Assembly: GCA_029289095.1 (NCBI GenBank)
Contig: JARFUG010000026.1
Span: 1-40,539, forward strand
DNA from: Desulfuromonadales bacterium
GTDB taxonomy: Bacteria; Desulfobacterota; Desulfuromonadia; Desulfuromonadales; JACZKF01
Direction: 5' to 3'
Length of the DNA stretch: 40,539 nucleotides
The translations under genes were made by a program, and so were the position numbers. Below, piece after piece: positions 1 to 40,539 of this stretch. Every line of letters begins with the position of its first letter. Position 1 is the first letter of the stretch. The notes beneath the pieces were generated by a model. The model was not told the origin of the DNA. It saw only the letters and a list, made by a program, of their open reading frames with translations, and did no database searches.

Positions 1-8
1 AAAAAGAA

Positions 9-37
9 GAAGGGGTGGAGCATCGCTCCACCCCTTC
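9..37 (-). terminator. Rho-independent terminator of the tRNA operon
   Basis: A 12-bp perfect stem (9-20 with 26-37) closes a 5-nt loop. Read on the minus strand it is followed by a T-rich tract (positions 8-1). It lies 26 bases past the 3' end of tRNA-Glu, so it should end the Arg-Gln-Glu tRNA transcript. Confidence 0.85.
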
Positions 38-62
38 GACCCTCCCTCGGGAGGGCATCGAA

Positions 63-137
63 TGGTGATCCCTACGGGACTCGAACCCGTGTCGCCGACG
101 TGAAAGGCCGGTGTCCTAACCGCTAGACGAAGGGACC
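63..137 (-). tRNA. tRNA-Glu (anticodon UUC)
   Basis: Full cloverleaf of 75 nt with encoded CCA (65-63). The acceptor stem 137-131 pairs with 73-67, with one G-U pair at its second position. The anticodon TTC is at 104-102 in a C-T-TTC-A-C loop, and the T-arm carries the usual GTTCGAGTC core. It is the last tRNA of a three-tRNA minus-strand operon. Confidence 0.96.
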
Positions 138-178
138 ATTCTATTGTTGTGAACGGATCATGCGATCCGGCGTTGACC

Positions 179-253
179 TGGCTGGGGTGCTAGGATTCGA
201 ACCTAGGAATGCTGGAGTCAGAGTCCAGTGCCTTACCGCTTGGCGACACCCCA
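179..253 (-). tRNA. tRNA-Gln (anticodon CUG)
   Basis: 75-nt cloverleaf with encoded CCA (181-179). The acceptor stem TGGGGTG (253-247) pairs perfectly with CACCCCA. The weak U1-A72 acceptor pair and the CTCTGAC anticodon loop are typical of tRNA-Gln, and the loop reads CTG. It is the middle member of the tRNA operon. Confidence 0.95.
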
Positions 254-322
254 AAAGAGGTGCATGTAATACCAAGGAAAATAATCAGAGTCAAGGGAAA
301 ATCTCGGGCGCCTTGAACGAAA

Positions 323-399
323 TGGCGGCCCCGGCGCGATTCGAACGCACGACCTACCGCTTAGGAGGCGGTTGCTCTATCCTGCTGAGCTACGGGGCC
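323..399 (-). tRNA. tRNA-Arg (anticodon CCU)
   Basis: 77-nt cloverleaf with encoded CCA (325-323) and a perfect acceptor stem GGCCCCG/CGGGGCC. The anticodon stem ACCGC/GCGGT closes the loop CTCCTAA, giving anticodon CCT. It is the first tRNA of the operon, a few bases after the predicted transcription start. Confidence 0.95.
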
Positions 400-412
400 C
401 CGAAAGTTCTCT

Positions 413-441
413 CTTATAATCTGAAATGCGGGACTTTGCAA
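413..441 (-). promoter_or_regulatory. Sigma-70 promoter of the tRNA operon
   Basis: On the minus strand: -35 TTGCAA (441-436), 17-nt spacer, -10 TATAAG (418-413). The start of tRNA-Arg is 14 bases past the -10 box, giving a very short leader as expected for a stable-RNA operon. Confidence 0.75.
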
Positions 442-457
442 GAAATAAAGCGTCCCG

Positions 458-973
458 TCAGAACTTCAGAAGACTGTAGACTTTTCCGTCGGGAAGCCTC
501 TTGCGCCCTTCGAGAAATTCGAGCTCCGTCATGAAGACGCATTCCACGACTTCGGCGCCAAGCTCCTGGACGAGATCGACCACCGCCGCCATGGTGCCGC
601 CCGTGGCGAGCAGGTCATCGACGACAAGGACGCGACTGCCGGGGGTGAAGGCATCTTCGTGAATCTCGAGGGTGTCGCTGCCGTATTCGAGATCGTACGT
701 CTTGCGGCGCGTCTTGTAAGGCAGTTTGCCCGCCTTGCGCACCAGCGTCACGCCGGTGCCGAGCCTGTAGGCCAGGGCAGAGCCGAGGATGAAACCTCGC
801 GCTTCGATACCGACGACCTGCTCAATGCCCTGACCGATGTAGCGGTGGGCGATGAGATCGACCATGCGGTGGAAGCTTTTGGCATCCGCAAGCAGGGTCG
901 TAATATCCTTGAACATGATCCCCTTCTTGGGGAAATCGGGAATGTCGCGGATGATGTTCTTGAGGTCTTCCAC
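458..973 (-). CDS. apt: Adenine phosphoribosyltransferase
   Basis: Converts adenine and PRPP to AMP in cytoplasmic purine salvage. The 171-residue product has the usual Apt length. It opens with the family N-terminus ([16 protein letters not shown]) and carries the PRPP-binding loop [14 protein letters not shown] at residues 115-128. I chose the GTG at 973 because GGAAGG lies upstream and no conserved sequence precedes it. The frame is open further upstream, but there it only reads rpoS out of frame. The gene starts 29 bases after the rpoS stop and is probably cotranscribed with it. No terminator of its own is evident before the tRNA promoter at 413-441. Confidence 0.95.
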
Positions 974-1002
974 GGGCCGTAATCCTTCCTTTGTCGACGA
1001 TG

Positions 1003-2010
1003 TCAACGAGAGGGCTTCTGGGAGCGTTCCTCTCTTAAATGCCGCAGTTGAGGATCTCTTTCTTCCATGATGATGCGAAGTTTCTCCAAGCTCTTGGCCT
1101 CGATCTGCCGGATCCGCTCGCGGGTGACCCCAAATCGCTGGCCGATAGTGTCCAGGGTCTGCGGCTCGCGATCTTCGAGCCCGAAACGCAGCGACAGGAT
1201 TTCCCGCTCGCTCTCGCTCAGAGACTCGAGCCACTCCTGCACCTGACTGAACTTGTCGAGATCTTCGATCAGGGAGGAGGGGTCGATGGATGTCGTGTCC
1301 TCGATGGTGTCGATCAGGCTGTAATCGTTGTTTTCGCCCATGGGATGTTCGATGGAGTACGTCTTCTTGACGAGCACCATGAGACGGCGGATATAGGCGG
1401 GTTCGACCCCCATCGCTTCGGCAACCTCCTTGACCTGGGGTTCGCGATTGACGCGGTGGACGAGCTCGCGGCTGATCTTGATGAACTTGTTGATGTCGTC
1501 TGAAACGTGGACCGGGAGCCGGATGGTTCGGCTCTGGTTGACGAGAGCCCGCTCGATCGACTGGCGGATCCACCAGGTGGCGTAGGTGGAAAAGCGACAC
1601 TCTTTGCTGAGCTTGAAGCGCTCGACAGCCTTGATCAGTCCCATGTTTCCTTCTTCGATCAGGTCGAGAAACGGAAGACCCCGGTTCATATACCGCTTGG
1701 CGATCTTCACCACCAGACGCAGATTCGATTCGATCATCCGGTCGCGGGCGGCCATGTCCCCCTGGGAGATGCGCCGCGCGAGCTCGCGCTCGTCTTCGGC
1801 GGTGAGAAGCGTCGTCTTCTGGATCTCCTTGAGGTAAAGCTTGATGGCATCGTCGGAGTGCGAGTCGTACTCGGCCTTGTGCTCCTCTTCCTCTTCCTCT
1901 TCCTCCGCCTCTTCCTCGCTCCCCTCTTCCGGCTCTTCCTCATCGAGGTCGAATTCGCGGCTGTCGGTTCCTTCGGTATCGATATCGTAGAAGTCGATCA
2001 TTTCGTCCAT
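1003..2010 (-). CDS. rpoS: RNA polymerase sigma factor RpoS (sigma-38 type)
   Basis: Alternative sigma factor of the sigma-70 family, expected to drive stationary-phase and stress genes. The 335-residue protein has region 1.2 at about 54-86, region 2 at about 90-160 (with [18 protein letters not shown]), region 3 at about 170-250 and a C-terminal region 4 helix-turn-helix ([17 protein letters not shown]). There is no region 1.1 or the large non-conserved insert of RpoD, and the gene sits beside nlpD as in many proteobacteria; both favour RpoS over RpoD. Residues 22-47 are an unusually acidic tract, almost all Glu/Asp. The start ATG has AAGGAA upstream. Confidence 0.93.
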
Positions 2011-2051
2011 CGTGTGATTTCCTTTATGAATATCCGGTTATCGACGCAGAG

Positions 2052-2080
2052 AGTCTAAGAGATGACATTGCCTATGGCAA
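2052..2080 (-). promoter_or_regulatory. Candidate rpoS promoter
   Basis: Minus-strand -35 TTGCCA (2080-2075), 17-nt spacer, -10 TAGACT (2057-2052). The -35 overlaps the last codons of nlpD and forms one arm of a small palindrome, TTGCC-ATA-GGCAA (2080-2068). Transcription from the nlpD side could also reach rpoS. The call rests on sequence match only. Confidence 0.42.
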
Positions 2081-2821
2081 GTAAAAAATCGGATTCACAG
2101 CCGTCTTACCATGGCGGATTTCGAAGTGTATACGCGCTTCTCCGCCTCCGGGCGGCGTCCCCGAGAGGGCGATCCTCTGCCCCTTTGCGACACGGGCGCC
2201 GTTTTCGACCAGTATCTTTTCGTTGAATCCGTAGACCGTGAAAAAGGAGTCGTCATGCTTCAGAATGATGAGATTACCATATCCGCGGATGCCGTCGCCA
2301 CTGTAGGTGACCGTTCCGGCGGCTGCCGACAGAACCGGGGTTCCGACAGCCGCCGCGATCTCGATGCCTTTGCTCGTGCGAGGACCGGAGAGGGAGAATT
2401 CTCGGAGGATGCGCCCCCTGAGCGGCCAGTCGAACCTCCCCTTCTCGGCCATCGGTGCGGCCGAGGGGAGCGCTCGGGCGGGAGCCGGAGGTGCCGGAGC
2501 AACGGATGGCGGTGGGGCTTGGGTTCGCCTGGGAGGGGACGGCGAAGCGACGGAAGGGGTCTGTGATCTCTGTGGCGCAGCGCTCTGGAGAGGGGAGACG
2601 TTCCGGGGGGCTGTGGCGCCTGGAATATAGATGCGCTGGCCGACATCGATGCGGTTAGGATCGTTGATGCCGTTGACGCGTGCGATGTGCCTCTCGTCGA
2701 CCTCGTAGGTGCGCGCGATCCGGTAAAGGGTCTCTCCCTTCGACACGGTGTGATAGATCCCGGGAGATGGGGCGCACCCCCACAGCAGAAGGGCCGCCAG
2801 AACGAGAAGTCGAGCTGTCAT
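2072..2821 (-). CDS. nlpD: NlpD-like LysM/M23 lipoprotein, probably a non-catalytic amidase activator
   Basis: Envelope lipoprotein of 249 residues. A short signal peptide ends in the lipobox LLWGC (Cys16). A LysM peptidoglycan-binding domain follows at about 24-67. Then comes a Pro/Ala/Ser-rich linker (about 70-125) and a C-terminal M23/LytM domain. In the LytM domain the expected zinc ligands are missing: the usual HxGxD position reads SKGIEI and the usual H in the YGH motif is Phe (YGFNE), while the late HFEIR motif remains. In the EnvC/NlpD family, loss of these residues marks activators of AmiA/B/C-type amidases rather than peptidases. It lies directly upstream of rpoS, as in Enterobacteria. 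Confidence 0.88.
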   Translation of the reverse strand: MTARLLVLAALLLWGCAPSPGIYHTVSKGETLYRIARTYEVDERHIARVNGINDPNRIDVGQRIYIPGATAPRNVSPLQSAAPQRSQTPSVASPSPPRRTQAPPPSVAPAPPAPARALPSAAPMAEKGRFDWPLRGRILREFSLSGPRTSKGIEIAAAVGTPVLSAAAGTVTYSGDGIRGYGNLIILKHDDSFFTVYGFNEKILVENGARVAKGQRIALSGTPPGGGEARIHFEIRHGKTAVNPIFYLP

Positions 2822-2947
2822 GAAAACGCCTCACCTATCGGCAAGGGGTGAACGAAAGTATCTCATACCCTATCGGCTATAGGCATGGCCGTCAACGATT
2901 TCCGTACGGCGGCCTGCCCGGCAGGTCGATGCTCGAGGACGATCATC

Positions 2948-3541
2948 TCAGAAGGCGCTGCGCAGCACCAGGAAACCGCCGATGAGCAGAATCATGAAGA
3001 TGATGGTGAGGATGTTGAAATATTTTTCCAGGAACAGGCGAACCGGGGGGCCGAACCGGAAAAGGAGCCAGGCGATGAGGAAAAAACGCAGACTGCGGCT
3101 GACGATGGAAGCGAAAACGAAGACCGGAAAATTGATCTGGAAAACGCCCGCTCCGATGGTGATGACCTTGTAGGGGATAGGGGTGAATCCAGCAGTGAAG
3201 ACGGCCCAGAAGTCATAGGTGTCGAAGAGGTCCTGGACCCGGAGAAAGACCTCGGGGGTGAAACCAGGAACAAAGGCGTAGAAGAAATCGGAGACGAGTC
3301 CCCAGAGTCCGAAGCCGATTCCGTAACCGGCAATCCCACCCAAAACCGATCCGACGGAGGCGATCAGCGCAAAGCGAAAGGCGCCTGCCGGGGCCGAGAG
3401 GCACAAAGCGAGCAGGAGGACATCCGGAGGGATCGGGAAGAAGGACGATTCGGCAAAGGCGATGAGGAAAAGGACCGGGGCTCCGTAAGGCGTATGCGCC
3501 CAGTGCAGGACCCAGTCGTAGAGTTGGCGAACCCAGCGCAT
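2948..3541 (-). CDS. DedA/SNARE-associated family membrane protein (YqaA type)
   Basis: Inner-membrane protein of 197 residues with several hydrophobic segments. It carries the family signature around FAESSFFPIPPDVLLL and FTPIPYKVITIGAG, the re-entrant-loop motifs of the DedA/VTT superfamily, whose members are linked to lipid scrambling and membrane homeostasis. The ATG at 3541 follows an AGGGGGG ribosome site at the end of pcm and lies 4 bases from the pcm stop, so the two are probably translationally coupled. The frame stays open 21 codons further upstream inside pcm, but that stretch is not membrane-like. The exact substrate is unknown. Confidence 0.85.
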   Translation of the reverse strand: MRWVRQLYDWVLHWAHTPYGAPVLFLIAFAESSFFPIPPDVLLLALCLSAPAGAFRFALIASVGSVLGGIAGYGIGFGLWGLVSDFFYAFVPGFTPEVFLRVQDLFDTYDFWAVFTAGFTPIPYKVITIGAGVFQINFPVFVFASIVSRSLRFFLIAWLLFRFGPPVRLFLEKYFNILTIIFMILLIGGFLVLRSAF

Positions 3542-3545
3542 CGAT

Positions 3546-4196
3546 TTAGCCCCCCTGCGTCCAGCCGAAGCGCCCGACCAGAGGGACGAAGCGGCAATCG
3601 GCAAGCCGCTCCTGGCGGCATTCGTTCTGCGATGTCCGGGTAATGCGCATCAGGACCTGGCTGTCCTGCGGCCCGATGGGGATGACGAGATGCGCCCCGA
3701 CGCAAAGCTGCTCGACATACTTTGAAGGGATCGAAGGAGCGCCGGCAGTAACGATGATGCCGTCGAAGGGGGCCGCCTCTTCCCAGCCCAAGGTGCCGTC
3801 GGTGACCTTGATGTTAACGTTCGTGCAGCCGATCTGGTCGAGAATGCGCCGGGCGCGCCTGGCCAAAGACGGGAACCTCTCGATGGTAAAGACCCGCGAG
3901 ACGATGCGGGCGAGAACGGCCGCCTGGTATCCGGAACCGGTCCCGATTTCGAGAATCCTCTCGTGCCCCTTGAGCTCGAGCGCCGCGGTCATGAGCGCGA
4001 CGATGTAAGGCTGTGAAATGGTCTGCTTCTCACCGATGGGAAGCGGAGAATCGCCGTAGGCTCTCCCCTGAAGCGCTTCTTCGACGAAGAGGTGGCGCGG
4101 GATCTGGCGCATCGCCTCGAGAACACGCTCGTCCCGGATCCCCCTCCCCTGCAGCTCCCGTTCCACCATGCGACGGCGAGCGATGACATAGTCCAT
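3546..4196 (-). CDS. pcm: Protein-L-isoaspartate O-methyltransferase
   Basis: Repairs aged proteins by methylating L-isoaspartyl residues with S-adenosylmethionine. At 216 residues it has normal length. It shows the [15 protein letters not shown] substrate-side motif (from residue 59) and SAM motif [11 protein letters not shown] (82-90). A clear AAGGAAA ribosome site precedes the ATG. It starts 12 bases after surE, which is its usual partner in stationary-phase survival operons, and the same operon leads on to nlpD and rpoS. Confidence 0.96.
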
Positions 4197-4208
4197 GGAA
4201 GTTTTCCT

Positions 4209-4970
4209 TCAGGCCGGATCGCCGCCTTCCCCCTCGAGGTTCCATGCACGGAGGGTATCGAAAGAGCGGTAGTTGGTCAGATCGAGATGCAGCGGGGTGA
4301 CCGATATGAATCCATTATGAACGGCATGGAAATCGGTCCCGGGAGACTCTACGAAACCGAGCTCCCCAACGCCGATCCAGTAATATTTACGCCCCCTGGG
4401 ATCGACTTTCTCCACGACGACATCTCCGTAGCGCCTTTTCCCCTGGCGGGTGAGCCGCACGCCAAGGGGAGAGCTCTCAGGCACGTTGACATTGAGAAAG
4501 GTGTCGGGGGGCATCCCTTCAGCAGCGATCCTGCGTGCCAGAGCGAGGGCGTAATCGGCGGCCGGAGTGAACTGCTCGGGAAGAAAAGAGCGCGCCTCGA
4601 GAGAGACGGCGAAGGCGGGGACACCCATCAGCGTCGCCTCCATGGCGGCAGCGACCGTCCCCGAGTAGGTGATGTCGTCGCCGAGGTTTCCTCCGCGGTT
4701 GATTCCGGAAACGACGAGATCGGGGCGACGCTCGAGGAGGCCGTGAATACCAAGGTTTACGCAGTCGGTCGGGGTGCCGTCGACAGCGAAGACATCCTCC
4801 CGGATCTGCTCGGCTCGCAGGGGATGATGCAGAGTCAGGGAATGGCCGGCGGCGCTTCTTTCGCGGTCAGGCGCGACGATGACCACCCGCCCCAGAGACG
4901 CAAGGCTTTCAGCCAGGGCGACGATCCCCGGAGAGTGAACACCGTCATCATTGGTGACCAGAACCAGCAC
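4209..4970 (-). CDS. surE: 5'/3'-nucleotidase SurE (stationary-phase survival phosphatase)
   Basis: Metal-dependent nucleoside monophosphatase of 253 residues. The N-terminal metal site NDDG is at residues 7-10. Further family motifs are present: APDRERSAAGHSLTL, VDGTPTDCV, and SGINRGGNLGDDITYSGTV. The start is GTG with GGGAG just upstream. It heads the surE-pcm-yqaA-nlpD-rpoS group on the minus strand. It is separated from the translation cluster by the merR terminator at 5052-5075. Confidence 0.96.
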   Translation of the reverse strand: MLVLVTNDDGVHSPGIVALAESLASLGRVVIVAPDRERSAAGHSLTLHHPLRAEQIREDVFAVDGTPTDCVNLGIHGLLERRPDLVVSGINRGGNLGDDITYSGTVAAAMEATLMGVPAFAVSLEARSFLPEQFTPAADYALALARRIAAEGMPPDTFLNVNVPESSPLGVRLTRQGKRRYGDVVVEKVDPRGRKYYWIGVGELGFVESPGTDFHAVHNGFISVTPLHLDLTNYRSFDTLRAWNLEGEGGDPA

Positions 4971-5051
4971 GCCCGCTCCCTGAAAACCGTGAGAGCACCC
5001 TGCTTCTGCTTGCCTTCGAGGGGTCTACCTCACGGATTCATTTGAAAGTTA

Positions 5052-5075
5052 AAAAAGGCCGTTTCCGGCCTTTTT
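5052..5075 (-). terminator. Terminator after merR
   Basis: A 10-bp stem (5052-5061 with 5066-5075) has GGCCG/CGGCC at its core and A/T ends, so it can end transcription in either direction. It overlaps the TAA stop codon of the merR gene and should close the ihfA-merR transcript before surE. Confidence 0.85.
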
Positions 5076-5421
5076 AGTTCGATTCAAGGGAGAGACGCAG
5101 CCTTTGCAGATCGCGGCGCACCTCTTCCAGCAATCGGCGCTCCGGAGTCGGACAAAACGCAGCAGGAGATGGATCTGGCCCCTCCTGCAACTTCTTCCGC
5201 GCTCCGGAGATGGTGAAGCCCTGATTGTACAACAGGTCTTTCAGGCGAAGAACCAGCTCGATGTCCTTTCGACGGTACAATCGCTGCTGATTCCGGCTTT
5301 TGGCGGGGCGAAAGGGGGCGAATTCCGATTCCCAATAGCGAAGAACGTGAGGCTTGATCCCCGTCAACTCCGCCACTTCACCAATCTTGAAGTACAGCTT
5401 GTCGGGTATCTGCGGTGTCAT
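5074..5421 (-). CDS. MerR-family transcriptional regulator
   Basis: 115-residue DNA-binding protein with a MerR winged helix-turn-helix at the N-terminus. KIGEVAELTGIKPHVLRYWE (residues 12-31) is followed by the wing and QRLYRRKDIELVLRLKDLL. The C-terminal part (about 75-115) is short and coiled-coil-like, with no Cys or other visible metal or drug-binding site, so the signal it reads is unknown. It lies 27 bases after ihfA. A MerR gene directly after ihfA is a common arrangement in deltaproteobacteria. Confidence 0.88.
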   Translation of the reverse strand: MTPQIPDKLYFKIGEVAELTGIKPHVLRYWESEFAPFRPAKSRNQQRLYRRKDIELVLRLKDLLYNQGFTISGARKKLQEGPDPSPAAFCPTPERRLLEEVRRDLQRLRLSLESN

Positions 5422-5448
5422 CTCGCCCTTCGCAAAAGGGACTCAGGA

Positions 5449-5730
5449 TCAGTCCTGCCCGTTGATGGAGGCCTTGAGGACCTGACTCGGCTTGAATGTC
5501 AGAATCCTGCGTGACGAGATTTCGATCTCATCGCCCGTCTGCGGATTGCGGCCGCGGCGGGTCGCCTTTTCCTTGACGACGAAATTTCCGAAACCCGCGA
5601 TCTTGATCTTCTCACCTGATTCGAGTGTCGTCTTGATCAGGTCGAATACCAGCTCAACGATGTCGGCGGATTCCTTCTTGGAAAAGCCGGTTTTCAAGTA
5701 GACGTTCTCGATGAGGTCCGCCTTTGTCAT
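5449..5730 (-). CDS. ihfA: Integration host factor subunit alpha
   Basis: 93-residue HU/IHF-family DNA-bending protein. The N-terminus is MTKADLIENVYLKTGFSKKE. The DNA-intercalating arm carries the family loop RRGRNPQTGDEIEI. I chose the ATG at 5730 because GGAGGTGG lies just upstream and the homologues begin here; eight further upstream codons are open but not conserved. The position after pheT matches IHF-alpha in proteobacteria. IHF bends DNA as a heterodimer with IhfB, and beta is not encoded in this window. Confidence 0.93.
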   Translation of the reverse strand: MTKADLIENVYLKTGFSKKESADIVELVFDLIKTTLESGEKIKIAGFGNFVVKEKATRRGRNPQTGDEIEISSRRILTFKPSQVLKASINGQD

Positions 5731-5775
5731 ACCACCTCCATGTGTCGATAACACAGGTCCCTGAATTTACGGGTT

Positions 5776-5804
5776 TTTATAACACAGGCAATTTGCCTAG
5801 GCAA
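5776..5804 (-). promoter_or_regulatory. Promoter of ihfA-merR
   Basis: Minus-strand -35 TTGCCT (5804-5799), 17-nt spacer, -10 TATAAA (5781-5776). It lies just past the pheT stop. The -35 is the left half of a perfect 12-bp palindrome TTGCCTAGGCAA, which could serve as an operator. It gives ihfA a promoter independent of the pheST transcript. Confidence 0.68.
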
Positions 5805-5812
5805 TGCTTTTT

Positions 5813-8224
5813 TTATCGGATCTGCGCACCCGCCTCCCGGATGAGAGCCTGTACGATCCGCCCGTGCAGACGGTTGATCTCCTCGTCTGTCAGGGTGCGT
5901 TCAGAACTGCGATAGCGCACGCGAACCGCCAGGCTCTTCTTCCCTTCGGGAATTCCCGCCCCCTTGTAGAAGTCGAAAAGAACGACGTCTTCGACCTCCT
6001 TGCCCCGAGCCTTTTCGATGGCGGCAAAGACCTGCTCCGCGGGAACTTCGTCGTCGAGCAGGAACGCGCTGTCGCGATAGACATCCGGGAAGCGTGAGAG
6101 CGCCCTGAAGGTGGACGCATCGGCGCCGGAGGCGAAAGCGGCCTCGAGGTCGAGATCGAGCAGATAGAGCGGCTGATCGATATCGAAACGCTCGAGCACC
6201 TTGGGATGCACCTCGCCAACGGAACCGAGAACGACATCGCCCCGGAGGAGCCTGCTCGATTTGCCGGGATGCAGGAACGGTTCGATCTGTGAGGTCTCCC
6301 ATTTGACCCGGGTGATGCGCAGGTTCTCGAAAAGACTTTCGAGAACCCCCTTGATGTCGAAAAAGTCGACGGCCTCCTTCGCCTGGGTCCACCCTTCGGG
6401 CTCGCGACGGCCGCACATGACAGCGGTCAATCTCTGCTTTTCGCGGGGGAGCTCCTCTCCATCCTCTGGGGAAAAGACGGGGCGCAGCTCGAACAGACGC
6501 AGGTCGCGGCTGCGATAGGCGAGGTTGCGTGCTACATTTTCCAGCAGACTTGCAACGAGGGTGGTGCGCATGACCGACTGCTCTTCGGTCAGGGGATTGA
6601 GAACGCGTACGGTCCTGCGACGCGAGTCCTGCGGGGAGAGCCCGATGCGGTCCCACGCGCCGGAAGAGACGAATGAGTAGTTGATGACCTCGGAGAAGCC
6701 GCTCGAAGCCATGAAGTCGCGCACCCGACTGCTGAAGCGCTGGTGGTCGGGAGAGCGGTGGCAGATCGTACGACTGACCGGCATCGTCACCGGAATGCAG
6801 TCGTACCCGTTCAGTCGGGCGATCTCTTCGATCAAATCGATTTCACGCTCGAGGTCCTGGCGCCAGGACGGAACCGTCACCTGGACGATGTCGGGACGGG
6901 TTTCGGCTGGGACGGCTTCGAGGCCGATGGAACGAAGGAGGCGGATGATCTCCGTCTGTTCGACACTGAGGCCGAGAATCTCTTCGTTGCGTGAAGCCGA
7001 CAGGGTCAGTCGACGATCGGGCAGTGGCCTCGGGTAGGCGTCTATCCGCCCTTTCGCAACACGTCCTCCGGCCAACTCGACAATCAGGGAGGCCGCACGG
7101 TCGAGGGCGACGGGGACCATGTTGACATCGGCTCCTCGCTCGAAGCGGTGCGACGATTCGGTGTGAATGCCGAGGCGCTTGCTGGTGCGGCGGATGGCGG
7201 GAGGATGAAAATAGGCGCTTTCGAGAAGAATGTCGACCGTCTCTGCACCGATCTCCGAATTCTCTCCCCCCATGATCCCGGCCAGAGCGACCGCACCTTC
7301 ACCGTCGGCAATGATCAGATCGCCTGATTTTAGCGGACGCTGCTGGCTGTCGAGAGTGGTGAAGACCTCTCCTTCGGACGCGCGACGCACGACGATGCGA
7401 CCTTCTCGAAGCAGTGAGAAATCAAAGGCGTGAAGCGGGTGCCCCAGTTCCATGAGAACGAGATTGGTGACATCGACGACATTGCTGATGGAGCGCATGC
7501 CGACCGATTCGAGCCTGCGCACAAGCCAGTCGGGAGAGGGACCGATCCGGACCCCCCGGATGAGCCGTGCGGCGTAGCGGGGGCAGAGCTCGGGCTCTTC
7601 AATGGTAACCGATGTCAAAGCTTCTGCCGCCTCCCCTTCCTCCGTAACGGCATGGGGCGGAAGACGAACGGGTCTCCCCACCATGGCCCCGACTTCGCGG
7701 GCGACCCCGACGACGCTGAGGCAGTCGGCGCGATTGGGGGTGAGACCGAGCTCGAAACGCACGTCCTTGAGGCCGAGCGCTTCGAACACGGGAACCCCAA
7801 CGGTGAGCTGGGGAGGGAGAATCATGATTCCCGCCGACTCCTCGGCCAGGCCGAGTTCCTTCTCCGAGCAGAGCATCCCCATCGACTCGCGGCCGCGGAT
7901 CTTGCTCTTCTTGATCTTGAAATCGCCGGGCAGAACGGAGCCGACCTGGGCCAGCGCGACAAGATCCCCTGCCCTGTGGTTCGTGGCGCCGCAAACGACC
8001 TGAACGGTTTCGGCGCCATTATCAACCTTGCAGACGGTCAGGCGATCGGCCTCCGGGTGAGGTTCCACAGCGACCAGGCGTGCGACGACGACGCTGTCGA
8101 ACCCTTCACCGATCTTCTCCATGGAATCGACCTCGAGCCCGACCATGGTGAGGCGATGGGCGAGATCCTCCGGAGAAAGGTCGAAATCGACAAACTCCTT
8201 GAGCCAGTTGTATGTAACGATCAT
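5813..8224 (-). CDS. pheT: Phenylalanyl-tRNA synthetase beta subunit
   Basis: The 803-residue beta chain of the alpha2-beta2 enzyme that charges tRNA-Phe. From the N-terminus it has a tRNA-binding EMAP/OB domain (about 40-150), the B3/B4 editing region (about 200-400), B5, and a catalytic-like core. It ends in the ferredoxin-fold anticodon-binding domain (about 710-803, SRFPDVYRDSAFLLD through the RTLTDEEI region). The length is standard for proteobacteria. It follows pheS by 41 bases. Confidence 0.97.
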   Translation of the reverse strand: MIVTYNWLKEFVDFDLSPEDLAHRLTMVGLEVDSMEKIGEGFDSVVVARLVAVEPHPEADRLTVCKVDNGAETVQVVCGATNHRAGDLVALAQVGSVLPGDFKIKKSKIRGRESMGMLCSEKELGLAEESAGIMILPPQLTVGVPVFEALGLKDVRFELGLTPNRADCLSVVGVAREVGAMVGRPVRLPPHAVTEEGEAAEALTSVTIEEPELCPRYAARLIRGVRIGPSPDWLVRRLESVGMRSISNVVDVTNLVLMELGHPLHAFDFSLLREGRIVVRRASEGEVFTTLDSQQRPLKSGDLIIADGEGAVALAGIMGGENSEIGAETVDILLESAYFHPPAIRRTSKRLGIHTESSHRFERGADVNMVPVALDRAASLIVELAGGRVAKGRIDAYPRPLPDRRLTLSASRNEEILGLSVEQTEIIRLLRSIGLEAVPAETRPDIVQVTVPSWRQDLEREIDLIEEIARLNGYDCIPVTMPVSRTICHRSPDHQRFSSRVRDFMASSGFSEVINYSFVSSGAWDRIGLSPQDSRRRTVRVLNPLTEEQSVMRTTLVASLLENVARNLAYRSRDLRLFELRPVFSPEDGEELPREKQRLTAVMCGRREPEGWTQAKEAVDFFDIKGVLESLFENLRITRVKWETSQIEPFLHPGKSSRLLRGDVVLGSVGEVHPKVLERFDIDQPLYLLDLDLEAAFASGADASTFRALSRFPDVYRDSAFLLDDEVPAEQVFAAIEKARGKEVEDVVLFDFYKGAGIPEGKKSLAVRVRYRSSERTLTDEEINRLHGRIVQALIREAGAQIR

Positions 8225-8265
8225 CTCTTCAGGTTCCTTCTAGAAATCTGCAGGCAAACCCTTGA

Positions 8266-9285
8266 TTAACTGAATTGTTTCAGGAAGCGGAGGTCGTTCT
8301 CGAAAAAGAGTCGCAGATCGCTCACGCCGTATCGGAGCATGGCGATGCGCTCAAGTCCCATGCCGAAGGCGAAACCCGAATAGACGGCGGGATCGTAGTT
8401 CACCGCCTTGAAGACCTCGGGGTCGATCATGCCGCTGCCGAGAATCTCGAGCCAGCCGGAATTCTTGCAGACCCTGCACCCTTTGCCGCCGCAGATGACG
8501 CACTGGATGTCGACCTCGGCGCTCGGCTCCGTAAAGGGGAAAAAGGAGGGGCGGAAGCGCACGCCTGTTCCTCTACCGAAATACTGATTTATGAACGCCG
8601 TCAGTATCCCCTTGAGATCACCGAATGTCACTTTCCGGTCGACGAGAAACCCTTCGATCTGATGGAACATCGGGCTGTGCGTGATGTCAGAATCACGGCG
8701 GTAGACGGTGCCCGGGGCGATTACCCTGACGGGGGGAGCGTGCTGAAGCATGGTGCGGATCTGCACCGGGGAGGTGTGGGTGCGCAGCACAACCTCGTCG
8801 GAGATGTAGAAGGTGTCCTGCATGTCCCGGGCTGGATGGTCCTTGGGCATGTTGAGCGCCTCGAAATTGTAGAGATCCTTCTCCACTTCTGGGCCTTCCT
8901 GGATGCCGAAACCAAGAGAGGCGAAGATCTCGCTGATCTCCTCGGTCACCAGCGTGATGGGATGCTTCGATCCGGAGAAGGGACGTCTTCCGGGGAGCGT
9001 CACATCGATACGCTCGAGCGTAAGGCGCCGGGAGATCTCCTCTTCGCGCAGGGAGGCGAGCCTCTCTTCGAGAGCGGATTCGAGATCGTCCTTGATGCGG
9101 TTGGCCAGGGCGCCGACAAGGGGGCGCTCCTCGGGAGAAAGCGCTCCCATCTCCTTCATGATTGCGGTCATCTCCCCCTTGCGGCCGAGAAACCGAATCC
9201 GCACTTCCTGGAGTGCGGCTTCTGAATCCGCCTGAGCCAGAGCGGCATGGGCGGAACGCTGCATCGATTCGAGTCTGTCTTTCAT
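8266..9285 (-). CDS. pheS: Phenylalanyl-tRNA synthetase alpha subunit
   Basis: Catalytic alpha chain of 339 residues. It has an N-terminal coiled-coil tRNA-binding arm (about 1-85) and class II core motifs, including the motif 2 region [21 protein letters not shown], and motif 3 [18 protein letters not shown] near the C-terminus. The ribosome site is weak (only GGCGAG well upstream of the ATG). The gene is preceded by a strong intrinsic terminator and a second hairpin, so expression is probably controlled at the rplT-pheS junction. Confidence 0.97.
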
Positions 9286-9311
9286 GGCTGTCGATTCACT
9301 CGCCTAAACGA

Positions 9312-9339
9312 GCGATGGAAGCCGAGTGGCTTCCATCGC
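9312..9339 (-). promoter_or_regulatory. Hairpin in the pheS leader
   Basis: A 12-bp perfect stem (9312-9323 with 9328-9339) with a 4-nt loop lies between the rplT terminator and the pheS start. It has no U-tract, so it is not a terminator by itself. It may be a stabiliser, a processing site or part of an attenuation switch. Confidence 0.5.
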
Positions 9340-9365
9340 CGGAGTCGTCAGATCATCTGCACAAA

Positions 9366-9397
9366 AAAAGAGATGAGGCGGCGGCCTCATCTCTTTT
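9366..9397 (-). terminator. Intrinsic terminator between rplT and pheS
   Basis: A 14-bp perfect stem (9366-9379 with 9384-9397), a 4-nt loop, then on the minus strand seven T residues in a row (9369-9363). It lies 17 bases after rplT and inside the operon, so it must be leaky or regulated if pheST is transcribed from upstream. Confidence 0.88.
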
Positions 9398-9414
9398 GCC
9401 GGCATCGGCATTCT

Positions 9415-9771
9415 CTACTGGAGTTGGGCCTTGGCCTTCTCGACGACTGCCGTGAACCCTTTGGGGTCGACAACGGCGAGCTGGGCGAGAATTTTGCGGT
9501 CGATTCCGATCTCGGCCTTCTTCATCCCGTGGACGAGGCGGCTGTAGGAAAGGCCGTTCTCGCGAGCTGCTGCATTGATACGGCTGATCCATAGAGCGCG
9601 AAAGTCGCGCTTCTTGACTTTGCGGTCACGAAAAGCATAGTTCAGGGCACGGTCAACCGCTTCGGTGGCGCTGCGAAACAGCTTGCTGCGCGCCCCCCTG
9701 TACCCTTTGGCGAGTTTGAGAATCTTGTTTCTTCTGCGTCTCGCTTTGAATCCTCTTTTTGCTCTTGGCAT
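9415..9771 (-). CDS. rplT: 50S ribosomal protein L20
   Basis: 118-residue ribosomal protein that binds 23S rRNA early in 50S assembly. It has the typical basic N-terminal arm ([19 protein letters not shown]) and the globular part with [20 protein letters not shown]. The ribosome site GAAGGAG is clear. In bacteria L20 often represses its own operon by binding the mRNA leader; a structured region lies upstream of rpmI. It is followed by a strong terminator. Confidence 0.98.
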
Positions 9772-9861
9772 GTTGCTGCTCCTTCTATCAGGAAAATGGG
9801 CGGGATGACCGCCTCCGGATCTGAAGGGGGAGACATTGACCCCTCAGTTCGCGGAAAAAAG

Positions 9862-10059
9862 TTAAAGATAGGGGATCAGGCGTGCGACGTTCTTCTGATC
9901 GGCAGCATGAACGATAGCGCCCTGGCGAAGATCGCGCTTGCGCTTTCTCGATTTGGACGTCAGGATGTGGCTGGTGAAAGCCTGGGCGCGGCGAATCTTG
10001 CCGGTGCCGGTCTTGCGGAAACGCTTGGCAGCTCCGCGATTTGTCTTGAGTTTGGGCAT
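9862..10059 (-). CDS. rpmI: 50S ribosomal protein L35
   Basis: 65-residue basic ribosomal protein with the L35 signature [24 protein letters not shown] at its start and the [15 protein letters not shown] segment. A strong AAAGGAG ribosome site precedes the ATG. It sits between infC and rplT, the universal order for this operon. Confidence 0.97.
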
Positions 10060-10090
10060 TACCCGCTCCTTTTGCTGTAAAGATGTGAAT

Positions 10091-10127
10091 TCGGCAGAAA
10101 GGCCTGAAACAGGTCGCTTTCCGCCGA
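10091..10127 (-). promoter_or_regulatory. Structured rpmI leader, possible L20 autoregulatory site
   Basis: In the infC-rpmI gap, 10091-10101 pairs with 10117-10127 (11 positions, one A-C mismatch). Inside is a second stem, CCTG/CAGG (10103-10106 with 10110-10113). There is no U-tract. In Escherichia coli and Bacillus the region before rpmI holds the L20 control element. The match here is by position and structure only. Confidence 0.45.
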
Positions 10128-10139
10128 CATGAAAACGTT

Positions 10140-10652
10140 CTATTTCTTCGGGGTCAAAACCATCGTCATGAAGCGCCCGAACATGCTGGGCATCGATTCG
10201 ACCTGTCCGATCTCCTTGATCTCCTCGGCGACGCGCTCCAGAAGCTTTCGGCCGAACTCCGGGTGTGTCACTTCGCGACCCCTGAACATGACGGTGACCT
10301 TGACCTTGTTCCCGTCCTCGAGAAAACGCTTGGCGTTTCTGACCTTGACCTGGAAGTCGTGCTCCTCGGTCTTGGGGCGCATCTTGACTTCCTTGAGTTC
10401 GACCCGGGCGGTCTTCTTCTTGGCTTCGGCCGCACGCTTGCTCGCCTGGTATTTGTATTTACCGTAGTCCATGATCCGGCAGACCGGGGGGACGGCGTTG
10501 GGAGAAACCTCCACCAGATCCAGCCCCCGTCCCTCAGCCGCTGCGAGAGCCTCGTTCAGGCTGAGCACGCCCAACTGATTCCCCTCATCATCGACGACGC
10601 GAACCTCGCGGGCGCGAATGGCACGATTGATGTTTGCTTCCGGCTTGGCTAT
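10140..10652 (-). CDS. infC: Translation initiation factor IF-3, apparently with an AUA start
   Basis: Prevents early 50S joining and checks the start codon on the 30S subunit. The homologous protein begins [19 protein letters not shown], and the first codon of that segment is ATA (10652-10650). It is placed 6 bases after a perfect AGGAGGT (10665-10659) that overlaps the thrS stop. This gives 170 residues in two domains joined by a lysine-rich linker helix ([19 protein letters not shown]), ending [25 protein letters not shown] ten codons upstream lies inside thrS and has no ribosome site. Rare AUU/AUA-type starts are known for infC and allow IF-3 to repress itself. Confidence 0.9.
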
Positions 10653-10663
10653 GGTAACACCTC

Positions 10664-12577
10664 CTAATGGTATTGCCGGCACTCGTCCTGAAGGAACCTG
10701 ACGAAATCTGCCGGCGTCATGCTTTCAAGGTTGTTTCCGGAACGGTGGCGCGGGGCAACCGTTCCGCTTTCCATCTCGCGGTCCCCGATGATGAGCATGT
10801 AGGGGATTTTGTTTATCTGGGCTTCGCGGATTTTGAAGCCGAGCTTCTCGTTGCGGAAGTCCTTTTGAACCCGGACCCCTTCGGCCAGCAGCGACTGATA
10901 GACCTGCTCGGCGTAGGCGGCCTGATTATCCGTCACGTTGATGACGACGGCCTGAACTGGGGAGATCCAGAGCGGAAAGTTTCCGGCGAAATGTTCGATC
11001 AGCACGCCGATAAACCGCTCGATGGCGCCCAGAATGACACGGTGCACCATGACCGGGCGGTGCTTCTCGCCATCGCTCCCGACATACGTGAGATCGAAAC
11101 GCTCAGGCAGGGTAAAATCGCACTGGATTGTAGCACACTGCCACTTTCTGTCAAGTGCGTCCTTGAGTTTGATATCGATCTTCGGCCCGTAGAAAGCGCC
11201 ATCACCCTCGTTCACTTCAAAGGGGAGTCCGGAGTCCCTCAGGGCGCTCATCAGCGCATTGGTCGCCCTCTCCCAGTCCTCGTCGGAGCCGATCGACCTT
11301 TCGGGACGGGTCGAGATTTCCATCTCGTACTCGAAGCCGAAGATCGCCATAACGTCTTGGACGAAACGCAAAACCCCCTTGATCTCCGCATCGAGCTGCT
11401 CGGGAGCGCAAAGAATATGTGCGTCGTCCTGGGTGAAGCCCCGGACCCTGAGGAGCCCGTGCAGAACGCCCGACTTCTCATGACGGTGAACTGTCCCGAG
11501 CTCGAAATAACGAAGAGGCAGATCGCGATAGGAGCGCATGCGGCTCTTGTAGATGAGCATGTGGGCGAGGCAGTTCATCGGCTTGACGCCGTAGCTCTGC
11601 TCGTCCACTTCGGTGAAGTACATGTTCTCGCGGTAGTTCTCGTAGTGTCCCGAGGTTTTCCAGAGTTCAGTGCGCAGGATCTGGGGACCCATGACGATGT
11701 CGTAGCCGCGCCTGAGGTGCTCGCGGCGCTCGAAATCCTCGATCAGGGTGCGCAGCAGGGCTCCTTTGGGATGCCAGATCACGAGTCCGGCGCCTGCTTC
11801 GTCGCTGAAAGAGAAGAGGTCGAGCTCGCGACCGAGTTTGCGATGGTCGCGCTTCCTGGCTTCTTCGAGACGGGTCAGATACGCCTTGAGATCCTTCTTG
11901 TCCGGAAAGGCGGTGGCGTAGATGCGCTGCAGCATGGCATTGCGCTCGTCGCCGCGCCAGTACGCCCCTGCAACACTCGTCAGCTTGAACGCCTTGATCC
12001 ATCCCGTGGAGGGCAGATGCGGCCCCCGGCACAGGTCGACGAAATCCCCCTGTCGGTAGAGCGAGAGGATCTCGTTGGGGAGATCTCTGATGAGTTCGAC
12101 CTTGTAGCTCTCCCCCATTTCGCGGAAGATTTCGATGGCGCGATCCCGGTCGACCTCCTCGCGCTCGATGGGGAGATCCGCCGAGGCGATTTCAGCCATT
12201 CGGGCCTCGATGCGCTCGAATTCCTCGGGTGAAAAAGCATGGTCCGGGCTGTAGAAATCGTAATAGAAACCGTTTTCGATGGCGGGGCCGATGGTGACCT
12301 GCACCTTGTCGCCGTAAAGGCTTTTTACGGCGTGCGCCATGAGGTGGGCCGCTGAGTGGCGATAGACGTCAAGCCCCTCCGGCGAGTCGAGGGTGACGAG
12401 GGAAAAGCGGCCGCCATGGCGCAAAGGGGTGTTCAGATCGACGAAATCACCATTGAGGCGAGCGGCGACCGCTTTCTTGGCGAGGCGCTCGCCGATGGAG
12501 AGCGCTACGTCGCGAGCGGTAGCGCCTTCCGGGATTTCCCTCTGAGAGCCGTCCGGAAGCTCGAGCTGTACCGTCAT
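10664..12577 (-). CDS. thrS: Threonyl-tRNA synthetase
   Basis: Class II synthetase of 637 residues. It has an N-terminal TGS domain (about 1-62), then the SAD editing domain with HSAAH (from about residue 74) and DLCRGPH. The catalytic core has the zinc cysteine in [10 protein letters not shown], and the C-terminal anticodon-binding domain ends at [14 protein letters not shown]. The ribosome site GGAGACGGAGA directly precedes the ATG. It lies 70 bases downstream of tRNA-Val with a hairpin in between, and its stop codon is part of the infC ribosome site. Confidence 0.98.
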
Positions 12578-12597
12578 TCTCCGTCTCCGCGCGAATG

Positions 12598-12621
12598 AAA
12601 AGAGGCATCCAAGGATGCCTC
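12598..12621 (-). terminator. Hairpin between tRNA-Val and thrS (terminator or attenuator)
   Basis: A 9-bp perfect stem (12602-12610 with 12613-12621) with a very tight 2-nt central gap. On the minus strand it is followed by only four T residues (12601-12598). It can end the tRNA-Val transcript, but if leaky it would control thrS. Confidence 0.65.
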
Positions 12622-12647
12622 AAGTCGTTTGATCGGCTGTCGGTAAA

Positions 12648-12722
<75 letters not shown>

Positions 12723-12743
12723 ACAACCGTTAACGCCGACAAC

Positions 12744-12772
12744 TTTTAGCAGATGAGCCGAAGAGCTGTCAA
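12744..12772 (-). promoter_or_regulatory. Sigma-70 promoter of tRNA-Val
   Basis: Minus-strand -35 TTGACA (12772-12767, perfect), 17-nt spacer, -10 CTAAAA (12749-12744). It is placed 21 bases before the 5' end of tRNA-Val. Read-through would also transcribe the thrS-infC-rpmI-rplT cluster. Confidence 0.72.
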
Positions 12773-12787
12773 GCATCTTTTAAGACA

Positions 12788-13318
12788 TCATTCGATTTTT
12801 ACCGAATTGCCTGAATGCGCAGCCGCAGATCCGCCGAGGACCTTGCGTTCGAAGTCAAGGAGCCACTCTTTCGTCGCAATGCCGCTCCCTCCCGAATACC
12901 CCGTCATCCGCCCTCCGGCTCCGAGAACCCGATGACACGGAACCACGATCAGAAAAGGGTTCGTCGCCATGGCGCGCCCGACGGCGCGGGCAGCGCCGGG
13001 ACGGCCGGCCATGGCCGCCAGTTCGCCGTAGGTTACGCGCAGGCCGAAGGGAACGGCGGAGAGCCTGTTGAGAATGTCCGAGGTGAAGGGAGAATGCCCC
13101 TCGTAGCTCAGACGCAGGGAAAAGCTGCGCCGCTCCCCCCTGAAATACTCCTGGAGTTGCTTGATGGCTTCAGCCGTTTCGCCTCCGCCTCCCGTTTCTC
13201 TCGTGGACATGGGGTCCGGTTCGCAGCGGCAGGCGATCTCGACGATTCCCTGCGCGGTGGCGGAAACGCTCAACCATCCGATCGGGGAGTGCCAGTTGCT
13301 TGTCTCGACCGTCTTCAT
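12788..13318 (-). CDS. ogt: Methylated-DNA--protein-cysteine methyltransferase
   Basis: Suicide repair enzyme that moves the alkyl group from O6-alkylguanine to its own cysteine. The 176-residue protein has an N-terminal ribonuclease-like fold and a C-terminal MGMT domain. The latter includes the helix-turn-helix region (VPFGLRVTYGELAAMAGRPGAARAVG) and the active-site motif PCHRV (Cys128). It lacks an Ada-type metal-binding N-terminal domain. Its ATG overlaps the murJ stop as ATGA (13315-13318), so the two are translationally coupled, although the functions are unrelated. The symbol ogt is used by family; the exact subtype is uncertain. Confidence 0.93.
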   Translation of the reverse strand: MKTVETSNWHSPIGWLSVSATAQGIVEIACRCEPDPMSTRETGGGGETAEAIKQLQEYFRGERRSFSLRLSYEGHSPFTSDILNRLSAVPFGLRVTYGELAAMAGRPGAARAVGRAMATNPFLIVVPCHRVLGAGGRMTGYSGGSGIATKEWLLDFERKVLGGSAAAHSGNSVKIE

Positions 13319-14898
13319 GGTGTCCTCCGTGCAATTCGACGCTGAAAAAGTTCTTTAACGGCAGTAGCCTCGGGAATGCGCAACGCCAGACAGGCGGCGC
13401 CGTAAAGGAGCGCTCCCAGAACGATGGCGCCCAGCAGCACTGTCGACTTGAGAAGGTTGTGACCGATACTCTCCCACGGCGCGAAACCGAGCACCTGCCA
13501 CACCACCAGGGCCATGAGAGCGGTGCAGGGCAGAAGGCGCAAGACGCTGCCTGAAATCGCCCTCAGCCCGAGCGCCCCGACACTGCGGCGCAGAGCCCAG
13601 ATCAACGCCACGGCATTGAACACTGACGAGAGGGTCAGAGCCAGAGCGAGCCCGACATGCTGCAGCGGAAACATCAGAGCGACTCCGAGTCCGGCATTGA
13701 CCAGAAGAGTCCAGAACGAGATCACCACAGGAGTCCTGGTGTTCTTCATGGCGTAGAACATCGGCACGATGATTCGGCTGACGCCGACGAAAACCAGTCC
13801 CGGGGCGAAGACGGCCAGGGCGTAGGCTGTTTGCCGTACGTCATTGTAGCTGAATGCGCCCCCCAGAAAAAAGAGGCTGAAGATGGCTTCGGCGCACAGG
13901 ACAAGCCCGACCGAGGCGGGCAGAGTCACAACAAGGATCAGCCCGAGAGAGTAACGCAGCGATTCCTTCATCCCCTCGAGATCGGAGACAGCCGCCTGAC
14001 GGCTCATGGCGGGTAGCGCCGCCTGGGCGAGGGAGACGATGAAGATTCCCTGGGGGAACTCGAACAGACGCTGACCGTAGTAGAGATACGAGACGCTCCC
14101 CTCGGGCAGAAAGGAGGCCAGGAGTCGTGAGACCACGACATTGATCTGGTAGATGGCGACGCCGGCGATCCCCGGAAGCATCAGCTTCGCTATGCGAACG
14201 ACGGTGGGATGGCGAAAATTGAAGTCGAGGCGAAGCTTTATCCCGTTGGCCTTCAACGCCGGGTACTGCATCAGAAGCTGGAGAACCCCCCCGAGAAGAA
14301 CCCCGATGGCGAGGGCGGTGATCGGCTCGTCGAAAAAAGAGCGCAGGGACCATGCGCAGAAGATCATCGAGAGGTTGAGCAGCAGCGGTGAGAGCGCCGG
14401 GAGAAAATAGTGTCCGAAGACGTTGAGCATGCCGGTTAGCAGGGCGAGAATGCTGACGAAGAGGATATAGGGAAACATGATGCGGTTGAGCGAATCGGTC
14501 AGTGCGATCTTCCCTTCCACCGCAATGAAGCCCGAACCGATAATGCGAACGATCAGCGGGGAGCAGACGATTCCGACGATCGTCACGACAGTCACGACCA
14601 GCAATAGAAGAGTGAAGGCGATCCGGGCGACCCGCAGCGCCTCCTCTCTTCCCTGCCGGTGGTAGGTGTCGGCGAAGGACGGCACGAAGGCAGCGGTGAG
14701 CGACCCCTCGGCAAAGAAGCGCCTCAGCAGATTCGGAATGGTGAAGGCCATGAAAAAAGCATCGGTGGCGAAGCCGGCGCCGAAGAGGGTCGCGACAAAC
14801 ATGTCGCGCACCAGACCGGCGATGCGGGAGATCGAGGTGGCGATCCCCATGATTCCGGTGGCGCGGGTGATTTCTTTTTTCTCGGACATCGCACTCAT
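13315..14898 (-). CDS. murJ: Lipid II flippase MurJ (MviN family)
   Basis: Polytopic inner-membrane protein of 527 residues, with about 14 hydrophobic segments, that moves lipid II to the periplasmic face for peptidoglycan synthesis. The N-terminal family signature is present: SRIAGLVRDMFVATLFGAGFATDAFFMAFTIPNLLRRFFAEGSLTAAFVP contains the conserved Arg residues of the central cavity. The start could be the ATG at 14898 or the one three codons later (MSEKKE); neither has a strong ribosome site. It is transcribed away from rpsT, with which it shares a 224-base AT-rich gap. Confidence 0.95.
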   Translation of the reverse strand: MSAMSEKKEITRATGIMGIATSISRIAGLVRDMFVATLFGAGFATDAFFMAFTIPNLLRRFFAEGSLTAAFVPSFADTYHRQGREEALRVARIAFTLLLLVVTVVTIVGIVCSPLIVRIIGSGFIAVEGKIALTDSLNRIMFPYILFVSILALLTGMLNVFGHYFLPALSPLLLNLSMIFCAWSLRSFFDEPITALAIGVLLGGVLQLLMQYPALKANGIKLRLDFNFRHPTVVRIAKLMLPGIAGVAIYQINVVVSRLLASFLPEGSVSYLYYGQRLFEFPQGIFIVSLAQAALPAMSRQAAVSDLEGMKESLRYSLGLILVVTLPASVGLVLCAEAIFSLFFLGGAFSYNDVRQTAYALAVFAPGLVFVGVSRIIVPMFYAMKNTRTPVVISFWTLLVNAGLGVALMFPLQHVGLALALTLSSVFNAVALIWALRRSVGALGLRAISGSVLRLLPCTALMALVVWQVLGFAPWESIGHNLLKSTVLLGAIVLGALLYGAACLALRIPEATAVKELFQRRIARRTP

Positions 14899-15040
14899 GA
14901 CGGCGGCGCTGGAAAAAACCAGGCGGCAAATCGGGGCACAGAAAGCGGAAAAAATGTATTATTTTTACTTAACTCAATATTGCTAGCCAACAAATATCCG
15001 AATTTCAATAGTTTATCTTTTTGATTTGATTTTTTTTATC

Positions 15041-15069
15041 TTGACTGTGCAGAATGAGCGTGTTATAAA
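15041..15069 (+). promoter_or_regulatory. Sigma-70 promoter of rpsT
   Basis: -35 TTGACT (15041-15046), 17-nt spacer, -10 TATAAA (15064-15069). The upstream 50 bases are very AT-rich, with T-runs like an UP element, as expected for a strong ribosomal-protein promoter. The leader is about 45 bases. Confidence 0.85.
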
Positions 15070-15122
15070 GTTGGCGTTTTCAAGATTTTTAATCTGTAAC
15101 CCCCACGATGGAGGATAAGACC

Positions 15123-15386
15123 TTGGCCAATCACAAGTCCGCAATCAAAAGGAACAAGCAGAACGCCGTCCGCAATGCGCGCAACACCCATATCCGCTCC
15201 ACGATGCGTACGTTTGTGAAGCAGGTCCGTGAAGCCGTGGCGACCGGCGACTCGTCCGCGGCGCAGGACGCCCTGCAGCGCGCCATCCCCTTCATCGACA
15301 AGGCAGCGACCAAGGGCGTCATCCACAAGGCGACGGCCAGCCGCAAGATCTCGCGCCTGAGCAAACTGGTCGGCTCGCTTCAGTAG
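15123..15386 (+). CDS. rpsT: 30S ribosomal protein S20
   Basis: 87-residue basic ribosomal protein ([21 protein letters not shown] at the start, [12 protein letters not shown] at the end). I placed the start at the TTG 15123, eight bases after GGAGG. The homologues begin at this point, and S20 is typically 87-88 residues. An in-frame ATG five codons upstream (15108) contains that ribosome site and is not a likely start. A TTG start for rpsT is also known in Escherichia coli, where poor initiation takes part in control. It is monocistronic, with its own promoter and terminator. Confidence 0.94.
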
Positions 15387-15400
15387 AAATTCGAGGTAAG

Positions 15401-15429
15401 AAATAAAGGGGCTTCTCGCCCCTTTATTT
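15401..15429. terminator. Bidirectional terminator between rpsT and holA
   Basis: A 12-bp stem (15401-15412 with 15418-15429) with a GGGGC/GCCCC core and A/T ends, followed by T residues to 15432. It serves rpsT on the plus strand. It overlaps the holA stop codon (15424), so it can also end the leuS-lptE-holA transcript. Confidence 0.88.
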
Positions 15430-16443
15430 TTTTGTGCGAGGAGAGTTGGCGCTTTCCCCGCAAATATCGAGAACAAGCCGCTCCAGCAGAGCGCCGGGAT
15501 GCGAAGCGCTCGATTTGAGAGCCAGGTCCGTTGCGAGAAACCGCTCGAAGAGATCGCGGTACCGGTCGAAGGAGAAGGTGCGCGCCTGCTCCATTAGCCC
15601 ATTGACGAAGTACGGGTTCACCTCGATCCTTCGTGCGATATCGGCTCTGCCCACCTTTTCATCCAGAAGCTGCCGCGTCTTCCAAAGATTTCTGAAGTGC
15701 CTCACGATCATGGTCAGGACGACCAGAGGCGCCGTCCCCTCATCGAGCAGACGTCCGAGACATCTCAGGGCTTCGCCGCTCTTTCTGCTTCCCAATGCGT
15801 TTGTCAGGTCGAAGACGCTCTCGACCCGTGTCCTGCAGACGACGGCGTCGACGTCGGCCACATCGACGAGTCTTTTCTCCCCGAGATAACTGAACAGCTT
15901 GTCCAGTTCTGCACGAATCTCCTGCAAATCGTTGCCGAGGCGTCGGCAGAACAGCGCCATGGCATCTTCCGTAAACGATTTCCCAATCATCCTGGCCTGC
16001 TCCCGGATGAAGGCCGGAATCTGATGGTCGCGGTACCGCTTGAATTCGATGGCGGTCCCGACCTTCCTGAACTCCTGGTAGAACTTTCGACGGGCATCGA
16101 TCTTTTCGGCGCTGAGCAAAAGAACGGTTTCCGGAGCAGGGTCGCGCAGGTAGCCGAGAAGACCCTCGAGCTCGGCGGCCGCGGCATCATGGACATCCTG
16201 AAGAAAGACGAGGCGTCGCGGGCTGAAGACAGGAAGCGTGCTGGCGGCATCGAGGACCGGAGCCGCCTGGATGTCCTTTCCGCGGAAACGGTGCCAGTTG
16301 AAATCGCGCGCCTCGGGAGGGACCGCGAGATCGCAGACGCGTTTCACGGCCTGCTCGACCAGGTATCCCTCCTCTCCGTATAGAAGAAGCAGGGTCGGAA
16401 AACGACCCTCGTTCAGCATCTTGTCGAGCTCGACGAAACTCAT
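15424..16443 (-). CDS. holA: DNA polymerase III delta subunit
   Basis: Clamp-loader subunit that opens the beta clamp. The 339-residue protein has the HolA pattern: FPTLLLLYGEEGYLVEQAV at the start, the central RYRDHQIPAFIREQA and CRRLGNDLQEIRAELDKL region, and the C-terminal collar helices (VVLTMIVRHFRNLWK). The ATG at 16443 lies 7 bases after the lptE stop; upstream in-frame codons run into lptE and are not conserved. The order leuS-lptE-holA is common in proteobacteria. holB, for delta prime, lies at 35361 in this window. Confidence 0.93.
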   Translation of the reverse strand: MSFVELDKMLNEGRFPTLLLLYGEEGYLVEQAVKRVCDLAVPPEARDFNWHRFRGKDIQAAPVLDAASTLPVFSPRRLVFLQDVHDAAAAELEGLLGYLRDPAPETVLLLSAEKIDARRKFYQEFRKVGTAIEFKRYRDHQIPAFIREQARMIGKSFTEDAMALFCRRLGNDLQEIRAELDKLFSYLGEKRLVDVADVDAVVCRTRVESVFDLTNALGSRKSGEALRCLGRLLDEGTAPLVVLTMIVRHFRNLWKTRQLLDEKVGRADIARRIEVNPYFVNGLMEQARTFSFDRYRDLFERFLATDLALKSSASHPGALLERLVLDICGESANSPRTKK

Positions 16444-16450
16444 GGGGGAG

Positions 16451-16954
16451 TCAGAAGTTCTCCACAATGCGCACGTAGAGCTCATCCGCCAGTCTCTGTG
16501 AGACCACCTGGATCGCTGCCCGTTCGCTGTCTTCCTGTCGCCCCTTGTCGATGCTGGCGGGGAAGGCTTCCGACCACGACAGCGTCCCCCTCCAGAGAAC
16601 CTTCCCGCCGGGACGCTCCACGGTGGCGTCGATGGTCATGGTGGCGCGGTATTCGAGGATGACATCCCCGCGGCCGAAGGCGACAGGGATGAGCACATAG
16701 TTCGAAACGATTCCGGACAGAAGGGCATCGGCCTTCTCGGGGCGGGAGACCATCGTCAGGGCGCGCCCCCGGGCGAAGCGGTCGGTGGCGGCATTGGTCA
16801 TTTCCATCTCGACGAAAGGTCGGAATGTGGCGTTGGTGAAGTTCCCCACGAAGATCGTCTGTACATCGGAGGGAAGGTTGCTGTGCCGGCCATGGACGCC
16901 GTAACCGCATCCGGCCACAAGGAGCAGGACAAGGGTGATCAGCGGGCGCATCAT
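16451..16954 (-). CDS. lptE: LPS-assembly lipoprotein LptE
   Basis: Outer-membrane lipoprotein that plugs the LptD barrel and helps insert lipopolysaccharide. The 167-residue precursor has a signal peptide with lipobox LVAGC, then the LptE/RlpB fold with the opening [20 protein letters not shown] and the family segment [11 protein letters not shown]. It starts at the ATG ATG pair (16954 or 16951), overlapping the leuS stop by 4 or 1 bases. Its presence shows that the host has an LPS-bearing outer membrane. Confidence 0.9.
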
Positions 16955-19506
16955 GAGACGACGACGTTGACCAGACGACCCGGGACCACGATCACCTTGC
17001 GGACGCTCTTCCCTTCGATGGAGCGCGCAACGTTCCCCTCGGCGAGGGCGGCCGTCTCGATCTGCTCCTGGGTCGCATCGGCGGGCACGACGACCTTTCC
17101 GCGCACCTTGCCGTTGACCTGGACGACAATGGTTTTTTCGTCCTCCACGAGAGCCGCCTCCTCCCACTCCGGCCAGCCGGCCGACTCCACCCCTCCCTCG
17201 TGTCCGAGGCAGGCCCACAGCTCTTCGGAGAAGTGGGGAACGAAGGGGGCGAGAAGACGTACGATCGACTCGAGAGCCTCGCGCAGAACACCGGGATTTT
17301 GCGCCTTGGGCTCGAAGGTGTAGACCGCATTGACGAGTTCCATGACCGCGGCGATGGCGGTGTTGAAGTGGAAGCGCCCGTCGATGTCTTCTGTGACCTT
17401 GCGGATGGTGCGGTGAATCTGGCGCCGAAGGATCCGGGCTTCACCCTGCACATCGACGGAGTCGGCGGCGTCGCGCACCGTCTCGAGATTGTCGTAAACG
17501 GCCCGCCAAACCCGGTTCAGGAAGCGATAGCACCCTTCGACCCCCTGCTCGTTCCACTCGAGGTCTTTCTCCGGAGGGGCTGCAAAGAGGGAGAAAAGTC
17601 TTGCCGTATCGGCACCGTACCTGGCGATGAGGCTGTCGGGATCGACCACGTTCTTCTTCGACTTGCTCATCTTCTCGTTGCGTCCCAGTGACGCCTCGGC
17701 GCCGCACCTGGCGCACTTGCCGTCGACAACCTCTTCGGGATAGAGCCATCCGTGGGTCGGGCAGGAGCGGGTCTCCATGCAGACCATCCCCTGCGTAAGC
17801 AGATTGGTGAACGGCTCGTCGATCCGCATCATCCCCAGGTCGCGCAACACCTTGGTGAAAAAGCGCGCATAGAGCAGATGCATGACGGCGTGCTCGACCC
17901 CGCCGATGTATTGATCGACGGGGAGCCAGTGCTCGACTCTTTCGCGATCGACGGGTCCGAAGGTGAAGTCGGGGCAGGCGTAACGGGCAAAATACCAGGA
18001 ACTCTCGACAAAAGTGTCGAAGGTATCAGTTTCACGCCGGGCCGCTCCGTCGCAGGCGGGGCAGCGCGTCTCGACGAAGGAGGAGCTGGATGCCAGGGGG
18101 TTGCCGGCAGCGCCGGAAAATTCGACATCGGCCGGCAGCACGACGGGCAGGTCCTTTTCGGGGACGGGGACAATGCCGCACCGGTCGCAGTAGATGACGG
18201 GAATCGGCGTTCCCCAGTAACGCTGGCGGGAGACCCCCCAGTCGCGCAGGCGGAAGTTGACGCTCTTGCGGCCGAGCCCTTTTGTTTCGAGAAAATCGGC
18301 GATCTTCTCCTTCGCCGCTTCGTTGTCTAATCCGTCGAACGCCCCGGAGTTGTCCATGAGCCCCGGCCCGGTCCAGGCCTCGGTCATGGTGGCGGCATCG
18401 AGACGCTCTCCGGTGGGCTGGATGACGACCACCAGGGGGAGATCGTATTTGCGGGCGAACTCGAAATCGCGTTGGTCATGGGTGGGAACAGCCATGACGG
18501 CTCCCGTCCCGTACTCCATGAGAACGAAGTTGGCGAGGAAGACGGGCATTCTGCGGCCGGTAACGGGATTGATGCACCAGGCGCCGGTGAAGACCCCTTC
18601 TTTTTCCATCTCGTCGCTGGTGCGGCGGAGCTTGTCGAGTTTTCGGACTCGGGAGATGAATGCCTCAACGGCATCGCGCTGTTCGGGGGAGACCAGTTCC
18701 TGCACCAGAGGATGTTCGGGGGCAAGACTCATGAAGGTCGCGCCGAAGAGCGTATCCTGCCGGGTTGTGAAGACCCGTACTGTGCGATCGGAGTTTTCGA
18801 CGGGGAAATCGATCTCACAGCCGGTGCTGCGCCCGATCCAGTTGCGCTGCATCGTCAGGACCGATTCCGGCCAACCCGGCAGGCGGTACGTTCCGTCGAG
18901 CAGTTCCTGCGCATAGTCGGTGATCTTGAAGAACCACTGCTCGAGTTCCTTGGGCTCGACCTCGCTGTCGCAGCGCCAGCAGCGCCCATCCTCGACCTGC
19001 TCGTTGGCCAGAACCGTCGCGCAGTCGGGACACCAGTTCACCGACGAACTCTTCTTGTAGGCCAGCCCCCGCTCGTACATGCGCAGGAAAATGAGCTGCT
19101 CCCACCGGTAATACTCGACGTCGCAGGTGGCGAACTCCCGATCCCAATCGTAAGACAGACCCATCTTCTTGAGCTGGGCGCGCATGTTGGCGATATTCTC
19201 GTAGGTCCAGCGAGCCGGATGAGTGCCGTGCTGGATGGCGGCGTTCTCGGCGGGCAGCCCGAAGGCGTCCCATCCCATCGGGTGCAGGACGGAATAGCCC
19301 TGCAGGCGCTTGAAACGGGCGATGACATCCCCGATGGAGTAGTTACGCACATGCCCCATGTGGATGCGCCCCGAAGGATAGGGAAACATCTCGAGCAGGT
19401 AGTACTTGGGACGGGGAGAATCGTCGTGCGCCTTGAAAGCGCGCGTCTCCTCCCATCTCTGCTGCCACTTTCTCTCGACGGCGCCGGCATCGTAGCGTTC
19501 TTGCAT
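16951..19506 (-). CDS. leuS: Leucyl-tRNA synthetase
   Basis: Class I synthetase of 851 residues that charges tRNA-Leu. The HMGH form of the HIGH motif is at residues 49-52 and KMSKS follows late in the protein ([10 protein letters not shown]). The CP1 editing domain has [12 protein letters not shown] and [20 protein letters not shown]. Cysteine pairs of a zinc module are visible (CPDC and CWRC before the editing domain, CPAC and CARC later). It overlaps lptE at its end. The 162-base gap to infA shows no leader structure apart from the infA terminator. Confidence 0.98.
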
Positions 19507-19574
19507 AAAACCTCCGCAGCCGTCTGGCCGCGTTCGCAGGGTCGGGTCTCCCCGATGCCTGACATAGAAACAGG

Positions 19575-19594
19575 AAAACCGGCGAGACGCCGGT
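19575..19594 (-). terminator. Probable terminator after infA
   Basis: A 7-bp perfect stem (19578-19584 with 19588-19594) with a 3-nt loop, followed on the minus strand by TTTT (19578-19575). It lies in the infA-leuS gap. The stem is GC-rich but short, so it may be partial. Confidence 0.55.
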
Positions 19595-19668
19595 ATTGTC
19601 CTCTTCGGATACTCCTCGACCCTGCTTATCCTGGCATCCGGGAACGAGGAGATGCCCCTGCCAGAGGG

Positions 19669-19887
19669 CTACTTCTCCCTGTAGGTAATCCGCCCGCGGG
19701 TCAAATCGTATGGGGAAAGCTCTACCGTCACGCGATCTCCTGGAAGAATTCGGATATAGAATTTGCGCATCTTTCCGGAGATGTGGGCCAGGACGATGTG
19801 GCCGTTGTCCAGCTTGACCCGGAACATGGCGTTGGGCAGGGGTTCGATGACCGAACCCTCGACTTCGATCGCTTCTTCTTTTGACAA
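19669..19887 (-). CDS. infA: Translation initiation factor IF-1
   Basis: 72-residue OB-fold protein that binds the 30S A site during initiation. It spans the full family length with characteristic segments: [38 protein letters not shown] and [12 protein letters not shown]. The ribosome site AAGGAGG lies ahead of the ATG. It is a single gene with its own promoter and terminator, between the chemosensory operon and leuS. Confidence 0.97.
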
Positions 19888-19937
19888 AGGGAGCCTCCTT
19901 CAGGGTGAAATCTGCTGTCTCCAGAGAAATTGCAGAT

Positions 19938-19967
19938 ATTTAACATAACAGTCCGGGGGATTGTCAA
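19938..19967 (-). promoter_or_regulatory. Candidate promoter of infA
   Basis: Minus-strand -35 TTGACA (19967-19962, perfect), 18-nt spacer, -10 TTAAAT (19943-19938). It lies just downstream of the cheB stop and 50 bases before infA, giving infA expression independent of the chemosensory operon. Confidence 0.55.
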
Positions 19968-19999
19968 CCCTGGAGAGTCATGGCGGGCATTTTCCAATC

Positions 20000-21061
20000 T
20001 CAATGGGGTGTTGCGCCGCAGCGTTTCAGGATTTCGCTGCACATCGACGGCAGCCCAACGACGGCATCGACGACGCCGGTGGCGATCGCTTCCTTGGGCA
20101 TGCCGAAAACGACGCTCGTGTCTTCGGCCTCGGCGAGCACCTCTCCCCCCTTTTCCTTGATGCGGCGCACCCCTGCGGCGCCGTCGCTCCCCATGCCGGT
20201 CAGCACCACCCCGAGAAGACGCGAGCCGTAAACGTTTGCCGCCGACTCGAACATGACATCGACGGAAGGGATGTAGAGCTGCTTCGCAGGGGGGTCGACG
20301 GGATAAACTGCCACTTCTTGCCCCCTTTTTCGAAAGGTGAGGTTCTTTCCCCCGGGCGCCAGAAGAACCCGCCCCGGACGCATGACGTCCCCGCTTTCGG
20401 CTTCGCGGATCTCCAGAGCCGAAAAGCGATTGAGTCGCTCTGCGAATGTTCGGGTGAAGTGGGGAGGCATGTGCTGGGTAACGGCGAACCCGATCGGCAA
20501 CGGGTGCTGTATGGCGGAGAATATCGTTTGAAGGGCCTGGGGTCCTCCGGTTGACGCACCGAGAACGACCTGATCGAATCGAAGATCGGCTGGAACTGCA
20601 GCAGTGGGTGCAGAAGATGTCTCCTTGGCTGATCCGGAAGAGCGCTTCAGGATTTTCCCCATGTCGGTGCGTGAAATTTCCAGGACTTTGCGTTCGAGAT
20701 CTTTGCGGATGTTGAAGAGTTCCGGGGAGATCTTTGCCGAGGGCTTGGCAATGAACTCGACGGCTCCAAAATCGAGCGCTCTGAAGACGTCATCATCGTC
20801 GGAGCGCGCCGAGACGACGATGACCGGCGTGGGCCGGTTTTGCATGATGATGCGCAGGAAGGTGAAGCCGTCCATCCGCGGCATCTCAAGATCGAGGGTG
20901 ACCAGGTCTGGCTGCAGGTCGATGACCTTGCGCAGCCCGTCCTCTCCATTGACGGCATATCCGACGACCTGGACGCCTGGGATCTCTTCGAGCATCTTGA
21001 CGATGGTGCGGCGGTTATAGGCCGAATCATCGATAACCAGAATGCGTATAGCCCTGTTCAT
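20000..21061 (-). CDS. cheB: Chemotaxis protein-glutamate methylesterase CheB
   Basis: Removes methyl groups from (and can deamidate) chemoreceptor glutamates. The 353-residue protein has an N-terminal receiver domain with Asp11, Asp12 and the phospho-acceptor Asp57, then a linker at about 125-160 and the methylesterase domain. The catalytic triad is complete: Ser170 (GASTGGPQA), His197 (QHMPPH) and Asp293 (GMGSDGAAG). Its ATG overlaps the cheR stop (ATGA, 21058-21061). It is the last gene of the chemosensory operon. Its presence with CheR implies adaptation of methylated receptors, although none is encoded here. Confidence 0.96.
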   Translation of the reverse strand: MNRAIRILVIDDSAYNRRTIVKMLEEIPGVQVVGYAVNGEDGLRKVIDLQPDLVTLDLEMPRMDGFTFLRIIMQNRPTPVIVVSARSDDDDVFRALDFGAVEFIAKPSAKISPELFNIRKDLERKVLEISRTDMGKILKRSSGSAKETSSAPTAAVPADLRFDQVVLGASTGGPQALQTIFSAIQHPLPIGFAVTQHMPPHFTRTFAERLNRFSALEIREAESGDVMRPGRVLLAPGGKNLTFRKRGQEVAVYPVDPPAKQLYIPSVDVMFESAANVYGSRLLGVVLTGMGSDGAAGVRRIKEKGGEVLAEAEDTSVVFGMPKEAIATGVVDAVVGLPSMCSEILKRCGATPH

Positions 21062-21933
21062 AAGAACTTCCCGGTGGAAGGGAGCGCGGGGCGCTGGTAA
21101 ACCATGTCGTGAGTGAAATGACGCAGAATGAAGGCATTGCTGATGTTCATGAGCGACTCGGAGTGTCCAAGCAGGAGGAATCCCTCCGGCCTCAACCGCT
21201 GAAAGAAGGTGTCGACGACCCGCTTCTTGGCAGGGATGTCGAAATAGATAATGACGTTTCGGCAGAAAATCGCATCGACGGCGCCCAGAAGACCGACCCG
21301 GGGGACATCGAAGAGGTTGAGGTGACTGATGGTGACCAGATTGCGCACCTCGTCGCAGATTCTGAATTTTCCTTCGGTCTCGGTGAAAAACTTCAACCGG
21401 TAGTCCCGGCTCGTTGCACGAAAAGAGGCTTCACCATAGACCCCTTTTCGTGCGATCTGCAGAACCCGCTGGCTGATGTCGGTGCCGATGATTTCGATGT
21501 CCCACCCCTTGAATGCAGGCATCTCGAGGATAAGCATGGCGATGGTATAGGGCTCTTCTCCGGTGGAGCAGCCAGCACTCCAGATCCGGAGCTTTTTCTT
21601 CCCTTCGGCCTCCTTGAGGGCGCGCATCTCGGGGAGGATTTCCTGTGTGAACGTCTTGAGTTGAAAATCCTCCCGGAAAAAGTATGTCTCGTTGATCGTG
21701 AGGGCGTCGACGACCTCCGAAAGCTCCTGCTCCTTGCTCTTGCCGTACCGAAGCAGGTAATAATAGTCTTTGAAGCTCTTGAGCTGGTAGTGCTGCACAC
21801 GCCTGCCGAGCCGCTTCTGAAGAAGATATTTCGAATTCTCGCAGAAATGCAGGCCGCAGTGCTGGTAGACGTAGTCCCGCAGCAGGCGAAACTCCTCATC
21901 GCTCAGAGGGATATCGGGTGCAAGAAGAAGCAT
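21058..21933 (-). CDS. cheR: Chemotaxis protein methyltransferase CheR
   Basis: SAM-dependent methyltransferase that adds methyl groups to receptor glutamates. The 291-residue protein has the N-terminal helical CheR domain (about 8-60) and the catalytic domain. The latter contains LRIWSAGCSTGEEPYTIAML (SAM motif I), EIIGTDIS, and the late FCRNVIIYFD and LGHSESL motifs. No TPR or C-terminal receptor-tethering extension is seen. It lies 6 bases after the HEAT-repeat gene and overlaps cheB. Confidence 0.96.
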   Translation of the reverse strand: MLLLAPDIPLSDEEFRLLRDYVYQHCGLHFCENSKYLLQKRLGRRVQHYQLKSFKDYYYLLRYGKSKEQELSEVVDALTINETYFFREDFQLKTFTQEILPEMRALKEAEGKKKLRIWSAGCSTGEEPYTIAMLILEMPAFKGWDIEIIGTDISQRVLQIARKGVYGEASFRATSRDYRLKFFTETEGKFRICDEVRNLVTISHLNLFDVPRVGLLGAVDAIFCRNVIIYFDIPAKKRVVDTFFQRLRPEGFLLLGHSESLMNISNAFILRHFTHDMVYQRPALPSTGKFL

Positions 21934-21939
21934 CGGAGT

Positions 21940-23952
21940 TCACCCTCCCGACGCTCTGAGGCCATCAAGGAGTTCACGCAGATGCTGCCGCACAAGATCA
22001 TCGTCCTCCACCTGCAATCTCCCCTCCAGAATGGTGCGACAGCTCGCTCCGACAAGTTCCGACAGAGCGCGGGCGAATGTAATGCGTACATCCCAATGGC
22101 GGTGATTGATCAGATCGCTGCAGACCGAAGGTATCCAGTCTCTATGCCCTGCCTGTACGAGAAGTTTGAGCGCCGCATTGACGACTTCCTCATCGCTGTG
22201 CCGCAGCGCCTGCTCCAGATGACCCTGCGTGTCGCCGGGATCGAATTGCGCCAGTATTTCGAGAGCGGCGATGGTGACAAGTCCTACTGAATCGCACAGC
22301 GCCTCGGCGACGAGTTCCATCGCACCCTTCCCTCCGAACTTGCCCAGGGACCGCACGGCGCAGGTGCGCACCCAGAGGTCTTCGTCGTGCAGGGCCGACT
22401 GGAGCGCCTCGAGAGCCTGCGGGTCGTCGATTTCTCCGAGCAGACAGACGGCTTGCTGACGCACCTCGCTGTCTTCATCGGTCAGGGCCAGTGTGAGGGA
22501 CGGCAGATGACGACGCGCGGCCCGTCCGTCGAGTGAACGAATCGCCGCCTGTCGCACAATCGAGGCCTCGTCCTTCATGGCAAGGGCGATGGCCTGGTCG
22601 ACCTCTTCGGAATCGAGCTCTGAGAGGGCAAGGACAGCCAGGCGGCGCTGTTCGGGAGCCTCGGCATGCAAAAAGGGACGAAGCGCGCTGAATGTCTCCT
22701 GCGGATGGCGCGCGCCCAGAGCGCAAAGGGCGATCTGCGCTGAATCCCGAACCTCGAAGGCGGGATCATCGAGGCGGCGCACAAGTGGTGCGATGGCGCC
22801 GGTTCCTCCGATCGCTCCGAGGGAATGCGCGCTGGCCGAACGCAGTTCCGCATCGGCACTTTCGAGCCCTTCGAACAACAGCCCATCCACGCCCGGACAG
22901 CTACTTCGGCCGAAGACAAACGCGAGGCAGGCGCGGGCCCCCGGGTCCGAATCGTGCCACAGCGAGGCAAGGCTCTGCGGCACGCTGCGCCCGAGATTCA
23001 CAAGCGCCTGGACGGCGATCTCCCTCGTCTCCGGCGTCAGAGTCAGGCTAAGCAGACGCGTCGCGAAACGTCCGTCGGCGCATTCTCCAAGAAGTTTTAC
23101 TGCGGCCTTGCGAACCTCGGGATGAATGCTTTCCAGAAGGGTCGAAAGCGCGAGGGGAGCCGCGCCTCCGGTTGCCTGCGTCAGAATCTTCTTCACCTCT
23201 TCGGGATGGTGCACGCCGATGCGATCGATGGCAAGCGCGGCGGCTTCCCGGACATTGCGCAACGGATCGGCAAGGCCTTCGAGCAGAAGCGGCAGCGCCT
23301 TCACGGCTCCGATATGACCGAGGCAGTCGAACAGCGCTTTTCTCAGGACCTTCTCTTCGTTCAGGGGGAGAAGCGGATCGATGGGAACTTCGGTTCCAAT
23401 GCGGCCGAGTGCGTCGAGAACAACGAAACGGAAGGAAAGATCGGGATCCTTCAGTGCCGCAAGAAGAGGGGCGATAGCCTCCGGGCAACCAATTTTGCCG
23501 AGATTTTCGGCAGCCGCCGAGCGGACGTTCTCATCGGGGTCGCCAAGGGCTTCCACCAGCACGGCGCAGGAGGCGGGGTCGCCTATTTCACCGAGAATAT
23601 CGCAGACGAATTTACGGACATCGTGATCGCGACTGCTGACCTCTTCGACCAGGAGCGGAACCGCTTTGCGGGCGAGGGCAATGAGGATTTCAACGGCGGT
23701 ATTGCGAAGTCCCGCGTTGTCTTCGGAATAGAGCAGTTCGATAATCTCGCCGGCCAGATCGGCCGCCTGCGGGACTGCCAGAAAAAGTTCGGCCGCTTCC
23801 TTTCGGATACGCCAGCTCTCGTCGCCAAGAGCCCAGTAGAGGCTTCTCGGATCGTATTCCTTTCCGCCACTGGAAATAAGGCTGAGAGCCTGGAGCCGTC
23901 GCTCCTCTTCGGTTGAGCTCTTCAGCTCTTCAATCTTCCCCGCATCGGTCAC
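21940..23952 (-). CDS. HEAT-repeat protein of the chemosensory operon
   Basis: 670-residue protein made almost wholly of tandem HEAT/PBS-lyase-type repeats of about 31 residues, roughly 18-20 copies. They show the recurring pattern DxDxxVRxxAAxxLGxIG (for example DENVRSAAAENLGKIG, DSEVRQQAVCLLGEID). No catalytic motif, signal peptide or membrane segment is present, so it should be a soluble curved scaffold. The start is GTG with AGGAGG five bases upstream. It lies between cheW and cheR. HEAT proteins near che genes occur in deltaproteobacteria, but their partner is not established; a role as a protein docking platform is inference. Confidence 0.85.
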   Translation of the reverse strand: MTDAGKIEELKSSTEEERRLQALSLISSGGKEYDPRSLYWALGDESWRIRKEAAELFLAVPQAADLAGEIIELLYSEDNAGLRNTAVEILIALARKAVPLLVEEVSSRDHDVRKFVCDILGEIGDPASCAVLVEALGDPDENVRSAAAENLGKIGCPEAIAPLLAALKDPDLSFRFVVLDALGRIGTEVPIDPLLPLNEEKVLRKALFDCLGHIGAVKALPLLLEGLADPLRNVREAAALAIDRIGVHHPEEVKKILTQATGGAAPLALSTLLESIHPEVRKAAVKLLGECADGRFATRLLSLTLTPETREIAVQALVNLGRSVPQSLASLWHDSDPGARACLAFVFGRSSCPGVDGLLFEGLESADAELRSASAHSLGAIGGTGAIAPLVRRLDDPAFEVRDSAQIALCALGARHPQETFSALRPFLHAEAPEQRRLAVLALSELDSEEVDQAIALAMKDEASIVRQAAIRSLDGRAARRHLPSLTLALTDEDSEVRQQAVCLLGEIDDPQALEALQSALHDEDLWVRTCAVRSLGKFGGKGAMELVAEALCDSVGLVTIAALEILAQFDPGDTQGHLEQALRHSDEEVVNAALKLLVQAGHRDWIPSVCSDLINHRHWDVRITFARALSELVGASCRTILEGRLQVEDDDLVRQHLRELLDGLRASGG

Positions 23953-24101
23953 GAAATCCTCCTGTGCCGCTTCGGATTATTAAAACTGGCACAAATCATC
24001 ATCTCACAAGACATTTCCGTCCGGCAGGGGCGCGGGCACAGCTCGGTCGAGCCTACCTCCCCAAGGGACGGTCGAAAAATCGGCCCAGCAGAAGACCGCA
24101 G

Positions 24102-24629
24102 TCAGGCCAGGGCTTTGCTCTGTTCCGGAAGCAGAATCGCCTCCAGATCGATCTTCTCTTCGGTGGAAAGAATCATCTTGAGATTCAGGAGCAGAATCAG
24201 GTCTTCCTCCCGGCGGCAGACGCCGGAGAAGAAGTCAGCGCCCCTGCCCTTCAGAAACCTGGGGGTAGGCAGAACTTCCTGGCGGGAATAACGCCGTACT
24301 TCGGTCACCTCGTCGACGACAAGGCCGATGATTTTCTTTTCAACCGTGCAGATGATCACCCTGGTCTTGCGGGTGAATTCCGGGTTCTGATCGAATCGCT
24401 TTCGCAGATCGACGACGGGAATGACCGCTCCTCGCAGATTGATGACACCTTCGACGAAGGCGGGAGCCTTGGGGATCGGAGTCATCTTGAGCGGACGGAT
24501 GATCTCCTTGATGCGCATGATGTCGAGCGCATAAAACTCGCTCCCGATGCGAAAGCATGCAAGTTGAATTTCATTGCGCACCGCTTCGGGAGCCCGAAGA
24601 GCCGCGTTGGTTTCGGAGTGAGCTGTCAT
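24102..24629 (-). CDS. cheW: CheW-like coupling protein (short form)
   Basis: 175-residue SH3-like CheW-domain protein that bridges receptors and CheA. Family motifs are visible: QLACFRIGSEFYALDIMRIKEI, VEGVINLRGAVIPVVDLRKRF, IGLVVDEVTEV. A short, slightly acidic N-terminal tail (about 20 residues) precedes the domain. It overlaps the receiver gene by ATGA (24626-24629). A 149-base gap separates it from the HEAT gene, and I see no gene in that gap. Confidence 0.92.
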   Translation of the reverse strand: MTAHSETNAALRAPEAVRNEIQLACFRIGSEFYALDIMRIKEIIRPLKMTPIPKAPAFVEGVINLRGAVIPVVDLRKRFDQNPEFTRKTRVIICTVEKKIIGLVVDEVTEVRRYSRQEVLPTPRFLKGRGADFFSGVCRREEDLILLLNLKMILSTEEKIDLEAILLPEQSKALA

Positions 24630-24997
24630 TTCATCAAAAAGCGCTGGATGGTTTCGATCACCATCGCAGACTTGAAGGGCTTCGTAATATACCAGTCGGC
24701 GCCGACCTTCTCCCCCCGAGCCATGTCTTCTCGGCTCTTTTTGGCGGTCAGCATGATGACCGGGATATGGCGGGTTTCCTGGTTGCTCTTGATGCGACGA
24801 CAGACTTCGAAGCCGTCGATCTCGGGGAGCATGATGTCGAGCAGCACGAGATCGGGATGCTCCTTCGCGATGGCGTCGAGAGCTTCCTGGCCGTTGGGTA
24901 CGCCCTGGACTTCATACCCCTTGGAGGTGAGCAGGATGCTTTCCAGTTTGAGAAGACTTTCCTCATCTTCAACGATCAGAATCTTTTTCTTCGACAC
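24626..24997 (-). CDS. Single-domain response regulator (receiver protein)
   Basis: 123-residue stand-alone receiver. It has the acidic pair around residues 10-12, phospho-acceptor Asp54 (LVLLDIMLPEIDGFE), Thr84 and Lys106 (TKPF). There is no output domain. The sequence is closer to PilH/PleD-type receivers than to the CheY at 28586, so the operon has two distinct phosphate acceptors, one perhaps acting as a phosphate sink. It lies between two cheW genes and is coupled to the downstream one. Confidence 0.92.
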   Translation of the reverse strand: MSKKKILIVEDEESLLKLESILLTSKGYEVQGVPNGQEALDAIAKEHPDLVLLDIMLPEIDGFEVCRRIKSNQETRHIPVIMLTAKKSREDMARGEKVGADWYITKPFKSAMVIETIQRFLMK

Positions 24998-25019
24998 TGA
25001 CCACTCCTTTCTTGGATTG

Positions 25020-25730
25020 TCAGACGAGTTCGGTATTGATGACGCTGGGCAACTGCAGCAGAATCATCATTCTGCCCTGGTGTCTGCCGACCCCCTCCAC
25101 CATCTCGCGGTCGATGCCCGTAAGGACGGCCGGGGGGGGTTCGATCGTCTGCCGTGAAAGCTGCACTACCTGCGAAATATGATCAACCAGCAGGCCCACG
25201 ATTCGATCCTGCACCTGGCAGACGATGATTCTCGAGACTTCGGAAATCTCTACTTTTCCGAGCTTGAGTCGCTGCTTGAGATCGAAGACCGGAATGATGA
25301 TCCCCCTCAGAGAGACGATTCCGAGAATGAAACCAGGAACCCGTGGGATATCTGTGACCTCCCTCGGTTTTATTATCTCGCGAATGAAAGTGATGTCCAG
25401 AGCGTATTCTTCTTTATCCAGGACGAAGGTGAGAAATTTCCTCCCCTCCGTTTCGTCCTTCTCGACATGTCCGGAAACAGCCTGAAGGTACGACTCCTCG
25501 GTAGCCAGATCGAGATCGAGTGGTGAGGCGAAAAGTGCTGTGAAAGGATCCTCAGGATCGAGCGGCACGGAGATGGGTGCGCGCTCCCTCAAATCCTTTT
25601 CCTTTTCCGCAGGTGCGCCCTGGACCTGACGGGTATGACGCGGCTCAGCGCTGCCGGCCTGGAAAGCGGGCCGGTTTCGATCGGTTTCTTTGGAAGAATT
25701 CGCCTTCTTGCGTATGGCAGCCAGATCCAT
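25020..25730 (-). CDS. CheW-domain protein with long N-terminal extension
   Basis: 236-residue protein. Residues 1 to about 95 are charged, low in hydrophobics and rich in Lys, Glu and Pro, so probably disordered. The rest is a CheW domain (FLTFVLDKEEYALDITFIREI, ILGIVSLRGIIIPVFDLKQRL, VGLLVDHISQVVQL). It may couple the kinase to a different receptor class or to the neighbouring ATPase. It starts 14 bases after the ATPase stop. The extension has no domain I recognise. Confidence 0.88.
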   Translation of the reverse strand: MDLAAIRKKANSSKETDRNRPAFQAGSAEPRHTRQVQGAPAEKEKDLRERAPISVPLDPEDPFTALFASPLDLDLATEESYLQAVSGHVEKDETEGRKFLTFVLDKEEYALDITFIREIIKPREVTDIPRVPGFILGIVSLRGIIIPVFDLKQRLKLGKVEISEVSRIIVCQVQDRIVGLLVDHISQVVQLSRQTIEPPPAVLTGIDREMVEGVGRHQGRMMILLQLPSVINTELV

Positions 25731-25744
25731 GGGTCCGTTCCTGA

Positions 25745-26551
25745 TCAGGAGATGAGTTCAAGTTCAGGCATGATCGCCTCGATGATGTCCGCTCCGATGC
25801 GCGAGGCTTCCCTGCCGAATCCCTCCAGCAATGCAAGGGATGCGGCGTGGTTGATCTTGCGAGGGATCCCCCCGGCGTAGCGGTGGATCCTCTCCACTGC
25901 ATCGGGACGAAAGAGGCCGGGAGCGCCACCGACCACTCGCAGGCGGCAATCGAGGTACTCTCCGGTCTCCTCCAGATCGAGGGGGCAAAGGCTGAACTGC
26001 ATTCCGATCCTCTGCCTCAGCGGTTCGTAGACCGGATGGGAGAGACGCTTGCGCAGTTCTGGCTGTCCCATGAGTACGAGGCTCATGAGGTTGCGATCGT
26101 CGAGCTGAAAATTGGTCAGGAGCCTGATCTCATCGAAGGTTTCCTTGTACTGCACGAGTTGGGCCTCATCGATGATCAGCACGGGGCAGATCCCTTGCTC
26201 GAAAAGAGAATACAGGGCCGCGCCGATCTGTTCCAGAAGATCGGCCTTGAGCCGTGCAGGCTCGTCGATCTCCAGACGCAGCGCCACCGCCCGCAGAAAC
26301 TCCAGTGGAGTAAGACGCGGATTGATGAGCAGAAGGACCTTGTAGCGTCCGTCAAGCTCATCCATCAGGCGTCGCGACAGCGTCGTCTTGCCGCAGCCGA
26401 TATCGCCGGTAAGAAGGACCAGATCGCGCTCCTCCACGGCATAAAGCAGACGCGCCAGGGCTTCGCGGTGCATCCGTCCCATATAGAGAAATCGCGGGTC
26501 CGGCGTCTTGCTGAACGGCTTTTCGGTAAAACCGTAAAACGCGTTATACAT
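25745..26551 (-). CDS. ExeA/GspA-like AAA ATPase
   Basis: 268-residue AAA ATPase of the ExeA/MSHA-M family. The family start MYNAFYGFTEKPFSKTPDP is followed by Walker A GDIGCGKTT (49-57) and Walker B VLIIDEA (124-130). A conserved SLVLMGQPELRKRL sensor-like stretch comes next, then the arginine-rich LRQRIGMQF. In type II secretion and pilus systems such proteins act on peptidoglycan passage; related ones (TniB) serve transposition. This copy lacks the C-terminal peptidoglycan-binding domain and membrane segment of ExeA, so it should be cytoplasmic. The ATG at 26551 overlaps the cheA end by 8 bases and has AGGGGGGAG upstream. Its job here is unknown. Confidence 0.87.
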   Translation of the reverse strand: MYNAFYGFTEKPFSKTPDPRFLYMGRMHREALARLLYAVEERDLVLLTGDIGCGKTTLSRRLMDELDGRYKVLLLINPRLTPLEFLRAVALRLEIDEPARLKADLLEQIGAALYSLFEQGICPVLIIDEAQLVQYKETFDEIRLLTNFQLDDRNLMSLVLMGQPELRKRLSHPVYEPLRQRIGMQFSLCPLDLEETGEYLDCRLRVVGGAPGLFRPDAVERIHRYAGGIPRKINHAASLALLEGFGREASRIGADIIEAIMPELELIS

Positions 26552-28574
26552 GAAGCGCCGTCTCCCCCCTGAGCGCCTCACTCATAAGCCCACCGACGTC
26601 GATAACGAGGATCGTCTTGTTGTTGCCGAGATCGGCCGCCCCGGCGATCCCCTTGACGAAAGAGAGCGAGGCGCACAGCGACTTGATCACCACGTCCTGC
26701 TGACCGAGAAGCTCGTCGACGACGATCCCCATCCGTTTTTCCGCAAGGCCGACAACGGCCACGAAAAAAGAGTCCGGCGGCGCGCTGGGAGCCGGAAGAT
26801 CGAAGACCTTGCTCAGATGCACCAGCGGAAGGGTATTCTGTCGCAGGTCGATGACTTCACGCCTCTCGATGGTGCGCACCTTGGACGTATGGACCATAAG
26901 GGTCTCGAGAACGGAGCTGATCGGTATCGCATACGTCTTGGTACGCGAACGGACGATGAGGGCCTTGATGATGGCCAGGGTGATCGGCAGGGTGATGGTG
27001 ATGGAGGTCCCTTGGCCGACCCGGCTGTCCATTTCGACCATCCCCGAGAGTTCGGCGATGTTGCTCTTGACCACATCCATCCCGACTCCGCGTCCTGAAA
27101 GATCGCTCACCTCGTCCCGGGTCGAGAACCCCGGGGAGAAGATGAGATCGAAAATGTCCTGCCGCGACAGATCGATCCCGTCGGAGACGAGTCCGCGCTC
27201 GACAGCTTTGCGCCTGACCTGCTCAGGGTCGATCCCCCGACCGTCATCACGAACTTCGATGGCGACGTTGTTCCCTTTCTGGGCTGCCCAAAGGCTGATC
27301 GTCCCCTTCTCCGGTTTGCCGGCCGCAAGGCGTTCGGCGCTCGACTCGATGCCATGATCGATGGCGTTGCGGATGATGTGCACCAGAGGGTCGGAGAGCC
27401 GCTCCATGATCAGCTTGTCGAGCTCGGTCTCGGCGCCGCGAATATCGATTTCGACCTTCTTTCCGTGTTCGCTCGAGATCCGGCGCACGATGCGGTTGAG
27501 CTTGTCGAAGAGCTGCGAAACGGGGACCATGCGCACTTCCATGACCCCCTTCTGCAGCTCATAGAGGCGTCGCTCGAGGGTGCGGGTCGCTTTCTGCAGG
27601 TCCCGGGAGCGCTCGCTATCCCCTTCGGCCTTCAGCCGGTCGGCAAAGTCGGCGATGGCGCTCTTCGACAGAACGAGTTCACCGACGATGTTCATCAGGT
27701 AGTCGAGCTTTTCGATGTCGACCCGGACCGTCTGGCTGATCGATCGCAGCGAAGAATTTTCGATCGCATCGTTTGCGGCGAATGCCGCCTCTTTCTCGAT
27801 GGGGGCTTCGATTTCAGCAGGAACGATGCAGGCCGCCTTTTCGTGAAGAAGATCCTCGACATCGAGGCTGTCCCCTTTCAGAAGAGACTGGATGGAGTCG
27901 GCCGTTTCGCTCGTGGCGACGAGAAGTTGAAAAGCGATCTTGTCGGGTTCGCTGCTGGCGCTCGGGAGGGTGCTGATGACTTCGGCGCGACCCTTGATGG
28001 CCGCATGCACTCCGGAGAGGTCGACGTCGAAGCTGTGGAGGGGGAAAAGAGCATTGACCCGCAGGATGTTGCGCTTTTTCTTCAGGTTCTCCAGCAGGCG
28101 GTGCTCTTCATATTCGGTAAGGGCCTTTCGGATTTCGGGATCGAGTTGGAGAGCCCCCCAGACGTCCTCGCCTTCGGCGTCGTCGTCCTTGAGGATTTCG
28201 TCGATGCGGGAGAACAAAGGGGCCAGATCGACGGTGAACCGCTCGTTGTCGACCTTCCCGCCTACCAGCCGGCTCAGCATCTCCAGGCCGCCGAAAAGAA
28301 TTTCAACGACAGGCGCATTCAGCGCGATCTTGCCCATTCGCAAACTGTCGAGAAGATTCTCGAGGTGATGAGCCAGTTCGGCGATATCGTCGAAGCCGAA
28401 CATCCCGGAGATCCCCTTAAGGGAATGGGCGCCCCGGAAAATGCCGTTGAGAAGTTCAGGATCGCACTCTCCACCATCTGCACAGTCGCCAAGGGCGACG
28501 AGGTCGAGGTGGAGCTTCTCGATGATCTCTTCAGCCTCCGCCAGGAACTCCTTGCTGGCCCGCTCGTTTGCCAC
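26544..28574 (-). CDS. cheA: Chemotaxis histidine kinase CheA
   Basis: 676-residue receptor-coupled kinase. The P1 phosphotransfer domain has His50 in GAHSLKGISGMFGF. The middle region (about 125-280) does not read as a standard CheY-binding P2. P3 follows (VDIEKLDYLMNIVGELVLSK). The P4 ATPase has DPLVHIIRNAIDHGIES, DDGRGID and DLSGRGVGMDVVK, and the protein ends in P5 (LPLVHL and after). No fused receiver is present. The start is GTG after AGGAGG, which itself overlaps the cheY stop codon (TAGGAGG). It phosphorylates the two local receivers and probably CheB. Confidence 0.96.
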   Translation of the reverse strand: MANERASKEFLAEAEEIIEKLHLDLVALGDCADGGECDPELLNGIFRGAHSLKGISGMFGFDDIAELAHHLENLLDSLRMGKIALNAPVVEILFGGLEMLSRLVGGKVDNERFTVDLAPLFSRIDEILKDDDAEGEDVWGALQLDPEIRKALTEYEEHRLLENLKKKRNILRVNALFPLHSFDVDLSGVHAAIKGRAEVISTLPSASSEPDKIAFQLLVATSETADSIQSLLKGDSLDVEDLLHEKAACIVPAEIEAPIEKEAAFAANDAIENSSLRSISQTVRVDIEKLDYLMNIVGELVLSKSAIADFADRLKAEGDSERSRDLQKATRTLERRLYELQKGVMEVRMVPVSQLFDKLNRIVRRISSEHGKKVEIDIRGAETELDKLIMERLSDPLVHIIRNAIDHGIESSAERLAAGKPEKGTISLWAAQKGNNVAIEVRDDGRGIDPEQVRRKAVERGLVSDGIDLSRQDIFDLIFSPGFSTRDEVSDLSGRGVGMDVVKSNIAELSGMVEMDSRVGQGTSITITLPITLAIIKALIVRSRTKTYAIPISSVLETLMVHTSKVRTIERREVIDLRQNTLPLVHLSKVFDLPAPSAPPDSFFVAVVGLAEKRMGIVVDELLGQQDVVIKSLCASLSFVKGIAGAADLGNNKTILVIDVGGLMSEALRGETALHV

Positions 28575-28585
28575 CTCAGCGCCTC

Positions 28586-28969
28586 CTAGTGAAGATGTTT
28601 CTGGATGAAGGCCCGCAACTTGTCCGGATCGAAGGGCTTGACCAGGTAGTCGTCGGCGCCGAGGGAGAGACCTTTCTGGCGGTCGCGCTCGCTCCCTTCG
28701 GTGCTGACGATCAGCAGCGGAAGATTTTTGTACTGGAGGTTGCTGCGAATGAATCTCACCAGTTCCAACCCGTTGATGTCGGGCATGTTGACATCGGTAA
28801 TGACCATGTCGACTTTTTCCCGCGGAAGAATCCTCAGCGCTTCGAAACCGTTAACGGCCTCGATGACCTCGTAATCTCCGATCGCCGCGATGGTGGCGCA
28901 CAGCAGGGAGCGCATGGTTGGCGAATCGTCAGCAACCAGAATCTTCTTGCACACGTGAGCCTCACTCAA
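28586..28969 (-). CDS. cheY: CheY-like response regulator
   Basis: 127-residue single receiver domain. It has Asp14/Asp15, phospho-acceptor Asp59 (DMVITDVNMPDINGLEL), Thr90 and Lys111 (VKPF). I placed the start at the TTG 28969, because AAAGGAGG lies eight bases before it; a GTG seven codons upstream and a GTG within the next codons are alternatives. It directly precedes cheA and is the likely main output receiver. Without flagellar genes nearby, its target (motor, pilus or enzyme) cannot be told. Confidence 0.92.
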   Translation of the reverse strand: MSEAHVCKKILVADDSPTMRSLLCATIAAIGDYEVIEAVNGFEALRILPREKVDMVITDVNMPDINGLELVRFIRSNLQYKNLPLLIVSTEGSERDRQKGLSLGADDYLVKPFDPDKLRAFIQKHLH

Positions 28970-29017
28970 AATCGGCTCCTCCTTTACCACGACACATACC
29001 TGACATTCCGGCTGAAA

Positions 29018-30139
29018 CTATCGCAGTCCTCCCTGAAGTTTCCGCTCAAGAAGGGCCTTTTCCATCGCCATTCCAGCCTGCGAGAGGAAGATTTCAAGGG
29101 ACTCTGTATCACCGATTTCTTGACCGGCCGGAAAATTGTCTCCGTAGAGAAGTGCAACCGGTTTGCCTTCACTGAGAATAGGTCCGACAAAGACCTCTTC
29201 GGAAACCGCTCCGCCGAGAGCTTCTCGAAAGGAACGGCACCAGCGGGTTTCATCGAGCCGAATCTTCGCCGGCATCCTCTGTTCGAGAACGGCGCAGAAA
29301 GGAGACTCCTCACCGAGCGGAAAACACATCCGTCTCCCTCTCCTTCCGGCCTGGGGGGCTTCAATACCGAACTGACCGATGCCAACGATCTCCTCCTCCT
29401 TGACGAGGAAGACGACAGCACGGTTCATGAATTCACTGGCGAACCGCAGTACGAGCAGAACGATCCCCCCCCCGAGCGAGGGGTTGTGAAGCTCTTGCAG
29501 CATGCTCTTGAGAAGAGGCAGGCCGGCCGATGTATAGGTGTGGGCAGAAGGGTTCGGGCGCCCCTTTTCCTGCAGAACTTCCGAGCCAAGGTCGAGAAGA
29601 GACGCGCCCCCGGCCTGGCTCCCGGAGTCGCTGACGACTTCCGCCTGCGGGTCTCCCTCCCGGAAGAGATCGCGCGGCGAGAGGCCGCGTTCGAGCACTC
29701 CATAGTGCGGTTCGGGATAGGAGGATGAGGGATCGAAATCCTCCTTCACCTCGAAAGCATATCTCCCTTCGGTCCAATCGAAGAAACTTCGGGCGATTTT
29801 CCGCACACGACGCCTGAGAACCGAATCGACGGCAGCGTGCGGCACACCGAAGCGCCGGGAAAGGATTTCGGCCAGACGCGCCGGCTTGGGCATTCGGGCC
29901 TGCACGTCGATAGCGGCCTGAATTGTCTGCTGCGAAGCGATCTCGCTTTGCGCGATGATCTGACTGAACGGCTCGGGATGCTCGCTGGAGAACGCAAGAA
30001 CGATGTCGCCGTGCAGAAATACGACACGCCCTTCCCTTCCGGGCCTCTTGAGAGAGAGGACTCCGGACTTACGGCTCAGGTTGACGATCTGGAAGATGTC
30101 TCCCAGACCGAGATCTTCGAGATTTCCAGTTAAACTCAT
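29018..30139 (-). CDS. PATAN/DUF4388-GAF domain protein
   Basis: 373-residue soluble protein and first gene of the chemosensory operon. Residues 1 to about 150 match the PATAN (DUF4388) domain first seen in cyanobacterial PatA (SLTGNLEDLGLGDIFQIVNLSRKSGVLSL, VVFLHGDIVLAFSS). A linker follows, and residues about 190-370 look like a GAF domain (GGGIVLLVLRFASEFMNRAVVFLVKEEEIVGIGQFG, then VGPILSEGKPVALLYGDN). PATAN proteins take part in two-component and gliding/pilus signalling in several phyla, and GAF may bind a small ligand. It could be the soluble sensor or an output adaptor. No receiver or kinase part is present. Confidence 0.82.
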   Translation of the reverse strand: MSLTGNLEDLGLGDIFQIVNLSRKSGVLSLKRPGREGRVVFLHGDIVLAFSSEHPEPFSQIIAQSEIASQQTIQAAIDVQARMPKPARLAEILSRRFGVPHAAVDSVLRRRVRKIARSFFDWTEGRYAFEVKEDFDPSSSYPEPHYGVLERGLSPRDLFREGDPQAEVVSDSGSQAGGASLLDLGSEVLQEKGRPNPSAHTYTSAGLPLLKSMLQELHNPSLGGGIVLLVLRFASEFMNRAVVFLVKEEEIVGIGQFGIEAPQAGRRGRRMCFPLGEESPFCAVLEQRMPAKIRLDETRWCRSFREALGGAVSEEVFVGPILSEGKPVALLYGDNFPAGQEIGDTESLEIFLSQAGMAMEKALLERKLQGGLR

Positions 30140-30207
30140 GAGAAGGCCGCAAAAACCATCGATTGAAAATTAAAACCGGCCTAAAAGCTGGGAATTAAAT
30201 GAGATTT

Positions 30208-30236
30208 ACTATATCCCAGAGAATAGGCGAAGTAAA
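30208..30236 (-). promoter_or_regulatory. Candidate promoter of the chemosensory operon
   Basis: Minus-strand -35 TTTACT (30236-30231), 17-nt spacer, -10 TATAGT (30213-30208), 69 bases before the first gene. The inverted repeat CTGGGA-N20-TCCCAG (30188-30193 and 30214-30219) brackets the -10 and could be an operator. No sigma-54 or sigma-28 signature was seen. Confidence 0.5.
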
Positions 30237-30249
30237 GGTATTTATCCTG

Positions 30250-30335
30250 GCGCTGAACGGGCTCAACGACAGGAACGCTTTGGCAATCAACCCGGGCGGC
30301 GAAGGGGCGCTCCCCGGGTGTCTGGCGTTCAGCGC
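30250..30335. repeat. Nested inverted repeat at the 3' end of der
   Basis: The outer arms GCGCTGAACG (30250-30259) and CGTTCAGCGC (30326-30335) are perfect. Inside, ACCCGGG (30290-30296) pairs with CCCGGGT (30313-30319). The right outer arm covers the last codons of der. There is no T-run, so it is not a classical terminator, but it may protect or stall the der transcript before the chemosensory operon. Confidence 0.5.
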
Positions 30336-31639
30336 TCCCGATCTCTGAACTGGAGGCGGATGGGTGTGCCGGAGAAACCGAAAACCTCACGAATCTTGTT
30401 GGTGAGATAGCGCTCGTAGGAGAAGTGAATCCCTTCGGCGCGGTTGACGAATACCACGAAAGTCGGAGGGCGCACCGCCGTCTGGGTGGCATAGAAGAGT
30501 TTGATGCGCTTGCCCTGGAAGACCGCCGGCGGGTGGGTCCTCTCCGCATCGGCAAGGACCTGGTTCAGGGCCGATGTCGGCACCTTCCTGTTGAACTCGA
30601 CCGCAACCTTCTCCACTTCCCCCATGATGCTGGAGACTCTCTGTCCGGTCAAGGCCGACACAAAAACGATTGGGGCATAGGGTATGAACTTGAAGCTCTC
30701 CCGGAGACGTTTGACGTACTCCCCCATGGTGGAGTTGTCCTTGACGACCTGGTCCCACTTGTTGACGACCAGAATGACGGCGCGTCCCTTCTCGACGGCG
30801 TAGCCTGCAATGGTCAGATCCTGCTCCGTGATCCCCTCGTCGGCGTCGATGACGATGAGGGCGATATGTGCCCGCTCCATCGACTTGAGAGCCTGGATAA
30901 CCGAGAACTTCTCGAGCTTCTGACTCACCTTCCCCTTGCGGCGGATGCCGGCGGTATCGATGAGAAGATAGCGTTTCTGGTTGTAGGCGAACGGCGTATC
31001 GACGCTGTCGCGGGTCGTTCCCGCCTGAGGGTTGGCAACCACGCGCTCAAAACCGAGGAGGCGATTGACGAGCGATGACTTGCCGACATTGGGGCGACCG
31101 ATGACGGCCAGGCGGGTCGTCCCTTCCTGAGCATCGCTTTTTTCGGCGGGAGGCAGAAGAGCCGTAACCTCATCCATCAGTTCGTGGATGCCGCGACCAT
31201 GTTCGGCAGAGACGGTGATGAGATGCTCGATGCCGAGAGAGTAGAACTCGACCGCGGCTTCCTCCTGGCGATCCCCGTCGATTTTGTTGACAACGTAGAG
31301 AACCGGCTTCTTCACCTTTCGCAGCATGGTGGCGACTTCCATATCGGACGGGGTGAGCCCGTCCCTGCCGTCCATCACGAAGAGGATGATGTCGGCCTCT
31401 TCGATGGCGAGTTGGGACTGCTCGCGCATCTGCACCAGGAGACTGTTCTCGCTGGCAGGCTCGAAACCTCCGGTATCGATCAGCATGAAAGGAGGGCCGA
31501 AGCGGGTGACCTCGGCGTAGTTGCGATCCCGCGTAACACCGGGGAAATCCTCCACGAGCGCCTTGCGCTGTCCGAGGATACGATTGAAGAGGGTCGATTT
31601 GCCGACATTTGGCCGGCCGACGATGGCGACGATTTTCAT
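30329..31639 (-). CDS. der: Ribosome biogenesis GTPase Der (EngA)
   Basis: Essential double-GTPase that matures the 50S subunit. The 436-residue protein has two G domains, each with a P-loop GRPNVGKS (residues 8-15 and again near 185) and NKxD motifs (VVNKID, VVNKWD). The C-terminal KH-like domain ends at [12 protein letters not shown]-type sequence (SGTPIRLQF). No clear ribosome site precedes the ATG. It lies downstream of era with a 206-base gap containing an inverted-repeat element. Confidence 0.97.
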
Positions 31640-31724
31640 ATGCGTTATTCAATGCCCGGAAAATCCGGAGCTCCCGAAAAGATGAGATGCCGTATTGCGA
31701 GTATGTATCCTAACCTGGCACTTC

Positions 31725-31791
31725 ACCACCAAGGCACCAAGCGCACCAAGGAAACCTCTAGGTTCTCTTTGTGTCTTGGAGACTTGGTGGT
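31725..31791. repeat. CACCAAGG-type inverted-repeat element between era and der
   Basis: The left arm (31725-31756, three tandem CACCAAG units) and the right arm (31761-31791) form an imperfect hairpin of about 31 pairs with a 4-nt loop. It has no coding capacity. Its base composition and short tandem units differ from the flanking genes. Similar CACCAAGG repeats are scattered in many deltaproteobacterial genomes, which suggests a dispersed small repeat family. Confidence 0.7.
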
Positions 31792-31845
31792 AGGTTTTGA
31801 CTTTTTTCGAGACCATCTGAGCAGCTTGTGTGAAGTGTAGCCTTC

Positions 31846-32745
31846 TCAGTCGTAGCCGAATTCCCGAAGGAGGCGCTGCGATTCGGTCCAGTTGCGATCC
31901 ACCCGCACGAAGAGCTCCAGAAAAACGCGGCAGCCAAGGAGCTTCTCGATGTCGCTTCGAGCGCGTCGGCCGATGTCGCGAATCATGGCCCCTGCCTTTC
32001 CGACGACGATTCTCTTGTGCGTCTCGCGTTCGACATGAATGACGGCATGAATGACGACAAGATTGTTCGGCTTCTCCTCGAAGCTCTCCACTGTAACGGC
32101 AACGCCGTAGGGGATCTCTTCATGCGTCTGACGCAGCACCTGCTCCCTGACCATTTCGGCGACTATGAAGCGCTCAGGCTGGTCGGTAATCATATCTTCG
32201 GGATAGTACGGCGGCCCTTCGGGGAGCATCTCGCGCACAGCCCCGACGAGAATGTCGACACCTTCGCCGTTCAGGGCGCATATGGGAACGATCTGCCGGA
32301 ATGCGTGCCTCTTCGCCCATGAGTCAATGAGGGGAAGGAGCGCGGGTTTGGCCACTCTGTCGATCTTGTTGAGAACGAGGATGACGGGAGCACGCCCCTG
32401 AGCCAGAACCTTGAGGACGAAGTCGTCGCCTTCGGCCGTCGCAGAGGCGGCATCCACAAGAAAGAGGACGACATCGACGTCGGAACAGGCAGAGAGGGCC
32501 TGGTCGACCATGAACTTGTTGAGGCGACCGCGGGGCGGGTGAATTCCCGGGGTGTCGAGAAAAAGAATCTGCGCATCGGCACTGGTGCGAATGCCGAGAA
32601 TTCGATTTCGCGTCGTCTGCGCCTTGGGCGAAGTGATGGCGATCTTCTCCCCCAGAATGGCATTGAGGAGAGTCGACTTCCCGACGTTGGGGCGTCCGAC
32701 GATGGCGACGAAGCCGGAGCGAAATGCTTCTTGAGGAGTTTCCAC
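31846..32745 (-). CDS. era: GTPase Era
   Basis: 16S rRNA-binding GTPase of 299 residues needed for 30S assembly. The G domain has P-loop GRPNVGKST (about 17-25), DTPGIHPP and NKID. The C-terminal type II KH domain contains IVVGKAGAMIRDIGRRARSDIEK. The start is GTG with a weak ribosome site. It follows the radical SAM gene by 42 bases and belongs to the rnc-radical SAM-era-der group on the minus strand. Confidence 0.97.
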   Translation of the reverse strand: METPQEAFRSGFVAIVGRPNVGKSTLLNAILGEKIAITSPKAQTTRNRILGIRTSADAQILFLDTPGIHPPRGRLNKFMVDQALSACSDVDVVLFLVDAASATAEGDDFVLKVLAQGRAPVILVLNKIDRVAKPALLPLIDSWAKRHAFRQIVPICALNGEGVDILVGAVREMLPEGPPYYPEDMITDQPERFIVAEMVREQVLRQTHEEIPYGVAVTVESFEEKPNNLVVIHAVIHVERETHKRIVVGKAGAMIRDIGRRARSDIEKLLGCRVFLELFVRVDRNWTESQRLLREFGYD

Positions 32746-32787
32746 TTTGCAAAGCCTGTTGTTGAGGTTATCTCTGAGTCCGCAATA

Positions 32788-33864
32788 TCAGACCAGATGT
32801 ACGGCCATTTTGCCGACATCGGTAGATGGCGCGAGGCGTGAGGGGTTCAGGTTGCCGCTATCGAGTCTCCTGCAGAGATCATCGAGGGAGAACCGCTCCT
32901 GCTCGCATCGGATTTCGCTGCGACTGATACCGGCCCCCGGAAAGAGGTGCAGATCACCGAAACGTTCCTGGAACCAGAGCACATTCTCCCGCCTGTGCCC
33001 GATCGCCTCGGCAAGATCCGCCGGGTGAATTTCGATCCCCTTCTTCGCCGCACCAGACCGCCCCAGGAGCGTCAACGCCCTTCGCCACAGCCGCGAACGG
33101 ACGAGTTGCCCGAAGGCAGGGTGCCAGGGGCCGGCAAGAAAGGTTTCTTCGAGGTGCGGCGTTCCCTGCAGTCCGAGGCGAATGATCGGCATCGAAGCGG
33201 CCCTGCACGTCAGGAGCATGTCGGCACAGATCTCGATCGCCTCCTCCAGGGCGAAGGGGCGATAGGCTCCGCTTCGCCACATCGCCTCCATGGGCGTCCC
33301 GCGCAGAACGACGGCAGGATAGATGCGCAGAAAATCGGGTTGCAGCGCCAGGGCGCACTGCAAAGAGCGTCGTCCTTCCCCGGCGTCGCCGCCGGGAAGA
33401 CCGGGCATGAGCTGCACTCCGACGTTGAATCCGTATCGCCGCGCTCTGCCGATGGCATCGCACGCCGTCGCAGGGTTGTGCCCCCTGCCGCAGGCGCGAA
33501 GAACGGTCGCGCAAAAAGACTGGCATCCGACCTCGATCGTCGTCACCCCTGCATCTCTGAGCAGGCGCAGCGTCCCATCACCAAGGGCGTCCGGGCGGGT
33601 CGATATCCGAATTCCACCGGCGCGACCCCTTCTGACGAAATCCTGAGCGGGCCGCAGGTATTCAATTTGCAGCCTTTCGGAAAGGAGGGTGAACGAACCT
33701 CCGTAGAAGGCGACCTCGCCGTCCCCCTGCACCGGGAGCATCGTCTCCAATTCGCGAACCGCCTGATCGGGGGACGGAGTTCTGCCTCCCCTGCCCTCCT
33801 GCCGGCAAAAAATGCATCGATGAGGGCAGCCGGCGTGGGGGAGGAAAAGGGGATAGATCCTCAC
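32788..33864 (-). CDS. Elp3-like radical SAM protein of unknown function
   Basis: 358-residue iron-sulfur enzyme candidate. The radical SAM triad Cys13, Cys17, Cys20 (CPHRCIFC) is at the very N-terminus. It is followed by AFYGGSFT and ISTRPDAL, motifs shared with the Elp3/oxygen-independent coproporphyrinogen-oxidase-like radical SAM group, and IEVGCQSF. The acetyltransferase domain of true Elp3 is missing; the C-terminal 150 residues are specific to this family. The GTG start directly abuts the rnc stop codon (TAG then GTG), implying tight coupling to RNase III. A role in RNA modification is plausible from context but unproven. Confidence 0.85.
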   Translation of the reverse strand: MRIYPLFLPHAGCPHRCIFCRQEGRGGRTPSPDQAVRELETMLPVQGDGEVAFYGGSFTLLSERLQIEYLRPAQDFVRRGRAGGIRISTRPDALGDGTLRLLRDAGVTTIEVGCQSFCATVLRACGRGHNPATACDAIGRARRYGFNVGVQLMPGLPGGDAGEGRRSLQCALALQPDFLRIYPAVVLRGTPMEAMWRSGAYRPFALEEAIEICADMLLTCRAASMPIIRLGLQGTPHLEETFLAGPWHPAFGQLVRSRLWRRALTLLGRSGAAKKGIEIHPADLAEAIGHRRENVLWFQERFGDLHLFPGAGISRSEIRCEQERFSLDDLCRRLDSGNLNPSRLAPSTDVGKMAVHLV

Positions 33865-34560
33865 CTACGCCCCCAGGCGCTCGAGCGCTTCGCGCGCGGC
33901 CTGCTGCTCGGCGGCCTTCTTGCTCTTGCCGAGCCCGCGTCCGAGCGCCTCGACATCGTTTCGCACCTCTACGGTGTAGGTGCGGTCGTGGTCCGGCCCC
34001 TCGACTCCGAGCAAAACGTAGCGGGGGGGAGCATCCTTTCGGCCCTGAAGGATCTCCTGCAGGCGGGTCTTGTGGTCAATCCCAGCCTTGCGCCGGGCCG
34101 AATGCCGGATCGCGTCATCGAAGAGCGACTCGACGACGGCGCTCACCGGAGCGAGCCCGCCATCTCTGAAGACGGCGCCGAGCAACGCCTCGAGCGCGTC
34201 GGCGTTCAGACTGTCTTTGAGCCTTCCGCCGCTCTTCTCTTCTCCGCGCCCCAGCGCCAGACACTCGCCCAGTCCGATGCGACGGGCAATGAGAGCGAGT
34301 CCCTTCTCGCTGACGACTTCGGCCCGGATCCGGGTGAGTTCTCCCTCCGATTCGGAGGGGTAGAGGTGAAAAAGTCTGTCGCTCACGATGAGATCGAGAA
34401 CAGCGTCGCCGAGAAATTCCAGGCGCTCGTTGTAGGGAAGATCTCCAGCGCGTTCGTTGCTGTACGATTTGTGGGTGAGGGCCTCCTGCAGAAGAGATGC
34501 GTCTTTGAAGCGGTAGCCGATCCTCTCCTGCAGCAGAGCCTCACATGTGTTTTCAGTCAA
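33865..34560 (-). CDS. rnc: Ribonuclease III
   Basis: Double-strand-specific endoribonuclease for rRNA and mRNA processing. The catalytic domain has the signature NERLEFLGDAVLDLIV and the late DALEALLGAVF acidic residues. The double-stranded-RNA-binding domain is at the C-terminus (TRLQEILQGR onward, KSKKAAEQQAAREALERL). I placed the start at TTG 34560, six bases after GCGGAG, which gives 231 residues, the usual size. The frame is open for 31 more codons upstream, but that stretch would overlap the candidate promoter -10 at 34619-34624. Confidence 0.93.
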   Translation of the reverse strand: MTENTCEALLQERIGYRFKDASLLQEALTHKSYSNERAGDLPYNERLEFLGDAVLDLIVSDRLFHLYPSESEGELTRIRAEVVSEKGLALIARRIGLGECLALGRGEEKSGGRLKDSLNADALEALLGAVFRDGGLAPVSAVVESLFDDAIRHSARRKAGIDHKTRLQEILQGRKDAPPRYVLLGVEGPDHDRTYTVEVRNDVEALGRGLGKSKKAAEQQAAREALERLGA

Positions 34561-34618
34561 AACCAACTCCGCAGTCAATATTGCGAACAGGGTCCACAAA
34601 TCGATCAAGTATAAGCAT

Positions 34619-34624
34619 ATTATA
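34619..34624 (-). promoter_or_regulatory. Candidate -10 box for rnc-radical SAM-era
   Basis: Perfect TATAAT on the minus strand (34624-34619). No good -35 lies at the right distance (AAGGTT at 17 bases), so the promoter may need an activator or be weak. Its position fits the TTG start chosen for rnc. Confidence 0.42.
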
Positions 34625-34666
34625 CAGATCCGATCAATCCCAACCTTTCGCAATCCTGGAATTTCC

Positions 34667-34695
34667 TTGCCTTAAGCCGTCTGCCCTCCTATAAT
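34667..34695 (+). promoter_or_regulatory. Promoter of tmk-holB-ricT-metG
   Basis: -35 TTGCCT (34667-34672), 17-nt spacer, -10 TATAAT (34690-34695). It lies 28 bases before the tmk start, divergent from the rnc promoter region. Confidence 0.78.
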
Positions 34696-34722
34696 ACAAC
34701 GATTTGCATCAGGATGGATGGA

Positions 34723-35364
34723 ATGTCCTTTTTCATCACCTTCGAAGGGATCGAAGGTTCCGGAAAAACCACGCAGATCCGTCGAACGGCGGCCTTTCTC
34801 CGGGAGCGCGGACACGATGTCCTGCTCACCCGGGAACCTGGCGGATGCCCTATCTCCGACGCCATCCGGCGCATCCTTCTTGATCCGGCCAACTCGGCCC
34901 TCGTGCCCAGAGCCGAACTCCTCCTGTACGCTGCCGCCCGCGCCCAGCACGTCGAGGAGGTCATCGCACCGGCTCTGCACCGCGGGATGACCGTTTTGTG
35001 CGACCGCTTCACCGACGCCACCCTCGCCTACCAGGGATTCGGCCGCGGTCTCGATATCGCCCTCATCGAAAAACTCAATGCGGTCGCGGCCGGCGCCTTC
35101 GCTCCTCAGCTCACCGTGCTCCTCGACATGCCGGCAGAAGACGGGCTCGAACGCGCCCGCAGGCGCAATCTCGATCCTGCTTTGCAGATCGAGGGACGAT
35201 TTGAATCCGAGGCTCTCGCGTTTCACCGCCGGGTCCGTCAGGGATACCTCGAAATCGCCGCAACTCTGAAGCGTTTCCGCATTCTCGACGCCAGGGGATC
35301 GGAAGACGAGGTCTTTCACAGGATCGTCTCGGCCCTCGCCCCATTTCTTGGAGAGCAATCATGA
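34723..35364 (+). CDS. tmk: Thymidylate kinase
   Basis: Phosphorylates dTMP to dTDP. The 213-residue protein has P-loop FEGIEGSGKTTQ (about 7-18), TREPGG, and the DRFTDATLAYQGFGRGLD substrate region. Lid arginines follow in LERARRRN. I chose the ATG at 34723, which has GGATGGA ahead; an ATG three codons upstream has its AGG too close. It overlaps holB by ATGA (35361-35364), the usual tmk-holB pair. Confidence 0.96.
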   Translation: MSFFITFEGIEGSGKTTQIRRTAAFLRERGHDVLLTREPGGCPISDAIRRILLDPANSALVPRAELLLYAAARAQHVEEVIAPALHRGMTVLCDRFTDATLAYQGFGRGLDIALIEKLNAVAAGAFAPQLTVLLDMPAEDGLERARRRNLDPALQIEGRFESEALAFHRRVRQGYLEIAATLKRFRILDARGSEDEVFHRIVSALAPFLGEQS

Positions 35365-36332
35365 CCTTCGCCCAGGTCATCGGCCATGACAGGCAAAAAG
35401 ATGTCCTGCGTCGCGCCCTCACCTCGGGTCGGCTTGCCCATGCCTATCTCTTCGAAGGACCGGAAGGGATCGGCAAACGCCTGATGGCCCTTGCCCTGGC
35501 ACGGGCGGTATTCTGCCTGCGCGCGTCGGGGTGCGGTGAATGCAGCGCCTGTCGCAAAGTCGATCATCATAACCATCCCGACCTGCACCTGCTCGAGCCC
35601 GATGGAACCTTCATCAAGATCGAGCAGGTCCGCGCCGTGCAGAGGGAATTGTCGTTTCGCCCCCTGGAAGGGTCGAAGAAAATCTGTCTCATCGACGGCG
35701 CGGAGAGGATGAATCCGTCCGCCGGCAATGCACTCCTCAAAACTCTGGAAGAGCCCTCCCCCGACACCCTCATCATTTTGCTGAGCGCCCGGGCCGAGGG
35801 GGTTCTTCCGACGATCCGTTCGCGGTGCCAGCGTCTGGCCTTCGCCCGAATTCCCCGCGAGACGATCAAGGCCATTCTCGTCGAAAGGATGGGGATCGGA
35901 GAAACCGAAGGGCACATCCTGGCCGCCTTGTCGGAAGGGAGCTTCCTCAAGGCTCTGGGCAAGGATCGCGATCTTTACCTTGAGCGCCGCCGCGAGATTC
36001 TCAAGGCTCTTTCGGCCCTCTCCCCCGGAAGCGTCATCCCCCTCTTCGAGCTGGCCCACGACCTGGCCACCCGCGAGAAGGACCGCCTTCCAGAAATTAT
36101 CGAGATCCTTCAGGCTTTTTACCGGGATCTGCTTCTTCACCGCAACGGTTTTCCCGAGAGCGAATTCGTCAACATCGATCTCGTCGACAAAATCCGCCGC
36201 GTCGGGCAGCGGGAATCGATCCGATCCCTGCAGTCCAAGCTCGACGCCCTTGCTGCGGGACGCCGACAGCTCGAACGCAATGCCAACCGCGAGCTGCTCA
36301 TGGACGTTCTGCTGCTGCGCCTTGCAGCCTGA
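35361..36332 (+). CDS. holB: DNA polymerase III delta prime subunit
   Basis: Clamp-loader stator subunit of 323 residues, AAA+ fold. Visible features: SGRLAHAYLFEGPEGIGKR with a P-loop-like turn, and a zinc-binding cysteine set (Cys52, 58, 61, 64). Also present are AERMNPSAGNALLKTLEEP and the SRC motif in RSRCQRLAF. Partner subunit delta is holA at 15424. It is translationally coupled to tmk and followed by ricT after 74 bases. Confidence 0.95.
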   Translation: MTFAQVIGHDRQKDVLRRALTSGRLAHAYLFEGPEGIGKRLMALALARAVFCLRASGCGECSACRKVDHHNHPDLHLLEPDGTFIKIEQVRAVQRELSFRPLEGSKKICLIDGAERMNPSAGNALLKTLEEPSPDTLIILLSARAEGVLPTIRSRCQRLAFARIPRETIKAILVERMGIGETEGHILAALSEGSFLKALGKDRDLYLERRREILKALSALSPGSVIPLFELAHDLATREKDRLPEIIEILQAFYRDLLLHRNGFPESEFVNIDLVDKIRRVGQRESIRSLQSKLDALAAGRRQLERNANRELLMDVLLLRLAA

Positions 36333-36406
36333 ACTCGAACAGCGGCCATGTCCCCCGGTGGAGACTGTCTTCACCCCGGCCTGACCGCAGAGACCGAATA
36401 GACGCC

Positions 36407-37486
36407 ATGCAGGAACATCAACCGGAAAAGATCCGCGTCGTTTCCATAAAATTCCGCACCGCCGGAAAGCACTACGACTTCAGCGCCCAGGCTCTCGAGC
36501 TGGCCGCCGGCGATCACGTCATCGTCGAAACCGACCGCGGGCGCGCCCTGGGCACCGTCGTCTCCGCACCGAGAGAGGTTCCACGGCAAAGCACGCCGGA
36601 CGACATCAAATCGGTCCAGCGAAAAGCCAACGATCAGGACCTGGCCCAGGCGGCTTCCTTCGCCGCCCGCGAGGACGATGCCCATCGCTATTGCCTGCGC
36701 CGCATCCAGGAGCGCAAGCTGCCGATGAAGCTCGTGCGGGCCGAATACCTCTTTGACGGCTCCAAGATCGTCTTCTACTTCACCGCAGACGGCCGGATCG
36801 ACTTTCGCGAACTGGTCAAGGACCTCGCCCACCATTTTCACACCCGCATCGAAATGCGCCAGATCGGCGTACGGGATGAGGCGAAGATCACCGGAGGGCT
36901 CGGCATCTGCGGGCGCGAGCTGTGCTGCTGCACGTTTCTGACGGAGTTCACCCCCGTTTCCGTCAAGATGGCCAAAGAGCAGGGGCTGGCCCTCAATCCC
37001 AGCAAGATTTCCGGCCAGTGCGGCAGACTCCTGTGTTGCCTCTCCTACGAATTCGAGACATACTGCTCCATGAAGAAGTGCCTGCCCAAGTGCGGGAAAA
37101 AAGTCACCCTTGGAGATCGCGAAGCCGAGGTGATCGATCAGAACGTCCTCGCACAGACGGTGACCGTCGTGATGGAAGACGGCCGACGCAAGGAGATCGG
37201 CCTCGAAAACATCCAGACAGGGATGGCGCAGAAGGAGACGATGACGGCACAGCAGGAGACGCCCCGCAAGGAGAGTCGAGAAGAACAGGGTCGAGAGGCC
37301 ACCCGGCAGAAGAAGATCCGTCCGCCGCGCCCTCAGAAACCCAAGGCACCAAAGACGGAGGAAACGCGGCAGGCAGAAAGCCGCCCCGCACCCGCTCCTC
37401 CTCCCCCCAAGGCGGAGGCTCCCCGCGAAGGCCGCAAGAGATCCCGTCGCCGCCGTCCCCGGCGCGATAACGAACCGAGGAGTTGA
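36407..37486 (+). CDS. ricT: PSP1-domain protein, RicT/YaaT family, with a basic tail
   Basis: 359-residue protein. Residues 1 to about 270 match the PSP1/RicT family (KIRVVSIKFRTAGKHYDFSA, IEMRQIGVRDEAKITGGLGICGRELCC). It is cysteine-rich: GICGRELCCCTF, GQCGRLLCCL and CSMKKCLPKCGKK. In Bacillus the RicA-F-T complex binds iron-sulfur clusters and aids RNase Y and mRNA maturation. Residues about 275-359 are a Pro/Lys/Arg-rich low-complexity tail ending in a run of arginines, probably nucleic-acid-binding. It lies in the conserved tmk-holB-ricT-metG order. Its partners RicA and RicF are not visible here, so the function is inferred. Confidence 0.85.
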   Translation: MQEHQPEKIRVVSIKFRTAGKHYDFSAQALELAAGDHVIVETDRGRALGTVVSAPREVPRQSTPDDIKSVQRKANDQDLAQAASFAAREDDAHRYCLRRIQERKLPMKLVRAEYLFDGSKIVFYFTADGRIDFRELVKDLAHHFHTRIEMRQIGVRDEAKITGGLGICGRELCCCTFLTEFTPVSVKMAKEQGLALNPSKISGQCGRLLCCLSYEFETYCSMKKCLPKCGKKVTLGDREAEVIDQNVLAQTVTVVMEDGRRKEIGLENIQTGMAQKETMTAQQETPRKESREEQGREATRQKKIRPPRPQKPKAPKTEETRQAESRPAPAPPPPKAEAPREGRKRSRRRRPRRDNEPRS

Positions 37487-37488
37487 CG

Positions 37489-39021
37489 ATGGAGAAACGC
37501 TTTTACATCACTACCCCCATCTATTACGTGAATGACGTGCCCCATATCGGCCACGCCTACACGACTCTGGCCTGCGATGTGCTCGCCCGCTACAAGCGTG
37601 CAAGGGGCTTCGAAGTATTCTTCCTCACCGGCACCGACGAGCATGGCCAGAAGGTGGAAAAGGCGGCCTACACCAAGGGGGAGACTCCTCTGGAACTGGC
37701 CGACAGGGTGGTGAAGCGCTTCCAGGCCCTCTGGGACAAGCTCGACATCTCTCACACCGACTTCATCCGAACCTCCCAGGAGAGACACAAGAAGGGGGTG
37801 CGCCAGCTCTTTCGAAAGATCGAGTCCGCCGGCGACATCTACCTCGGCGCTTATGAAGACTGGTACTGCACCCCGTGTGAGACGTTCTGGACCGAGACCC
37901 AGCTTCTGGACGGCTGCTGCCCCGATTGCGGCCGATCCACCGAAAAACTAAAGGAAGAATCGTACTTCTTTCGCATGAGCAAATACCAACAGGCGCTGCT
38001 CGATCATATTGAAGCCAACCCCGACTTCATTCAGCCGCGCACCCGACGCAACGAAATCCTCAACTTCGTCCGCGAGGGGCTTCGCGATCTCTCCATTTCG
38101 CGAACCTCCTTTTCCTGGGGAATCCCGGTTCCGGGGAATGAGCGTCATGTGATCTACGTCTGGTTCGATGCCCTGACCAACTACATCACCGCCCTGGGGT
38201 ATCCCGACGACCCCGATGGGGATGTGCGCAAGTTCTGGCCCGCCGACGTTCACGTGATCGGCAAGGACATCCTGCGGTTTCACACCGTCTACTGGCCGAC
38301 CTTCCTTCTGGCCGCCGGCATCCCCCTCCCCAAAAAGGTCTTCGCTCACGGGTGGTGGACCGTCGAGGGGCAGAAGATGAGCAAGAGCCTGGCGAACGTC
38401 GTCGAGCCGAACATGCTCGTCGACAAGTACGGGGTCGACGCAATCCGCTACTTCCTGATGCGCGAAGTCCCTTTCGGTCTTGACGGCGACTTCTCCCACA
38501 CGTCGCTGGTGCACCGCATCAATTCCGATCTCGCCAATGACCTCGGGAACCTCGTGAGCCGCTCCACCGCCATGCTGAACAAGTATTTCGGCGGCGCCCT
38601 CCCCGCCCCCGGTCCTTCGACGGCGCGCGACGATGCATTCGTCGCGCGGTTTCCAACAGCGGTCAGAAACCTCGACACCCAGATGAACGATCTCGCCTTC
38701 AACAAGGCCCTTCAGACGATCTGGGATCTGGTCGGCGCGGCCAACAAGTATATCGACGAGACGGCGCCATGGTCTCTCGCCAAAAAGGATGAAGACCGTG
38801 AAAAACTCGCGACCGTCATGTACAATCTCATCGAAGCGATCCGCCTCATCGGCCTGATGTCTGCGCCCTTCCTGCCCAATACCGGCAGCAGGATACTCGA
38901 CATCCTCGGCCTCGACGGCGCCGACACCTCCCTTGAAGGGCGGGACGCGTGGGGCGGGTTGCAGCCCGGAACCAAGGTGGAAAAAGCCGAGCCCCTCTTT
39001 CCGCGCATCGAAACGGAGTAA
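37489..39021 (+). CDS. metG: Methionyl-tRNA synthetase
   Basis: Class I synthetase of 510 residues that charges tRNA-Met. HIGH is at residues 19-22 (VPHIGHAYTT) and KMSKS lies in the WWTVEGQKMSKSLAN segment. The connective zinc module has CTPC and CPDC. The anticodon-binding helical domain fills the C-terminal third. There is no C-terminal EMAP-type dimerisation domain, as in the short bacterial form. The ATG at 37489 follows AGGAG by six bases and lies two bases after the ricT stop. Confidence 0.97.
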   Translation: MEKRFYITTPIYYVNDVPHIGHAYTTLACDVLARYKRARGFEVFFLTGTDEHGQKVEKAAYTKGETPLELADRVVKRFQALWDKLDISHTDFIRTSQERHKKGVRQLFRKIESAGDIYLGAYEDWYCTPCETFWTETQLLDGCCPDCGRSTEKLKEESYFFRMSKYQQALLDHIEANPDFIQPRTRRNEILNFVREGLRDLSISRTSFSWGIPVPGNERHVIYVWFDALTNYITALGYPDDPDGDVRKFWPADVHVIGKDILRFHTVYWPTFLLAAGIPLPKKVFAHGWWTVEGQKMSKSLANVVEPNMLVDKYGVDAIRYFLMREVPFGLDGDFSHTSLVHRINSDLANDLGNLVSRSTAMLNKYFGGALPAPGPSTARDDAFVARFPTAVRNLDTQMNDLAFNKALQTIWDLVGAANKYIDETAPWSLAKKDEDREKLATVMYNLIEAIRLIGLMSAPFLPNTGSRILDILGLDGADTSLEGRDAWGGLQPGTKVEKAEPLFPRIETE

Positions 39022-39048
39022 GCATCTCTCTCCCGTTCGCTTCGCTCA

Positions 39049-39125
39049 CTCGAGATCGCAGAGGACGCAGAAAGAGGCCGAGACCCAAACTCCGGGTAGT
39101 TCTCTGCGTCCTCTGCGATCTCGAG
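39049..39125. repeat. Perfect 23-bp inverted repeat between metG and tatD
   Basis: The arms 39049-39071 and 39103-39125 are exact reverse complements of 23 bases, with a 31-nt loop. Each arm contains the tandem motif GCAGAGGACGCAGA. No T-run follows, so it is not a standard terminator. Such GCAGAGGACGCAG repeats occur as dispersed elements in many environmental proteobacteria. Confidence 0.75.
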
Positions 39126-39196
39126 CGACTGCAAGGAGCGGGCGTGAGATGGTTGTTAGCACTTCGACGTTTCTGAGTTGAATTTCCGTTTATACG

Positions 39197-39214
39197 AGGG
39201 CGCCACGGCGCCCT
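39197..39214 (+). terminator. GC-rich hairpin upstream of tatD (possible weak terminator)
   Basis: An 8-bp perfect stem (39197-39204 with 39207-39214) with a minimal loop, followed by TTTCCATTT. It lies 18 bases before the tatD start and close to its ribosome site. It may end metG transcripts or modulate tatD translation. Confidence 0.4.
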
Positions 39215-39232
39215 TTCCATTTGGAGAATAGA

Positions 39233-40539
39233 ATGGCAGAGCACCTCCCCCCACTCGTCGACACCCACGCCCATCTCGACAGCGCCCCTTTTTCGAAAGA
39301 CCGCGATGAAGTCGTCGCTCGGGCACTTGCCAATGGCGTTTCTCATATTCTCACCGTCGGAACCGATCTGGAGAGTTCGCGCAACAATATCGCGATCGCC
39401 GAATCCTACCCATCGGTTTACGCTTCGGTCGGCATCCACCCTCACGATGCCCTCACCGCCGACGACGAAGCCATCGCGCAGCTCAAGACCCTCATCGCGT
39501 CGCACGAGAAGGTCGTCGCCGTCGGCGAGATCGGCCTCGACTTCTACCGCGACCGCTCGCCCAGAGACGTGCAGCGCGACGCCTTCCGCCGCCAGATCCG
39601 CATGGCGATCGAGGTCGGGCTCCCCCTGATCATTCACGACCGCGACGCCCATGAGGAGACGGTGCAGATTCTCAAGGAGGAGAACGCCTCCAGAGTCGGC
39701 GGCGTTTTGCATTGCTTCAGCGGCAATCTCGCGATGGCGCGAGCTTGCGTCGATCTCGGCTTCTATATCTCCTTCCCCGGGACGATCACCTATCCGAAAA
39801 ACGAAGAGGCGCGCGAGGTCGTGAAAGGCGTTCCGATGGAGAGGATTCTGGTTGAGACGGACTGCCCGTACCTGGCCCCTCAGAATTTCCGGGGCAAGCG
39901 CAATGAACCGGCCTTCGTGCGCTACACAGCGGAAAAAATCGCCGAGATCAAAGGCCTTTCCGTCGAGGACGTCGCGCGCATCACGAGCCTGAACGTCCAT
40001 ACCCTCTTCGGTTTCGGCGAGGCCGATCTGTCGACCCGCATCGCCTACCGCATCCGCAACTCCCTCTACCTGAACATCACGAACCGGTGCACCAACGCCT
40101 GCACTTTCTGCGCGAAGTTCAAGGATTTCACCGTCAAGGGGCACCACCTGTGCCTTGATCACGAGCCGACCACCGCCGAAGTCGTCTCCGCCATCGGCGA
40201 TCCCTCCCGCTACGAAGAGGTCGTCTTCTGCGGATATGGCGAGCCGCTGATCCGCCTCGATTTGGTGAAGGAAGTCAGTCAACTGCTGAAGGAAAAAGGG
40301 ATGCGGGTGCGCGTCAACACCGACGGTCAGGCCAACCTCCTTCACGGCCGCAACATCCTTCCCGAACTCGCCGGGTTGGTCGACTCCCTGTCGGTCTCTC
40401 TCAATGCACCCGACGCGCAAACGTACCAGAGACTGTGCCGCTCGCAGTTCGGCGAAGCGGGCTACGAGGGGGTGAAGGCCTTTCTGAAGGAAGCGAAGAA
40501 ACACATCCCCTCGGTCACCGCCAGCGCGGTGGCGATTCC
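39233..40539 (+). CDS. tatD: TatD-family deoxyribonuclease fused to a TatD-linked radical SAM domain (partial at 3' end)
   Basis: Open to the end of the window, 435 codons seen. Residues 1 to about 262 are a TatD metal-dependent hydrolase with all metal ligands: His12, His14, Glu99, His135, His160 and Asp210 (ETDCPYLAP). After a short linker (about 263-277) comes a radical SAM domain: LYLNITNRCTNACTFC with Cys286, Cys290 and Cys293, then VVFCGYGEPL. TatD proteins act as 3'-5' exonucleases on DNA/RNA. The linked radical SAM family is known by association, but its reaction is not. The ATG at 39233 follows TTGGAGAA. The order metG-tatD is conserved. Confidence 0.92.
   Translation, partial: MAEHLPPLVDTHAHLDSAPFSKDRDEVVARALANGVSHILTVGTDLESSRNNIAIAESYPSVYASVGIHPHDALTADDEAIAQLKTLIASHEKVVAVGEIGLDFYRDRSPRDVQRDAFRRQIRMAIEVGLPLIIHDRDAHEETVQILKEENASRVGGVLHCFSGNLAMARACVDLGFYISFPGTITYPKNEEAREVVKGVPMERILVETDCPYLAPQNFRGKRNEPAFVRYTAEKIAEIKGLSVEDVARITSLNVHTLFGFGEADLSTRIAYRIRNSLYLNITNRCTNACTFCAKFKDFTVKGHHLCLDHEPTTAEVVSAIGDPSRYEEVVFCGYGEPLIRLDLVKEVSQLLKEKGMRVRVNTDGQANLLHGRNILPELAGLVDSLSVSLNAPDAQTYQRLCRSQFGEAGYEGVKAFLKEAKKHIPSVTASAVAI

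Follow-up and report, generated by a model that had tools for sequence, protein, structure and literature searches.

A chemosensory operon without receptor genes in a Desulfuromonadales bacterium very probably belongs to the deltaproteobacterial beta-group/Esn system, with receptors encoded in trans

The operon described here raises the question of how a chemosensory system that encodes both CheR and CheB can have no receptor gene of its own, and what such a system may control. It lies in a window of 40,539 nucleotides from an uncultured Desulfuromonadales bacterium (contig JARFUG010000026.1). Open reading frames and Pfam matches bear out the gene content given by the initial annotation: ten che-type genes run on the minus strand from 30139 to 20000 and encode, from 5' to 3', a PATAN-GAF protein, CheY, CheA, an AAA+ ATPase, an extended CheW, a receiver, a second CheW, a HEAT-repeat protein, CheR and CheB. 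As had also been claimed, no MCP, CheC, CheD or CheZ is encoded within the ten-gene operon. The junctions had been described as ATGA overlaps or short gaps, which needs correcting between cheW and the HEAT gene, where there is a gap of 149 bp (23953..24101, minus strand); relatives have a zinc-ribbon-REC gene or an MCP at this position.

CheA (26544..28574) has Hpt, dimerisation, HATPase and CheW domains and no receiver, with a single Hpt match in Pfam and with its phosphosite (HSLKG) and ATPase boxes intact. CheY (28586..28990; PF00072, E=4e-28) is a single receiver domain, as is the second response regulator (24626..24997; PF00072, E=3e-30). The first CheW (25020..25730; PF01584 at residues 98-233, E=6e-35) carries an N-terminal extension of about 95 residues and is followed further downstream by the second CheW (24102..24629; PF01584, E=5e-37). 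The remaining genes encode a HEAT-repeat protein of 670 aa (21940..23952; HEAT_2, E=6e-82), the methyltransferase CheR (21058..21933; PF01739, E=1e-55) and the methylesterase CheB (20000..21061; PF01339, E=8e-61), which has a receiver (PF00072) and an intact catalytic motif, GASTGGP.

Upstream, the operon is flanked by the der GTPase gene (30329..31639, minus strand) and, beyond it, by era (31846-32745). Downstream, infA (19669..19887, minus strand), recognized by eye from its translation as encoding IF-1, sits between cheB and leuS (16951..19506, minus strand); it lies outside the system and marks the syntenic insertion point. The block of era, der, operon, infA and leuS is kept across Desulfuromonadales, and the operon with its era-der flank is kept in Geobacterales-type relatives, which establishes orthology by synteny. 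A gene-order search found the order of the operon conserved in dozens of genomes, so a chance arrangement is excluded, and the MCPs that co-occur with it are those with the tip NAAIIAA[Q/K]AG. The ATPase and HEAT genes, whose absence from orthologous clusters the initial annotation had said would count against it, are present in 47 and 65, respectively, of the 67 full-span relative loci.

The earlier remark that CheR and CheB lack a receptor is correct for the operon itself, but matching MCPs are encoded elsewhere in the genome. Of the 13 MCPs in the genome, four share a distinctive tip, either NAAIIAAKAG or NAAIIAAQAG, and lack a dedicated kinase; these candidate receptors are found on contigs C68 (an EsnA-like GAF-MCP), C7, C13 and C11. 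The arm from HAMP to tip measures 242 residues in the C7 and C13 proteins, compared with 144 in Tsr (36H), making them 64H by length. Clusters of distant relatives contain eight MCPs, all with this 242-residue arm; seven of the eight have the tip NAAIIA[A/S]Q[A/S]G and one has NATILAAQAG. Among genomes of at least 90% completeness across the order, the tip NAAIIAA[Q/K]AG was found in 52 of 53 cluster-positive and in none of 35 cluster-negative genomes. G047, a complete genome that carries the cluster, shows no match to the tip. The C68 MCP has a GAF domain (Pfam, E=4e-12; match to the solved GAF 3oov, E=2e-49) and neither a HAMP nor a periplasmic domain, and an EsnA-like GAF occurs in 64 of 76 cluster-positive and 2 of 60 cluster-negative genomes. 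At the sequence level, then, tip, arm length and co-occurrence all pair these receptors with the operon CheA. Published annotation places Esn receptors in 40H; C7 and C13 measure 64H, and the GAF-MCP, having no HAMP, is unclassed. The receptors are the new part of the finding, as the operon type itself is already known. The apparent paradox of CheR and CheB with no receptor is thus settled: the receptors are named, and the motif finds them in any genome.

We consider it very probable that the operon represents the beta-group/Esn system of deltaproteobacteria as it occurs in Desulfuromonadales, with receptors in trans and a non-flagellar output. The view of it as an orphan oddity was rejected, given that it matches this known system. 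Beta-group clusters comprise cheA, cheW, cheB and cheR without mcp and are found throughout the deltaproteobacteria (Tran 2008, PMC2577667). The same four genes are present here, mcp is absent from the cluster, and deltaproteobacteria, among them further families of this class, keep the gene order. In Geobacter sulfurreducens, esnB (CheW, GSU2220), an ATPase gene (GSU2221) and esnC (CheA, GSU2222) occur in the same order, were all Tn-Seq hits on electrodes and are required for cells to grow there; two-hybrid assays link EsnB and EsnC to EsnA, a GAF-MCP whose gene lies elsewhere (Chan 2017, PMC5585712). The genome studied here likewise has the CheW-ATPase-CheA adjacency and a GAF-MCP without a periplasmic domain encoded elsewhere. 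The extended CheW, next to the ATPase and CheA, occupies the position of EsnB (GSU2220), the orthology to GSU2220-2222 being by gene order and annotation. The compared genomes, in which the best match to the 3oov GAF sequence reached 79% identity, apparently do not include G. sulfurreducens.

By analogy, the output is likely surface, pilus, matrix or c-di-GMP control. Geobacter Esn is known for settling on surfaces and electrodes, and in preliminary work, knocking out genes of cluster 5 in G. sulfurreducens affected the extracellular matrix (Tran 2008, PMC2577667). It is conceivable, though we are doubtful, that the operon is a functional counterpart of Pil-Chp or Tax with direct control of twitching by type IV pili, exerted by PATAN on PilB, and that c-di-GMP has a secondary role. 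In the Tax systems of Synechocystis, the PilB motor is bound by PATAN domains; among Desulfuromonadia relatives, a PATAN gene almost always comes first in the operon; and the genome has PilT- and PilB-type pilus motor ATPases and no FlhA or FliG. However, the marks of the Tfp/Pil-Chp class are missing, given that CheA is single-Hpt, unlike ChpA/PilL, and that no pil genes occur nearby or in the conserved neighbourhood of the operon. In Geobacter the phenotype is one of electrode colonisation, and no PATAN was detected in the Myxococcota clusters. The PATAN protein of the window (29018..30139, 373 aa; Pfam DUF4388/PATAN, E=6e-19) also argues against direct pilus control. Most relatives are PATAN-REC-GAF, and alignment indicates that the receiver between PATAN and GAF was lost here, so this regulator is not an ordinary CheA target. 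Its second half has no Pfam GAF match at E<10, but it is settled as a GAF by relatives, which match GAF_2 in Pfam, and by its AlphaFold model, for which solved GAF domains are matches with probability 1.00.

The ATPase (25745..26551, 268 aa; ExeA/AAA_22 group, AAA_22 E=2e-22) has intact GDIGCGKT and IIDEAQ motifs. The ATG at 26551, which gives an 8-bp overlap with cheA, is a more likely start than the GTG at 26581 of a longer form, because nearly all relatives begin with M/VYxxFYG or similar. The best fold matches of its model (pLDDT 93.8) are MuB, Cdc6/Orc1 and TnsC, and the predicted fold is of the MuB/TnsC/ORC type; a sequence search of the PDB gave weak P-loop matches and nothing stronger. 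The XrtA/PEP-CTERM-associated ATPase family TIGR03015 was rejected as an assignment (223.1 bits against a curated cut-off of 324.5). That family and ExeA/GspA share the AAA_22 ATPase group with the operon protein, which differs from both in being an ATPase domain alone, inside a che operon. Some relatives (L094, L189) have no ATPase gene, and thus the ATPase is not indispensable. It would probably serve in array assembly or positioning. A bolder proposal is that Esn/beta forms a chemosensory class apart, with very long (64H-length) receptors peculiar to it, in which the MuB/ORC-type ATPase drives ATP-dependent array assembly or nucleoid tethering and the HEAT protein is an adaptor. We regard this as unlikely, and we know of no chemosensory system with ATP-powered array positioning of this kind.

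The lack of a receptor gene in the operon could also be taken to mean that its kinase has no MCPs of its own class and is shared by 34H, 40H and 44H receptors. We find this highly improbable, given that those sets each sit with their own CheA (as do all remaining MCP sets of the genome, except for the small atypical MCP C32), whereas the NAAIIAA[Q/K]AG receptors, for which there is no other kinase, occur together with the operon-type cluster. There is almost nothing to commend a flagellar chemotaxis system: the full CheA/W/Y/R/B set and the presence of FlhA in many relatives would fit, but profile searches found neither FlhA (FHIPEP) nor FliG (FliG_C) in the operon's own genome, FlhA is lacking in 29 of 53 cluster-positive compared with 2 of 35 cluster-negative genomes (all of at least 90% completeness), and no Geobacter che cluster is close to a flagellar cluster (Tran et al. 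2008, PMC2577667). The lack of both proteins here, together with the frequent lack of FlhA in relatives, excludes flagellar control in this organism, short of a flagellum that does without both. The suggestion that the array controls something other than swimming is therefore well supported, with over half of the cluster-positive relatives lacking FlhA. The distribution of the system speaks against a flagellar role throughout the order: lineages devoid of FlhA retain it, and many that have FlhA do not carry it.

Within the beta-group/Esn reading, the C68, C7, C13 and C11 receptors very probably form an array with the operon CheA and both CheWs, and CheR and CheB adjust these receptors. CheA would pass its phosphate to both single-domain receivers (CheY and the second one) and to CheB. 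The HEAT protein probably serves to dock a receiver, much as Cpc7 does with CheY7 in Myxococcus xanthus, and, given that PATAN binds PilB in Synechocystis, the PATAN-GAF protein may have the motor of type IV pili as a further target. By analogy with Geobacter, the likely outcome is that cells commit to growth on surfaces, on electrodes or in biofilms, by way of matrix genes and a diguanylate cyclase, which in Geobacter is EsnD. The ATPase, HEAT and PATAN-GAF proteins and EsnA are testable partners in the switch of electroactive bacteria to surface or electrode growth, a process that is poorly understood.

From the perspective of known systems, the features of the ACF/Wsp class were not found, as CheA has no REC and the operon has no GGDEF gene. 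The genome has a Wsp-like set on contig C69. Our literature search found nothing on HEAT proteins in deltaproteobacterial chemosensory systems. In the M. xanthus Che7 system, the HEAT-repeat protein Cpc7 is tied to the single-domain CheY7 (Darnell 2014, as summarized in a review, PMC11514114); the likeness is that of a HEAT protein with a chemosensory single-domain response regulator, and the cluster differs. The PATAN response regulators of Synechocystis Tax systems (PixG, PilG, TaxP2) are also PATAN proteins in a chemosensory system, but in the window protein GAF takes the place of REC, and the CheA and receptor types differ. Compared with many beta-group relatives, the window has no extra CheY after cheB, no zinc-ribbon-REC gene and no PATAN receiver. 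Beta-group cluster 5 (Tran 2008, PMC2577667) has, as here, CheA, CheWs, CheR and CheB, no mcp, and a location not close to flagellar genes. The host differs from that of the Esn system, being here an uncultured bacterium that lacks both FlhA and FliG, but the electrode sensing network EsnABCD (Chan 2017, PMC5585712) and this operon have in common the adjacency of CheA, ATPase and CheW and a GAF-MCP encoded elsewhere.

The ten genes listed in the initial annotation occupy 30139 to 20000 of the minus strand in the predicted order (PATAN-GAF, CheY, CheA, ATPase, CheW (extended), receiver, CheW, HEAT, CheR and CheB), and the functional motifs of their products are unbroken. The tight junctions reported earlier were confirmed as overlaps or short gaps, except for a 149-bp gap between cheW and the HEAT gene. 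For the ATPase, an ATG start at 26551 agrees better with relatives than a GTG farther upstream. The operon is preceded by der and era and followed by infA (assigned by eye) and leuS. Two genes of relatives are missing in the window: a zinc-ribbon-receiver gene (position 23953-24101), present in Geobacterales-type and some Desulfuromonadales relatives, and an extra CheY-like gene with the motif SPTMRQLIVFAL, which in most relatives occupies the cheB/leuS interval (19669-20000).

With the window's CheA as query, the named genome collection yielded 80 loci, the best-scoring mostly from Desulfuromonadales MAGs. When these were annotated with the proteins of the window, nearly every sufficiently long Desulfuromonadales locus had the order era-der-PATAN-cheY-cheA-ATPase-cheW-RR-cheW-HEAT-cheR-cheB-leuS. 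The same operon occurs in another 11 regions, of which nine belong to other orders within the class. Rather than being absent from orthologous clusters, the two genes singled out earlier as uncommon are integral to this cluster type: of the 67 loci covering cheA to cheB, 65 have the HEAT gene, the more widespread of the two, and 47 the ATPase gene. Loci lacking the ATPase are chiefly Myxococcota-type (e.g., Nannocystis, Sorangium). Within the order's synteny, L094 and L189 are otherwise whole clusters with no ATPase gene between cheA and cheW, and thus the ATPase is losable.

The ATPase has unbroken Walker motifs, and its predicted structure (pLDDT 93.8) best matches the folds of MuB, Cdc6/Orc1 and TnsC. 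Some ATPases of this fold form filaments on DNA, and the MuB and TnsC entries among the matches bear on this; that the ATPase assembles the array or tethers it to the nucleoid would be a guess. Insertions in the GSU2221 ATPase lower electrode growth in G. sulfurreducens (Chan et al. 2017, PMC5585712). The HEAT protein is built as a long alpha-solenoid and matches designed alphaRep proteins, and a precedent comes from M. xanthus, where Cpc7 binds CheY7 according to a review (PMC11514114). Any role of either protein in the system is presumptive. KN400_2162, a HEAT-like repeat protein that might be the product of the beta-cluster HEAT gene, was mutated in two electrode-evolved Geobacter strains (PMC13194489).

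Most relatives have a PATAN protein with the architecture PATAN-REC-GAF. The window's protein (29018-30139) has no receiver between PATAN and GAF, and the same is true of eight other loci. This absence from several lineages suggests repeated loss, and phosphorylation control may therefore have shifted to the separate CheY or receiver proteins.

The operon itself contains no receptor, as originally noted, but matching MCPs are encoded elsewhere in the genome, on contigs C7, C13, C68 and C11, which share the tip NAAIIAA[Q/K]AG. The genome has 13 MCPs. By HAMP-to-tip distance, with Tsr (36H, 144 residues) as calibrator, five are 34H-like (two measured directly at 137, three from alignment gaps), one (C69) 40H-like and two (C26, C90) 44H-like, and those of C7 and C13, at 242 residues (Tsr + 98), have 64H length; a small, atypical MCP on C32 was left outside the classes. 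The 34H, 40H and 44H sets each accompany their own CheA (34H kinase genes are truncated by contig ends), leaving one receptor-less kinase and one kinase-less receptor set. Contigs C26, C90, C69 and C71/C12/C45 hold at least four more chemosensory systems (44H, 44H, Wsp-like 40H and 34H) in this genome without FlhA or FliG, and the 34H set has xFERF/Y C-terminal pentapeptides.

Eight distant clusters encode an MCP between cheW and the HEAT gene. The HAMP-to-tip arm is exactly 242 residues in all eight, and the tips are NAAIIAAQAG (four), NAAIIASQSG (three) and NATILAAQAG (one). These MCPs are direct support for pairing the kinase with the tip-motif receptors. Across the order, the motif occurs in 74/76 cluster-positive (ATPase E<=1e-98 or CheA E<=1e-140) vs 3/60 cluster-negative genomes, the latter three 59-80% complete, and at >=90% completeness in 52/53 vs 0/35. 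The P values treat the genomes as independent, which they are not, but the cluster is repeatedly absent, in at least four families, and the motif is missing in each. The receptor question is resolved.

FlhA and FliG were looked for in the window's genome and neither was found, which excludes flagellar control there; PilT- and PilB-type ATPases are present. Among genomes >=90% complete, FlhA is absent from 29/53 cluster-positive vs 2/35 cluster-negative genomes, in keeping with the earlier proposal of a non-swimming output, and flagellar control is not the general role of the cluster type. Order-wide the relation is inverse, with FlhA in nearly all cluster-negative genomes and missing from many cluster-positive ones. 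Phosphotransfer and output are presumptive. By analogy, what is seen in Geobacter suggests a life on surfaces or electrodes via c-di-GMP and matrix, and a pilus branch is plausible because in the Tax systems of Synechocystis the PilB motor is a binding partner of PATAN domains.

The operon encodes a genuine, conserved system of a kind described before, here in a new host. Beta-group che clusters, conserved among deltaproteobacteria, contain cheA, cheW, cheB and cheR and no mcp genes, and knockouts of one, G. sulfurreducens cluster 5, had preliminary extracellular matrix effects (Tran et al. 2008, PMC2577667). In the electrode sensing network (Esn), GSU2220 (CheW, esnB), GSU2221 (ATPase) and GSU2222 (CheA, esnC) were required for electrode growth by Tn-Seq, as were the diguanylate cyclase EsnD and EsnA (GSU1704), an MCP that has its GAF in the cytoplasm and lacks a periplasmic domain; EsnB and EsnC both associate with EsnA in two-hybrid assays, and Fe(III) oxide reduction is normal in the deletion mutants (Chan et al. 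2017, PMC5585712). EsnD produces cyclic di-GMP and opposes the cGAMP pathway. The C68 MCP, probably the EsnA counterpart, has a GAF matching PDB 3oov (E=2e-49). The best identity to 3oov in the genomes searched is 79%, which suggests that G. sulfurreducens is not among them. This GAF type occurs in 64/76 cluster-positive vs 2/60 cluster-negative genomes, usually once per genome, with a GAF-to-tip arm of 197 residues in all examples measured. The published Esn receptor label, 40H, disagrees with the lengths found for the C7 and C13 arms. The order GSU2222-2221-2220 is that of CheA-ATPase-CheW in the window, an identification based on gene order and annotation.
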